Below, piece after piece: positions 1 to 51,552 of a DNA stretch of 51,552 nt. The notes below the pieces were generated by a model. It was not told the DNA's origin and made no database searches. It saw nothing but the letters and a program-made list of their open reading frames with translations. The position numbers and the translations under genes were made by a program. Position 1 is the first letter of the stretch. Each line of letters starts with the position of its first letter. Source of the stretch: a virus; IMG/VR virus record IMGVR_UViG_3300045911_000137, positions 1 to 51,552 of that record. One strand, 5' to 3'.

Positions 1-313
1 TAATAGTATTAATTGTATCATCGTATTTTTTACTGCCTTGCCACATTTTACTCTTTGATTGTTCTAATTTTCTAAGTCGCTCTTCTTTATTCTTAATACG
101 ATCTTCTATAGAAGTAGACTCTTCAATTTCCGTTTTCGAAGAAGACTTTTCCCTCTTTAGATCGGCAATTTGTTGTTTTAGAACTCTAATAGTATTAATT
201 GTATCATCGTATTTTTTACTGCCTTGCCACATTTTACTCTTTGATTGTTCTAATTTTCTAAGTCGCTCTTCTTTATTCTTAATACGATCTTCTATAGAAG
301 TAGACTCTTCAAT
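1..313 (-). repeat. Perfect 127-bp direct repeat with 186-bp period, in frame
   Basis: Bases 1-127 and 187-313 are identical. The period of 186 bases is exactly 62 codons, so the duplication keeps the reading frame of the gene it lies in. The identity breaks on the right side after 127 and 313. On the left the repeat meets the window edge, so more copies may follow. The repeated protein segment is charged and predicted helical (contains KNKEERLRKLEQSKSKMW). Confidence 0.95.
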
Positions 314-604
314 CTTTGGCTTCGGTTCAGCCTTTGGCTTCTTCAGTGCTCCAGCACCTTTCTCACCAAACGGAACAGTTTCAACCGACTGTTCACCGGC
401 ATCGTCGGCCTTCTCTTCCCTACCCTTCACCACCAACATACCAGCTTGTGTGGCGTTCTTCCGGGCCTTAGCCTTACCCTCGGCACTGTTACCACGGAAA
501 GCAAATGGCGTATTGTAGGGACCGGCATTAGCAGAAGTGCTAATCTCGGCCAATTCTTCTTCTACGAGCTCACGAATGAGCTTTTTTAATGCGGAATTAC
601 TCAT
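1..604 (-). CDS. Head-region protein with internal repeat, 3' end cut by window edge
   Basis: The reading frame opens with ATG at 604 and stays open for 201 codons to the left edge, so the C-terminus is missing. The ATG overlaps the stop of the preceding gene (ATGAGTAA), a coupling typical of this genome. The product starts MSNSALKKLIRELVEEELAE, has a segment GPYNTPFAF near residue 28, then a Lys/Glu-rich, coiled-coil-like region. A 62-residue stretch from about residue 98 begins to repeat at about residue 160, because the DNA carries a perfect repeat. I do not recognise a family with certainty. Its place just downstream of the portal gene, where T4-like phages keep prohead core and protease genes, suggests a scaffold or prohead role, but that is inference from position and composition. 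Confidence 0.75.
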   Translation of the reverse strand, partial: MSNSALKKLIRELVEEELAEISTSANAGPYNTPFAFRGNSAEGKAKARKNATQAGMLVVKGREEKADDAGEQSVETVPFGEKGAGALKKPKAEPKPKIEESTSIEDRIKNKEERLRKLEQSKSKMWQGSKKYDDTINTIRVLKQQIADLKREKSSSKTEIEESTSIEDRIKNKEERLRKLEQSKSKMWQGSKKYDDTINTI

Positions 605-1475
605 TGTCGAGCTCCTTTTCAATCTGATATGCAATCATCAAAGCCGTAATTTCGTTATCTTTGATACCGCGATTTTTTCCAATATTTGAAAGCTGTGAAA
701 TAACCTCGTTGATTTTAATTTGCATAACTCGGTCATTTAGACGATTGCTCTTTCGTTGAATGCTATCGCGAAGAGTCGGCACTTCTTTAACAATGTAATT
801 TTTTAAGGTGTTATTACCAGAAACATCATTAATATATTCTCGAAGAAGTGACTTTTGTTTGTCATTTAAATCTTGATACTTTTCATTGAATCGGTCGATC
901 ATAATCTTATAAGTCAATAAGCGTAGATCTTCTGTTTGATTCTTGAATTCTTCAAGAAGTGCCGACTCTTCTTTCTTAGCATTCTTACGACCGGTGCCAA
1001 TAAGATGTTCAATTAAAGTAAAACGAGCGGACGCTACATCCTGAATATTCAGAATGGCATCTCCGCCAAATTTTGCTTCGGCCATGAACGTCTTATAAAT
1101 TGACGCATAGAGCTTATAGGAAGGAATCTTGCATGACAAAAACTTTTCAAGGTCATAATAATTCTTAATTTCCTTGATAAGTTCATATTTTTCTGCGGCA
1201 AGTTTTCGTTCATCAAGCTTTTTTCTTTGCTTGATAATCATATTGAGATATTGCAATGCTCGCGATTCATTAAGATTCGGCGCATTGAATATGACTTGAT
1301 AAAGTTGCAGTTCTTTACCAAGTTCTCGATTGGCACCAAAATATTTCTTTAAAATATTCAGTGCTGCTGAATCAGTGCGACCCTCCAGTATATCAGATGT
1401 TATCTGACGAACCAGAATTTCAAAAAGTACGCCTGTATTCTTGATCTTGTTGTGATTTACGGTGATTCCTCTCAT
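597..1475 (-). CDS. Conserved-looking helical protein next to the portal gene, unknown function
   Basis: A 292-residue protein beginning MRGITVNHNKIKNTG, rich in Lys, Glu, Ile and Leu and probably mostly alpha-helical, with no signal peptide or membrane segment. I do not recognise a named family. The ATG at 1475 has GAG-type pairing bases a few nucleotides upstream (ACGGAGCGATAATAA context). It lies 69 bases after the portal gene and overlaps the next gene by 8 bases. A TATAAATA late-promoter match sits about 90 bases upstream, inside the 3' end of the portal gene, so this gene may head its own late transcript. A role in head assembly is inferred only from its neighbours. Confidence 0.85.
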   Translation of the reverse strand: MRGITVNHNKIKNTGVLFEILVRQITSDILEGRTDSAALNILKKYFGANRELGKELQLYQVIFNAPNLNESRALQYLNMIIKQRKKLDERKLAAEKYELIKEIKNYYDLEKFLSCKIPSYKLYASIYKTFMAEAKFGGDAILNIQDVASARFTLIEHLIGTGRKNAKKEESALLEEFKNQTEDLRLLTYKIMIDRFNEKYQDLNDKQKSLLREYINDVSGNNTLKNYIVKEVPTLRDSIQRKSNRLNDRVMQIKINEVISQLSNIGKNRGIKDNEITALMIAYQIEKELDNE

Positions 1476-1544
1476 TTATTATCGCTCCGTGAGTGTCAGG
1501 TATAAGTGACCCGATATTCTTCTCACACCCAATAAGTATACAAC

Positions 1545-3407
1545 TTACTCTTCAACAATCTCATTATTTATATTTGACAAATCGAGAAAAGTCCCCGCAT
1601 CGGGGTCAGTGTGGCTTTCGGTAATAATCTTTGGGGTCGAAACCGATAAACGTCCCAGCTTTCGATCAATGGAAGTCTTCATTTCCAAAGAAAGTGGACT
1701 TTTACGGGGGTTTTTTCGCTTCTTTTCAGAACTTTGAATAACTTTATAACGCTCTTTAAATCCCAATGGATCTCGGCCTCGGGGGTGTGCGTCTTGACCG
1801 TATCTAGGTCCAGTCTTAGGACGACCCATACGGGCCTCACCAACAGGTGAAGACATCTGATCTCCCACATCGCCCATCATTGAATCCCCACCAAGTGACG
1901 GGGCCTCAGGCTGCTTATCTTGAGGAAATCCATATTTTTCAGGATCGCTTTCACCACTTTCAAGCTGCACATAACGGAAGGAACGCTTGACATCCTCGGC
2001 AACCATATCACGTTGCGCCTGAATTTCCTGATCACTAAAGTTAAATACATTCTTGTATACCCAATCAGAACCCAACATTTTAAGGTTTTGAATATCTGAT
2101 GCAAGCTGTACCTTTTCTTTCCACAGATTAATCTTCTCTTGTTCGTAAATTGTAGAAGGAACGGTGAGTCTCAAATTAAAGCTTACAAGTTCTTCATCTT
2201 CAAAACCCTGAGCGTACAAGTGGACAATAGCAATTTTTGTAAGTTCAGCTACGATAATACGCTGAATACGCTCGATGGTACGAGCAAAACGAACATCTTC
2301 GGCAGCAAGAGTGAGTTTACCATTAATACTTTCATCGTATCCCAAAAAGGCTTTTGGAATCTTGAGGCCAGCCATCATACGATTACGAAGATATTCAATA
2401 TCTTCAATGCTGTTAAATTCTAAACCACTTAGATTACTGATGTCTGTGCCGCTATCACCACCACGAACTGGAATGTAAAAATCTTCCAAAATGTTCATGA
2501 TGTTGTATCGAAGATTATAATCACCGGTCTGGGGATCCATAAACGGCACTTTCTTCATCTTATCGGCAATACGTTGCATATACGCATCTACTTCTGCCGG
2601 CGGAATGTTACCGATATCAAGTTTGATAACTCGTTTTTCCGGTGCACGCATGATGCGATGAATTAACATAGCATCTTCCATTAGCGTAAGCTGCTTCCAA
2701 ACACGACGAGCGCCTTCAATCATGGCTTTACCATATGGAAGCCAGTTTGAATCGCTCATCAATCGAAAGTGTGCCACTTCATAATTTTCAAACTTCATTT
2801 TTTGACCCGTCATTCCCACACTTTGAAAATAGGTGTATCGGGGATTTTCTGGGTCTTCACCTTCTACACGAATGGTATCATACACAGAAAGCGGTTGAAC
2901 ATTAATAATTCCGTATTCTTCGGCAATTTCTAAGAAAACAAATTGATCCCCATACTTGCAAAGATTGCGAACCCACGGATATAAATTGAAATTAATGTTA
3001 ATGATATCATAGAACAAATTGTGAAGAATTTCCTTGATGTTCTCGTCATCACACTCAATAGTCAACATCTCGTCATATTCATTCATCAATGTGCATTCAT
3101 CGGCATAGATGTCGAGTGCAGAATTAATGATGGGATCGCCATCCATAATATCATACTCACGGAAAAGCATGATACGCTGGGTCTGGTAAGCCATATTCAA
3201 CCCATACTGGTTGTTTAAGCTGTTACCTCCCATACTGGACGCACTGAAAATACGGCTATATCGGTCTTTATATGCATTTGACAAATAGGACTGAATATAG
3301 TCGGTATCAGCGACCTTGAGTTTTTTGCCTCCAACATGTCGTACAACTACGCCTTGTGAGAATAGTTTACGAAGTCGTGGAAACAATCCTTGATTATTTG
3401 GAGCCAT
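1545..3407 (-). CDS. gp20: Portal vertex protein, T4 gp20 family
   Basis: A 620-residue protein with the hallmarks of the T4 gp20 portal: an N-terminal region followed by REYDIMDGDPIINSALDIYA, the block PWVRNLCKYGDQFVFLEI, NWLPYGKAMIEGARRVWKQ, an Arg-rich segment IHRIMRAPEKRVIKLDIG, and IPKAFLGYDESINGK followed by LTLAAEDVRFARTIERIQR. The length is somewhat above T4 gp20 (about 520), with a Pro/Gly-rich hydrophilic C-terminal extension from about residue 490. Portals form the dodecameric ring at the head vertex through which DNA is packaged and the tail is attached. In this genome it follows a small 106-residue gene and lies about 1.8 kb downstream of the terminase, without the tail sheath and tube genes that separate 17 and 20 in T4. 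Confidence 0.95.
   Translation of the reverse strand: MAPNNQGLFPRLRKLFSQGVVVRHVGGKKLKVADTDYIQSYLSNAYKDRYSRIFSASSMGGNSLNNQYGLNMAYQTQRIMLFREYDIMDGDPIINSALDIYADECTLMNEYDEMLTIECDDENIKEILHNLFYDIININFNLYPWVRNLCKYGDQFVFLEIAEEYGIINVQPLSVYDTIRVEGEDPENPRYTYFQSVGMTGQKMKFENYEVAHFRLMSDSNWLPYGKAMIEGARRVWKQLTLMEDAMLIHRIMRAPEKRVIKLDIGNIPPAEVDAYMQRIADKMKKVPFMDPQTGDYNLRYNIMNILEDFYIPVRGGDSGTDISNLSGLEFNSIEDIEYLRNRMMAGLKIPKAFLGYDESINGKLTLAAEDVRFARTIERIQRIIVAELTKIAIVHLYAQGFEDEELVSFNLRLTVPSTIYEQEKINLWKEKVQLASDIQNLKMLGSDWVYKNVFNFSDQEIQAQRDMVAEDVKRSFRYVQLESGESDPEKYGFPQDKQPEAPSLGGDSMMGDVGDQMSSPVGEARMGRPKTGPRYGQDAHPRGRDPLGFKERYKVIQSSEKKRKNPRKSPLSLEMKTSIDRKLGRLSVSTPKIITESHTDPDAGTFLDLSNINNEIVEE
1565..1572 (-). promoter_or_regulatory. 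Candidate T4-type late promoter TATAAATA
   Basis: The minus strand reads TATAAATA at 1572-1565, an exact match to the T4 late promoter -10 consensus recognised by gp55-type sigma factors, and this window encodes a gp55 homologue. It lies in the last codons of the portal gene, about 90 bases before the next start codon. It is the only sense-strand exact match I found in the window. An 8-base match is expected a few times per strand by chance in AT-rich DNA of this length, so position is the main support. Confidence 0.4.
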
Positions 3408-3413
3408 AATATA

Positions 3414-3734
3414 TTAGCCAGTCAGTGCTTTTGCAAATACAGATCCGGATCCACCTGATAGTGCTACACGAGCTTCAACAACAAGACCACCGGCATTGGG
3501 AATAACATACATTCCCGGCGTGAAAGTAGTAATGGTCGGAGAAGTTACGCTACCCGTAATGCTATAACCAGGCAATGCCGCTGGAGCAACACCAGCAACA
3601 GATCCAAAAATTTGTACACTGGTATAAGATCCCGGAGCAACTTGAATGACAAGATCGGTCTTTCGCGTAGATGACAACTCCACCGCTGACCCCGTGCCAG
3701 ACGAACCGCTAGAAAACAGTGTAATTAAACTCAT
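3414..3734 (-). CDS. Small Gly/Ser/Thr-rich putative virion protein
   Basis: The start is placed at ATG 3734 (MSLITLFSS) because AAGGAG lies 7 bases before it. An in-frame start 15 codons earlier lacks such a site. The 106-residue product is rich in Gly, Ser, Thr and Val with few charges and alternating hydrophobic residues, which suggests a small beta-sandwich. It begins 11 bases after the preceding gene and ends 6 bases before the portal gene. It has no recognised family. Its location between terminase and portal and its composition fit a head decoration, neck or fibre-tip protein, but nothing in the sequence proves this. Confidence 0.75.
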   Translation of the reverse strand: MSLITLFSSGSSGTGSAVELSSTRKTDLVIQVAPGSYTSVQIFGSVAGVAPAALPGYSITGSVTSPTITTFTPGMYVIPNAGGLVVEARVALSGGSGSVFAKALTG

Positions 3735-3745
3735 ATAATGCTCCT

Positions 3746-4435
3746 TTACTTCATTGACTTTTTGCCACGGCACTTCCACTTCTTACGGCTAAGACGGTTT
3801 GGACTGTTTGGGTCATTTTTCCAATCACCCTTGATTCCAGCCGAGCGAGCGCAATAAGCATCACCGCGAGGTGTTCCTGGAGAGATTCTTACACCTTTTT
3901 GACCGTGAGATACACCATTCGTCTTCCACTTTTTACCCTTGGCAGGCTTACTTTCATCCAATAGATCTCCCATCAACGGCATACGAGATTCATCAGGTAC
4001 ACAATTTGGCACATCTCGGCCGTTTTTCTCTTTTTGACCTACCATCTTATACCCTTTCCAACATGGATCATTCTCGATGCGGTCATTTTCTTCAACTTGT
4101 GATAGCTTGGTATAGTATGCGGGATCTTCAGCAAGGTGAGCTAATGCAATAAGCGCAATTTTCTTTAGGTCGCCGTGGGTTACATCGTTGTGTTCAAGTT
4201 CAACATTGACTCCCATATGAAACTGATGGGGATCGACCGTGGTTTTATCAAGTTTAAACGCTTTAAATAGCTTATCAGATTTTTCTCGGGGAATAGTATC
4301 CGCACCAGAAGTCATTACGCCGGTTTCTGGAGCTACATCATCGTCATTACTAGAGGATTCTCTTCGTGGTATAGGTGCCATTTTGGAATAGCCGCACCCC
4401 TCATTGAGTAAATTACTGAGTAGGATTTGAGCCAC
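3746..4435 (-). CDS. DUF5661-like phage protein
   Basis: A 229-residue protein starting with GTG at 4435, supported by AGGAG seven bases upstream. The middle section, HQFHMGVNVELEHNDVTHGD through LAEDPAYYTKL, resembles the DUF5661 family, a small helical domain frequent in marine phage and bacterial proteins. It is followed by a Cys/Trp segment (DPCWKGYKMVGQK with NGRDVPNCVP) and a basic Cys-containing tail (GDAYCARSAGIKGDW, then RKKWKCRGKKS) of a type repeated in many phage proteins. Function is unknown. It overlaps its upstream neighbour by 23 bases. The basic tail could contact DNA, which is inference. Confidence 0.75.
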   Translation of the reverse strand: MAQILLSNLLNEGCGYSKMAPIPRRESSSNDDDVAPETGVMTSGADTIPREKSDKLFKAFKLDKTTVDPHQFHMGVNVELEHNDVTHGDLKKIALIALAHLAEDPAYYTKLSQVEENDRIENDPCWKGYKMVGQKEKNGRDVPNCVPDESRMPLMGDLLDESKPAKGKKWKTNGVSHGQKGVRISPGTPRGDAYCARSAGIKGDWKNDPNSPNRLSRKKWKCRGKKSMK

Positions 4436-4748
4436 GGTCTATCTCCTGTTCCTTAGAGCGAAAGTAGTCAGCAACCTGAGAAAGTTCATGTGCCGCAACC
4501 GCAATATGATCTTCGGCCCAATTTCCTATTTCGGTTTCTTCGGTAACATGTGACAACAAGTATTCAATGTTGGCTTTCATAGCTTGCAAATTAGACACGT
4601 TCATATAAGAAGGTGGTTCTTGACCTTCTTCACCAGAATTTTCGGTAACCGGTGATTTAAACGCTCGTAAGCGCGCATCGGCCATTACTTTTCCAAGTTC
4701 CACACCATTGAAACTAGGCATATCAATCAATCGCGCCATTCTAATCAT
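4413..4748 (-). CDS. Small helical phage protein, unknown
   Basis: A 111-residue acidic protein starting MIRMARLIDMPSFNG. Its C-terminal half (NLQAMKANIEYLLSHVTEE onward, then HIAVAAHELSQVADYFRSK) looks like a compact helical domain. GAG is found 6 bases before ATG 4748. The alternative Met at codon 4 cannot be excluded. It sits between the DUF5856-like gene and the DUF5661-like gene and overlaps the latter. I do not recognise the family beyond a general similarity to small phage proteins with a helical ExW/AEDHIAVA-type tail. Confidence 0.7.
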   Translation of the reverse strand: MIRMARLIDMPSFNGVELGKVMADARLRAFKSPVTENSGEEGQEPPSYMNVSNLQAMKANIEYLLSHVTEETEIGNWAEDHIAVAAHELSQVADYFRSKEQEIDRGSNPTQ

Positions 4749-4755
4749 AAAAATC

Positions 4756-5133
4756 TCAGCTAAGGTATGTCAACTTATATAATGTAGAGTTGATAAGTTG
4801 TGACAATTCATCAACTTGATTCATAATAAAACCGTCATTTGGCAGTCTTTCTCTGGAACGATCCACAAAATCATTAAGTGCAACGAAATACTTGACTATA
4901 TCTTCGGATGACTCAGTTTCAATAAACGACGTGGCCGGTTTGAAACCTGTCAAGATACCATATCGACCCTGATAACTTTCCACAAATTCATCAATTAAGT
5001 TTACCACAGCGTCGTAATACTCGTTCAACGCCTTGTGAACAGCATAGGATCGGGTTTGTAGATGAAATACATGTGCCTGATCCCGAGAAGCCAGTAACGT
5101 AGATATAAATTTTGCTACAAATTCGTCTGCCAT
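4756..5133 (-). CDS. DUF5856-like protein (ferritin-like helical fold)
   Basis: A 125-residue protein with HVFHLQTRSYAVHKALNEYY, VVNLIDEFVESYQGRYGI and VKYFVALNDFVDRSRERL, the pattern of DUF5856, a four-helix, Dps/ferritin-like family found in T4-like phages next to terminase. The His/Glu positions of the first helices resemble those of Dps-like proteins, but metal binding is not established. The ATG at 5133 is preceded by AGAGG and overlaps the end of a possible 38-codon gene. The role in the virion or cell is unknown. Confidence 0.8.
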   Translation of the reverse strand: MADEFVAKFISTLLASRDQAHVFHLQTRSYAVHKALNEYYDAVVNLIDEFVESYQGRYGILTGFKPATSFIETESSEDIVKYFVALNDFVDRSRERLPNDGFIMNQVDELSQLINSTLYKLTYLS

Positions 5134-5231
5134 ACGCCCTCTTTAATGTAAACCGGAAATTTCTTCCCGAATTGTTTCTTATAAAAATGCCAATCTACCA
5201 TAAGTAGTAACTTTGTGAAGAGATTTGACAT
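5115..5231 (-). CDS. Possible 38-residue small protein between terminase and DUF5856 gene
   Basis: An ATG at 5231 lies 4 bases after the terminase stop and opens a 38-codon frame (MSNLFTKLLLMVDWHFYKKQ to the end), rich in aromatic and basic residues. It ends inside the start of the next gene, so it fills exactly the gap that would otherwise be untranslated, and it carries the next gene's ribosome binding site. No strong Shine-Dalgarno precedes it. No family is recognised. It may be a true small gene or a fortuitous frame. Confidence 0.4.
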   Translation of the reverse strand: MSNLFTKLLLMVDWHFYKKQFGKKFPVYIKEGVWQTNL

Positions 5232-5235
5232 AACT

Positions 5236-6930
5236 TTAGAAAAGCCACCGTAAATCTTCTTGGTTGTTGGGGTTTTGTAATCCACCGCCCAAAATAGGCA
5301 TCTGATACGGATCTGCACCGCCAATCATTATAGGCATATCACTGTTAGCCGGTCTAGTATAACGATTGAGCGTTACGCCTGGGTTGGATGGTCCACGGTC
5401 GGGAGTATATACCGCGTCTACTCCACTGACTTTAGTGATCTTATCAAGTGCCAATCTTGTATATTGCATATTAGTGCTGTGAATCTGTAGAGCAGTGTCT
5501 CTTACCCACAAACCAATGGATAATGCCATAATCAAATCATCGTGATATCCCTCGGCGGCCTGTGCCTTGCCGTTTTCCCACACAAAAGTCATCAATTCGT
5601 CAATTGTGCGTTGAGAACGAATGGTTACAGAATTATTTCGCATATATTCGTCAAGCTTAGAAATAATGAGCGGACGAGTTCGAGCAGAAGTCGTAAATCC
5701 AGCAATAGCATTTTTTTGTTGACGATACAACTTATTACTTGGAATTTCATTGGGATCAAGATACTTGATGTCTTCGGTCATGTAGAATAAATTCTTGTAT
5801 CCACGGTCGATGGCAGTTTGAATAGTAGCCCATCCAATATTGCTATTTTCAATGACCAACAATGCATCATTGTATTCGGTAGCAATCGCCACCAACATAT
5901 GACCATATTCTGTAGTATTAATGCGACCGCGATACTCTGCGACCTGCGCACACGTCTCTGCATCAATAACATGGGCTGCACTATAGTCACCGATTTCGCT
6001 ATTTTCGCCTCGTGCCACGTCGGCTACAACAATGTAACTCTTATTATAATTTACCGTTTCCCAAACCCAAAGATCGCCGCCCGGTCCACGTTTCATCTCG
6101 GGATCGCGAACATTAGTAACCCGATGAAATTCAATGACATCGCCATCAATAACGGTATTCCCAGAACCCAAGAACTCGGCATCATATTCTTGACGAGCCT
6201 TTTGTGGTCCAAGAATGTTCTCTTGTTCGTCGCGCCATGCTTGGGTTCTTTCTGGGTGAACACGCCAATCAAGTTTAATGGGATAAAATACCCCATCTCT
6301 TGAGCGATCTTTAAATTCTTCGGCTTCTGTATACTTCTTGAAAAAAAAGTTACCAATACCGTTTGGCGTAGAAATAAGAATGGCTTTACCACCCGTAGAT
6401 AGTGTAGCCTGAGCAGCCGTCCAAATTTCCTCGATATTTTTAATGAAGGCTGCTTCGTCGAACACGAGTAAGGATACAGCTTCGGAACGACCGGCATCTA
6501 TTGAACTTGAGCTAGCTTTAATTTGTGAACCATTCTTAAATCTAAGGCTGAGTTTGTTGTTTTCAATACAAGGCACTTGCAGCCACGGAGGCAAATTATC
6601 AAACGCAAATCTAACCTTGGTAATTAGGTTCTTAGCGGTTTCTTGTTTAGTAGCAATAACAAGAACATTCTTGTCTTTGTGAAAGATCATCATCCACAAA
6701 CCATAACACGCAACTACGGTAGAAAGACCAATCTGTCGGCCTTTCAATATAATAGTATATTTCTTTTCTTCAAACGTGGAAAGACATTGCTCCTGATAGT
6801 CATAGAGATTAAACAACAACCGACCTTTAATCGGATGTTGAATATAACAATACTTCTTCATAAAGTATACGGGGTCTTTCGCACATTTCTGGTATTCTTT
6901 GCGGATCAGATCTTTAAAATTTGTATTCAT
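5236..6930 (-). CDS. terL: Terminase large subunit, T4 gp17 family
   Basis: A 564-residue packaging motor and nuclease. The ATPase part shows the adenine-binding/Walker A region YTIILKGRQIGLSTVVACYG (about residue 90), Walker B LLVFDEAAF (about residue 155) and the coupling motif ILISTPNGIGNFF. The nuclease part has the RNase H-like acidic strand YIVVADVARGENSEIGDYSA (about residue 300) and a later DDLIMALSIG segment carrying the final acidic residues. The length is close to T4 gp17 (610). It cuts concatemeric DNA and drives it into the head through the portal. ATG 6930 overlaps the upstream stop (AAATGA) with GGAG upstream. No intein or intron interrupts it. No small terminase (gp16) is evident in the window. 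Confidence 0.95.
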   Translation of the reverse strand: MNTNFKDLIRKEYQKCAKDPVYFMKKYCYIQHPIKGRLLFNLYDYQEQCLSTFEEKKYTIILKGRQIGLSTVVACYGLWMMIFHKDKNVLVIATKQETAKNLITKVRFAFDNLPPWLQVPCIENNKLSLRFKNGSQIKASSSSIDAGRSEAVSLLVFDEAAFIKNIEEIWTAAQATLSTGGKAILISTPNGIGNFFFKKYTEAEEFKDRSRDGVFYPIKLDWRVHPERTQAWRDEQENILGPQKARQEYDAEFLGSGNTVIDGDVIEFHRVTNVRDPEMKRGPGGDLWVWETVNYNKSYIVVADVARGENSEIGDYSAAHVIDAETCAQVAEYRGRINTTEYGHMLVAIATEYNDALLVIENSNIGWATIQTAIDRGYKNLFYMTEDIKYLDPNEIPSNKLYRQQKNAIAGFTTSARTRPLIISKLDEYMRNNSVTIRSQRTIDELMTFVWENGKAQAAEGYHDDLIMALSIGLWVRDTALQIHSTNMQYTRLALDKITKVSGVDAVYTPDRGPSNPGVTLNRYTRPANSDMPIMIGGADPYQMPILGGGLQNPNNQEDLRWLF

Positions 6931-7592
6931 TTAACAACTCCAACTGCCGTGGCACCGACAACGATCCCCGCAACAAACATTGTTCTATTGGACAACTCAA
7001 TACCAAGCAGTTTTCGGGGTTTTGGTGGTTTTGGAAAGTTAATTACAACTTTCTGTAAACTGTCTGATCGGGTAGTTTGAAACGACAATCCTATACGAAG
7101 ATTGTTAATTTCAACCAATCGAAGCGTATCGCGTTTTTCAAGAGTATTTACAGTAGCGTGTAAACTGTCTACTTCAGTTTCCAGCGAAACTACTAAATCT
7201 TTATATGCATCACACTCTGGAGGCAACGGAATAGATTTTAAACTATCTGATAACTTTGCATTCTGCACACGTAATAAGGTATTGTTACGTTGCATCCCAT
7301 TAATTTTTACAGTCAAAGATTCCGCAACAGTTTTTGTAGAATCAGCAATAACTAACAAACTGTTTACTTTTTTCTTTAGACTATCTGATAATGCCAATGT
7401 TGGAACTACAACGGTATTTTGATATGTCTTGAATTCTTTACGATATGTGGTTAAACCATCATCTCGACCAAGATTAAACGCAATAACTACTGCCAGTGTT
7501 AAGCCTATAACAATCAAAACACCATAAAACAAAGTTTTAAAACGAAGAAGTCCGCCTTTATCCTCTATTTGTATCTTCAACTCTTTCGCCAT
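6927..7592 (-). CDS. Membrane-anchored coiled-coil protein, possibly spanin-like
   Basis: The start at ATG 7592 (MAKELKIQIEDKGGL) is chosen because GGAG lies 9 bases upstream. A start 29 codons earlier lacks such a site. The 221-residue product has one transmembrane helix near residues 19-40 (TLFYGVLIVIGLTLAVVIAF), a long Ser/Leu/Lys-rich coiled-coil periplasmic-type region, and a second hydrophobic stretch at the C-terminus (FVAGIVVGATAVGVV). Inner-membrane spanins have one N-terminal membrane helix plus coiled coil, so a lysis role is possible, but the second helix and the lack of an adjacent lipoprotein leave this uncertain. It overlaps both neighbours and is translationally coupled to terL. 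Confidence 0.75.
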   Translation of the reverse strand: MAKELKIQIEDKGGLLRFKTLFYGVLIVIGLTLAVVIAFNLGRDDGLTTYRKEFKTYQNTVVVPTLALSDSLKKKVNSLLVIADSTKTVAESLTVKINGMQRNNTLLRVQNAKLSDSLKSIPLPPECDAYKDLVVSLETEVDSLHATVNTLEKRDTLRLVEINNLRIGLSFQTTRSDSLQKVVINFPKPPKPRKLLGIELSNRTMFVAGIVVGATAVGVVK

Positions 7593-8178
7593 TTGATATC
7601 TCCGTTTGTTCCTGTTCTTCTTGTTGTAATACGGCAAGACGGCCTTCACAGAACTTAATATCTGCTTGAATTTGTTCAAATAACTGAGTAAATTGTTTAA
7701 TGCTTGCTAATTCTTCCCATTCACCATTTTGAAAATGTACCTGTGGAGTTCTAAATGTGCGAATATAGTCTTTGCATTCTTCAATGTGATCTCGCAACCA
7801 CGCCATCTCATTTCTACGAACCATAGTACGTTCAAACTCTTCCCATGTACCATCCAATTTCATTTTGGTATGTTCTTCAATAGTGCAGTCATAGCATTGA
7901 TTATAAATACGATAGAACTTATCATCAAATCTATGACTCATTGATTTGTTACACTTTGGACACCACCACGGTGTCTTGGCGTCTTGTAGTTTCGTAATAG
8001 ACTGCTTGATGCCGTTCTTTACAGTCCACTCCTTGCCTTCAACATCAAACCACTTTTCGCCTTCTTTACGAGTGGGTTCAACCTCTGGACGCCATCCTAC
8101 AATTGGTCTATCAAATTTCTGAACTTTGCTGGCTAGCTTGTTGCGTAACGCTTCAACTCTTTGGTTTACATCGCTCAT
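7558..8178 (-). CDS. Zinc-ribbon-containing protein upstream of terminase genes
   Basis: A 206-residue hydrophilic protein. Residues about 72-105 contain WWCPKCNKSM and FYRIYNQCYDC, two CxxC pairs that should bind one zinc ion. The rest is helical and acidic with a Glu/Gln-rich tail. Related zinc-ribbon proteins of unknown function are common in T4-like marine phages. It starts at ATG 8178 overlapping the end of the nucleotidylyltransferase gene by 4 bases and overlaps the next gene by 35. The zinc ribbon suggests nucleic-acid or protein binding. No enzymatic motif is seen. Confidence 0.8.
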   Translation of the reverse strand: MSDVNQRVEALRNKLASKVQKFDRPIVGWRPEVEPTRKEGEKWFDVEGKEWTVKNGIKQSITKLQDAKTPWWCPKCNKSMSHRFDDKFYRIYNQCYDCTIEEHTKMKLDGTWEEFERTMVRRNEMAWLRDHIEECKDYIRTFRTPQVHFQNGEWEELASIKQFTQLFEQIQADIKFCEGRLAVLQQEEQEQTEISNGERVEDTNRG

Positions 8179-11100
8179 TTTTTGCTATTCCTTACAACCT
8201 TTTCGGCTGCCTTATATGCAGGGTGGGTTTTGTCGTATTTTAATGCTGTCTTGACCAAGATGTCATTATCGGTTTCTGGATTCCTGATCTTGGTATTGAG
8301 AATTTGTGGATCAAAACCAGCACGGACCTTTTTGTCTGATGATGGTGCGACAGACTTTTCCACAGCGTCTGCTGCATCGCCGGTATCTGGGATGCCTGCT
8401 GGTAGTTCCTTTTTCATCTTGGTAATTCCGGTCTTGAACTGATCCACTATTGCCGGCAACTTATCACGGAACTTTACATCGGGCTGTATGACTCGTTTTG
8501 CTAATTTTTCAAAGGTATCAATTTCATCAAACGATGAATTCTCACCAAACATAATCTTGGCAAGGAAATTAACATCATTTGATACCTTTTCCTTGGTCAC
8601 AGTTTCACGCTTACCCTTTGCGTTCTCTGTAAATGTCTCCTCATAAATACCATTACGGTAGTTGATAATGTAGCGTTTCTTGACGCCGGGGGTATCGGTA
8701 TCTTCAACCAAATTACTAAGTATATCCCTAATGAAGTTGTTTCTATATGTGGGACTCAGCGATGATTTGTCACCATTGGTCAAAAATCGCTTCATAAACG
8801 GTAAGTCGCCCATCATAAAGTCTAGTTGAACCACACCACCTTCACCAGTTGATTGACCGTCTGCGTCTACGGCACTTTGTTGTTTGCCCTGATCATCCAC
8901 TAGCGGCGCAGCAACACTAAACTGCTGGAAGCCGGGATTTACTCGAACTTCCATACCCATGCCGTCAAGGTAAGACTTTAGTTGAGTAAAGAACTCCTTC
9001 TTATCGGTTCCGCTAAATCCAATCGCTTGCTTGACCGCATCAAAATCCATTGCTACATCAAGATCATTCATAAGTGGCTTGTGTGTGCTACCAACCAATG
9101 CACGATCTAATTTTCCTAGACCGAGTTTATTGGCTACAGCGTCAGTCGTAGATTGTGCAAATTGATTGGGAATTTTGCTGTTGACTGATACGGCATTACC
9201 ACCTTCAAGAATCATCTTTGCTTCACTTCTAATTTTTTGTGCGGCTGCCTTGTAGGCGGGATGTGTCTTATCATACCCCAGTGCCGTCTTGACAAGAATG
9301 TCGTTGTCGGTTTCTGGATTTCTGATAGTGGTATTCAAAATTTGTGGATCAAAACCAGCACTGACTTTTTTCTCAGGCTGTTTAGGTGTGGTTGATTTTT
9401 CTGGAGCAGCCGGTTTACGCTTACCAAATTCACGCTGGCCGCCGGGCGAGCGTTCTGCTGAACGCATAGCCCGTTCAATATTCTTACGACCTACAGGATT
9501 TGCACTATGTAACTGCCATGCATCTCTGGCGGCCTGTGCATCTAGCTTTGCTTGTGCAAGTGCCGCCGTCTTTGCCTCTCGATCTGGCAACTTCTTGGCT
9601 TTAGCAGCCGCGTCAGCCTCGCCGCGTGCCTTCATCTCACCAATCTTTGAAGTTACTAGATTAAACACATCTGCGTCAAACTTACCATACATTGATGTAA
9701 ACATCTGTTTCTTATCTGCTGGTGATCGGTTTGGATCGCCTAGAACATTACGAACTGTGGTACCGGAAATATTTTGTCCATCCACATCAAGTTGAAATTC
9801 AGGTGCAATCATATAATATCCAACGTTTTTATAATCACCCTTAATCTGAGATGGGTCATCAGGTAATTCTTGATAATATTTTCCGCCTGTTAAACGTTGA
9901 GCATCTTTTTCACTAAGCGCGGTAATAAACGGAGTATCCTCTGGAAACTTATTTAGAATTTCTTCTGGTGCGTAAGGATTCTTGACTTGAACAATCTTGT
10001 CTTTTGGAATGCCAAACATAGACGACATAATAAATTGCTTTTCGTCAAAATTAAATGGTGACTTTTCATTATCGGTCTTGTTACTAGTTGCGATATACAC
10101 ATTTTCTGCACCATACTTGTCAACAAGACTCTTATATACCGAATAGTGACCGGCATGAAACGGTTGGAATCGGCCTGGGTAGACCACTATAGGCTTTGCG
10201 GCACCGCCTTCAAATAAAAAATCGGCGTCAACATTTTCAAGACGAAGGGTAACTTCACCTAAACCTGTAATGTTTAAATTTAGTCCCTCCGTGCGAGCAA
10301 TCTGCAACAATTCCTCGGTGAGTTGTTGTGACAATTCATTGGCAATATCTTCTTTCTTCATTCTTTGAGCACGTCTACGATACCGTTGATTAACCTCAGG
10401 ATCGTCAGTACGATCTTTACGGTCAATTCCTGCTGCCTTGAGAACTTGGTTTGCCATCTTGTATACAGGCTTCCACCGTGGATATTTGAGGGCTGATTGA
10501 ATTTTAATAGCACGGCCTGTTAACGGATTGCGGATCTTACGCTGCATGATGGGCGTATTTTTTGAACCAATAACTTCGGGTGTTTTTGTGTCTTGTCCTT
10601 TGGCGTCGGTCTTTCCAAAACCAGTTTCCTTGTTATCTTGGCCGGTGGCATCTGAAAATTCAAAGCCGTCAAGTTTCTTTGCACCCAACGACGCCTTTTT
10701 CTTCACAAGATCAAATATTTTACTGTTCTTCTTTGGAAACATCTTATTCAAAATACGATTTTTTACTTCGTCCTTGGTATGCTTGGAGCCAAGAATCTGA
10801 ATGAGTTGGGAATCGGAGAGATTTTGATTGCCAATTTTAATACGAACCTCGGGTTCGCTTAGGAAATAACCGGCTTGCCTGTATCCTCTGAGAGGACGGT
10901 CTTCAGCATAATGTTCAAAATATTCACTTTTTTCAAGTTGTTCTGCGGCGTCTTCATCTACTATTGCGACATATGCCGTGGTTTGTGCATCAAACCGCTC
11001 TAATAGCTCTTTGGGAATGTATGGATTTTCAACCTGTTGAATTTTATCTTTGGAAATACCAAACATTTCCGTGATAATTTCTTCCTTGTCTTTGAATGAC

Positions 11101-11333
11101 ATGGGTTCAGCCGGATCATCTCCGTCTTGTTCGCCGGTAATCAAATATACATTGTCTTTGCCAAATTTGTTTTGAAGACGTTGAAATACTTCATAGTGGC
11201 CTTGGTGAAATGGTTGAAATTCACCTGAATATGCGGCAATTATTCGCTTTTCCGAACGATCCTCTACAAGAGTTTGTTTTAATCCTACGGCTAAATAGGC
11301 TGCCAGACGATTTGCTTCAACAAGTAAGTCCAT
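8175..11333 (-). CDS. Multidomain protein: two nucleotidylyltransferase domains plus a pol-beta-type nucleotidyltransferase
   Basis: The start is placed at ATG 11333 (MDLLVEANRLAAY); the frame extends further only through a hairpin region from a TTG. The 1052-residue product has a first HxGH nucleotidylyltransferase domain (about 30-215, HQGH at 43-46), a second (about 380-570, GRFQPFHAGH ending at 396 and ISGTTVR at 522-528), and a third domain (about 735-900) with LVGST followed by DLDVAMDFD, matching the Gly-Ser plus DxD pattern of pol-beta-type nucleotidyltransferases. The first domain has LSDSQLI where ISGTTVR is expected, so it may be inactive. The linker motif IRNPxT occurs three times (about 267, 670 and 1010) followed by S/TALxY. 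HxGH domains transfer NMP to small phosphorylated substrates such as NMN, pantetheine phosphate or choline phosphate. The substrate here is unknown. Confidence 0.85.
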   Translation of the reverse strand: MDLLVEANRLAAYLAVGLKQTLVEDRSEKRIIAAYSGEFQPFHQGHYEVFQRLQNKFGKDNVYLITGEQDGDDPAEPMSFKDKEEIITEMFGISKDKIQQVENPYIPKELLERFDAQTTAYVAIVDEDAAEQLEKSEYFEHYAEDRPLRGYRQAGYFLSEPEVRIKIGNQNLSDSQLIQILGSKHTKDEVKNRILNKMFPKKNSKIFDLVKKKASLGAKKLDGFEFSDATGQDNKETGFGKTDAKGQDTKTPEVIGSKNTPIMQRKIRNPLTGRAIKIQSALKYPRWKPVYKMANQVLKAAGIDRKDRTDDPEVNQRYRRRAQRMKKEDIANELSQQLTEELLQIARTEGLNLNITGLGEVTLRLENVDADFLFEGGAAKPIVVYPGRFQPFHAGHYSVYKSLVDKYGAENVYIATSNKTDNEKSPFNFDEKQFIMSSMFGIPKDKIVQVKNPYAPEEILNKFPEDTPFITALSEKDAQRLTGGKYYQELPDDPSQIKGDYKNVGYYMIAPEFQLDVDGQNISGTTVRNVLGDPNRSPADKKQMFTSMYGKFDADVFNLVTSKIGEMKARGEADAAAKAKKLPDREAKTAALAQAKLDAQAARDAWQLHSANPVGRKNIERAMRSAERSPGGQREFGKRKPAAPEKSTTPKQPEKKVSAGFDPQILNTTIRNPETDNDILVKTALGYDKTHPAYKAAAQKIRSEAKMILEGGNAVSVNSKIPNQFAQSTTDAVANKLGLGKLDRALVGSTHKPLMNDLDVAMDFDAVKQAIGFSGTDKKEFFTQLKSYLDGMGMEVRVNPGFQQFSVAAPLVDDQGKQQSAVDADGQSTGEGGVVQLDFMMGDLPFMKRFLTNGDKSSLSPTYRNNFIRDILSNLVEDTDTPGVKKRYIINYRNGIYEETFTENAKGKRETVTKEKVSNDVNFLAKIMFGENSSFDEIDTFEKLAKRVIQPDVKFRDKLPAIVDQFKTGITKMKKELPAGIPDTGDAADAVEKSVAPSSDKKVRAGFDPQILNTKIRNPETDNDILVKTALKYDKTHPAYKAAEKVVRNSKK

Positions 11334-11354
11334 ACAAGACACCCAAAAAGAAAG

Positions 11355-11404
11355 AGGAACTACTAAAAATAAGTAGTTTCCCAATTCAGCATCAATGCTG
11401 AATT
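11355..11404 (-). terminator. Tandem hairpins, probable terminator
   Basis: Two adjacent inverted repeats lie between the glycosyltransferase gene and the multidomain nucleotidylyltransferase gene. The first to be transcribed is a perfect 10-bp stem (11383-11392 with 11395-11404, core ATTCAGCAT). The second pairs 11358-11364 with 11372-11378 (AACTACT with AGTAGTT) and is followed on the minus strand by the pyrimidine-rich run TCTTTCTTTTT. The second hairpin plus U-rich tract looks like an intrinsic terminator. The first may reinforce it or protect the 3' end of the upstream mRNA. Confidence 0.55.
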
Positions 11405-11427
11405 ACCCCCAAATACCTCCTCCCCCA

Positions 11428-12378
11428 TTAATTGGATGGAACGACAGAATATAAGCAAGAGGTTTTCGCCGTTTCAATGATTTCATTCACATAATAATGT
11501 GATGCCAACCCCGGATCAATCGTATTGGTTATTCCATATGGCAATTTATTTATGTAATTACCTTTAAAAAAATATTTATGTTCATATTCTTTTACGACTC
11601 CGGCGTTGTGATATATATTACAACTTTGCCACTTGTCTATACCTTGTGTGGCCCACGCAAATTCCAGTTCCGGCACAACATGTAATACATGACCAAAATA
11701 CCAACAATTCCATAATACCGACCACATATCAGCGGTCCATTTTTGAATTGGATGATACGACGGAGATTCTGGATGTGTTTCAAGGTGGCGCAGAAAAAAT
11801 CTATAGAGAGACTCGGCATCTCGTTCTACTTTGTCCCAAAACTCCCATGTTACCGATTTCATAATATATTGTGCGCCACCAGAATGTAATTCATACTGTT
11901 CAGGTATTGATGGATCAATTCCAACAATATCACACATCCCCTGGAATACATCCATTCCTTTACTTTTAATATATTCTGCACCAATATAAAATCTTGTATC
12001 ACTTGCATACCACAACGGCCCATCGACGAATTGATTCCAATCAACGGGCTTAGTAAAAACCATGTCACAGTCATGATAAAAAATTATATCACTGGACAGC
12101 TCTGGGTGCGATTTAAAATGTTGCTTTAATATGTGAGGCCGAATGCCAGGGATGTATTGTATATTCTTCCGCATATCTCTATAGAAGAAAAACCGGACAT
12201 AGTTATATGTCGTTGCTAACCGCGACCAGGCTTCAGGAATCCCCTCCTCAGTAATTCCACACACAATATCCATATAATTCGGATTAATGCCATTTTTAAT
12301 AAAATTGTGAATCATGACCTCAACTTGCCAGGTATAATATGGCGTTGCTGGTTGGGCGCAAATATAACGTATTACCAT
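11428..12378 (-). CDS. Putative glycosyltransferase (GT-A type, DxD)
   Basis: A 316-residue protein beginning MVIRYICAQPATPYYTWQVE. Around residue 100 it has DIIFYHDCDMVFTKPVDW, where DCDMVF is the metal/nucleotide-sugar-binding DxD motif preceded by a hydrophobic strand. Later segments ELHSGGAQYIMK and WTADMWSVLWNCWYFGH resemble the acceptor-side parts of GT-A glycosyltransferases that handle surface sugars. The acceptor is unknown and could be host LPS, phage DNA or phage adhesins. It starts inside the 3' end of the preceding Cys-motif gene (4-7 base overlap) and is followed by hairpin terminators. Confidence 0.7.
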   Translation of the reverse strand: MVIRYICAQPATPYYTWQVEVMIHNFIKNGINPNYMDIVCGITEEGIPEAWSRLATTYNYVRFFFYRDMRKNIQYIPGIRPHILKQHFKSHPELSSDIIFYHDCDMVFTKPVDWNQFVDGPLWYASDTRFYIGAEYIKSKGMDVFQGMCDIVGIDPSIPEQYELHSGGAQYIMKSVTWEFWDKVERDAESLYRFFLRHLETHPESPSYHPIQKWTADMWSVLWNCWYFGHVLHVVPELEFAWATQGIDKWQSCNIYHNAGVVKEYEHKYFFKGNYINKLPYGITNTIDPGLASHYYVNEIIETAKTSCLYSVVPSN

Positions 12379-13016
12379 TTACCCTCCGGGCACTTAGATG
12401 TTGTTACGTGTACCTTCAGTGACATTACGCATCCACACCGGCTACACACATTGTTCTTGTAAAAAGGACATGATTCACAAATTTGCAATCGTGTATAAGC
12501 GGTGTTTGCATCGGTTAATACCGGTCGTCCATGTAATGATTCTTTACTGGCAATCCACAATTCCTTGGCAAAATTTCTAACACGTTGAAATGTTGATGGC
12601 ATAACATGCATGGTATCATGTTCAGAATCCAACATATTTTGAACTTTAGTAAATTCGTGCACACGATCTTTAAAGGCCGCTTCTTCATACGAAGATCCGC
12701 TTGCCATTTGTCTTACAATATCAATGTCATCTAATAAATGTTTTTCTACATTGTAATGTGCGCGTGCAAAACACGGCGTCGTATCGCCGGGTTTAAAAAA
12801 ATATACAACTTGCGTAGCAGGTCGAGGAAATAGTTTTTCAATATTTACATAACAAATTTGATATAATTGAACATCAGACAAATTGTGTTCAGCAATTGTA
12901 TCTGCTATTTTAGTATACAATTGACCTTGGAATTGTTCACATCCTTCCGCCGACACTACGACTAAATGTATATCAGAGGAATTTTGTATTGTATTTAGCA
13001 ATTTATTTATGTCCAT
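12372..13016 (-). CDS. Protein with C-terminal Cys-rich zinc motif, unknown function
   Basis: A 214-residue protein. Its N-terminal 90 residues contain several beta-strand-like segments (IHLVVVSAEGCEQF, YQICYVNIEKLFP, TQVVYFFKPGD). The C-terminus carries a compact Cys cluster, ICESCPFYKNNVCSRCGC then TSKCPEGKW, a CxxC-CxxCxC-C arrangement likely to bind one or two zinc ions. Short domains ending in CPxGKW are common as small phage proteins or tails. Here it is fused to a larger domain. It sits between the poly-threonine surface protein and a glycosyltransferase, with which it overlaps. A role in glycosylation or tail maturation is only a guess from position. Confidence 0.75.
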   Translation of the reverse strand: MDINKLLNTIQNSSDIHLVVVSAEGCEQFQGQLYTKIADTIAEHNLSDVQLYQICYVNIEKLFPRPATQVVYFFKPGDTTPCFARAHYNVEKHLLDDIDIVRQMASGSSYEEAAFKDRVHEFTKVQNMLDSEHDTMHVMPSTFQRVRNFAKELWIASKESLHGRPVLTDANTAYTRLQICESCPFYKNNVCSRCGCVMSLKVHVTTSKCPEGKW

Positions 13017-13047
13017 AAAATAACCGAGTAAAGAAATTTAAGTTAAC

Positions 13048-15132
13048 TTATTGATTACAACCAAACAAACTACCGCCACACAAATAACTATCCGTACAGA
13101 GATTTTCACCGCAGAATCCATCGGCAACAACTGCGGTCGTGCCAAGGCAGTATAAGAATGTTCCTTCTGGCGGACAACTTGTTGTGGTTGTTGTGGTTGA
13201 AGTCGTTGTAGTTGAAGTCGTTGTGGTTGAAGTCGTTGTTGGTGGTGATGTAGTCGTGGTTGTCGTTCCAGCTTCTGTAGTCGTGGTTGTAGTTGAAGTC
13301 GTTGTTGTAGAAGTCGTTGTTGTAGTTGTAGTTGGCACAGAACATACGGGATCATTTGTAACGAACTGCAACCCACAGAAACCATCCGCGTATACACCCG
13401 TAGTACCGACACAGTATAAGAATGTACCGGCAGGTGCACAAGTTGTCGTCGTCGTAGTCGTCGTCGTCGGTGCAGCCGTGGTCGTGGTCGTGGTTGTAGT
13501 CGGCGCACCGGTGGTTGTTGTTGTCGTCGTGGTTGGTCCGGCCGTGGTCGTCGTGGTTGTTGTCGTGGTCGGATCAATCAATTTTTTAGGAACAAATATT
13601 GTTTGTGATATTTTAGTAGCATCAGGAATATTTACATTGTAATTTGTTTCAAATATACAAAAATAATCATGATCTGCCCGAGGCAATACAAAATTGTTAT
13701 TAACAACGATTGGTGTGGGAGAATTATTCGCCGGTAACAACTCTGCTGCTATTTGATACGGACCTTCCAATGACGAGGTGATGTTATATATACTGGATGT
13801 TAATATGTAATATACGTTTTGTACGTTACTACCAGTAACGGATTCATAATGAAATTGTATTGCGTTATTGACCATCTCGGTTGGATATACCACCAATCGT
13901 GCGTTGTCAACTACAATTGGCGGAATTAATACAGAACTGTAAGCCGGCAACCGAACGATATTAAGTATTGGTGAAAACGCCACAAAATCAACGGTTGTAA
14001 TATCTCGATAGTTACTTCTGATGATACGCCAGAAACTTTGTGTAAATGATTGGGAAATAAACTGTGCAAATGATGCATTTGTAAATTTTCGAATTTGTAC
14101 CGATGGCGTAACTTGATTTAGTGGATCGGATGCATTTACTCGAATAATAGATTCGGTTAAACTAACATTTGATAAAACATCACTAAACATTAGAATTGGA
14201 CGTGGGGTAGCATTACCACCAACAACTTCAAAATTACCAGATATTACGAGTGTATTGGTTCGTGAATTATAAGATAGACGATTACCTAAACTGAATACTG
14301 GCCCTATGCTGGACGATCCAACAAGGAACGGCGTGTTCACATTATTAAAATGTCCGGCACCAATGAAAATAGCCGGTGCATCACTTTCCACACCAGCAGA
14401 TCCGGTAAATCCTCGAGCTGTTAAAGTGATGCCGTTGATGTCAGATACATCGCCTACTGTGATAGTCCCGCCAAGATAGTTATTTTTACCTTGAATAAAT
14501 ACATTGCCACCATCGAACGGTTGTATATCACTCGTAAGTTCTACAGGAAATAGGTTGTTGTTTGAATCATATAGTTCAACCTTAAATTGTAGATTTTCCA
14601 ACCGTTTATTATTTAATACCGTTGATGAAAACGCCGTAGCTGGATTAAATCCATATGCAGTGGCAGATGTAACACTTACATTTGAAATGTTCCATATACC
14701 TGAATACACCACAAATCGTAGATATGCGGTACCAGATCTACTAATTTTTAAATTTTTACTTTGAACTTCATAAATTTTATATCGATTGGTTTTGTCTACG
14801 ACAAATGTGTCGAGCAAATATCCCAAATAATTCGATTCGGGAAATGCATCGCCGACCAAGTAAACTTCCAATTTGCTATCAACCGTATACTCAGAAAACG
14901 ACGTGAGTGTGGGTTTATATGTAATGGTGTATTCTTCGTCTTTATTGAATGTTAACGGCTTTCTGGGACCAAAAAAATATAACGGAGTAGATGTATTCGC
15001 ATTGGTATAGTCAGCACCGGTCAATCGTACCGCATCAATGGCATAGGTGGAGTCATAAATAAGATTTAGATCTCCACCAACATTGTCATCGAAATCAGAA
15101 AACGGTACAAAACTAAACGGTAATGAAAACAT
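13048..15132 (-). CDS. Large secreted/virion-surface-like protein with poly-threonine linkers and Cys modules
   Basis: A 694-residue protein. Residues 1 to about 510 are beta-rich and low in charge (for example DDNVGGDLNLIYDSTYAID), like phage tail or adhesin proteins. From about 520 to 564 come runs of eight or nine Thr separated by AGP, GAP and AAP, then a Cys module (APAGTFLYCVGTTGVYADGF with flanking Cys), a second Thr-rich linker (about 600-650, with S and E interruptions), and a second copy of the Cys module ending the protein. The Thr/Pro linkers resemble mucin-type or stalk linkers. The Cys modules have about six Cys each and may form disulfide-bonded knobs. It lies among glycosyltransferase genes, so the Thr runs could be O-glycosylated (inference). 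Confidence 0.8.
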   Translation of the reverse strand: MFSLPFSFVPFSDFDDNVGGDLNLIYDSTYAIDAVRLTGADYTNANTSTPLYFFGPRKPLTFNKDEEYTITYKPTLTSFSEYTVDSKLEVYLVGDAFPESNYLGYLLDTFVVDKTNRYKIYEVQSKNLKISRSGTAYLRFVVYSGIWNISNVSVTSATAYGFNPATAFSSTVLNNKRLENLQFKVELYDSNNNLFPVELTSDIQPFDGGNVFIQGKNNYLGGTITVGDVSDINGITLTARGFTGSAGVESDAPAIFIGAGHFNNVNTPFLVGSSSIGPVFSLGNRLSYNSRTNTLVISGNFEVVGGNATPRPILMFSDVLSNVSLTESIIRVNASDPLNQVTPSVQIRKFTNASFAQFISQSFTQSFWRIIRSNYRDITTVDFVAFSPILNIVRLPAYSSVLIPPIVVDNARLVVYPTEMVNNAIQFHYESVTGSNVQNVYYILTSSIYNITSSLEGPYQIAAELLPANNSPTPIVVNNNFVLPRADHDYFCIFETNYNVNIPDATKISQTIFVPKKLIDPTTTTTTTTTAGPTTTTTTTTGAPTTTTTTTTAAPTTTTTTTTTCAPAGTFLYCVGTTGVYADGFCGLQFVTNDPVCSVPTTTTTTTSTTTTSTTTTTTEAGTTTTTTSPPTTTSTTTTSTTTTSTTTTTTSCPPEGTFLYCLGTTAVVADGFCGENLCTDSYLCGGSLFGCNQ
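13180..13570 (-). repeat. Low-complexity threonine-codon repeats flanking a Cys-module duplication
   Basis: The DNA consists of runs of ACN codons seen on the plus strand as GTTGTGGTTG- and GTCGTGGTCG-like tracts, about 13182-13333 and 13437-13573. The intervening Cys module (about 13335-13442) is repeated at 13050-13178 with conserved TFLYC and DGFCG. Codons for Thr are varied (ACG, ACA, ACC, ACT), so the protein repeat is kept although the DNA is not a simple microsatellite. This suggests selection on the protein. Confidence 0.9.
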
Positions 15133-15151
15133 TATAGAAACTCAGATATTA

Positions 15152-16192
15152 TTAGGAAAGTTGTAAAATCTTGTTTTCGCGTGATTCAACGGCCTCGTCA
15201 CTTGACATGTATACATGTGAAAAGTTTTCAGAAAGGCGGGCGACATCCGAAACTACTTGATTTAGAGGGTATGTCCAATCACCAAAGGTTTTCTGCTGGT
15301 ATAGTGTAGTGTTGGAATACCACCGAATGGAATCGTTTGCCCAAATATAATACGGTAAACACGGGATGATAATTCGAGTATCAATTCCCATCGCCGCACT
15401 CATATGAGCCACGCTCGTACAACTCGTCACCACTACATCCATTTGACTAAGCCACCATTGTGTATCATACCAATCATGTAATTCATGTTGAAGATCTGTA
15501 ATCGTGGAAGGCAAACACTCGGTGTTTTCATCTCGTTGAAAACTATACACTTCCACATTATTTATTTCTGCAAGTTGAAACAATGGTGTGGGATCAAATC
15601 GACGATGTTGTTCATGTTCAAACTCGGGACTGCCGCTCCACCGAAGTCCTATACGAAATTTTGTGTGTGGCTGTTGGTGTAGTCTGGGAATATAAGGTGT
15701 TGGATCAATCGATGTCATCCCCAATACATATGCGGCAGCCATTCCAGGTACCCAATAATCGTGATCTACATATGCAGCGCCGTTGACATCCACTAATTGA
15801 TGAATGAATTCAAGTTGTCGAAAAACCGGAAACATTGAACGATCTGTAGATACAATCACCTTGGCACCCATATCGTAAAAATATTTTGCGAACCGAACAT
15901 TAATAATGTGATCACCAAGTCCACCCTCACTATGAAATAGTAATGGTCGATCATGCAAGGGTTCATCTTTCCAGATTGGTTTTGTTGACGCCGGCGGCGA
16001 TCCGAATACCCGTATCCAACGACCTACATTTAATGATTCAAATCCACCCAATAAATCACCGTTTCGAATTTTATAAAATCCTAAATTATACTGTGCTCGT
16101 AAATCATCGGTAGGTAGCGATTGCAATATTGCGTAAGCCTTGTCAAATTCACCATGTAAACTATACTGTAACGCTTGATCGAGTGGGTGCAT
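15152..16192 (-). CDS. TPR-containing glycosyltransferase-like protein
   Basis: A 346-residue protein. Residues 1-55 form one or two TPR-like helical hairpins (DQALQYSLHGEFDKAYAILQ then AQYNLGFYKIRNGDLLGGFE). The rest resembles the GT-B fold of GT9/heptosyltransferase-like proteins: LLFHSEGGLGDHIINVRFAK (glycine loop near residue 90), FRIGLRWSGSPEFEHEQHRR, and VVVTSCTSVAHMSAAMGI, which matches the loop that binds the sugar nucleotide. This TPR plus GT-B combination is frequent in marine phages and bacteria. It would glycosylate an unknown acceptor. It lies between the RCC1 propeller and the poly-Thr protein, either of which could be a target. Confidence 0.75.
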   Translation of the reverse strand: MHPLDQALQYSLHGEFDKAYAILQSLPTDDLRAQYNLGFYKIRNGDLLGGFESLNVGRWIRVFGSPPASTKPIWKDEPLHDRPLLFHSEGGLGDHIINVRFAKYFYDMGAKVIVSTDRSMFPVFRQLEFIHQLVDVNGAAYVDHDYWVPGMAAAYVLGMTSIDPTPYIPRLHQQPHTKFRIGLRWSGSPEFEHEQHRRFDPTPLFQLAEINNVEVYSFQRDENTECLPSTITDLQHELHDWYDTQWWLSQMDVVVTSCTSVAHMSAAMGIDTRIIIPCLPYYIWANDSIRWYSNTTLYQQKTFGDWTYPLNQVVSDVARLSENFSHVYMSSDEAVESRENKILQLS

Positions 16193-16198
16193 AGTCGT

Positions 16199-17302
16199 TT
16201 ATACTCTCAGTATTAGTGAAAGAGCCTCGCCTAGTTTGTTTGGTAAATCTGTAACGGTGCCGCCATGTGACCCCAATTGCACCGGTGAACTGCGGTTTGT
16301 GGTGTCGTCGAGACCTAATTGACCGAGGTCGTTACCTCCCCACGCCCATAGCGAACCGTCAGTTTTTTGAGCCAAAGTGTGAGAATAGCCACAAGAAACG
16401 TTTTTCCAATCGGTTAGTGTGCCTACTTGGACTGGAGAATTGCGGCTTGCGGTGTTACCGAGACCTAATTGACCGGAGGTATTATTTCCCCACGTCCAGA
16501 GTGTTCCATCAGTTTTGACTGCGGCGGAGTAATAAAGATTTCCGGCGGCAAGCGCCCAATTACTTAGTGTACCTACTTGCACCGGTGAACTGCGGTTTGT
16601 GGTGTCACCTAGACCTAATTCACTTAGTATATTACCTCCCCACGTCCAGAGTGTTCCATCGGTTTTGACTGCAACGGTGTGATAATAACCACCAGCAACC
16701 TGTTTCCAATTGGTTAGTGAACCTACTTGGACTGGTGAACTGCGGTTTGTGGTGTCGCCGAGACCTAGTTGACCGGAGGTATTATTTCCCCACGTCCAGA
16801 GTGTTCCATCGGTTTTGACTGCAACGGTGTGATAATAACCACCAGCAACCTGTTTCCAATCGGTTAGTGACCCTACTTGAACTGGAGAACTGCGGGTTGC
16901 GAGGTTACCAAGACCTAATTGACCGAAGTCATCCCACCCCCACGCCCAGAGTGTTCCATCGGTTTTGATTGCAAGGGTGTGAAAACCACCACAAGAAACG
17001 TTTTTCCAGTTGGTTAGTGAACCTACTTGGACTGGTGAACTGCGGTTTGTGAGGTCGTTGAGACCTAATTGACCGTAGTTATTGCGTCCCCATGCCCAGA
17101 GTGTTCCATTGGTTTTGACTGCAACGGTATGTGATTGACCGCAAGAAATGCTTTTCCAATCTGTTAGTGAACCTACTTGGACTGGAGAACTGCGGTCTGT
17201 GGTGTCATTGAGACCTAATTGACCGTAACCATTATATCCAAAACTGAAAATCTTGAAAGGAGGATTGTCAACGGATGCCCTAAAAAATCTATCTCGAATC
17301 AT
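16199..17302 (-). CDS. RCC1-repeat beta-propeller protein
   Basis: A 367-residue protein made almost wholly of six full RCC1 repeats of about 50 residues plus a partial seventh. Each has the form GQLGLxDxTNRSSPVQVG, then WK(Q/N)V, GxxHTxAxKTDGTLWxWG. The partial repeats at both ends would close a seven-bladed propeller. The repeats are also alike at DNA level (about 150-bp units), pointing to recent expansion or gene conversion. RCC1 propellers bind proteins or sugars. In phages they occur as tail-fibre or adhesin parts. Its position among tail-fibre-like genes supports a receptor-binding role. The start at ATG 17302 lies 4 bases from the preceding stop. Confidence 0.85.
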   Translation of the reverse strand: MIRDRFFRASVDNPPFKIFSFGYNGYGQLGLNDTTDRSSPVQVGSLTDWKSISCGQSHTVAVKTNGTLWAWGRNNYGQLGLNDLTNRSSPVQVGSLTNWKNVSCGGFHTLAIKTDGTLWAWGWDDFGQLGLGNLATRSSPVQVGSLTDWKQVAGGYYHTVAVKTDGTLWTWGNNTSGQLGLGDTTNRSSPVQVGSLTNWKQVAGGYYHTVAVKTDGTLWTWGGNILSELGLGDTTNRSSPVQVGTLSNWALAAGNLYYSAAVKTDGTLWTWGNNTSGQLGLGNTASRNSPVQVGTLTDWKNVSCGYSHTLAQKTDGSLWAWGGNDLGQLGLDDTTNRSSPVQLGSHGGTVTDLPNKLGEALSLILRV

Positions 17303-17305
17303 AAA

Positions 17306-18334
17306 TTATTGTCCCTTAAAACTAAGAACACCAAAAGTTCTACTACCGCTTACAATGGTTATAAACGATAGAATATCAATGGCCCCTGAAACCGACGAAA
17401 TCGAGGGTGCGGTATTTCCCGGCCACAAAATGGACGGGTGCCATGTAACAGTACGGGGACCATCATATCGACAAATTAAAGTTGTGCTTTTAGCAAACGA
17501 GTTGCTGGGAAACCCCGTTAAATTCACATACATACTGGTGCTCACTATTACATCATACACCGTGCCCAGCGATAGGTCTAAACTTAGAGTATTTGCAGAA
17601 AGTGAAGAACTTATTACTCGTTCTTCATAATTGGAAAATCGCACCGACCCGGTTAATGAACCCGTGACCGAACCAGAAATTACTGTAGGTATCGGCGACC
17701 AACTTGCGGTCAAGGCATATGAAGATGAAATGCCGGTTCGTGCCCAACTTGCGGTCAAGGCATATGAAGATGAAACAACGTTCGTTGGTGCCGGTGCCCA
17801 ACTTGAGGTCAAGGCATATGAAGATGAAACAACGTTCGTTGGTGCCGGTGCCCAACTTGCGGTCAAGGCATATGAAGATGATCGAGCGGTAGACGCGGTA
17901 CTACTAAACGAAGACGACACAACAGACCCGGTAATTGACCCGGTTACGATCATAGACCCCGATACTACCAAGCTACCTGTGATTGTTACAGTTGATACAT
18001 CATAATCATATGTAACGGTTTTGTCTGCGGGAAGACCGGAAAACACATATTTCACCCCGGGCGAAAAATTTACCGGGGCGTTATTGTTGGTACTCCTATA
18101 CACCACTTCACGAACTAATGATATGACACTCGTGGATGTAATATATCCGTAACCGGTTTCCCATTCGGCCGGATTGGCATCAGCATTGACAATGGTATAA
18201 AATGTTCTACTGCTAGTACCATAAGCAGATAAAAATGTTGAATAATTGTTGACCGAATCGGACAATATAAAATTGCCCAAACCGGTAGATGTTGACAATT
18301 GTTTAACCCGATCACGCAATACAGGTCGAGTCAT
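17306..18334 (-). CDS. Tail-fibre-like protein with SSSYALTASW repeats
   Basis: A 342-residue Ser/Thr-rich protein. After an N-terminal domain (about 1-115) comes a stretch with TGSLVVSGSMIVTGSITGSV and then four copies of SSSYALTASW separated by APAPTNVV-type linkers (about residues 150-220), and a beta-rich C-terminal domain (about 230-342). SSSYAL(T/N)A repeats are a known feature of phage fibre and structural proteins and may form trimeric beta-helical shafts. It overlaps its upstream neighbour by 4 bases and is followed immediately by the RCC1 gene. A fibre or fibre-adaptor function is likely. The exact attachment is unknown. Confidence 0.75.
   Translation of the reverse strand: MTRPVLRDRVKQLSTSTGLGNFILSDSVNNYSTFLSAYGTSSRTFYTIVNADANPAEWETGYGYITSTSVISLVREVVYRSTNNNAPVNFSPGVKYVFSGLPADKTVTYDYDVSTVTITGSLVVSGSMIVTGSITGSVVSSSFSSTASTARSSSYALTASWAPAPTNVVSSSYALTSSWAPAPTNVVSSSYALTASWARTGISSSYALTASWSPIPTVISGSVTGSLTGSVRFSNYEERVISSSLSANTLSLDLSLGTVYDVIVSTSMYVNLTGFPSNSFAKSTTLICRYDGPRTVTWHPSILWPGNTAPSISSVSGAIDILSFITIVSGSRTFGVLSFKGQ
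17700..17881 (-). repeat. Four near-identical coding repeats in the fibre gene
   Basis: The plus-strand sequence CAACTTGCGGTCAAGGCATA recurs at about 17700, 17745, 17799 and 17853, one copy with a single-base change. The spacings are 45, 54 and 54 bases (15, 18 and 18 codons), so repeats stay in frame. They encode the SSSYALTASW units. This near identity at DNA level suggests recent duplication or recombination-driven length variation of a fibre shaft. Confidence 0.9.
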
Positions 18335-19434
18335 GGTAACGAACTCCCGGTATAATTCGAAGTAGTATCTAGAAACGATCCAAATGTCCAGTGCCTATCA
18401 ACAATGTGTTGATTGGTCGTTTTCCCCGCCGAAACCAATTCATTCGACGCATGACGAGACAATAATAAATCTTTAGGCGTTATCTCTGAATCATCAATCA
18501 ATGTATAGACGGAATTATCGAATTCGTCAACTGAACGTACATATAACTTTGACCGATATATTTGTCCGGCGAAAGTTTGTAAATTTTGATATTCTACATC
18601 CACATATGAACGAGTATAATTGGTAATCGCAAAAACGGAACTTCCGGTATACGAAATTTTATAATCGTTGGTGATGATTGGATCAAACGAATTTGTTAAA
18701 TTCAATGACGAAGAGATGATCGCGGTACTTTTATTCAATACATCAACGACCGATCCTGTGAATGATTGTGCATTGTAATTAAATTGTACAATACCATTGC
18801 CTATGGCCGACGATTTAAATTCATTCGTTGTATCTTGTAATTGAACCGCATAATATACAGATTTCTCTCTTTGAGGAACTATAATTGGATATGCTAACAA
18901 ACTGCCGCCACCGGTATACTCAACGAGATCGGCCACCGCCGTCTTATACGGAGCCAACCGTTCATTAACTTGAATGGTCGGTTTGGTATAGGTTCTAATA
19001 CGAGTATTGGGTAATCTAGTTGGATCAATAATAATACTGCGCGACCATCGAACGTTGTATACACCAATAAATTCGTCTGGAGGAACAACGCCGTTTATAT
19101 CACGTGCTACCTGCCCCAAGATGATCAATGTTGCCGGGCCGGGCGGCGTATCTTCATAAACTTCCACCGACACAATACGAGAAAGACCCTCTAAATAATT
19201 TTTAATGGGCCGAGTATATATGGGATTACCGTTGACATCTAAAATTTCAATCAATAATTGGGTGGAATTGACCAACCACTTTGTACCGTCAATTAAAAAC
19301 GCATTTTTTCCCGATGTAAATACATCAGGAAATTCTGAAATATTAAAATATATTGAATTTTTATCGGTATCCTCAATCCAAACTCGATATTTTTGAAGAT
19401 CCTGTAAAAATGTTCTGTTGGGGATTAGTGGCAT
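18331..19434 (-). CDS. Putative tail/baseplate structural protein
   Basis: The start is set at ATG 19434 (MPLIPNRTFLQDLQKY). A longer frame begins only with TTG. No strong ribosome binding site is visible, which is unusual here. The 367-residue product is beta-rich with VNSTQLLIEILDVNGNPIY, GVYNVRWSRSIIIDPTRLPN and FAITNYTRSYVDVEYQNLQ, and has Tyr/Arg-rich strands typical of phage tail assemblies. I do not recognise a specific family. The location directly before the SSSYALTASW fibre gene suggests a fibre connector or baseplate-peripheral protein. The 59-base gap before it holds a plus-strand TATAAATA. Confidence 0.7.
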   Translation of the reverse strand: MPLIPNRTFLQDLQKYRVWIEDTDKNSIYFNISEFPDVFTSGKNAFLIDGTKWLVNSTQLLIEILDVNGNPIYTRPIKNYLEGLSRIVSVEVYEDTPPGPATLIILGQVARDINGVVPPDEFIGVYNVRWSRSIIIDPTRLPNTRIRTYTKPTIQVNERLAPYKTAVADLVEYTGGGSLLAYPIIVPQREKSVYYAVQLQDTTNEFKSSAIGNGIVQFNYNAQSFTGSVVDVLNKSTAIISSSLNLTNSFDPIITNDYKISYTGSSVFAITNYTRSYVDVEYQNLQTFAGQIYRSKLYVRSVDEFDNSVYTLIDDSEITPKDLLLSRHASNELVSAGKTTNQHIVDRHWTFGSFLDTTSNYTGSSLP

Positions 19435-19493
19435 CGATGTATAAAATAAAAGAAGACTTCTATAAATATCACTTTTATAGGCAATTTTCAAGA

Positions 19494-22400
19494 TTAGACG
19501 GAAATGTAGGAGAACCCATCCTCTCGTTTGATTTCAATCAGACTGTCGGCAATATCTCGGACCACATCCAAGTGACTGATCAGTATAATAAAGTCAAATT
19601 GCGTCTTCAGCAGATTGAACATCATAAACATAGATGACAAATTTTCGCTGTCAAGCACACCCAATCCCTCGTCAATGACGAGGAAGTTGGATTTTGGTAG
19701 ATTACTAACTGACATTAAAGCAACCCGAATCGCCAAACTACTAATGAATTTTTCCATGCCCGACGCCAGCTCCAGCGGCCAGGTACGGTCGTCGTCATAA
19801 ATAATCTTACCATTGATGTTCTTGCCGTCCACTTCCAATGCAACCGTGAACTCAACTATCTGTGATAAAATATTGTTGACTTGGGTTTGTAGTTCCGGGA
19901 TTACCGTAGCAATGAGATGATACGGAAGCCCATCTCGGCCAATTACCGATAAATAGGTTTCGTAAGCTTCGTATGTCTCCTCAAGCTCCTCGGCTTCCTT
20001 AATACGGCTCTTTAGATCGTCGCGCTGACGCTTTAATACAGCCAGTTCTGCATATGACTTCTGATACGCATCTTCCAATAATTTAAGCTCTCGCTGGTAA
20101 GATGCCCGAGTTTGTACTTGTTCTTCTATGGCCCGTTCTAATAAGCGGTTTTTTTCAATAGAAGTATTGTTAGCCATATACTTCTTGTATAAATCCATCT
20201 TACGATGGAGTTCACTATCGCAGTTGGCCTGATCGGTTCTTAACTGTTCTCGTTCGAGCCGAGCCAGTGAACTCTTGTGTTGTGCATCAGAAATTTGCTG
20301 TTTTAATAGAGTAATTTGATTATATTGTTTTGCAGCCTCTTGGGTTGTTTCCAAAAACGACGAACAGTTTTGTATATCCGCGAGAACGGATTCGAGATCA
20401 GAATGTAACCGTTCTAAAATTGACGCCGTTTTTTGAGCGTCTTTTACGAACACATTATTTACGCAATATTCACAGTTCGGATCATATTCGTGCTCTTTAA
20501 GCTTATCAAGCTTTTCCTTTTTGTTTTGAATGTCTACCAGCAAAGTCTTTCTTTTACCGTCGAGCGCGATCAATGTCTTCTCTGACTTGTTTCGCTTTTC
20601 TATAATGGATTCAATACTCGTAATATCAGGTAGATTGCTTAACTCCTGGGTCAGTTGCAATAATACGGCGTTTCTCTGATCAATCATATGATCAACTTGA
20701 ACAATTTTTGTGGAGAGTTGAGAAAGCTTATTTTGTATTATTTGTAATTCTTGTTCTATATCACTAATATTTTTGAGTTTAGCCAGTTCAGGATCAATCG
20801 GTAATTTTTGGCTATTTAGTAATTCGATCTCGGTTATACAGCCCTCGACTTTGTTTTTGATATTCGTAATTGATGTTTCACTTTTTTTGCACGTTTCTTC
20901 GTATACATCAATATCGCGTTGGAGGTCTGCTAACCTCTGTGTGAAATCATCTTTCTTGAAAGTTTTTAGTGCGCCGGCCACCTCTTTAATTTCATCAGAT
21001 GCTATCGTAAACAGTCTGTCAAAAATGGTAAGACCGATAAACTGACTGAGCAGTTCTTTACGATCACTCTGACCCGTATCAATGAACAAACTATTTTGAT
21101 TTTGTACAGAAAGTGTAGTCAATACAAAGTCTTCATATGTTCCTACATAAGAACGAATGTTAGCATTGGTATTGCGTCGGTCTTCCCCATTTAATGATGT
21201 AATTTTGTCATCATCGTCTTTACGATAAAAATTAACATCTACCTTCACATCACCGTTCTTTTTTCTGGTGCCGGTTCGTTCAATCACATAACGCTTGTTC
21301 TCAATATCTATTTCTAGCTCACATGAAAAAATGTTACGACGAGTATTCATAATGTGACTACCCTTGAAGGCTCGAGGCGTCTTGTCGTATAGAGCGAAAC
21401 ACATAGCGTCAAATGCCGAGGTCTTACCGGTGGCATTTGGACTGAATACGCCGTATAATCCTTCCATACCATCAAATTTAATTTCATTACCTTCTCCATA
21501 CGAGAATAGGTTGTCAAACTTGAGATGGATGGGACGCCAAGTAATATTCTTGGGAAGTTCTTCATCACCAATCAACATATTGGTTTTTGTGTTCACATCC
21601 AAGACTTTCTGAATCACATCTGTTGAAATATTTGGATAGTGTTCTTCAATATATTTCTTGATAATACCATTCTGGTGACTGATATCCGTGATATTATCAA
21701 TGGCGCTCTTCTGCACCGAAGACGACCGTGCCGTTTTCTTGACCAACTTGTTTACACTGAGTTCCACGACATTATGCTTTTTTCTAATTGCCGATATTGC
21801 CTTCTTGATAAAGCTGGCATCAACATCGTCCACAAATATACGAAGACGAACATTCTTGGGGAAGTGTGAAGTTACGGGCATGGTCTTAGAATCTATTGTA
21901 ATAGTACAATAGCCATAATCGTTTGGAACTTCTACATATTCCACGATAGACGACGACGACACATCCCACACAAAGAACCCATGATTTTGAAGAGACTCGC
22001 CGTGGTTCTGTTGTATCAAACTACCTGGATAAGCAATCTCGGGTATTCCCGGGGCCTTCCGCTGAAGAATTTGCATCTTGTGAATATCACCGAGCAATAC
22101 CATATCATAACCATTAAAAGTCTCAACTGTGACTTTGCTGGTTACTGGGTATCCTAGATCGGTCTGTGCTTTGTTTACTGGTGCATGATACAGTGCAATT
22201 TTTGGTCTATTATCCATATCATCGACCGACGGCCAATCTGATGGATCACCAATAATTGAATGCACAGCAAACTGAACATCGGCGAAACTATACACTCCTG
22301 ACTCTCGTAGATAATGCAATCTTTCATGACCAAGATTATCTACAATAGGAGTAAGCGCGTCCAAACGGTGCGGATTTGCAAGATTGAGATCGTGATTACC

Positions 22401-22679
22401 AGCAATAATGATGGTATCGGTTTTATCGGCCAGCGACTTCAAAAAGTCTGATGCTACTCGTACCATCTCTGGACTCATATCGGTCTTTGCGTGAACAATG
22501 TCACCTGCAACCACAATCACCGACTCTCGTAAATCTCTATTATCAAGCAAACCATAAAGTGTCTTAAACACTTGATCATATTCTTGATGTCTTTTAAACA
22601 GACGAATATGAATGTCTGCCAAGTGTAAGATATTTTTTACATTCTTCAGCTTAGTATTTACTATAAACTTTTCGCTCAT
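19494..22679 (-). CDS. gp47-gp46: gp47-gp46 fusion: Mre11-type nuclease joined to Rad50-type ATPase
   Basis: A 1061-residue single chain. Residues 1 to about 365 are an Mre11/SbcD/gp47 phosphodiesterase: HLADIHI (19-25), VVAGDIVH (56-63), IIAGNHD (91-97), LYHAP (163-167), and LLGDIHK (195-201), where the usual GHxH is GDIH. Residues about 380-1061 are a Rad50/SbcC/gp46 ATPase: Walker A SPNATGKTS (413-421), coiled coil, zinc hook CEYC (736-739), second coiled coil, signature LASGMEKF (971-978), Walker B FLVIDEGLGVLD (999-1010) and H-loop ISHLD. T4 makes gp47 and gp46 as separate proteins that process DNA ends for recombination-dependent replication. Here the order nuclease then ATPase equals the T4 gene order, so a read-through fusion is plausible. 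The frame is clean with no stop. It overlaps the primase gene by 4 bases. Confidence 0.95.
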   Translation of the reverse strand: MSEKFIVNTKLKNVKNILHLADIHIRLFKRHQEYDQVFKTLYGLLDNRDLRESVIVVAGDIVHAKTDMSPEMVRVASDFLKSLADKTDTIIIAGNHDLNLANPHRLDALTPIVDNLGHERLHYLRESGVYSFADVQFAVHSIIGDPSDWPSVDDMDNRPKIALYHAPVNKAQTDLGYPVTSKVTVETFNGYDMVLLGDIHKMQILQRKAPGIPEIAYPGSLIQQNHGESLQNHGFFVWDVSSSSIVEYVEVPNDYGYCTITIDSKTMPVTSHFPKNVRLRIFVDDVDASFIKKAISAIRKKHNVVELSVNKLVKKTARSSSVQKSAIDNITDISHQNGIIKKYIEEHYPNISTDVIQKVLDVNTKTNMLIGDEELPKNITWRPIHLKFDNLFSYGEGNEIKFDGMEGLYGVFSPNATGKTSAFDAMCFALYDKTPRAFKGSHIMNTRRNIFSCELEIDIENKRYVIERTGTRKKNGDVKVDVNFYRKDDDDKITSLNGEDRRNTNANIRSYVGTYEDFVLTTLSVQNQNSLFIDTGQSDRKELLSQFIGLTIFDRLFTIASDEIKEVAGALKTFKKDDFTQRLADLQRDIDVYEETCKKSETSITNIKNKVEGCITEIELLNSQKLPIDPELAKLKNISDIEQELQIIQNKLSQLSTKIVQVDHMIDQRNAVLLQLTQELSNLPDITSIESIIEKRNKSEKTLIALDGKRKTLLVDIQNKKEKLDKLKEHEYDPNCEYCVNNVFVKDAQKTASILERLHSDLESVLADIQNCSSFLETTQEAAKQYNQITLLKQQISDAQHKSSLARLEREQLRTDQANCDSELHRKMDLYKKYMANNTSIEKNRLLERAIEEQVQTRASYQRELKLLEDAYQKSYAELAVLKRQRDDLKSRIKEAEELEETYEAYETYLSVIGRDGLPYHLIATVIPELQTQVNNILSQIVEFTVALEVDGKNINGKIIYDDDRTWPLELASGMEKFISSLAIRVALMSVSNLPKSNFLVIDEGLGVLDSENLSSMFMMFNLLKTQFDFIILISHLDVVRDIADSLIEIKREDGFSYISV

Positions 22680-23584
22680 GAAAGTATCCGTAGCTTCACC
22701 AAGTCAGTGAAGGAAAGCAACTTAGCATCTTTGATAAGTTGTGTCATTTCCAAAAACCCGATCTCTGAAGGGTCTTTGTCGGTCAACGATACGATATATA
22801 CGTTTCGGCCGTTCTGCAAAAGCGTCTGTGCATGATCCAGCGTAGACTTAATAGCATCGGTGTCCAACGCAAGATATATATCACGAACATTATATTCAAT
22901 AATACGAGACATCAACCGCGTGGGTATTTGTTTGCCGAGTAGTGGAATGGCATTTCGTTTAATTGCCATTGCATCATACACACCTTCACATAGTACAATA
23001 GGATATTCCCAATTGATGCTATTCTCGAATATTACTGTATTTTTGCTTACTTGTGGATTCTTATACTTCATTCCATCTTCATAAAAACTACGACCAACAA
23101 AATAGTTGAGTTTGTTGTCTGCATCATATGAAGGAACAATAATACGATTTTGATATTGACCCTCAAAACAATACCCAATACGATATCGCAATATATCAGA
23201 TGCAGTCAACCCTCGATCTAATACATACTTTAAAGCATGCCGATAATCAATGCGAGCGAGTGGCTCATACAGAGGATGATATTCTTTCGGAAGAGATAAA
23301 TTCGTTACAACCGTATCATTATGAACTAACGGGATGTCTTCCTGTAAAATTCTTGACAGTTCGGCGATTTGTTCTTTGGAACAATCTAGTTTTCTAAACA
23401 GCGAAAGCAGTCTTCGACCCGAAGAATTACACACCCAACAATGCCAAGCACCTTTATTCAAGTTAATTGCTAACTTTGGATTATGATGGTGGCAAAAGGG
23501 GCACAACCAATAATATTCACTGTTGGCGTGCCTCTTGTGTGGTCCTAAAATATTGTCGAGTAGATAGATGATTTCATGTTGCAT
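22676..23584 (-). CDS. gp61: DNA primase, T4 gp61/DnaG type
   Basis: The start is placed at ATG 23584 (MQHEIIYLLDN), giving 302 residues. An earlier TTG is possible and neither has a strong ribosome binding site. A CHC2-type zinc finger is formed by CPFC (28-31) and CWVC (49-52). The catalytic Toprim part has RIIVPSYDADNKLNYFVGRS, then IVLCEGVYDAMAI with the conserved Glu, and IYLALDTDA with the DxD pair. The size is close to T4 gp61 (342). It would synthesise RNA primers for lagging-strand replication with the helicase gp41, which is not in this window. It lies directly upstream of the gp47-gp46 fusion, a replication/recombination pair. Confidence 0.9.
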   Translation of the reverse strand: MQHEIIYLLDNILGPHKRHANSEYYWLCPFCHHHNPKLAINLNKGAWHCWVCNSSGRRLLSLFRKLDCSKEQIAELSRILQEDIPLVHNDTVVTNLSLPKEYHPLYEPLARIDYRHALKYVLDRGLTASDILRYRIGYCFEGQYQNRIIVPSYDADNKLNYFVGRSFYEDGMKYKNPQVSKNTVIFENSINWEYPIVLCEGVYDAMAIKRNAIPLLGKQIPTRLMSRIIEYNVRDIYLALDTDAIKSTLDHAQTLLQNGRNVYIVSLTDKDPSEIGFLEMTQLIKDAKLLSFTDLVKLRILS

Positions 23585-23623
23585 ATGATACAAGATAACC
23601 CATTAGGTGAATTTAGTCAAGTA

Positions 23624-24100
23624 TCAACGACGTCGGCCACCGGCTAATCTGAATGCAACTTCTTTACTCAAATGTTCGGGCAATTTTTTTAGCCATTTTA
23701 GTAAAATCAAAAAGTCTTCTTCTGAAAGACTGCCTTTCATATTGTTGGCAAATCTGGAGATGACTTGAATATTTTCTCTGGTGGATGGTCCTCCCCTGGA
23801 AATGGGGATAATGTGGTCATATACAATGTTTTCAATAGTGAGCGACCGACCTGTATACCGACACTCGGTTCCGTAAGCTTCGTGGGTAAGTTCACGAATA
23901 TCATCAAGCGTAATAGTGCAATCTACTTCAGCTTCAGCGGAACGCTTTTTCATAGCGGTAAGGGCCGCCGAGGTCTTTCGCATTAACTTTTTAGCCTTGA
24001 CCTCTACATTTCGTTTATGAACAGTCTTGAGCTTCTCAATGAACTTAAGCTCCCAACCTGAGACTTTCTTTTTTCTGGTCGGCCCTTTGTGTTTTCGCAT
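23624..24100 (-). CDS. HNH endonuclease, likely free-standing homing type
   Basis: A 158-residue basic protein. The N-terminal 60 residues are Lys/Arg-rich. The HNH core spans about residues 78-130: CRYTGRSLTIENIVYDHIIP (catalytic DH), then ISRGGPSTRENIQVISRFAN with the structural Asn and NNMKGSLSEEDF, matching the HNH (ICP-like/5-methylcytosine endonuclease-like) pattern. The ATG at 24100 has AGGAA upstream. It lies between the glycosyltransferase gene and the primase gene, a usual place for phage homing endonucleases that spread by cutting homologous sites next to conserved genes. Alternatively it could be a nicking nuclease used in DNA packaging or degradation. Confidence 0.85.
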   Translation of the reverse strand: MRKHKGPTRKKKVSGWELKFIEKLKTVHKRNVEVKAKKLMRKTSAALTAMKKRSAEAEVDCTITLDDIRELTHEAYGTECRYTGRSLTIENIVYDHIIPISRGGPSTRENIQVISRFANNMKGSLSEEDFLILLKWLKKLPEHLSKEVAFRLAGGRRR

Positions 24101-24118
24101 AGCATTTCCTAATAAAAT

Positions 24119-24889
24119 CTACAAGATACAATTATAATAATTATTTCGTTCTCTTATGCTCACTCGCAATGGATCATCAAGTTGTCGAGACACTCGTTTT
24201 ATACTAAACAAAGAATCAACATTATACATACCATATACAGGTTCACCCCGTATAATTTGATCTACTATATCGATAGTAGCCGGTGATCCCCCAATCCATT
24301 CACACCATGTAATTGGCAATCCTTTATAGATGTGGTTCGGTGATAACATGGTGGGAAATATGGATTCTTCTTCACACGCCTGTAACATTAATTCAAAATC
24401 AAAGTTTAAATTTTTTAATGTTTGAATGAGATCACACATGATAGATTTTTTTAAAAATACGCCTTCTATTTGTGATGTGTATGGATGCAGTCCCGTCTGT
24501 GCCGATAATTCCATAACCCTACCATATTGGCTACCATATTGGTGACTACAATTATCGGTCTGCTGTATACCACAATCAAATTGTTTCATGTAATCATATG
24601 CGCCGGTTCTAAAAAATAATTCATTTGATGATAACATGCAAATATATTCAAATTCATAATCTTGTACAGTTAAAAAATTTGATACATGTACACCGAACAT
24701 TGAGTGTCCCCACTGAGTTGGATATCGATTGGGGTTAGTTATGGCATTATCAAATTCAAATTTGCCAATTTGTTCATTACAATGTAGTACAATCTCACAA
24801 TTTGGATTAAAATAATGAATATTTTTAATTTGATCTTCAACTACATCCGGACACTCATGTACGAGAATGGAAAAAATTATATTTTTCAT
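24119..24889 (-). CDS. Putative glycosyltransferase (GT14-like)
   Basis: A 256-residue protein starting MKNIIFSILVHECPDVVEDQ. The opening strand (IIFSILVHECPDVV, then NPNCEIVLHC), the middle segment YICMLSSNELFFRTGAYDYM, where an SxNE/D-type motif occupies the place of the metal site, and GVFLKKSIMCDL resemble core-2/GT14-like or related marine phage glycosyltransferases. A canonical DxD motif is absent, so activity is less certain than for the other three glycosyltransferase-like genes. No clear ribosome binding site is seen. It sits alone between gene remnants upstream and the HNH endonuclease downstream. Confidence 0.55.
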   Translation of the reverse strand: MKNIIFSILVHECPDVVEDQIKNIHYFNPNCEIVLHCNEQIGKFEFDNAITNPNRYPTQWGHSMFGVHVSNFLTVQDYEFEYICMLSSNELFFRTGAYDYMKQFDCGIQQTDNCSHQYGSQYGRVMELSAQTGLHPYTSQIEGVFLKKSIMCDLIQTLKNLNFDFELMLQACEEESIFPTMLSPNHIYKGLPITWCEWIGGSPATIDIVDQIIRGEPVYGMYNVDSLFSIKRVSRQLDDPLRVSIRERNNYYNCIL

Positions 24890-24907
24890 AGTTACATTGT
24901 CGGCAGA

Positions 24908-25156
24908 TTATTTTGTTTTAATGACTTTGATTGCTGCTTTTTTTGCAGGGTGATCATCATCATATTTTAGAGCACTTTTAACTAAAATGTCATTACCGGT
25001 TTCTGGATTCTCGATTTTCTTGTTTAGTACATCGGTGTCTGATTCCAAACTACCCGTAAGTCGTTCATATTCCTACGGAGAACCCTTTATTATTTTACGT
25101 AAATAGTCTAACACCGACATTTCTTTATTTTCAATTAATAATCTAAGTTTGATCAC
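24908..25156 (-). pseudogene. Broken small gene with in-frame TAG, carries IENPETGNDI module
   Basis: Reading on the minus strand from GTG 25156 (GGAG eight bases upstream), 27 codons (IKLRLLIENKEMSVLDYLRK...) end in TAG at 25075-25073. The same frame then continues for 54 codons (from EYERLTGSLESDTDV) to TAA at 24910-24908. The second part contains KKIENPETGNDILVKSALKY, clearly related to the IRNPETDNDILVKTAL motifs of the large protein at 8175-11333. The first part resembles the start of the adjacent remnant at 25227-25370. One nonsense change in an otherwise intact frame suggests a pseudogene. TAG is used as a normal stop elsewhere, so recoding is unlikely. Apart from these remnants, the 473 bases between 24900 and 25373 hold only the terminator noted below. 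Confidence 0.65.
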
Positions 25157-25226
25157 TGGATAACTCCGGAATCAACACGTCGTTCAAATAAAATATGAGA
25201 GTCTCCAATTATAACGGCCCAGACTC

Positions 25227-25370
25227 CTATAAATAAATGTAATATACAAAAACGGCCCCTCCGGCCAGAAAGACTTTTCCGGCGAAGGGGCTGTTGGCGA
25301 CTACTTTACGTAGAAAATCTAAGACATTCTCTTCTCTGTTTTCAAAGAGAAGTTTGCTTAGTAGAATCAT
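25227..25370 (-). pseudogene. Truncated nucleotidyltransferase-like N-terminus
   Basis: A 47-codon frame from ATG 25370 reads MILLSKLLFENREENVLDFL then RKVVANSPFAGKVFLAGGAV and ends a few hydrophobic residues later. The N-terminal 25 residues align with those of the neighbouring broken gene (LIENKEMSVLDYLRK). The ending FLAGGAV resembles the (V/A)GGxVRD opening motif of polynucleotide nucleotidyltransferases, after which the frame is lost. The C-terminal codons coincide with an intrinsic terminator hairpin. It could be a small expressed peptide, but the similarity to a domain start makes a truncated relic more likely. Confidence 0.45.
25248..25295 (-). terminator. Intrinsic terminator after the 25374-25700 gene
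   Basis: On the minus strand a GC-rich hairpin pairs AGCCCC...GCCGG with CCGG...GGGGCC (plus-strand arms 25279-25292 and 25254-25264) around a loop of about 14 bases, followed by GTTTTTG. It lies about 80 bases downstream of the last intact structural gene of the 25-37 kb block, so it probably ends that transcript. Confidence 0.7.
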
Positions 25371-25373
25371 TTA

Positions 25374-25700
25374 TTATCTGTTGCCCGTACCAATCTGCGT
25401 TTCACCTGGTGAGCGGCCCGGAACATAATATTTGTTCTTTGGGTTCCATTGATTTAATGGAATGCCCTCCTCGTGACGAATAAAACTTTCCGGGATCACC
25501 ATCTCGGCAAGCTCGGTGTCATAATAACCAAGAGCTTTTTCCGTCCATGAAGTCGGGTCACCCTTCTTTTGATTGTTCGTCCATCCCGCTTGGAAATCAC
25601 CCTGACGGTCAAAAAAGTCAACCGTGCGCTCCGGGATTTCACGAGCCTGCACAGGGCGAAGCTTCTTGGAACGGTTATAAATATCAACTAGCTGACTCAT
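25374..25700 (-). CDS. Small putative virion protein
   Basis: A 108-residue hydrophilic protein (MSQLVDIYNRSKKLRPVQAR...) with GWTNNQKKGDPTSWTEKALG and WNPKNKYYVPGRSPGE near the end. No family is recognised. ATG 25700 has GGAG eight bases upstream. It follows the two paralogous structural proteins with a 12-base gap and precedes a terminator, so it is probably the last gene of the structural transcript. Its charged, Pro/Gly-containing sequence suggests an extended linker or plug-like virion component, which is inference. Confidence 0.7.
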   Translation of the reverse strand: MSQLVDIYNRSKKLRPVQAREIPERTVDFFDRQGDFQAGWTNNQKKGDPTSWTEKALGYYDTELAEMVIPESFIRHEEGIPLNQWNPKNKYYVPGRSPGETQIGTGNR

Positions 25701-25712
25701 CAGCGTTCTCCA

Positions 25713-26603
25713 TTAGGCGTCAAATCGAACAATAACCGTCTGTTGCGTTGTCGGAACTCGGCGTATAGCGCGTGGAAATTTGGCTACTGCAACAAGTTCA
25801 AATTTATCATTGTATAAACCAACCGTCGTAATATACGGGCTAAGACTTCCACTAAAAAAAGTATCGGTGACAGATTCACCCTCTTGAGTTACGAAAGTTG
25901 GACCACCAGAAAAGCTACCACTGAGAACTTTAGAACGCATTGTAGGGTTGACCGAGAAATTGAATTCTCCGGGATCAGCCGTGCAAATAATCTGATGCTC
26001 ATAAATAGTATGCAATCCTTCAAATTGAACTTGTACTTGCGATCCGGTCGTTAAAAACAGTCCCTTATCCGTAACTAAACTGCCACTATAAGATCCAGTG
26101 AATTGTCCAACAACGGCAATGCCCAATGAATAGAATATGTTACCAACAACGCCTTGAATATTTTCTGAAGATACCAAGCGACCCATTCCATCGTCAAATA
26201 TACTTGCCGTAGAAACCGGACTGGTAATTCTAAATGTACCTGGATTTACTGTTTCACCGAATACTTGTTGCGGAATGTTTACAACATAAAATTGCGATTC
26301 AATCGGTTGAAATCCTTTGTTTTGTGGAGCCCTTAAAAACCTTACACTGGAACTTGAGTCCGAAGACCCGGTTTCATAGAATAAATTCTGCACCGACCGA
26401 TATAATGTTCTCCGATATATACCACTTGAGTTTTTCGCCTCTGATGCGGTATTGAATTCACCCCATGTAGACGGAGGAGCCACCGCAAGGTCAATAAACA
26501 CTTGCGGTGGATTACTGACGCTTAAAAATGTATGAGTGACATTCCAACCCTTACGAGCTCTGAATGGACGAATCAGGTAGTTATCAGACGTAATGGGCTT
26601 CAT
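25713..26603 (-). CDS. Structural protein, paralogue of the gene at 26676-27740
   Basis: A 296-residue beta-rich protein. The C-terminal section, FNFSVNPTMRSKV, SPYITTVGLYNDKFELVAVA and KFPRAI, parallels FNYSNNPTFFDE, DPQVYVTTIGMYNDQNELLA and AVAKLSRPT of the upstream gene, so the two are paralogues from a tandem duplication. The middle contains VSSENIQGVVGNIFYSLGIA and GSYSGSLVTDKGL. Such pairs occur in T4-like marine phages as tail or neck-associated virion proteins of unassigned role. It starts at ATG 26603 after a 72-base gap that contains a small hairpin. Confidence 0.75.
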   Translation of the reverse strand: MKPITSDNYLIRPFRARKGWNVTHTFLSVSNPPQVFIDLAVAPPSTWGEFNTASEAKNSSGIYRRTLYRSVQNLFYETGSSDSSSSVRFLRAPQNKGFQPIESQFYVVNIPQQVFGETVNPGTFRITSPVSTASIFDDGMGRLVSSENIQGVVGNIFYSLGIAVVGQFTGSYSGSLVTDKGLFLTTGSQVQVQFEGLHTIYEHQIICTADPGEFNFSVNPTMRSKVLSGSFSGGPTFVTQEGESVTDTFFSGSLSPYITTVGLYNDKFELVAVAKFPRAIRRVPTTQQTVIVRFDA

Positions 26604-26657
26604 GAATTTTCTCTAGTAACACATTTGAATTGGAAGCGAGGATGCCAGTCCAAAACT

Positions 26658-26674
26658 AACTTCTACCAGAAGTT
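26658..26674 (-). terminator. Short hairpin after structural gene
   Basis: AACTTCT (26658-26664) pairs with AGAAGTT (26668-26674) with a 3-base loop, one base downstream of the stop codon of the preceding gene on the minus strand, followed by AGTTTTGG. The stem is only 7 bp and the T-run is short, so it may be a weak or partial terminator or a 3'-end stabilising element. Confidence 0.4.
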
Positions 26675-26675
26675 A

Positions 26676-27740
26676 TTACCAGTCGAGACGCACACGTACA
26701 AGCAGTTCGCGGTCAAAACTCTTTAGTGTCGGACGACTCAACTTTGCAACGGCCAAAAGTTCGTTTTGGTCATTATACATACCAATTGTTGTTACATACA
26801 CTTGTGGATCCTTGATAAATGTATTGAATGCCAAATTGCCATTTGTTTCATCAAAGAACGTTGGATTATTGCTATAGTTGAAGTCCTTATTACGAATTCT
26901 TACAAAATAATTTGTGCTTGAAATGGTTTCGGACGAACGGGCCTGGAAATCTCCACCCAAACGAATTGAATTATACAAGCCTACATGGTTATACTGGTGT
27001 ACGTTTGATGAACCCGTATTTGGTGCAAATGGTCGGCTACCTGAAATGATGAATGATCCTGATACGAAGCCTACCGTACCAGCAATAGCCGCTGGATTGA
27101 GCACGATAACACCGAGACTTGGATAGAACAATCCAAAATTTCCCCATACAGAAGTTGACGCAGCAATAGTAGATCCGCTCGGGCCGGTCAAATTACCGGA
27201 CACTACAGTAAATACATTACCAGCTTTACCAACTGTCGGGTCAAGTGTTTGACCACTATTATCAATAAAAAATCGCCTGCCGTTGGAACCCGATAGCGTC
27301 AAAAGCCAGTTACCTGGATCCATACGCTCTCTCAATCGAGCACGTGCAACATTGATAACATAAATTTGATCACTGTTTACACTACCAAATGTAAATTGTG
27401 TATCACTTGGGTCAAGTAACAAGTTACGATATTGTGAATACACGGCGCGTGTGCTCAATGTAGCAATATCACTGTCAGTCAATGTTGGAGCACCACCACC
27501 AGTACGATGACCATAAGCTACGGAAAATTGTACTTCGGGAATTGGTACTGTTGAAGGAATATTGGGATTTGATTGATACACATCCCAATAATATTGTCCG
27601 CTCAACGAGGATGATGCCTGAGCAGAAGAAGTAAAGAACGATGAAAGGCTACCTGTATCACCACTCCACAATCCCACTGTGACTTCAGTAGGATTGCCCG
27701 GTACTATATCGTCCTGTTCAAAACGCTTATAGACACTCAT
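26676..27740 (-). CDS. Structural protein, paralogue of the gene at 25713-26603
   Basis: A 354-residue beta-rich protein starting MSVYKRFEQDDIVPGNPTEV. It contains LSTRAVYSQYRNLLLDPSD, IYVINVARARLRERMDPGNW (a Arg-rich segment) and the C-terminal VTTIGMYNDQNELLAVAKLS block shared with its paralogue. AGGAG precedes ATG 27740 by about 14 bases with intervening AT-rich sequence. Its place after the MAYLNNSTITVD protein is typical of clusters of tail/neck virion proteins in marine T4-like phages. The exact T4 counterpart cannot be assigned from sequence alone. Confidence 0.75.
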   Translation of the reverse strand: MSVYKRFEQDDIVPGNPTEVTVGLWSGDTGSLSSFFTSSAQASSSLSGQYYWDVYQSNPNIPSTVPIPEVQFSVAYGHRTGGGAPTLTDSDIATLSTRAVYSQYRNLLLDPSDTQFTFGSVNSDQIYVINVARARLRERMDPGNWLLTLSGSNGRRFFIDNSGQTLDPTVGKAGNVFTVVSGNLTGPSGSTIAASTSVWGNFGLFYPSLGVIVLNPAAIAGTVGFVSGSFIISGSRPFAPNTGSSNVHQYNHVGLYNSIRLGGDFQARSSETISSTNYFVRIRNKDFNYSNNPTFFDETNGNLAFNTFIKDPQVYVTTIGMYNDQNELLAVAKLSRPTLKSFDRELLVRVRLDW

Positions 27741-27761
27741 ATAATATTATTCTCCTATCTA

Positions 27762-28397
27762 TTACGTCGTTGGACGAGGCTTGATGATAACCGGAATGGT
27801 GATTGTGGCACCGGTCTGGTTACCGATAATGGTCAACTGTGTAGTGACCTGTGATGGAACATTCTTCGGCGTGAGCGTAAATTCAACACCTTGTGCAACC
27901 ACAGCATTTGCTGTAGTAGAATCACCAAGAATTGCTGGAGCTGTTGCTCTGAAGTTGGCCGGCAATCCCGTTCCAACGAGGACGGCCGCGTCTGCGTCGT
28001 AAAGAATTGCGGTGTATCCAAAGCCGGCACCATTGAGTCCCTGCGTCGTTGTAGGACGAATGGGGATGGCGTTTGCTTGTCCAGCGGTGAGGGTAATGTT
28101 TTCAAATCCAAGTGAAATAATTGGAATTTGCTTTGTTCCCCGAGGCAGAGTTACCAGCTTGTATCGCATCACCTGCGTTTCGTCTGGTGATGCCTCTACA
28201 AGCGGCATATTCTCAATGATACTGCCGTAAAAGTTAGATCCAAGGGGGTGTGCCGTCGTATAGAGTCCGTAGTCTACCTCGTCATCGGCGAGGGCAAACT
28301 GCGTAATCTGAAACCCCGCACCCTTGGACAGTAGTTCACGACCCTTCTTTGTTAAAATCGCGTCTACTGTAATTGTGCTATTGTTAAGATATGCCAT
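27762..28397 (-). CDS. Phage structural protein (LTKKGRELLSKG family)
   Basis: A 211-residue protein. Its N-terminus, MAYLNNSTITVDAILTKKGR then ELLSKGAGFQITQFALADDE, is a strongly recurrent pattern in structural proteins of marine myoviruses. The rest is beta-rich (PIISLGFENITLTAGQANAI). AGGAG lies nine bases before ATG 28397. It follows the giant tail gene by 49 bases, where the minus strand reads ATTTATGGTGG. A virion role is well supported by context. The specific part of the tail is not. Confidence 0.8.
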   Translation of the reverse strand: MAYLNNSTITVDAILTKKGRELLSKGAGFQITQFALADDEVDYGLYTTAHPLGSNFYGSIIENMPLVEASPDETQVMRYKLVTLPRGTKQIPIISLGFENITLTAGQANAIPIRPTTTQGLNGAGFGYTAILYDADAAVLVGTGLPANFRATAPAILGDSTTANAVVAQGVEFTLTPKNVPSQVTTQLTIIGNQTGATITIPVIIKPRPTT

Positions 28398-28446
28398 TGC
28401 TATAGTCTCCTCAAAGGATTACCACCATAAATAGTAGGTTTTTTCA

Positions 28447-31400
28447 TTATCTTACATCAAGAATTGGTCCGGCATTATCATTTCTGCGTTGTACTGGTTC
28501 TGCACCCGTAGATACGAACAAGATATCACCCGCTGATGGAATAATTTCAACTGCCGGACCGCCGTCAAAGGTCGTATCGTCACTTTGCTTACACCCCAAC
28601 CAAATTCTACGAAGTGTACCAAGTCGAGTGTCTCGGCGGAAACGATAATGTTCGTTTATATAACCTACAAATGGAGTATAACCACTTCCAGAATTTACTA
28701 ATTCAAGCTTTCCATTTATCCTAGACACTACTCGAACATCATATGCCGGAACCGTCGTATATTTAGTCCGACGCCAGTTATCGGTATCGAGAGAGGGCGG
28801 ATTATAGCTAATAAACGATCCGCTGCGAAGTGGGGTAATACATACATATTCAAATCCATTACCCGATTCGGCCGCTCCGACTTGATTTGATTGGGTTACA
28901 TACTGTCCTGGAATATAAGTAGAACCTTTATTCCATATACCTGCTGAAGTTAAAGAATTTTCACCTACACGAACTTGTTTCTGTGTCTCAACCAAGAAAA
29001 TACCATCACGCTGTGTAAAATAATTTACTACACCGATATCGGAAAAATCAATATATGGTTCTATTGGACTTACATAGAAATTTTCACCAATTCCAGAATT
29101 TAATCCCGTATTTATGCTAATGTTGGAACCCGGTGTATATGTGACTAAAAGTTGTATAAATGCTGCTTGATATTGTGGCGGAATATGTGCTATACTTGTG
29201 GCTCGAAAACGCTGTAATAAGAAGTTTTGATAATTCAGTACCGACATGGCATCGTCGATATAGAAGAAATCAGTATTCAAATCATCAATACCATCCAACC
29301 CATACTTGGTTGCTTCAAATGTGTCAAATGATGCTTGAATCGGTTCTTCGTCTTGCGCTTCAAATGTTGTCTCGTAAGTCAACCAGTCGGTTCGGGGTTG
29401 GTCGGTTTCCGACATATCATATCGGGCATCAAATATATCGTAGGTAGCTACAATAACTTCTGACGAGATAGGTTGTTCAAGAATTGCAGTCTGTACATTA
29501 TAAGAAGCTTGAATTACACTAGGTTGTGATGTAAATGGATCGGCTTCAAGAGTTGGGTTGACATTTTCCTCAAACGTACCCTTCCCCGAGATATCAATTT
29601 TTTTCCATTGAATCTTGTTTCTTTCCAAAATGTGTGGTTCGAGAACAATACCAGTTAATAGTTTTGCTCGTGCCGGCACAAACTGTTCGGCCTGTTTGAA
29701 CAGCGGTGCCAATAAAGTATCTACAAACTCCACAAAACTATTGTAGTTGTAGTTATAGGCATAGTTTGACCAGTACAATTTGTTAATTTCATCAAGATCC
29801 TTGTATCGAACCTCATACAAATTCGACGGGTCACCAATGTAATCTTGTATATCTACATTGCCAACAGAACGAATAATATTATCATTAATTGCATCGGTGA
29901 TGGAGAAGAAGAAACCAATTATGTTATTAGATTGAACAGCATTTTCTTTTTGTTCAATTGTAACCATACTCTTTTTATGAGACAATACAGGTATACCTGA
30001 GCCCGAATCATCATTTAATGTTCGAAACACCGGAGGATCTGCAATTGTGACTTTGTTAGTAACATACTGACTGCCACCAGCATTTGGAGCAAATCGTAGT
30101 ACATTTCGCGTAATAACTTCCATGCTGTTTGGATAACTGGTTTCGTTCGGAAACGCCGATGCACTAAACTGTAACAGCCTATTGGATCGCCCGGCGGCGC
30201 GAATATACGGCGTTTCGTTTAGAACAAAACGATTTAATGGATTGACAGATCCGAGATTTCTTGGCTTATTGAAGCTGAGTCGTACCGGCAAAGAGTCACG
30301 GGCCGATGATACGGTATTACCATTATACAGTCCCGGATACTTCGTATGGAAATTTATTGTATCAGGAGACAATACTTCCGTCCACATACGGAACTCATCA
30401 ATCAATCCGGCAAACGGTTGTGCCGTAGGTATGGTTCCACTCGAACCCAAATACAAAATTGTACCCGATCCCCAAATACCCACCGAATTAATGCTTGATG
30501 TTACATATGAATTATATGTAAAATCACCATCGTCATCGGTTTGCTGTACCCACAAATTAATAGAATTATTTGTTCTTTGTAGTGTGGTGCTATAAAACGT
30601 ACCATCGTAAACCGGAAACACCGATGACGTAGCGGCGACGGTAGTTCCACTAACATAAGCAACTCGTCCAAAACTTCTTGACACCGGAATGAGTTGAAGT
30701 GACCAATTTTTATCTACATTATACAATACACTGCGTGTGGCCGTCGTTGTGGCAAATCGCGTCTGTACTGTGGTGATAAATTCTAGTCCTGATCCGCTCC
30801 ACGGAATTTGTACGAAAGAACCACTTGGAATTTTAAGAGCATTAGTTTGTTCTTCAATAATTTCATATGACTGCGTGGTGTAAAATGACGGCGTAGCCGT
30901 TTCACGAATTTGAATCGTAGTTGGTAGGACGCCATACGCATTCAATAATCCGCGAAGTGCTTGCTTGGTTCCCTTTGATTTTGCCAAGTAAATGTGATTA
31001 TGCAAGAAGCGCTTCCATGTCTCAGCAGCAACTTGACGATATATCTTTGGAGAAACTTGACCAATTTCTCCGATAGTATAATCTACCAGAGCTTTAACGG
31101 CATACTGATTAGGTAAACTGATGCCGACTGATTCGGCAACACTCCAAATCATATCCATAGACAAGCCAACAAACGGATTGCTGTTTCGGTCATAGATATC
31201 AGGCATAGCATCTGCATATGCTTTTAGGATATCAAAATGGTGACCAACCAAATCCATAAATTTAATAAAGTCTTGTGAACGCGGATCGTTTACAAGATAT
31301 TCGGGAAGATTATTAACCAAACGATTTTGATTTTGACGGTCATATTCTTCAGCAATATATTCAATTGCATCAAGCCATGAGACAAAGCCAAACCCACCGT

Positions 31401-32790
31401 CTTCAGGCGCCGGCAATACATCCGGTCCCACCAATACAGGATACAAATTTGCATTACTTGCCGATGCTACTGAAATTACCGATCCATTGACCTTTGGCCA
31501 TTCAAATGGCTTCATAAAGTACAATTGGTCAACTATGTCGGAAAATGATGACGAATATTGACTGCCGGATGCGTAATATAGGTGACGTTCAAATCCGTCA
31601 AATGAACGAATTAATTCTTCGCGCTGTTGTGCTATACGAAGAACAGTGGGATATGATACCGATGAAGTAAATCCGCTTAGTCCTGTAGTAATTGTAGCAA
31701 TACTAGACGACTGTTGTGCAATGACTGCATCGTAATTTTCAATTGTCAACAATTTTTGCTTGAATGCTTGTATACGAGCTTTTGCAGAACTATAGAAAAC
31801 AAAGTTTGAAAAATTTGTATAGTCAATGTTTAGTTCAGCACCTTCAAGAGATGTAACATACCATTCGTTGATGATTGGATCATTTGGCTTTGCCACATCA
31901 AACGAACTCGTAGTAAACAATGATGACAATGTAACATTGTTTATTTCGTTACCATCCAACGCACGCACATTAATATTTCTATTTGGTGGACGCAAATATA
32001 CACGAAGACCTTCACCGGGAATAAAGACCACATATAGCTGGTCAATTAATGATGGCGAAAGTTCTCGATCAATCCAGAGTTCCGAAAACACTTCTGCATC
32101 GGTTGGCAATGGGCGATATGTTTTAACAAGAATAGTTCGTCCCGTTGGTTCCGATTCGTCATACTGCCAATTCACAATTGGCATTTGATAGTCTTCACCA
32201 AAATTCAACAATGTCTTTCCTACTCGGTCTTCATCAAAATAAGATGCAATCTTATTTTGAAGAAGACGACGAGCCGCAGCAATAACTGAATTCGTCAGTG
32301 CAATTGGGATTGGACGAATTAAAAGTTCCCAATCTATACTGATGTTATCAGGACTAAATGTTGGAATTGCGGGGAATACATCCAAATTCGCAATAATATT
32401 AATTTGTGCAGGACGTGGAGGAGAATATACGCCTACTCGAATTTGGAGATATTGCGACCCGTTTGACACCGGTGGCGGTGGCGGTGCAATATTGGTGTAA
32501 TCAGGTAATTGAATCGGTGGCACCGGACCTGTGTAATCCGGTGGTAAAATTTGAATAGATGGTGGCGGGGCCGGGGGAGGTACAACCAGATATACGCCGC
32601 TGATGGCGTATCGGCTTCGATCATACGTGCCATCAGGCAGTTTATTATTTAAACCAAGCTGATCTGCCGTAATTCCCGGCCGCGCCCAAATTAAGGTACC
32701 GTCCGGCGCCGTGAACAATGTGGCGTTGTCGGGTATCCGATTACTTTCTTTTAAGAGACGAATCTCTTCTGGAGTATAAAAAGTTGCCAT
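28447..32790 (-). CDS. Very large baseplate/tail-tip protein with gpI-like and LamG-like regions
   Basis: A 1447-residue protein. The N-terminal 130 residues are Pro-rich (VVPPPAPPPSIQILPPDY, IAPPPPPVSNG). Residues about 480-650 resemble P2 gpI/T4-like baseplate wedge proteins: FIKFMDLVGHHFDILKAYAD, AAETWKRFLHNHIYLAKSKG and TKQALRGLLNAYGVLPTTIQ. Residues about 655-840 look like a concanavalin/LamG domain, ending in GLIDEFRMWTEVLS. The C-terminal 600 residues are beta-rich, with a segment rich in QASYxxxTxxE-type repeats. It probably takes the place of the T4 gp7-gp8 wedge layer and adds a sugar-binding domain. ATG 32790 is 4 bases after the previous stop. Confidence 0.8.
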   Translation of the reverse strand: MATFYTPEEIRLLKESNRIPDNATLFTAPDGTLIWARPGITADQLGLNNKLPDGTYDRSRYAISGVYLVVPPPAPPPSIQILPPDYTGPVPPIQLPDYTNIAPPPPPVSNGSQYLQIRVGVYSPPRPAQINIIANLDVFPAIPTFSPDNISIDWELLIRPIPIALTNSVIAAARRLLQNKIASYFDEDRVGKTLLNFGEDYQMPIVNWQYDESEPTGRTILVKTYRPLPTDAEVFSELWIDRELSPSLIDQLYVVFIPGEGLRVYLRPPNRNINVRALDGNEINNVTLSSLFTTSSFDVAKPNDPIINEWYVTSLEGAELNIDYTNFSNFVFYSSAKARIQAFKQKLLTIENYDAVIAQQSSSIATITTGLSGFTSSVSYPTVLRIAQQREELIRSFDGFERHLYYASGSQYSSSFSDIVDQLYFMKPFEWPKVNGSVISVASASNANLYPVLVGPDVLPAPEDGGFGFVSWLDAIEYIAEEYDRQNQNRLVNNLPEYLVNDPRSQDFIKFMDLVGHHFDILKAYADAMPDIYDRNSNPFVGLSMDMIWSVAESVGISLPNQYAVKALVDYTIGEIGQVSPKIYRQVAAETWKRFLHNHIYLAKSKGTKQALRGLLNAYGVLPTTIQIRETATPSFYTTQSYEIIEEQTNALKIPSGSFVQIPWSGSGLEFITTVQTRFATTTATRSVLYNVDKNWSLQLIPVSRSFGRVAYVSGTTVAATSSVFPVYDGTFYSTTLQRTNNSINLWVQQTDDDGDFTYNSYVTSSINSVGIWGSGTILYLGSSGTIPTAQPFAGLIDEFRMWTEVLSPDTINFHTKYPGLYNGNTVSSARDSLPVRLSFNKPRNLGSVNPLNRFVLNETPYIRAAGRSNRLLQFSASAFPNETSYPNSMEVITRNVLRFAPNAGGSQYVTNKVTIADPPVFRTLNDDSGSGIPVLSHKKSMVTIEQKENAVQSNNIIGFFFSITDAINDNIIRSVGNVDIQDYIGDPSNLYEVRYKDLDEINKLYWSNYAYNYNYNSFVEFVDTLLAPLFKQAEQFVPARAKLLTGIVLEPHILERNKIQWKKIDISGKGTFEENVNPTLEADPFTSQPSVIQASYNVQTAILEQPISSEVIVATYDIFDARYDMSETDQPRTDWLTYETTFEAQDEEPIQASFDTFEATKYGLDGIDDLNTDFFYIDDAMSVLNYQNFLLQRFRATSIAHIPPQYQAAFIQLLVTYTPGSNISINTGLNSGIGENFYVSPIEPYIDFSDIGVVNYFTQRDGIFLVETQKQVRVGENSLTSAGIWNKGSTYIPGQYVTQSNQVGAAESGNGFEYVCITPLRSGSFISYNPPSLDTDNWRRTKYTTVPAYDVRVVSRINGKLELVNSGSGYTPFVGYINEHYRFRRDTRLGTLRRIWLGCKQSDDTTFDGGPAVEIIPSAGDILFVSTGAEPVQRRNDNAGPILDVR

Positions 32791-32794
32791 ACTA

Positions 32795-34600
32795 TTATCT
32801 TAATTGCGAACGTGAGGTTACCACTCTCACAGTACCACCGGCCAAAATACCCTGAAAATTATTTATTGTTTTCTTTGCGGAGACATTTACCCCGGCCACG
32901 CCATTATTATATGCATTTTGCCATGTTGCTAATGGTATGTTCGTTGGCGGGGCTACAATTTCTGCGTTAATTTCAATAATACCAGGATTAATTGCTACTA
33001 ATGTAGCATCTACCGATCCGTTTGGACTGTCAATGACAGCAACACTCTGATTCAAAGATTTCCAAATTACACCATTTACCGGGAACAACAACTGTTTAGA
33101 ATTTGTTGCATTCGGTGTAACATCCGGCGGACCAGCATAAATTGCAAACTGAATAGGCATGCGTTCACCAACTACCATTGATGCTCGCGGCGGATTAATT
33201 TGTGCATAAATTTTTGCGTTTGGGCCTAAAACCTGTACTGAATTTCCTCCAACCGGTAATACTACCTGGGGTTGTGGAGAGTTCAGCTGGGGATCTTGTT
33301 TAGGAGACGGATTAATAGTAATCAACGGAGGTAGATTTCTTAATACATAGATGGGACCACGAACATTCAATGGAGACACAAACCACTCAAGTTTTTGAGA
33401 AAATGTTCTAGAATTCATAGTACTCTTATTTTTTGCATCAGATTCTTTAAATCGAATGGTTACCTCTATTTCTGACTGAGGATCCATATCAATCAACGTA
33501 GGTGATTCGGTTTCTGCCCATTCAGGTAAATAAAACTGAAACCGCAATACTGCGTTTACTGTATTATTTCTAAACTTGTATTGCAATGGTTTAATAGAAG
33601 GTGGCCTACCTACTTCATAAATCCACTGGTAACTAGCAGCATTTGGAGAAAAACTGTACAATTCCGCAACGTTACGAGCACGAAATGTGTTTTGTGGATC
33701 CACGAACGGTTTTACCAACTTCACAAATGGATTTGGCAATTGACCGGTAGCCGGTGGTTGCGACATGGTAGATGGAATAAACTGGGGGCGTAATCCATCG
33801 GCCTGAAGAATCTGAACTCGTCGAATTTCTTGTTCAATTATCGGTGGTACTTTGATAGGCGGATCTAATGGTGTTGGATCCTGTGGTGTAGTTGGACTCG
33901 GAGGTTCATCTGTTTTACTCCAATAAACACGAACCGTGTGAAGTAATCCTGGGGGTGGATTTACCAGTGCTTGTCCACCACCTGAGGTTCCTTCCCATTT
34001 CCAAGGCCGAAAAACACCAAATGGAGTAGAAACTGGACCCGTGGATATATGATATCCAAATTCCAATGGTCCGCCCATAGGAAGTTCCACTTGAATATTA
34101 CGTTCGTTTGGATATATTAAATACGGTAAACCTTTGCCGCCCAGTGTTTGTTTTCCATTATTAGGCAAGTGTATAAATCCACTGTTAATATCATCTATAA
34201 TATTTTGTGGGTATTGTGCCAATAAATTTTGATCTACATAATCAAAGTTTTCAATTGGTGGACCTGTACCGATCTGACCATCAATTACCGTATTAGGATT
34301 ATATCCCTCAGGTAAACCAATGTGTTCGATGCGGAGCACCCCATATCCTGGAGATGCCGTGTTAGCCTTCGGCACAGGATCGGCTACTTCATATGGAGGA
34401 TACGACACAAGCTGATTATCAACTTGATTATCCCGTGGATAAAACGGTTGTGAAATAGTTCTATCCGCGTTGATAAGGACAAACGTACCGATACTAGGAT
34501 CAAACAAAGGCTTGAAATTTTGCCCATATTTGACCGTCAATTGCTGACGTTCTTCCTCAAGTTGCTTACTGTATATAGGTCCAAAATCTTCCGGTGTCAT
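32795..34600 (-). CDS. Pro-rich structural protein with Ig-like C-terminal region
   Basis: A 601-residue protein rich in Pro, Asn and Gln. The C-terminal 150 residues (INPPRASMVVGERMPIQFAI, GVIWKSLNQSVAVIDSPNGS, LVAINPGIIEINAEIVAPP) follow the pattern of bacterial Ig-like (Big_2) domains, common on phage surfaces where they bind carbohydrates. The middle holds a Pro-rich linker (SPTTPQDPTPLDPPIKVPPI). It ends 4 bases before the giant tail gene and begins one base after the PA14 protein, so the three are probably cotranscribed and may co-assemble at the tail periphery. Confidence 0.7.
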   Translation of the reverse strand: MTPEDFGPIYSKQLEEERQQLTVKYGQNFKPLFDPSIGTFVLINADRTISQPFYPRDNQVDNQLVSYPPYEVADPVPKANTASPGYGVLRIEHIGLPEGYNPNTVIDGQIGTGPPIENFDYVDQNLLAQYPQNIIDDINSGFIHLPNNGKQTLGGKGLPYLIYPNERNIQVELPMGGPLEFGYHISTGPVSTPFGVFRPWKWEGTSGGGQALVNPPPGLLHTVRVYWSKTDEPPSPTTPQDPTPLDPPIKVPPIIEQEIRRVQILQADGLRPQFIPSTMSQPPATGQLPNPFVKLVKPFVDPQNTFRARNVAELYSFSPNAASYQWIYEVGRPPSIKPLQYKFRNNTVNAVLRFQFYLPEWAETESPTLIDMDPQSEIEVTIRFKESDAKNKSTMNSRTFSQKLEWFVSPLNVRGPIYVLRNLPPLITINPSPKQDPQLNSPQPQVVLPVGGNSVQVLGPNAKIYAQINPPRASMVVGERMPIQFAIYAGPPDVTPNATNSKQLLFPVNGVIWKSLNQSVAVIDSPNGSVDATLVAINPGIIEINAEIVAPPTNIPLATWQNAYNNGVAGVNVSAKKTINNFQGILAGGTVRVVTSRSQLR

Positions 34601-34601
34601 A

Positions 34602-36491
34602 TTAGATTAAAAATTGATCTTCAAGAGTAAATCCTTTAGAGTTTCCATATTTAACATCACCGCCGGTAGAAAAATCATTGAAAAACACCGGTTCTTCTAC
34701 TATAAACACCTGTGGCGGCGGTGGTGGCGGTGGTGGAGCTAAACTTAATACAGGATAAACCGTTTCCGTTGGCGGATTTGTGTTTAATACCGAATAAACG
34801 TCACGATCAAAATTTCTCAAAACATATGGGTGATCCGGAGGATACCAAGCCCCGCCGTACGGATCTTGTACCCATCCCGCCGGAGGCAATCCCGGCGTTA
34901 ATCCACCTTTGCCTGTTCCGTCTACCCAAAACGATGTTACCGGTGTAATCGCCGGCGGTAGTTTTTCTTTCGGTGGCGGCGGACTTATTATTTCAATCGG
35001 TGGCACGTCTATTGGTGGCGGCGGTGGAAAGTCACGAATAGGAAAAGGCGTCGTTGCTAATGACCACTCTACTGTTGCTGTACCGATACTACGATCATTA
35101 TAGTATTCAATAAAAATACTTCTCAGTCCAGATAGTCCATCTACATAAAATGTGTATGTAGTAGGTGGTTGATCTCGCCAAGCATCCAATACCAATCTAC
35201 CATCAACAAATACACGCATACCATCATCGGTACGAACATCAAATTTGTATCTACGACCTTGTTGCAAATTGATTAATCTTTCCCATGTAATAAAATACGG
35301 GGCAGGGAGTTCACCATTAGCATAAGCAATTTCAGGAATAGTTCGTACTAGTTCTGGCTGTATTTGTCTAGATTCAAATACACTTCTATTTGCATTTATT
35401 GGTCGAGGAATCCCGGCTTGTGACAATTGTGATGGACCATATCTACGTTCTACCCAACCATCTTCCTGAATTGGCGTAGGCGGTGTAGGTGTAGGTGTGA
35501 TTGGCGTAATTGGCGTTGGAGTAAACGGCGGCAATACAGGTGGCAACGGTTGCGGCTGCGGCGGTGCTGCCGGCGGCGTCGGAGGTGGTGGTGGTAACGG
35601 ATCAAAAATAGCTGAATTGCTCGTCAAATTGACAACACAATTTACTGCACTGACTCCTTCAGGATATGAGTCAATGACAGTAGGATCAAACAATACATCC
35701 ACATCAATACTCGACGCCTTAGGCAAATCAAAGGTATGTGGATTGAAAGATACACCGGCCAAACCCAACATAGTCACCGTGATATCTACTTCCGATGAAT
35801 TATTGCTCACCCGAATTTTTTCTTTTGGAATATCACGCAAGGTACCTTTAATATACTGTCGATCAATTGTATATGCCGACAATGTTACCAAATCACGAAG
35901 ATTAATGGTTCGAACGGTCGGTGGTGGTGGCGGTGGTGGTGTTGGTGCCGGCGGAGATATTATAACCGGCGGGTTAACAGGTAGAACTGGATTGGTGACT
36001 ACTGGATTAGTGCCCACCGGCGTAGTAACCTTATCATCCGGGGGTAGAATTTTATTAATTGGTGGAAAATATCCATTATATTGACCGCCATTACTATTTT
36101 GGAATCGTCCTGCTAGTCGTGACCCATCAGGAAGTCTATCGAACCGTAACAAACCGGTATTAGCATCAACCCATGCGCCAATTTGATCGGGGCCGCGTGT
36201 GTCACTATACCCTTGCATACCCGGAACGGGCTGATGAATTTCATTGAATCGACTACCGAACGGCCCTTCCACGCCCGTACCAGGAGGAATATCAGGTCTA
36301 CCACCAAGTACAATTTGCGAAGGAGAAATAACGAGGCCAATATTTTGCTGCATTCGTTGAAATACTGCTAGATCTTCGGTGTATTTAGCCCAATCAATAC
36401 TATACTGTGCCCAAGCAGCTAAATTAGTTGCTGGACTCCCTTCCGGTGGAGTTGGCGGTGTTGGTGGTGTTGATATTTGTATTAGTTCCAT
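34602..36491 (-). CDS. Proline-rich PA14-domain structural protein
   Basis: A 629-residue protein with many Pro tracts (PTPPTPPEGSP near the start, PTPPPPPPPTVRT near residue 190, LPPPPPTPPAAPPQPQPLPP near 305, APPPPPPPPQV near 595). Residues about 345-480 form a PA14 domain: RYKFDVRTDDGMRVFVDGRL, VLDAWRDQPPTTYTFYVDGL and FIEYYNDRSIGTATVEWSL carry the typical DDG...VDG and E(Y/F)Y motifs. PA14 domains bind sugars and occur in adhesins and toxins. This suggests a receptor or capsule-binding tail part on flexible Pro stalks. It has no enzyme motifs. Confidence 0.8.
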   Translation of the reverse strand: MELIQISTPPTPPTPPEGSPATNLAAWAQYSIDWAKYTEDLAVFQRMQQNIGLVISPSQIVLGGRPDIPPGTGVEGPFGSRFNEIHQPVPGMQGYSDTRGPDQIGAWVDANTGLLRFDRLPDGSRLAGRFQNSNGGQYNGYFPPINKILPPDDKVTTPVGTNPVVTNPVLPVNPPVIISPPAPTPPPPPPPTVRTINLRDLVTLSAYTIDRQYIKGTLRDIPKEKIRVSNNSSEVDITVTMLGLAGVSFNPHTFDLPKASSIDVDVLFDPTVIDSYPEGVSAVNCVVNLTSNSAIFDPLPPPPPTPPAAPPQPQPLPPVLPPFTPTPITPITPTPTPPTPIQEDGWVERRYGPSQLSQAGIPRPINANRSVFESRQIQPELVRTIPEIAYANGELPAPYFITWERLINLQQGRRYKFDVRTDDGMRVFVDGRLVLDAWRDQPPTTYTFYVDGLSGLRSIFIEYYNDRSIGTATVEWSLATTPFPIRDFPPPPPIDVPPIEIISPPPPKEKLPPAITPVTSFWVDGTGKGGLTPGLPPAGWVQDPYGGAWYPPDHPYVLRNFDRDVYSVLNTNPPTETVYPVLSLAPPPPPPPPQVFIVEEPVFFNDFSTGGDVKYGNSKGFTLEDQFLI

Positions 36492-36493
36492 TA

Positions 36494-37318
36494 TTATGTG
36501 ACCTCAAATCTATTATCTATTTCACCACGGTCTCGCATATCCCGTACTACTTCTTGAATAGCTTCTGACATATATCGTTCAAGATCTATCTCTTTAATAT
36601 TACGAGTTTGTCTATCTTCTGCCATCTTATTTAGAACAATAGGATATGCTCGATCTAATACAGTAATAGTCATAATTTCATAGGCAACCATTGCATTAGC
36701 ATACTTCAGACGAGCAGAGGTATCATTGATAAATATATCCGCGTCTAGTAATACCTTGTCAGAATCAAGTTGTTCTTCAGGAAGTGCGTCTAAACTTTGT
36801 CCAAAAGTCTGATCTATCAAACCTTGTGCAATCAATTTAGGAACAGACGGTACAGTAAATTCATAAATTTCTTGCATGATGCTATTAGTTGGACGCGCCG
36901 CAGTTAACCGCAGTTCAGTACGATCTTCACTAATAGCTTCTAATGTGAGCTTTTCACCTGTTTCAGAACCAACTTCATTTCTAAAAATATTAACAACCAG
37001 TCCATATCGTCCTTGTTCTAAAGCTAGGCGACGAATGACATCACCAAAATCTATATTCAAGAATTCATATGCACCGGTATTATCCAAGGCAGTAGATAGT
37101 CGGATTGCCGGGTCGTATACAGGCAATGTGATGTGGCCAGCAATTCTACCATCGGGAAAATAAATCCAAATTTCAATAACATCTCGTTCAGTAATACCAA
37201 AAAGAACCGGCTTTATTCCTGTTTGGAACTGTCTAGTATCAACAGAAGCAAGTCGTGATGGTCGTTCAAGAATAAGTTTGTCAGGTAACTTATCTGGAAA
37301 ATTTAGTTGATTAGGCAC
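36494..37318 (-). CDS. Baseplate-region structural protein, unknown family
   Basis: A 274-residue protein (MPNQLNFPDKLPDKLILERP). The first half is beta-rich (DVIEIWIYFPDGRIAGHITL, GRYGLVVNIFRNEVG). The second half is helical and acidic, with FINDTSARLKYANAMVAYEI, DLERYMSEAIQEVVRDMRDR. The ATG at 37318 overlaps the preceding gene by 8 bases. Located between small gp6-associated genes and the PA14 protein, it is likely a wedge or fibre-attachment protein. I cannot match it to a T4 gene. Confidence 0.7.
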   Translation of the reverse strand: MPNQLNFPDKLPDKLILERPSRLASVDTRQFQTGIKPVLFGITERDVIEIWIYFPDGRIAGHITLPVYDPAIRLSTALDNTGAYEFLNIDFGDVIRRLALEQGRYGLVVNIFRNEVGSETGEKLTLEAISEDRTELRLTAARPTNSIMQEIYEFTVPSVPKLIAQGLIDQTFGQSLDALPEEQLDSDKVLLDADIFINDTSARLKYANAMVAYEIMTITVLDRAYPIVLNKMAEDRQTRNIKEIDLERYMSEAIQEVVRDMRDRGEIDNRFEVT

Positions 37319-37658
37319 GGCGCTGACCCAGTTGTGTAAATGCTCTACGTTGTGGACTAATTACACGTTCATATTGTGCTCTATTCCACCGTGGTGCATA
37401 CAAATTAATAGCAAAATATTGTGCATTATTATTATTTGCGTCAACTTGTAGAAAGTCTGCAAAATCTCGTAAAATTTGATCGGGCAAAACATCCAATTGT
37501 TGAACGAGTGTTCTCTGTCGAAAACGATCATCAGGAGAAAACTCAATGGGATCATTCAAATAACCATCAGTAAATAACTGATCTGGATATCGTATTCGAT
37601 CTACTTCACTCGGCGACGCTACTGTGATGTTATTGAGTTGAATATTTTCCATTCCCAT
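37311..37658 (-). CDS. Small baseplate-region protein, unknown
   Basis: A 115-residue protein (MGMENIQLNNITVASPSEVD) with RIRYPDQLFTDGYLNDPIEF and an Arg-rich C-terminus (QYERVISPQRRAFTQLGQRR). It shares its first base with the stop of the preceding gene and overlaps the next, so it is tightly coupled in the baseplate operon. No family or enzymatic motif is recognised. Size and position fit a small baseplate wedge component comparable in size to T4 gp53-like parts, but homology is not visible. Confidence 0.65.
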   Translation of the reverse strand: MGMENIQLNNITVASPSEVDRIRYPDQLFTDGYLNDPIEFSPDDRFRQRTLVQQLDVLPDQILRDFADFLQVDANNNNAQYFAINLYAPRWNRAQYERVISPQRRAFTQLGQRRA

Positions 37659-38719
37659 TAGACGTTCTCTACAGTAAAGATGTATCCATTATCAATAATA
37701 TGTTCAAATCCACCATCTACTACTTTGAACAATATCTTGTAATACCTTCCCGCATACATGGATTTTACTTTGAAATCAAAGAAATTAACGGTTCCATCAC
37801 AACTAATTTTTGAAAAGTCATCAAATGGAATTACTACAGTATTACTTTGTTGGTCTACAATACTAAAGTATGATGTTATCGGCAATCTATTATTTCCAGC
37901 GTATGCAGAATACACAGTATCAAATGTCTTCTGAGGGTATCGTTCTCGCACCGATAGTGTCACTCGTACTGTTTCGCCAATTTTGTATTTTGGTTTTAAA
38001 TTGCGGGGGAGCACAACCACATCACTTGGATTTGATGCCGACATTGAACCAGTCAAATATATTTGACTGTTCCATTTTGCCGACAAAGTTGGTAGATGAA
38101 TCGTGTGACTATTTCTAGAAAAGAATCGAATGTTACCCGCGTTCTTTGTATCTGCTTCGGATTGTGTATCGAATCGTAACAAGAATCCGTTATTTGGCAC
38201 TGTGCCGGACACCCACGCCAATACTAAATTTGTAACATCAATTGATAGATCCTTCACAGGAGACGCAATGGAATTTGATACAATAGCACCAATTCCAATA
38301 CTACCACTTGTTGACCATGTAGATCCACTTTCACGATATTTCCATGTTGTTCCATCATTTTCAAAATATCCGCCACTTGGATCTCGGCTAGATGTATACG
38401 GAACATTGGTATTTTGATAGAAATACCCCGTTCCCTCCACCCAACTTTCACTTACGGCTTGAATAAAAATTTGTTGGTTAATCTTGAGATCGTCGGCTCG
38501 AGCAACAAAAAGATTAAGATCAAATTTTGTATCAAGCGGAATATTACCTTCTACAAAACTACTTGAAATTTCTGAAACATCAAACATGATAAGTGATCGA
38601 ATCCTTTTCGTTCCAGATTCGTCCTTACCAACTTCAAGAATTTCATCAAGACCTGTATTTTTCCAACTATACTTTTCGTATATCGAAGCGTCTTGTGTAG
38701 GAGAAAAGTGAATACGCAT
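37658..38719 (-). CDS. DNRLRE-like baseplate-associated protein
   Basis: A 353-residue protein. It opens with FSPTQDASIYEKYSWKNTG and LEVGKDESGTKRIRSLIMFD, then VSESWVEGTGYFYQN: the DxSIY, (R)SLIxFD and WxEGxG pattern resembles DNRLRE/disaggregatase-related beta-sandwich domains that bind polysaccharides. The C-terminal 140 residues (LKPKYKIGETVRVTLSVRER onward) form a second beta-domain. It directly follows gp6 with a shared base between stop and start. A T4 gp7/gp8 equivalent is expected at this position, but the sequence does not look like either, so this may be a lineage-specific wedge or adhesin. Confidence 0.7.
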   Translation of the reverse strand: MRIHFSPTQDASIYEKYSWKNTGLDEILEVGKDESGTKRIRSLIMFDVSEISSSFVEGNIPLDTKFDLNLFVARADDLKINQQIFIQAVSESWVEGTGYFYQNTNVPYTSSRDPSGGYFENDGTTWKYRESGSTWSTSGSIGIGAIVSNSIASPVKDLSIDVTNLVLAWVSGTVPNNGFLLRFDTQSEADTKNAGNIRFFSRNSHTIHLPTLSAKWNSQIYLTGSMSASNPSDVVVLPRNLKPKYKIGETVRVTLSVRERYPQKTFDTVYSAYAGNNRLPITSYFSIVDQQSNTVVIPFDDFSKISCDGTVNFFDFKVKSMYAGRYYKILFKVVDGGFEHIIDNGYIFTVENV

Positions 38720-40659
38720 TACTGAACCGCCGAACCAATGATGTCTTTTTCAGGATAACGAACTTCAAAAATACACGGATCTAACGACGGATAAATGACA
38801 CCGCCTTGTGTTGCATCTTTGATATCATATAAGTAATCTTCATAGTCGGCACCATCGCGGAATCTGTATCGGTTAAATACATCCACGCCAAGTACACTTT
38901 GTACACCCTCTACAGATGCAATTTCCATATACAAATCACTGAGAATGATAGGCTGATTAAGTTGCCATTTATCAATATTGAAAAAGTTGGCTACTGCGTC
39001 GATAGATCGAGCCAATACCTCATTCATATTGTAGTTTTTATATACGCTAATTTTAAATCTCACACCAATATTAACAGGAAATGCGTCGAGAATACGTACC
39101 TCATCAGTTAACATTCGATATTGATCAAGATAGGTCTTAAGATTCTTTTTTGTATCAGGATTCAATCGCGTCAATTTCTTCTGTTGATTGTAACCCAACA
39201 CATACATGTTAATAATACCTTGACCTGGGCGATTCTCTACAAAGATACCATCAGGAATAATTTCTGCTTGATTTTGTGTTGCTCGCAAAATATTATTGAT
39301 TTGTTCATCGCGAGTTACAAATACTTTTGATACACCGCCGTATTTTGGTGGCATGGCATATGCACGAACAATATAGTCTTCTACAGTAACCAATCGATTT
39401 TGTGCATTAAAAAACGCCAAGGCATTTTGACGAATTTCTTCAATGGTATCCTCGCCTTTACCTCCAGTGGCAGGCTCACTATTATTTACAGCAATAGACC
39501 GAACCACTTCGTTCCACAAAGCACGTTCTTGTGGCGTAAATGCATTTACATCATTTATAGGTTCTACCGTAACTACTCGGTTAATAGAGTTTGATGGAAC
39601 ATTTGATTCAATGCCGCCGCCGACCGTATATGTTATCGTCATATCTATGTTACTTGGTGCCAAGCCATATGACCGAGACGATAAGAAATCACTTGGATCA
39701 AGTGAGGTAGAAACTAGATTCGTTTCATATTCACTATTAGCAATTTTCTTAGATTCAAGATTAATTGAGTCGTCCATGTCATTAATTACACCAGAACCAA
39801 AATTTATCTGTAACTTAAAATCTTCGGTATATCGTGTTACAAACCGTCGAGGTGTACGACGAATGCGAATCAAATATGTAGGAGGAACGCTAAAATCGGT
39901 ATTATTGGCAGCAGCCGTGTTAATAACGTCCTCAAATATTAAATCTTGTGCCAAGTAATCTACTTCATACCAACGATTGCCATTTGAATCGGTGACAGAC
40001 ACTATATCAAGTACCTTTTCATCGGGAAGTTCAATTGATGTAAATCGTTCTGGATTTCCAAATGATTTCGTGTAAGTCTTAATAGTACCTGATACTACTT
40101 TGGCTTTCTTTCTGATCAGATATGTTAATGGACGATTATTAGTATCGGTAGCATATACCGTTATTTCGCGATCATTCGGATCAGCAAAATTAAGCTCTTG
40201 AATCGTTCGAAATGTCACATTTGTAAATTCGTCCGATGAAAACACAGCATTGGGCGCGAGACGCAAATAAAATCTTTCGTCGGGTTGATAGTTGCCTGTG
40301 ATATCTTTTGCCGGACATAACTGAAATAAATCAACTTCACAAATTGCCGCCGTAGCAGGCTTTGTTTTATATCCAAATGCTTGTGCCATTGAAATAATAT
40401 TATCACGTTCTTCCGCATATTGTAGTAGATTTTCACGGAAGTTTGTGTCAATATAATAACCTAATACATCGCCTACATAGGATGCCATTTCTATGAACAT
40501 CATACCAGGAGAAGCTTCATTAAAATCCGTATAGGTATCAGGAAAATATACCTTAGCAAATTCTATGAGATTCTGGCGAAACTCAGGAAATGTTTTGCTA
40601 AGATATTTGATATCTCTATTTGACGGAGCAAATGACTTGTTAATTCGTCTAAGTGCCAC
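38719..40659 (-). CDS. gp6: Baseplate wedge protein, T4 gp6 / P2 gpJ family
   Basis: A 646-residue protein with the gp6/gpJ signature near the start: FPEFRQNLIEFAKVYFPDTY, FNEASPGMMFIEMASYVGDV and LGYYIDTNFRENLLQYAEER, then MAQAFGYKTKPATAA. The C-terminal part has VRFKISVYKNYNMNEVLARS and QPIILSDLYMEIASVEGVQS, the conserved gpJ end. T4 gp6 is 660 residues, so this is full length. It forms the dimeric ring of the baseplate wedge and, with gp25 and gp53, makes the core bundle. It follows gp25 with an 11-base gap carrying an AGGAG site. Confidence 0.93.
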   Translation of the reverse strand: MALRRINKSFAPSNRDIKYLSKTFPEFRQNLIEFAKVYFPDTYTDFNEASPGMMFIEMASYVGDVLGYYIDTNFRENLLQYAEERDNIISMAQAFGYKTKPATAAICEVDLFQLCPAKDITGNYQPDERFYLRLAPNAVFSSDEFTNVTFRTIQELNFADPNDREITVYATDTNNRPLTYLIRKKAKVVSGTIKTYTKSFGNPERFTSIELPDEKVLDIVSVTDSNGNRWYEVDYLAQDLIFEDVINTAAANNTDFSVPPTYLIRIRRTPRRFVTRYTEDFKLQINFGSGVINDMDDSINLESKKIANSEYETNLVSTSLDPSDFLSSRSYGLAPSNIDMTITYTVGGGIESNVPSNSINRVVTVEPINDVNAFTPQERALWNEVVRSIAVNNSEPATGGKGEDTIEEIRQNALAFFNAQNRLVTVEDYIVRAYAMPPKYGGVSKVFVTRDEQINNILRATQNQAEIIPDGIFVENRPGQGIINMYVLGYNQQKKLTRLNPDTKKNLKTYLDQYRMLTDEVRILDAFPVNIGVRFKISVYKNYNMNEVLARSIDAVANFFNIDKWQLNQPIILSDLYMEIASVEGVQSVLGVDVFNRYRFRDGADYEDYLYDIKDATQGGVIYPSLDPCIFEVRYPEKDIIGSAVQ

Positions 40660-40670
40660 AGATCTTCTCC

Positions 40671-41039
40671 TTAGAAGACGAGGGTAATACTATCAGTGAT
40701 AGTTACGCTAGTATTGATGGAAAATGTAATGGTGGCAAATATTGAGTTTCTATTTTCATCCCGTTGTATTTGTACAGCTTCAATATTCACATATGGGAGC
40801 CATATTTTTACAGCGGACTCAATAGTACCACGAACATTGGCTACATTATCATCTGTGATAGGTTCAAAAATAACCCTATGAATATCACACCCAAAGTCAG
40901 GTTGTAAAACTCGTTCTCCCTTTTTAGTAAGTATCAAATTAGTTAGATTACTCTTTACTTGCGAAAGGATGTCTCGACCCTGAGCAAAATATCCGTTGTT
41001 ACCACGTTCTAAAGGAAGTGTGATACCTAAATTAGCCAT
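40671..41039 (-). CDS. gp25: Baseplate wedge subunit, T4 gp25 / GpW lysozyme-like family
   Basis: A 122-residue protein, near the 132 of T4 gp25. Conserved features are DILSQVKSNLTNLILTKKGE, RVLQPDFGCDIHRVIFEP (the tryptic gp25 core with the PxFGC motif) and ESAVKIWLPYVNIEAVQI. gp25 proteins nucleate sheath assembly at the baseplate and contact gp6. The gene overlaps its upstream neighbour by 8 bases and is followed by gp6, the order found across contractile injection systems. Confidence 0.93.
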   Translation of the reverse strand: MANLGITLPLERGNNGYFAQGRDILSQVKSNLTNLILTKKGERVLQPDFGCDIHRVIFEPITDDNVANVRGTIESAVKIWLPYVNIEAVQIQRDENRNSIFATITFSINTSVTITDSITLVF

Positions 41040-41544
41040 TAAGTTTACCCATTTGTTGCATATGCTTCATTAACGCAGAATAATCACGAGTAATAGCCGT
41101 AACAGTTTCGCTGTCTATAGGTAATTCATCGCTGTGGTCGAGAATAGATTCTACTTCGGAATTGTTTACCATAGAAGACGCGGTTTCTGCCAAAATATTA
41201 CCTACAAGGCCGCCACCAAATGTTGATGAGTCTACACCAATTACAGATGGAGATTCTTGTATAGATCTCATTCGATCACGAATACGTTTACGTTCTGCTT
41301 CAACATTTTCATTGGTTTTTTTTGAAACAGTTTTAGTAGGCATTGATCGGGTTTGGGGTATATCAGGCCTTAGAATAGACGACATTTTTGCCGGCGGACC
41401 CTTAGCGATGCCTTCTGCCAATAACGAAGCAAGAGCACCAGCCACGGCTTCCTGTACAAGAGGTTTCACCATTTTAGGAATAACAGACTTGAGTTGTTTA
41501 GCAACTTCAGATTGTATTAATGCGTCAAATTCACTTTTTTTCAT
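41032..41544 (-). CDS. Helical baseplate-operon protein, unknown
   Basis: A 170-residue protein (MKKSEFDALIQSEVAKQLKS) that is largely helical, with an Ala-rich section (VQEAVAGALASLLAEGIA), a basic Lys/Arg-rich middle (NVEAERKRIRDRMRSIQE) and an acidic C-terminus. GAGGGAT lies upstream of ATG 41544. No homologue is recognised. Its position between the spike gene and gp25 is where some T4-like phages keep a small baseplate hub accessory or chaperone, and its composition would suit a chaperone. That is inference. Confidence 0.65.
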   Translation of the reverse strand: MKKSEFDALIQSEVAKQLKSVIPKMVKPLVQEAVAGALASLLAEGIAKGPPAKMSSILRPDIPQTRSMPTKTVSKKTNENVEAERKRIRDRMRSIQESPSVIGVDSSTFGGGLVGNILAETASSMVNNSEVESILDHSDELPIDSETVTAITRDYSALMKHMQQMGKLNG

Positions 41545-41547
41545 TAG

Positions 41548-42999
41548 TTATCCCTCTTGATATGGACTGATATTTCTTGCTTGCTGTGGAGGACTGTTGG
41601 TTCTGGTAGTAAAATTATCAAGACTTAGAATTCTTGCATTATTTTCACCACCAAGATATTGTTGTTTCCACTGTAAAAATTGTTGAATTCTTGAAGGATT
41701 TTGCGGCGATGGACTGCCAGGAACACCCGTAGTTTGTACAATCGGTTCAAGAACGAGGATTTGAATTAGTTTTTCTAATGCCTGTCTTAGTGTTGCTCCT
41801 AATACCAAAGGTTCACTTGTAGACGACTGAGTGCCGATATGAATCTTGGAACCCAAAAAACTAATACTTCGAGCCGAAAATGTTTGTGTATTTCCGGCAA
41901 TTTGAATAATATTTCCCATTGCCGATCTATCAATGTTACCACCCACCGTTTCACGATAATTCCGAACAACCCGGTCATTTCTATCTCGGGTAGTCCAAGA
42001 AATATGATCTCGGTCGGCATCCATTGTAATATTTGCTTTTGTTGTCATATGAATGCCGTCATTCGTATCAACAATGACTCTCCGACGGGCATTAATGACT
42101 ACCAAACCTGTATTAGCGTAAATTCCTGCTCCATCAAACCGTTTCGGATAATCCGGGATACTAATTTGATGAATTGGATGCTTAGTCGGTTTTATTGACT
42201 CAACTCGTAATGGAACAATTTGGTCTGTGGTCATCCACCATGAGGTAACATCTTTATTAATGTCCTCAATGACTTGTCCAAATATAGTATCTACGGTTCT
42301 AACCGCATCTGGATCTGGACCCACCCTAATAAGTAGATTCGGTTGTTGGTCTTTTTCTGTGGATTGCCACGGAATCTTTTTGTCTCTGGCCGTGGAGTTG
42401 ACCTTGCCTCGCAACCAAGCCGCTCCGAATCGAACTGTTTGGCCCGACCGACCTTCCAATAAGAAGTCGCCTTCAAAGTGCTTGAGGCGATATACCTTTT
42501 CTAAATCCTGAAAATACTCTCCTAGCGGCGGTTTTCCGGTAGAACCGACCTTTTTTGGTGCAACCGTTGATCGGTAGTCATCAGATCTTTGAGATGCTAT
42601 ATCTCCAGGGCCTGTTTCGGGAATAAGTTCCGGCAAATCTTGGGCAGTTACTCGGTTCGATACATTAAATTTAATTAGGTAATACCACCGATTCAAACCC
42701 CGAAACACATATACAATCTCACCGATAAGAGGGTATTGACTGATATTTGCATACATCGGATACGCCCAGTCCAGTTGTTCTTCCGGTTTAAACGCATTGC
42801 TAGTAGTGCGTCGAAACTTTACCATGCCTACATTATATCCGTCTTTGGCATAGTCAGGATGTTCATTATTTACAATGACATCAGTGACAATGGCCTCTTC
42901 AAATTGATCATGTTGAACAGCCGATCCCAACCCGCTGGGCGGGGTGGGTTGAAATGGATTATAGTTTCCGGCTACCGTAAAATTACGAATTCTGTCCAC
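41548..42999 (-). CDS. gp5: Baseplate central spike, gp5-like with OB fold
   Basis: A 483-residue protein starting with GTG 42999 (GAGG upstream). The N-terminal 130 residues show an OB-fold pattern as in gp5/VgrG spikes: EAIVTDVIVNNEHPDY, GMVKFRR, PLIGEIVYVFRG. The middle contains FEGDFLLEGRSGQTVRFGAA and later THKANIT/ADRDHISWT-like short repeats. The end holds SFLGSKIHIGTQSSTSEPLV and LGATLRQALEKLI, the usual C-terminal signature of phage spike proteins. No T4 gp5 lysozyme domain is present between OB fold and beta-part, so this spike would pierce but not digest. Digestion could come from another protein. Confidence 0.65.
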   Translation of the reverse strand: MDRIRNFTVAGNYNPFQPTPPSGLGSAVQHDQFEEAIVTDVIVNNEHPDYAKDGYNVGMVKFRRTTSNAFKPEEQLDWAYPMYANISQYPLIGEIVYVFRGLNRWYYLIKFNVSNRVTAQDLPELIPETGPGDIASQRSDDYRSTVAPKKVGSTGKPPLGEYFQDLEKVYRLKHFEGDFLLEGRSGQTVRFGAAWLRGKVNSTARDKKIPWQSTEKDQQPNLLIRVGPDPDAVRTVDTIFGQVIEDINKDVTSWWMTTDQIVPLRVESIKPTKHPIHQISIPDYPKRFDGAGIYANTGLVVINARRRVIVDTNDGIHMTTKANITMDADRDHISWTTRDRNDRVVRNYRETVGGNIDRSAMGNIIQIAGNTQTFSARSISFLGSKIHIGTQSSTSEPLVLGATLRQALEKLIQILVLEPIVQTTGVPGSPSPQNPSRIQQFLQWKQQYLGGENNARILSLDNFTTRTNSPPQQARNISPYQEG

Positions 43000-43366
43000 G
43001 CTGGACCTCTAACTTAGATTCAATTTTTACAATCTGATCATCTATTTCCGCAGCGTTTCTGAGAAGTTGTTCTTTCTCGGCATCACTCAACAAAACTTCG
43101 TCGGCCGTTCCGGCATAAGACTGCGCCGTGACCATGCGTTGTACAATGGTAGCAACCTTAATGACCTGGTCATCGTTTTTGACGCCGACATCTATAAATT
43201 CTCGGATGATAGGCGCGAGTACAATAGCATCATCCTGAGTCTTCATCATGCCGACAAGCTGTGTAATAACACCATTTATGGTCGAACGCTTGGTTAAAGC
43301 GTTATCGTGAATGTCCTTGAGAAGGTCAGAAAATCCTTTGCCTTCAAATACATCGGTATCTTTCAT
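42983..43366 (-). CDS. Small helical protein between late sigma factor and spike genes
   Basis: A 127-residue, mostly helical protein (MKDTDVFEGKGFSDLLKDIH) with KRSTINGVITQLVGMMKTQD and LLSDAEKEQLLRNAAEIDDQ. No family is recognised. Its Shine-Dalgarno (AGGAGGG) is part of the 3' arm of the terminator hairpin that ends the sigma-factor transcript, with the T-run touching the ATG, so translation from a read-through RNA would be blocked until the hairpin opens. It overlaps the spike gene by 17 bases, so it probably belongs to the baseplate transcript. Confidence 0.75.
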   Translation of the reverse strand: MKDTDVFEGKGFSDLLKDIHDNALTKRSTINGVITQLVGMMKTQDDAIVLAPIIREFIDVGVKNDDQVIKVATIVQRMVTAQSYAGTADEVLLSDAEKEQLLRNAAEIDDQIVKIESKLEVQRGQNS

Positions 43367-43372
43367 AAAAAA

Positions 43373-43403
43373 AGCCCTCCTATATACTATAAATAGGAGG
43401 GCT
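43373..43403 (-). terminator. Strong intrinsic terminator after the late sigma gene, overlapping next gene's RBS
   Basis: A perfect 11-bp stem pairs AGCCCTCCTAT with ATAGGAGGGCT (plus-strand arms 43373-43383 and 43393-43403) with a 9-base loop, followed on the minus strand by seven T and then the ATG of the next gene. It begins 15 bases after the sigma-factor stop codon. The 3' arm contains AGGAGGG, nine bases from the start codon. Confidence 0.85.
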
Positions 43404-43418
43404 CGGAGATTTATTATT

Positions 43419-44171
43419 TTATTTGACCGTGTAAGAGAAAAACTTGTTTTCTGCTTCTGTGATTTCCCCTTCGGACTGGTACTGGTTGAGTTGTTTCATT
43501 ACATGTGATCCCATTTTATTTACAACTTTGGTAATGTAACTAGATCTACAGTCCGTAATTTCTCTTATCATCAAATAGAGAGCTTTTTTATTAAAATTTT
43601 CAATTTTATCGGCTTTACGGAATAGTTCAATCACTGCATAAGCAATATCCGCATCCCGCTTTTTCTTGAAAACTCTTGGAATATTAGCATCCCAATAAGT
43701 AATCATCAAATTCACAAACTCCCGAAAATCTTGGCGTTCCTCGTCCGAGGAGACTTTCAGGTCCACTATTTCTTCAATTGGTAAATGCAAATCATCATGC
43801 ACATCAGACAAATATATCGTTCGCTTTTCTTGTTTGTATTCGTTGTTATTATTAAGAATTAGATAGTTCTTTGCAATAACGGAAAAATATGAGAATGATT
43901 TTGCTTTTGATGAATTATACTTGTCGAGATTCATTACTAAGAAACTAACAACTTGTTGTTTAATTTCTTCAAAGCTGTTATTGATGTATGGAAACTTAAA
44001 TCTGTTGATGATGTTCTCTGCCATCTTGTCCAATGGATAATCAAGATGTTCGATAAACAACTTTTCCCGTTCATCGGGATCCGAAGATTGATTGTATTGG
44101 TCTATAATTTGATCGAGATATTCAGGCCAATAGATTCTATTACTACCCGATCCCTTTTTACCCTTTGGCAT
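43419..44171 (-). CDS. gp55: Late transcription sigma factor, T4 gp55 family
   Basis: A 250-residue protein. The central region NSFEEIKQQVVSFLVMNLDK, SKAKSFSYFSVIAKNYLILN is the conserved core of gp55-type phage sigma factors (KAxSYFxxIAxN). The C-terminal part (YAVIELFRKADKIENFNKKA, LYLMIREITDCRSSYITKVV) looks like a small helix-turn-helix region. T4 gp55 is 185 residues; this one is longer. gp55 guides host RNA polymerase to TATAAATA late promoters together with gp33 and the gp45 clamp. It overlaps a small membrane-protein gene by 14 bases and is closed by a terminator, so it would be made before the structural genes it controls. Confidence 0.88.
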   Translation of the reverse strand: MPKGKKGSGSNRIYWPEYLDQIIDQYNQSSDPDEREKLFIEHLDYPLDKMAENIINRFKFPYINNSFEEIKQQVVSFLVMNLDKYNSSKAKSFSYFSVIAKNYLILNNNNEYKQEKRTIYLSDVHDDLHLPIEEIVDLKVSSDEERQDFREFVNLMITYWDANIPRVFKKKRDADIAYAVIELFRKADKIENFNKKALYLMIREITDCRSSYITKVVNKMGSHVMKQLNQYQSEGEITEAENKFFSYTVK

Positions 44172-44472
44172 CAGTTTCCGGTGTCTGTTCCAGTCTGAAC
44201 ACTTCCAACGCCTCGACCATCGCTTTTAGTTGTCCAAATACAGACCCGACCTCATCATCTGTTTCAAAAGATCCACGAATATCAATCTTTCTCATTTCTT
44301 CAATAGTATTTCGTAATTGAGTTTCTAATTGGTCGTTAAAAGCAAGATAAGTTTGTTCATTGACTTCATATAGTTCAATTTTATTTAGAGCGCGTCGTAA
44401 TGTCAATATTAATCCGATTGATAAACCGACTAATAACAAAAGTACAACTGCCCAGAAAAATCCTATTTCCAT
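44158..44472 (-). CDS. Small membrane protein with coiled-coil tail
   Basis: A 104-residue protein with one N-terminal transmembrane helix (FFWAVVLLLLVGLSIGLILT, about residues 5-25) followed by a basic stop-transfer (LRRALNK) and an acidic coiled-coil domain. It starts one base after the end of the transglycosylase gene and overlaps gp55. Being next to a lysozyme-like gene it could be a holin or antiholin-type protein, but a single helix with a large cytoplasmic tail is equally consistent with a membrane scaffold. No family is recognised. Confidence 0.7.
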   Translation of the reverse strand: MEIGFFWAVVLLLLVGLSIGLILTLRRALNKIELYEVNEQTYLAFNDQLETQLRNTIEEMRKIDIRGSFETDDEVGSVFGQLKAMVEALEVFRLEQTPETDAKG

Positions 44473-45129
44473 TTATAATCCTCTCAAATCATAGTGAGCA
44501 AATCGCTTCATATATTCAGAAACATGCACACCATTACCATCATGAGTTCTGAAATTATATTGTTCTGGATAGAAAAACGCCAGCACTCCGCCCGGCCCCA
44601 CCAGGTGTGCGCCAGCTAAAATACCGGCTTTTGTGACATATACACCATTATATTCTACACCATGATACTTCTTGATAAGACCTCGTAACGACCGAGCATT
44701 GTCTCGCATCCATATCAACATAACGGAATCTTGCAATTCTGGATTTTCTAAAAATTCTTCCTTAGATGCTGTAACTCCCATCAACCGGAGAGTTCTCGGA
44801 TGAAACTGATACAATCCCAAATATCCGCTCTTACTGATCGTATTATACGATCCCAGTCCTTCAATCTTACCCATGTGTGCAAGAAATGATCGTATATCAC
44901 CGCGAATTTTTGGTCGTTTTACAACAACCTTTTCGGTAGTTTGCGGAAACGAAGATAGATCCGTCTTCCATAGTGGCGGAATCGCGTCGATTCTCAGTGA
45001 CGGAACAGTATCGATTCCCGTAGACCATGTCCACCACATAGATTCTCTATGGGAATATTTGTAAGTTGCAATTGTGGCCAATCCAAAAATTGATAACAAG
45101 CAACACAGACGAACGAATTGATTTTTCAT
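44473..45129 (-). CDS. Lysozyme-like transglycosylase with N-terminal signal anchor
   Basis: A 218-residue protein. An N-terminal hydrophobic segment (FVRLCCLLSIFGLATIATY, residues 5-24) serves as signal or membrane anchor. The catalytic-type domain has HMGKIEGLGSYNTISKSGYL then GLYQFHPRTLRLMG, matching the E...S.xGxLGLYQF pattern of lytic transglycosylases with the likely catalytic Glu in KIEG. Towards the end come AGILAGAHLVGPGGVLAFF and DGNGVHVSEYMKRF. It would cleave peptidoglycan at host lysis or entry. Its ATG overlaps the stop of the IMP dehydrogenase C-half gene (ATGA). Confidence 0.75.
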   Translation of the reverse strand: MKNQFVRLCCLLSIFGLATIATYKYSHRESMWWTWSTGIDTVPSLRIDAIPPLWKTDLSSFPQTTEKVVVKRPKIRGDIRSFLAHMGKIEGLGSYNTISKSGYLGLYQFHPRTLRLMGVTASKEEFLENPELQDSVMLIWMRDNARSLRGLIKKYHGVEYNGVYVTKAGILAGAHLVGPGGVLAFFYPEQYNFRTHDGNGVHVSEYMKRFAHYDLRGL

Positions 45130-45728
45130 AGTAGTAAATGTGGTTTGGCTTCGGTAATACCAGCATTGGTAACAGTAACATATCGAGGCGCATAAGATTT
45201 CAACGATTCCGCACCTGCGTATGAACAGGCCGAACGAACTCCGTCTAACAAATCTTGAATGACAAAGTTTGCCCCACCCTTGAAAGGAATCATCGTAGAT
45301 TCGCCTTCAACATTACGTTCTGCCTGACCGTGGACCGACTTGGTTTCAAGTGAAGCGGCACCACGATACCGCTTGAATAGTCCTCTGGAAGTCTCTACAA
45401 TTTTACCTGGTGATTCTTTTGTTCCTGCGAGTAGAGATCCCAACATAACAGACTTTGCACCCACGGCTAGTGCTTTGGCGATGTCCCCACTAGTACGAAT
45501 ACCACCATCAGCAATGATGGGTATTCCTGAAGACTTGGCATGTTCTACACATTCTAAAATTGCAGTGACGTTTGGAACGCCAAATCCCGTCTTGACGCGG
45601 GTGGTGCATAAAGAATTATGTACGACTATACCTTCAATGTTATATGAGTGATTGTCCTCAACCGTCAAGTCGTATACCTTTCCAACATAATGCTTCCTTT
45701 CGATGGATGTTATTTTAACCAGCTTCAT
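45126..45728 (-). CDS. guaB: IMP dehydrogenase C-terminal half with split-intein C fragment
   Basis: A 200-residue protein. Residues 1-38 are an intein C-fragment: KHYVGKVYDLTVEDNHSYNI (block F) and GIVVHN (block G, ending in Asn38). Ser39 is the first extein residue. The C-extein begins SLCTTRVKTGFGVPNVTAI, holding the catalytic Cys of IMP dehydrogenase, followed by IIADGGIRTSGDIAKALAVG, the phosphate-binding ADGGIR loop and SVMLGSLLAG. The flap residues appear as KRYRGAASLE, with the Arg-Tyr pair typical of IMPDH rather than GMP reductase. The matching N half lies upstream at 45819-46655. Joined, the exteins give about 341 residues without CBS domains. AGAGG lies before ATG 45728. Confidence 0.93.
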   Translation of the reverse strand: MKLVKITSIERKHYVGKVYDLTVEDNHSYNIEGIVVHNSLCTTRVKTGFGVPNVTAILECVEHAKSSGIPIIADGGIRTSGDIAKALAVGAKSVMLGSLLAGTKESPGKIVETSRGLFKRYRGAASLETKSVHGQAERNVEGESTMIPFKGGANFVIQDLLDGVRSACSYAGAESLKSYAPRYVTVTNAGITEAKPHLLL

Positions 45729-45808
45729 AAAACCTCTTTTAGTTTATCTACAAATGTTCCATTTAAAATCTCAGTTTCCCACAGACGAATCGGCTTAAAA
45801 TTGTGTGA
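45725..45808 (-). pseudogene. Remnant resembling the C-terminus of a Vsr-like homing endonuclease
   Basis: In the 90-base gap between the two IMP dehydrogenase genes a 27-codon open stretch (minus strand, after a TAG at 45809-45811) reads SHNFKPIRLWETEILNGTF and ends VDKLKEVL, with its TGA overlapping the next ATG. The (I/V)xRxWExEI core matches the end of Vsr-like/very short patch repair-type endonucleases, which are known to sit between halves of fractured split-intein genes. Two stop codons in the same frame upstream show that the rest of the gene is gone. This is inference from a short segment. Confidence 0.5.
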
Positions 45809-45818
45809 CTATGATTTG

Positions 45819-46655
45819 TTACAATTCTATAAGAAGAAATTCGTCTGTTAGTTCTTCGGCTGAAGTCCATCGTGCGTATTGATGAATATTTTCGTCGGTT
45901 ACTAGATGTTCGTGGGACTTGTGAACCACATAAAATTCGTGGTTTTTAGTGCATTCAATCCCATTGATAATCATAATTTCTTCGTCACGGTCATATTCAA
46001 ATTTATGAATAACTTCTTTTGGTTCACCTGTATGTGTATATACCACATCACCTATTTGAACATCTACAATGGGTTTCATTCCACTACGAGTTCCTACCCG
46101 CATTTCGGGAGTAAAACACCCCCCACCGATTCCCACCCGAAGTGCGTCTGCACCCCAATCAATCAGATGTATAGTAGCTTCGCCAGTAACAATATTTCCT
46201 GCAATAACATCTACATTTAAATTGGCTTTGATGTGACCAATGGCATCCTTTACAAACTTGTGGTGCCCATGTGCCACATCTATTAGTATAACATTACATC
46301 CGTTTTTTGTCAACTCCTGCGCTCGTTCCAGATAATCTCCGTTGGCTCCAACCGCTGCGGCAACGGGAACATCAGTTAATCCATTGAATGTAGCATACTG
46401 ATTTACCTTAGATACATGACTGGCCTGTTCTTGAATACTCATGAATCGGTGAATGACTCCGACTCCACCACAACTCATCATAGCAATCGCCATATCAGAC
46501 GCACATACGGTGTCCATAGGAGAGGCCACCAGTGGAATACCAAGATAATAGTTTTTTGTAAACTGGGTGGATAAGTCGATGCGTCCGCGAGATTCAATAT
46601 TACTGTAAGACGGTACCAACTGAATATCATCGTATGTCAAGGCATGAGTAACCAT
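45819..46655 (-). CDS. guaB: IMP dehydrogenase N-terminal half with split-intein N fragment
   Basis: A 278-residue protein. Residues 1-179 are the N half of an IMP dehydrogenase TIM barrel: ALTYDDIQLVPSYSNI, PLVASPMDTVCASDMAIAMM, VAAAVGANGDYLERAQELT, ILIDVAHGHHKFVKDAIGHI, VIAGNIVTGEA and RVGIGGG, the start of the catalytic loop. Cys180 (codon 46116-46118) is the intein's first residue. The intein N-fragment has block A (CFTPEMRVGTRSGMKPIVD) and block B (IECTKNHEFYVV with TxxH-like TKNH). The frame ends 99 residues into the intein. Trans-splicing with the C fragment would join GIGGG to SLCTTR. This matches the IMPDH split-intein arrangement described for fractured genes in environmental phage DNA. 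Confidence 0.93.
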   Translation of the reverse strand: MVTHALTYDDIQLVPSYSNIESRGRIDLSTQFTKNYYLGIPLVASPMDTVCASDMAIAMMSCGGVGVIHRFMSIQEQASHVSKVNQYATFNGLTDVPVAAAVGANGDYLERAQELTKNGCNVILIDVAHGHHKFVKDAIGHIKANLNVDVIAGNIVTGEATIHLIDWGADALRVGIGGGCFTPEMRVGTRSGMKPIVDVQIGDVVYTHTGEPKEVIHKFEYDRDEEIMIINGIECTKNHEFYVVHKSHEHLVTDENIHQYARWTSAEELTDEFLLIEL

Positions 46656-46666
46656 TTTGGTATTCC

Positions 46667-47413
46667 TTATTGAATCGTTTCGTAAAATTCGTTTTGCTTG
46701 GTTTGTCGGTCCACGTCCTTATAATGACGAATCGCTAAATCTGGATCTTGTGGTAACATACCATATTGTTCGTAGCCGACCAACTGTTCATGAACCGGCT
46801 TTGTCCACTTAATTTTCGGATCATTTTTGTATAGTCTCATTTGATAATCAGGCCATGCAACAATTGGTTCATAATATGTTACCACGCCGTCTTCATCAGA
46901 AATAATAAAATCAAAACCTCGCAATAACTGATATTCGCCTGAATCTCGGTCAATTACCTTTATTCTACGATGATCTTCAAATTTTGTCAAGGTCCATCCC
47001 CATTTCTGGAGATGTTTGATTGTCAGCCCATCTATCGTATTGATACGAGGCACCCAAAATGCTTCTATGCCTGGATTCATATCAATCAAATGCGGAATAA
47101 ATGCCAGAAAGTCTTCGGTCACAAATTCATCAGCATCAATATTGAAAATCCAATCGCCGGTACAACAAGAATTGAGAAAATTCTTATGTTCATCATAACT
47201 CTTGTTGAGTGCATGTTGAAATAGTCGAATATGATCTTTAAAATTGTTCAATATACGAACAGTTTCTTCGTCTGTAGAAAAATCATCAACCACTACTATT
47301 TCATACTCAACGCCGCTGCCAATATCTCGATTTATAAACTTTACAAGTTTATTCAATAATGACGCAATATACACACCTTCGTTGTGTGTACAAATTGCAA
47401 AACTAATCTTCAT
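46667..47413 (-). CDS. Family 2 glycosyltransferase
   Basis: The start is placed at ATG 47413 (MKISFAICTHNEG), with GGAG six bases upstream and 11 bases of overlap with the UV endonuclease gene. The 248-residue protein is a GT2: SFAICTHNEGVYIASLLNKL opens the fold, EYEIVVVDDFSTDEETVRIL binds the nucleotide, and WIFNIDADEFVTEDFL carries the DxD metal motif, followed by an acceptor-side domain with FWVPRINTIDG and ending in WTKPVHEQLVG. It would transfer a sugar from an NDP-sugar to an unknown acceptor. It is the most confident of four glycosyltransferase-like genes here. Confidence 0.9.
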   Translation of the reverse strand: MKISFAICTHNEGVYIASLLNKLVKFINRDIGSGVEYEIVVVDDFSTDEETVRILNNFKDHIRLFQHALNKSYDEHKNFLNSCCTGDWIFNIDADEFVTEDFLAFIPHLIDMNPGIEAFWVPRINTIDGLTIKHLQKWGWTLTKFEDHRRIKVIDRDSGEYQLLRGFDFIISDEDGVVTYYEPIVAWPDYQMRLYKNDPKIKWTKPVHEQLVGYEQYGMLPQDPDLAIRHYKDVDRQTKQNEFYETIQ

Positions 47414-48329
47414 GCATTTCTCCACTTTTAGTTTCGTATAACTCTCGATATTTTAACAATGCAAAATCTTTCATTTTTGCTTCCAAATCAATGTCAACCG
47501 GAACACCATAATCTTCAATACGATTGAATACATAATCAGCATGCGCACGAGGATTGCAATCAACAGACTCGTTGACAGCTTTGGATTCACTATAATGAAA
47601 TAACGGAGTCACATCACTGGGCCACGTCGCATATGCCATATGAAATGCAGATTTTTGATCTAGTTCGTCCGAATGAAAGTTATGATGAAAATAGTCAAAA
47701 GTAACAGGAATACCAAGTCTATTATGAATGTAGGTAACAAGTTGCGCCACGGAAAAACCGGTATCTTTGTCGTCGTTTTCTACAACGAGTCGAGACAATG
47801 CATTGGGCGACAACCGGCGGGCGGAAGCAACCCATCGGTCGGCAGTTTCTTCACTGAAATTCATACCAACATGAATATTGATTGCCGTATGGGGTGATGC
47901 TGGCAAACCCATAAGGTCAAAAATAAAGGATTGTAGCTCGAGTTCATTGATGGAATTATCTACAACATCCGGTCGCACGGAACCTAGTTTAACAAAATGA
48001 TCGGGGTGTGCTGTGATGCGTTGGCCGGAGCGTTGGGCAATTTCACCGGCCGTTTGAAGATTGTCACAAATTTCAGACCAATCAGGCAAATCGGTAAGTT
48101 GATAGTGATTGGCCCACGGAAAGATACCAGAACCCATACGAAATACCGTAATATTGTGGTCAGCATTCCACTGCAAAACTTTGATAAAGTCTCTGGTATT
48201 TGCCAATGCTAACTCGGAAGCATACGATACGCCCCGAGCATCAAAAGTTTTCTTAATCATGTCACGAGCATACATGATTTTTTTCTTTTGTAAAGATAAA
48301 TTGATACAGCAATATCCGACATTTGGCAT
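47403..48329 (-). CDS. uvdE: UV damage endonuclease (UvdE/UvsE family)
   Basis: The start is placed at ATG 48329 (MPNVGYCCINLSLQ), preceded by GGAGG with a 6-base spacer. A longer frame upstream lacks a site. The 308-residue protein matches UvdE TIM-barrel nucleases: VGYCCINLSL, DFIKVLQWNADHNITVFRMG and SGIFPWANHY, RITAHPDHFVKLGS (metal-binding His), AINIHVGMN, LVVENDDKDTGFSVAQLV (acidic metal ligand), PVTFDYFHHN, LFHYSES. The family nicks DNA 5' of UV photoproducts using Mn ions. In a phage it would repair viral DNA in sunlit water, much as T4 uses DenV. A possible TTGACA promoter overlaps the end of the upstream gene. Confidence 0.92.
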   Translation of the reverse strand: MPNVGYCCINLSLQKKKIMYARDMIKKTFDARGVSYASELALANTRDFIKVLQWNADHNITVFRMGSGIFPWANHYQLTDLPDWSEICDNLQTAGEIAQRSGQRITAHPDHFVKLGSVRPDVVDNSINELELQSFIFDLMGLPASPHTAINIHVGMNFSEETADRWVASARRLSPNALSRLVVENDDKDTGFSVAQLVTYIHNRLGIPVTFDYFHHNFHSDELDQKSAFHMAYATWPSDVTPLFHYSESKAVNESVDCNPRAHADYVFNRIEDYGVPVDIDLEAKMKDFALLKYRELYETKSGEMHED

Positions 48330-48349
48330 AACATACCTCCGACCTGTAA

Positions 48350-48376
48350 GGTATATTACAACAACAATATTGTCAA
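48350..48376 (-). promoter_or_regulatory. Candidate host-type promoter upstream of uvdE
   Basis: On the minus strand TTGACA (48376-48371) is followed by TATACC (48355-48350) with a 15-base spacer, close to the sigma-70 pattern but two bases short of the ideal. It spans the end of the membrane-protein gene and the start of the short gap before uvdE, with GGAGG and ATG following 10-20 bases on. It could drive early transcription of the repair and nucleotide metabolism genes downstream. Confidence 0.35.
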
Positions 48377-48379
48377 GGT

Positions 48380-49381
48380 TTATCCCACTTGATTTTTCCA
48401 AGCCAATGCCTCGGGGTCGCGTTCCCAATCACCCCCAGGAACCCACTCAAAACCCTCTCTCCTGTAATAAGGTATATCACTAGGGTGTTGGTATGGGTCA
48501 GACTCAGGACTTATAATATCGGGCGTTATAGAGGGTTTTAAAGAGTCAGAAACTTGAGCGTTTTTGCTCATTGGAGTAGTATCTGTGTCAAAAGTGGCAG
48601 TTTGGTAATTAAATTGTCTACTTTTAGTATTATTTATTGAGGTGTTTTTCTTGACAATTAAATTGTAAGCTAAAAATAATGATATGCTCATAGGGTCAAA
48701 TACAAACACAATAATAAGGGTGAACCATTTTACTACAGTATCCAACGGTACACCAATTGAATTTGCTACATAATAAAATGTACCTAACTTCCCGGATGTT
48801 CCAATCTCTCCTTCGGTCTTTGTCGTTTGCGTTTGTAGAGAATCTTTGCGTGCCGAAAGTTCGTTGATTTGTTTTTGTAAAGAGGCAATTTCCCGGTCTT
48901 GTTCTCTGATGATCTGTTGTTGTGTTGCAGTTCCTCTACCAAGTCGTAATAATTCATCAACACGATTTTCTTGTTGTTCGCGTAATTTTACTAACTGATC
49001 GGCTCGCTTTGAAAGTCGTTCAATGTTTTCATTAATATTTGATGTTTGCGATTTGTATAATACAATACGAAATTCTTTATCTTTGATATCTGTTGCCGAT
49101 TTCGCGTAAGCAGAAGTCAAATATCCGTAGATGCCCACCGATGTTATTAACATCAAAATCAAGGTTCCAATGGACATATACACCTTTAAAATTCGCGGAA
49201 TTTCTTGCCAATATCTGTAAAGAAAGCTAACCGATACAACCTTTCCGACTTCTAGGGCTGCCGCCATAACTCCAGCCGCAGCGGTAGCACCAACAAATAG
49301 TTGTGCAATACCAGATACCGAAAACCATGCTGCACAGCCTGCTAATACAAATGCCGAAAACAAAATTACATATTTGAACAT
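48380..49381 (-). CDS. Membrane protein with long coiled coil
   Basis: A 333-residue protein from ATG 49381 (MFKYVILFSAFVLAGCAAWF). The frame also runs 18 codons further upstream to an ATG at 49435, but those codons form a perfect terminator hairpin, so the inner start is preferred. There is no good ribosome binding site for it. It has three hydrophobic N-terminal segments (about residues 4-22, 26-45 and 68-90), a long Gln/Arg/Glu coiled coil (about 110-200, with KRADQLVKLREQQENRVDEL), another hydrophobic stretch near 230-260, and a hydrophilic, disordered tail. Similar coiled-coil membrane proteins of unknown role occur in marine T4-like phages. Confidence 0.7.
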   Translation of the reverse strand: MFKYVILFSAFVLAGCAAWFSVSGIAQLFVGATAAAGVMAAALEVGKVVSVSFLYRYWQEIPRILKVYMSIGTLILMLITSVGIYGYLTSAYAKSATDIKDKEFRIVLYKSQTSNINENIERLSKRADQLVKLREQQENRVDELLRLGRGTATQQQIIREQDREIASLQKQINELSARKDSLQTQTTKTEGEIGTSGKLGTFYYVANSIGVPLDTVVKWFTLIIVFVFDPMSISLFLAYNLIVKKNTSINNTKSRQFNYQTATFDTDTTPMSKNAQVSDSLKPSITPDIISPESDPYQHPSDIPYYRREGFEWVPGGDWERDPEALAWKNQVG

Positions 49382-49390
49382 AGTATGATT

Positions 49391-49425
49391 AAAAAGGCCT
49401 GAAGACTGGAATCTACAGGCCTTTT
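49391..49425 (-). terminator. Intrinsic terminator between hsp20 and the membrane-protein gene
   Basis: A perfect 10-bp stem (AAAAGGCCTG with CAGGCCTTTT, plus-strand arms 49392-49401 and 49416-49425) with a 14-base loop. On the minus strand the 3' arm runs into TTTTT then AATC. On the plus strand it also ends in TTTT, so it may act in both directions. It stands just 9 bases before the downstream ATG. Confidence 0.8.
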
Positions 49426-49443
49426 CATTCTCCATTGGTTAAG

Positions 49444-49493
49444 TGTTGAGATTATCCGAAGTAACCGATATCGATCACCTCCTTATCTCAACA
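49444..49493 (-). promoter_or_regulatory. Leader hairpin with 13-base complement to the 16S rRNA 3' end
   Basis: A perfect 9-bp inverted repeat (TGTTGAGAT at 49493-49485 and ATCTCAACA at 49452-49444 on the minus strand) encloses a loop that contains TAAGGAGGTGATC (49485-49473), fully complementary to the 3' end of bacterial 16S rRNA. No normal start codon follows at standard spacing. A GTG overlaps the site itself. It lies between the stop of hsp20 and the terminator above. Confidence 0.6.
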
Positions 49494-49504
49494 TATTGTC
49501 TGGG

Positions 49505-49948
49505 TTACTTAATCTCGATCTTAACAGGGTCGTAAATGCCCCTCTTGAGTTTTGGAACTGTAACGGTGAGCAAACCATCTTCATACTTAGCCTCGATGTT
49601 GTCTCGGTCAAGGTTTTGACCAAGCAGAATGGTTTTGGAAAATTTAGATCGCTTTAGTTCGCGTCGAAGATACTTCCCCTCCTGCTTTTCTGCTGATGCT
49701 TCGCCTGAAACAACAAGGTTGTCTCCGACTATCTCTACACTAAGTTCGTTCTTCTTCCAACCGGAAAGACCCAGTTCGACAATAAATGCGGTGTCGTTTT
49801 CGATGATATCGGTCTTGGGAAATCCTAAATCAACCACTCCTAACTTTGTAGGATCTACATCAAAAAACTCACCAAATAGAGAATGAAATGCTGATAATTC
49901 GGATGGAAGAACACCACGTTTCGTGGTGTGACGAGTAAGAAATGTCAT
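49505..49948 (-). CDS. hsp20: Small heat-shock protein, Hsp20/alpha-crystallin family
   Basis: The start is placed at ATG 49948 (MTFLTRHTTKRGVL) because AAAGGAG lies upstream at good spacing. An earlier frame start lies in the leader. The 147-residue protein has the alpha-crystallin domain: FPKTDIIENDTAFIVELGLS, GWKKNELSVEIVGDNLVVSG, YLRRELKRSKFSKTILLGQN and AKYEDGLLTVTVPKLKRG, ending in IEIK, which may be a short C-terminal anchoring motif. Hsp20 proteins hold unfolding proteins in solution. Copies are common in marine T4-like phages, where they may assist virion protein folding. It is bounded by terminators on both sides, so it is likely a single-gene transcript with its own promoter, which I cannot pinpoint. 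Confidence 0.92.
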   Translation of the reverse strand: MTFLTRHTTKRGVLPSELSAFHSLFGEFFDVDPTKLGVVDLGFPKTDIIENDTAFIVELGLSGWKKNELSVEIVGDNLVVSGEASAEKQEGKYLRRELKRSKFSKTILLGQNLDRDNIEAKYEDGLLTVTVPKLKRGIYDPVKIEIK

Positions 49949-49971
49949 ATTGTTTTCTCCTTTACCAAAGG

Positions 49972-50010
49972 TCAAAAAAGAAGAGAGTGCCCGTCAGGCG
50001 CACTCTCCTA
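49972..50010 (-). terminator. Intrinsic terminator upstream of hsp20
   Basis: An 8-bp perfect stem GAGAGTGC with GCACTCTC (plus-strand 49983-49990 and 50000-50007), extended by pairing in the loop, followed on the minus strand by TTCTTTTTTG. It lies about 25 bases after the stop codon of the upstream gene and before the hsp20 ribosome binding site, so it would end the upstream transcript. Confidence 0.85.
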
Positions 50011-50034
50011 TAAGTAGTCATTTTGAGTGAAAGT

Positions 50035-50703
50035 TTACCGTTTCAATAAACCCGCAATATCATCGTGTAATTGGGAAACTTGATTGTATAAATGATCGGC
50101 GGCGGCTTCACTGATGGTTGGAACTACCAGTGGATTACCCTCTCCACTCTTTCGGTTGATATGATTCTCAAGTACTTCTTCAAGTTGACGCATAATTCCA
50201 CGGGCACGATAAACAGCACTTTCGACACGTTCCGTAACATCAGTAACATCTTCCCACCCACAAATTTCATCTTCACAGTCACATCCCTGACATCTATCCT
50301 CACAATCGCCTCCATTGGCACGTTCTTCTTCTTTCGTTCGTAAAAACAATTCGTCAAATTGAAGTTCTGTTTGATCGTCTTGTTCGGTAATATCCACCTT
50401 ATTATCTGCCCAATTCGGAATATTCGGGGTTGCTTGTCCCTGACGATAAGCATTAAATTCAGCATATTCACCTCGACCATCACCAACTAGAGCTCGACCA
50501 TAATAAGTCATCTCCGGGGATAGTGCCCCTTCAACAAACACGTATCGTCCATCATTAGTAATCAACACATATTTCTTAACTTCATTATCTCGACCTTCAT
50601 ATGCATTCTGAAATTCAGGACTAATTGTGGAGGGAAATAAGGTTATTTCCCTCCACGTGGAGGGAAATAAGCCATACACCAACGCGGTATCTATAGTATA
50701 CAT
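50035..50703 (-). CDS. Unknown protein with Cys cluster
   Basis: The start is placed at ATG 50703 (MYTIDTALVYGLFPST) with GAGG six bases upstream. The TTG six codons earlier has no such site. The 222-residue protein has a compact Cys cluster CEDRCQGCDCEDEIC (about residues 136-150; five Cys in 15 residues, interleaved with Asp/Glu), suggestive of metal binding. An acidic, helical C-terminus follows (ESAVYRARGIMRQLEEVLEN). The N-terminus contains a repeated LFPST encoded by a palindromic DNA repeat. No family is recognised. It overlaps no neighbour and is followed by a terminator. Confidence 0.75.
   Translation of the reverse strand: MYTIDTALVYGLFPSTWREITLFPSTISPEFQNAYEGRDNEVKKYVLITNDGRYVFVEGALSPEMTYYGRALVGDGRGEYAEFNAYRQGQATPNIPNWADNKVDITEQDDQTELQFDELFLRTKEEERANGGDCEDRCQGCDCEDEICGWEDVTDVTERVESAVYRARGIMRQLEEVLENHINRKSGEGNPLVVPTISEAAADHLYNQVSQLHDDIAGLLKR
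50627..50670 (-). repeat. Three copies of a 14-bp unit, forming a palindrome inside a gene
   Basis: GTGGAGGGAAATAA occurs at 50627-50640 and 50657-50670 in the same orientation and inverted at 50643-50656, giving a 14-bp perfect inverted repeat with a 2-base spacer next to another copy. It encodes part of residues 11-26 of the Cys-cluster protein (LFPST repeated). The mRNA could form a strong hairpin near the 5' end of the gene. Confidence 0.9.
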
Positions 50704-50711
50704 TGTTATCC

Positions 50712-51476
50712 TCAGGTCCAAAGTGACTCTCTAATTTGTAATACTTCAATAGCTTTCTCTGTAGCTTCTTTATATCGACGATTTTCTTCGGCCATTGCGG
50801 CGCGTGACGCCGCGTGATACTCGTTCCAAGCGGGATCATCTTTATGAAGATTTAATTCAAACATAGTGGGATTACCGCTCTCATCCCAATCACATGGAGT
50901 ATAATCCAACAGTTTACCAGGTGGATCAGGGAGCATATCCCACGGATCGTTATACTTGTTGTATACATCATTATACCACAAGTAGAGTTCTTTTTGTTTT
51001 CTTGCCGACTCGGCTTGATGGGGGAGATCACATTCATTGATTTCCCAGTCAAGATATTCCATAGCGAGTTGTCTACTAAGTTGCTTTCTCCACTTACGAG
51101 GCAAATATCGCAACTTCCACTTAGTCACTCGGTCATACTTTTTCGGCTGACAGATTACTTCCATCCAAGCTTTTTGATTTTCGATGAATTCACAGAGAAG
51201 TTCAAATGTGGCTTCGAATAATCGGGTATCAGTTTCAATCCAAGTCTTGCCACTAAATTTTGTCAGTTTGACCTTGTTGTGACCGCGAAAAATAATATTA
51301 TAAAGAGCATATCGAAAATTACTCAACATCAAAAATGGCGCAGAATAATTTATATCAAATCGAATGTTGCCTATCTTACTATTCAGTTTTCTGCGCCACT
51401 TCGGAATTTTTGATGTTCCATTAATCTCTTCCGTGTCCGACATTGCACTCTTTATTGCGTGTGAAGCTTTTAACAT
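50712..51476 (-). CDS. Unknown Trp/Lys-rich protein
   Basis: A 254-residue protein (MLKASHAIKSAMSDTEEING) rich in Trp, Lys, Arg, Tyr and Asn. It contains KVKLTKFSGKTWIETDTRLF, RYLPRKWRKQLSRQLAMEYL and NDPWDMLPDPPGKLLDYTPC, and ends with an acidic/basic helical segment (RRYKEATEKAIEVLQIRESL). Repeated Trp and basic patches suggest nucleic-acid contact, but no motif of an enzyme family is seen. GAGGAACGCTA precedes ATG 51476, which overlaps the stop of the upstream frame as TAATG. No assignment is made. Confidence 0.75.
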   Translation of the reverse strand: MLKASHAIKSAMSDTEEINGTSKIPKWRRKLNSKIGNIRFDINYSAPFLMLSNFRYALYNIIFRGHNKVKLTKFSGKTWIETDTRLFEATFELLCEFIENQKAWMEVICQPKKYDRVTKWKLRYLPRKWRKQLSRQLAMEYLDWEINECDLPHQAESARKQKELYLWYNDVYNKYNDPWDMLPDPPGKLLDYTPCDWDESGNPTMFELNLHKDDPAWNEYHAASRAAMAEENRRYKEATEKAIEVLQIRESLWT

Positions 51477-51552
51477 TAGCGTTCCTCAGTAATACCCACC
51501 AGGCACCTCCCGCTACCTGAAACGTCATTAGTGACGTTAAAGGCAGGGGAAG
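51476..51552 (-). CDS. C-terminal end of an upstream gene, cut by window edge
   Basis: On the minus strand a frame open from the right edge (reading SPAFNVTNDVSGSGRCLVGI then TEER) stops with TAA at 51478-51476, overlapping the next ATG as TAATG, the junction used elsewhere in this genome. Only about 25 codons are present, too few to identify. A hairpin (AACGTCA at 51521-51527 with TGACGTT at 51532-51538) lies inside it. Another frame is also open here but overlaps the next gene by 56 bases and is less likely. Confidence 0.45.
   Translation of the reverse strand, partial: SPAFNVTNDVSGSGRCLVGITEER

Follow-up and report, generated by a model that had tools for sequence, protein, structure and literature searches.

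Two short frames in this phage DNA appear to be non-functional remnants of nucleotidyltransferase (NTase) genes. The window, by which we mean the whole 51,552-base stretch that we analysed (record IMGVR_UViG_3300045911_000137), comes from a T4-related tailed phage whose terminase shares about 50% identity with its counterparts in Flavobacterium phage immuto and Microcystis phage Mel-JY01. In our reading, to which we give a probability of about 0.8, the parent enzymes mostly bore an N-terminal leader and probably travelled in the phage head, the remnants lie at a nuclease hot spot, and a hairpin at the end of the first remnant is probably a terminator.

Both frames lie on the minus strand and share the start LL[FI]EN[RK]E..VLD[FY]LRK, as an earlier note on this DNA had described. 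The note placed them between tail genes, but their place is the end of the tail genes, ahead of an HNH endonuclease gene and a primase gene. The features of the locus are as follows.

25374..25700, minus strand: 108-aa gene directly upstream of ORF1; its protein is identical in a sister phage.
25227..25370, minus strand: ORF1, which reads as the truncated 5' end of a CCA-adding/poly(A)-polymerase-type NTase gene, with FLAGGAV and then FVYYIYL.
25341..25370, minus strand: ORF1 leader, MILLSKLLFE, capsid-targeting-like, with a predicted prohead-protease cut after the E.
25251..25295, minus strand: terminator-like hairpin over the codons of NSPFAGKV and FLAGGAV, with a T run at 25248-25252.
25073..25156, minus strand: 5' part of ORF2, with a GTG start; leader and NTase N-terminal helix, up to GSP and the TAG.
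25073..25075, minus strand: in-frame TAG of ORF2, at residue 28.
24908..25072, minus strand: 3' part of ORF2, frame unchanged past the TAG.
24911..25030, minus strand: ORF2 C-terminal NPETGNDILVK module, 67% identical over 39 residues to the C termini of two intact NTases (L047 and L048).
24127..25250, no strand: segment absent from the 98%-identical sister; 33.0% G+C.
24119..24889, minus strand: 256-aa gene, without family assignment; the ORF1 of the sister ends at this gene's stop codon as well.
23624..24100, minus strand: HNH endonuclease gene with an endonuclease VII-like profile (PF01844 above cut-off; phrog_1035, 7.1e-14).
22676..23593, minus strand: primase-like gene, which in relatives borders the hot spot on its right.

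A pattern search of viral contigs for relatives of the 256-aa gene gave zero matches. Two tail genes, at 25713-26603 and 26676-27740 (minus strand), are homologous to each other, and Mel-JY01 has several further copies nearby. An RCC1-like repeat protein (PF00415, seven stretches), unusual for a phage tail region, is encoded at 16199-17302 (minus strand).

ORF1 starts at ATG 25370, stops at 25227-25229 and translates as MILLSKLLFENREENVLDFLRKVVANSPFAGKVFLAGGAVFVYYIYL. The earlier note saw in it a nucleotidyltransferase cut at its opening motif, and a profile search and two alignments support this. We built an NTase profile from the N termini of 13 intact phage CCA-adding/poly(A)-polymerase-type NTases (L027-L029 and L035 left out, L014 and L048 added), with ORF1 and ORF2 excluded. 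ORF1 ranked first among 1439 frames of the window (E = 8.5e-15) and ORF2 ranked second (4.8e-5), followed by a third frame at 0.67. In the sister (492 frames), the ORF1 frame again came first (2.3e-11); the second match there (0.087) was the frame next to it in that hairpin, which is what a shift by 1 nt would produce. With the L024 NTase as the query, ORF1 was the only match in the window (residues 1-41, 58% identity, E = 2.7e-7), ORF2 not being reported; the query also matched the ORF1 counterpart in genome G001 and gave zero matches in genome G002. When 2.9 million viral contigs were scanned with a degenerate pattern based on PFAGKVFLAGGAV, one contig, L013, was returned; it encodes a 647-aa protein with the stretch EASRDEAALDFLKVMVKNGPFAGKVYLAGGAVRD, and blastp aligned ORF1 to this NTase at 20 of 30 residues. 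Because L013 was found by a pattern from the motif of ORF1, the motif part of the ORF1 score is not independent; the helix stretch ahead of the motif, and ORF2, are evidence independent of that pattern. ORF1 and ORF2 also resemble each other, with an ungapped score of 75 that none of 5000 shuffles reached and a two-sequence blastp value of 4e-10 over 27 residues.

ORF1 contains the N-terminal helix and the glycine-rich motif hGG of the head domain. It stops seven codons past the motif, and the catalytic acidic residues, the RNA-binding region and the HD region are absent. Therefore, ORF1 is a remnant and not a member of the family. Judged by these alignments, it is a 5' fragment that would have lost everything after the glycine-rich motif, catalytic acidic residues included. 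General searches gave little for such short peptides. Against 50,697 phage records, tblastn returned matches at E 7-10 only for ORF1 and no match for read-through ORF2; Pfam and PHROGs gave nothing significant for either short peptide; and a degenerate search with LLFEN.EENVLDFL found the sister only.

Intact relatives indicate what the parents may have looked like. A search with the L013 protein gave 15 NTase loci, one being L013's own contig. We classed these by eye, and L026-L029 are near-identical. The leader is fused directly to the NTase in 8 of the 15, as in L024 (MISLKELLMEGAKENAALDYLQHLVRNGPFKGRVYLAGGAVRD); in 6 the NTase is part of a longer protein and directly follows an L-x-E-like site; and one (L035) has neither. 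PF01743, PF12627 and HD were above cut-off in all four intact copies scanned (L013, L024, L036 and L048), and the poly(A)-polymerase head, RNA-binding and HD domains of the L013 protein are those of the CCA-adding/poly(A)-polymerase family. At L013 6839-10782 (minus strand), the NTase gene stands beside one for a 667-aa protein in which NUDIX, ART-PolyVal and phage lysozyme domains are joined. By eye, the N terminus that precedes the fused NTase in L031 and L033 looks similar to that of the 667-aa protein.

The leader was then counted across the window, where two further genes come into play.

3746..4435, minus strand: DUF5661 protein of 229 aa, whose leader, MAQILLSNLLNEG, is of the ORF1/ORF2 type.
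8175..11384, minus strand: 1069-aa protein (1052 residues from ATG 11333), with a leader, cytidylyltransferase-like domains and three NPET modules.
8190-8315, 9228-9362 and 10437-10601, minus strand: the NPET modules of the 1069-aa protein.

An LLxE-type site within residues 2-15 was found on 6 of 49 N termini in the window (0.7 expected), compared with 16 of 1095 internal stretches. The 49 N termini are those of our own gene list, which includes ORF1 and ORF2 and enters the 1069-aa protein from ATG 11333. ORF1 and ORF2 are among the six; besides them the count is 4 of 47, and two of these four, the 256-aa gene and a 1447-aa tail protein, look like chance. Across 13 NTase loci (L027, L029 and L022, the last being L013's contig, left out), a slightly wider pattern applied to mechanically chosen frames found the site on 30 of 142 N termini versus 2.6 expected. 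Eight of these 30 are NTases or NTase-containing proteins, and some of the 22 others are homologous between loci.

The T4 cleavage site has the form L/I-x-E. In T4, a ten-residue N-terminal leader puts internal proteins into the head and the prohead protease trims short N-terminal peptides from internal proteins, according to passages of PMC9958956, and a passage of PMC5694885 states that prohead proteases cut after glutamate. A T4-type S77 prohead protease is present in 5 of 11 records, including G002, which is the window's 98% relative; a search of the window and G001, both fragments, gave no match to it. The shared start of ORF1 and ORF2 is partly leader and is best read as a putative T4-style capsid-targeting peptide. 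More generally, the leader M(I)xLxxLLxE, followed by N, G or S, is probably a capsid-targeting peptide trimmed after its glutamate by the S77 prohead protease.

The S77 protease gene of G002 (L043, 12517-13401) is itself interrupted by a mini-intein-like segment of 154 residues that starts with C and ends with GN before S. Intein-like sequence also occurs in the window, where an IMP dehydrogenase is split in two genes (45126-45728 and 45819-46655, minus strand) with intein-like N and C halves (Hint/Intein_splicing profiles). We take this to be a fractured gene carrying a split intein, an arrangement known from IMPDH-1.

The sister phage, IMGVR_UViG_3300044998_000260, is 98.6% and 98.0% identical to the window in the two flanks. 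It lacks 24127-25250, a segment that contains ORF2 and almost the whole 256-aa gene and whose G+C content is lower than that of all 253 sampled windows of 1124 bp. The first 98 nt of ORF1 are identical in the two phages. After that the sister's ORF1 is frameshifted and reads on to the stop codon that ends the window's 256-aa gene, so that ORF1 has 47 aa in the window and 42 aa in the sister, with different C termini. In our alignment of the 3' arm of the hairpin, to which there is an alternative with more gaps, the two differ by four substitutions synonymous in the NTase frame, a 1-nt gap and one differing codon; the sister has one more NTase-fitting codon (CGT) than the window, and its arm reads FLAEGLF in the ORF1 frame. 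These hairpin differences (25251-25295 versus L003 6403-6450) lie in the 3' arm and make the pairing stronger, and quasi-palindrome correction is a possible cause.

ORF1 and ORF2 might instead be live small genes for short internal head peptides, made of leader and helix (ORF1) or of leader and tag (ORF2 before the TAG). The ORF2 GTG does have a GGAG seven bases upstream, and small proteins with this type of leader do exist in relatives, immuto gp76 among them. The 98 identical bases of ORF1 also seem to favour this; however, at 98.6% flank identity they are not evidence of selection. ORF1 ends inside the NTase motif, its homology runs into an enzyme motif that it cannot use, its length and C terminus differ in the sister, and ORF2 carries an in-frame TAG. 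We consider live genes unlikely and continue to read the two frames as remnants.

ORF2 starts at GTG 25156, and past the TAG its frame stays open for 54 codons, to a TAA at 24908-24910. Ahead of the TAG are the leader and helix, VLDYLRKIIKGSP, similar to NTases with KIQGTEW or IIKGTEW; the NTase link of this part reaches E = 4.8e-5 but covers about 24 aligned residues. Past the TAG, 14 residues with no recognised match lead to the NPETGNDILVK module. L047 and L048 are near-identical intact 521-aa NTases that end in this same module. Residues 22-479 of L048 have no counterpart in ORF2; about 450 codons of the middle are missing. Therefore, with a helix at its start and an L047/L048-like module at its end, ORF2 is both ends of a gene without the middle. 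A MAFFT placement of the ORF2 tail on the NTase C terminus was left unused, since the aligned relatives have no module. The suggestion that ORF2 is a second decayed copy, running through the TAG into the NPETGNDI module, thus holds. The L047/L048 NTases have the module and no leader, and the leader-bearing NTases with printed C termini have no module, so we found no intact gene with both ends of ORF2. In the course of decay ORF2 would have kept its ends and lost the roughly 450 middle codons, and the TAG may mark the junction or lie near it.

The TAG ends 2 of the 47 genes listed in the window, one of them the neighbouring gene at 24119-24889. It is therefore a normal, if rare, stop in this phage, and we rejected a recoded TAG for this reason. 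A sequencing or assembly error at the TAG is as improbable in our view as live genes. It would turn ORF2 into an intact 82-aa protein with leader and tag, the frame is indeed open for 54 codons past the TAG, and the sister lacks the region and so offers no second copy as a check. However, read-through ORF2 has no NTase body between its ends, and it would still be an internally deleted gene.

A recent tandem duplication as the source of the two remnants is not supported, and we rejected it because they agree at 15 of 27 amino acids and at 40 of 75 nucleotides. In roughly the same alignment columns, ORF1 and the NTase of another phage agree at 14 of 28 residues. The earlier note had proposed a gene family that expanded, recombined and decayed. 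Decay and recombination stand, the latter through the 98% sister, and recent tandem expansion lacks support.

The hairpin at the end of ORF1 has a folding energy of -28.2 to -28.8 kcal/mol (-28.8 for 25240-25296) and ranks second in stability among separate 57-nt places of the window. Only 1 of 5000 synonymous versions of ORF1 was as stable. The homologous codons of 14 intact NTases (the 15 loci with L027 dropped) averaged -9.8 with a minimum of -17.6, compared with -28.2 for ORF1. Since synonymous versions and homologues are far weaker, the hairpin is not a by-product of the protein sequence, and that origin was rejected. A terminator consensus scan lists the hairpin, but such sites are no more frequent there than expected (6 in the region versus 7.3 in shuffles), and other highly stable hairpins of the window include ones within genes. 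The sister's hairpin is stronger (-34.0) and has no T run. The claim that a terminator was left in place is borne out as far as a terminator-like hairpin, stronger than its codons require, stands at the end of ORF1. This hairpin is probably the transcription terminator of the tail genes, and the end of ORF1 would have turned into it.

That the shared start is just a capsid-targeting leader on two unrelated small genes, with FLAGGAV a by-product of the hairpin, is very improbable: the leader does occur on unrelated proteins and the hairpin arms do encode the motif, which in the sister's ORF1 frame becomes FLAEGLF, but the stretch ahead of the motif is also similar (a fixed-register score reached in 2e-5 of 200,000 shuffles), the ORF2 profile match arises without any hairpin, and a 1-nt shift of this motif accounts for what the sister reads, four of the remaining differences there being synonymous in the NTase frame.

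The remnants lie at a variable place. A fixed order of tail gene, variable stretch and primase is found in immuto, Mel-JY01, LR756508, L061 and L062. The last two are those that span the place among four loci from a primase alignment over genome contigs; the other two, L063 and L064, have only about 830 bases ahead of the primase and were not judged. All five relatives examined carry a mobile-nuclease gene there. It is a SegE_GIY-YIG gene in immuto, Mel-JY01, L061 and L062 (E = 1.6e-25 to 3.5e-31) and an OrfB_IS605/TnpB-type gene in LR756508. The window and the sister carry the HNH gene, which adjoins the variable segment in both. Three intact NTases used as queries found no intact version at the same place in the five relatives; the two weak partial matches that they gave (E = 0.028 and 0.80) lie outside the variable stretch. 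PMC10448857 describes nuclease genes at the borders of genetic exchange between phages. With nuclease genes at this place in the relatives, the window and the sister, a nuclease-linked hot spot is the likely setting. Turnover at this place may have removed or added the 1.1 kb by which the sister phages differ, and the nucleases may have had a part in it. Immuto gp100 (NC_055915.1, 100836-101273), which belongs to these SegE-type genes and matches SegE_GIY-YIG at 3.1e-26, is annotated as NAD synthetase, likely a misannotation.

The NPETGNDI module extends well beyond the NTases. With read-through ORF2 as the query, three further copies were found in the window (E = 2.2e-14, 5.1e-12 and 1.6e-6), all within the 1069-aa protein. 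The earlier note had counted this protein, in its 1052-residue form, in the same gene family. This did not hold, and an intact member of the same enzyme family was rejected as a reading, because its domains are cytidylyltransferase-like; only the leader type and the module are in common. Five module copies, used as queries, returned 15 loci, among them once more the contig of L005. The module stands at the end of, or between the domains of, otherwise unrelated proteins. These are CCA-type NTases (L047, L048); cytidylyltransferase-like multi-domain proteins, by Pfam in the window, L005/L050, L049 and L060 and by similarity to the window protein in L046 and L051; SAM-lyase-like proteins (L052 and L053 by Pfam; L055 is alike and was not scanned); and an acetyltransferase with DUF5661 (L057). 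L058 and L059 have an FDDTL motif and look HAD phosphatase-like by eye, with no Pfam match over cut-off. In L054 and L056 the module is near the N terminus of a protein of about 735 aa, which had no Pfam match in L054, the one scanned. An HMM was built from 11 module copies; its seeds included ORF2, L048 and the window copies, so their scores in it are not independent. A tblastn search with the L048 tag gave a match at E 7 only. The SAM-lyase-like proteins of L052, L053 and L055, with their C-terminal module, are possible head-borne anti-restriction enzymes.

L005, a second 98% relative, carries a segment of about 1.3 kb after LFEGGAA in its cargo-like protein that the window lacks. This segment has a KxDG-type motif (EKLDGQN), which we take to be RNA-ligase-like, and no Pfam match. 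Conversely, L005 is without a segment that comes later in the window's cargo-like protein and looks NTase-like by eye. Thus, whole enzyme segments differ between window 8175-11384 and L005 877-4116, and the border at LFEGGAA resembles a protease site.

The remnants themselves are ordinary gene decay, and the interest lies in the tag-bearing enzyme set behind them. The parent NTases, intact in other phages, would mostly have had an N-terminal leader, and some, in place of it, an NPETGNDI tag at the C terminus. They were probably carried in the head and injected, and may have mended tRNA 3' ends early in infection. A broader proposal, which we put forward tentatively and at somewhat less than even odds, is that environmental T4-like phages carry a modular head cargo, marked by an LLxE leader and/or an NPETGNDI tag, cut apart by the prohead protease and injected as an early RNA-repair and anti-defence kit; its modules would turn over among near-identical phages, and ORF1 and ORF2 would be dead cassettes. 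The enzymes that might belong to it, with the same reserve, are CCA-type NTase, NMN-adenylyltransferase-like, RNA-ligase-like, SAM-lyase-like and acetyltransferase proteins. Equally conjectural is the layout, in which the tag would be C-terminal or a linker and the leader interchangeable and N-terminal. If these tags do send enzymes into the head, the injected cargo of uncultured phages could be predicted from sequence alone, and a CCA-type enzyme that enters together with the DNA could, from the first minute, counter defences that damage tRNA. Such a cargo gene may be seen in the sister pair in a snapshot of its loss, with its stump becoming a strong hairpin.

Several known systems resemble parts of this picture. 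A limited search of the literature on capsid targeting, polyvalent proteins and CCA enzymes gave no description of leader-bearing CCA enzymes or of the NPETGNDI tag. Section 21 of PMC7824862 treats the CCA enzymes of jumbo phages as RNA repair and does not mention packaging, and a passage of PMC7291057 reports a short phage NTase-like protein that is toxic to E. coli. Phage CCA-adding/tRNA NTases (PF01743, PF12627 and HD; phrog_2244) are the closest known enzymes, ORF1 aligning to the first 41 residues of the L024 copy. In contrast to them, ORF1 and ORF2 are ends only, with no catalytic acidic residues, and 8 of the 15 intact loci found here start with a capsid-targeting-like leader. Polyvalent proteins are likewise multi-domain and thought to be packaged and injected, and the L013 neighbour has NUDIX, ART-PolyVal and lysozyme domains; the passages of PMC5512222 that describe them mention Pol-beta NTases, but neither a leader-bearing CCA-type enzyme nor an NPETGNDI tag. 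At hot spots of free-standing homing endonucleases (SegE and others; PMC10448857), the picture is similar in that the variable segment here adjoins an HNH gene; the likeness is one of gene position. Finally, T4 IPII and IPIII have an N-terminal leader of about ten residues that ends in glutamate (passages of PMC9958956 and PMC5694885), as here, whereas the leader described here, known from its sequence, is found on enzymes and on fused multi-enzyme proteins.
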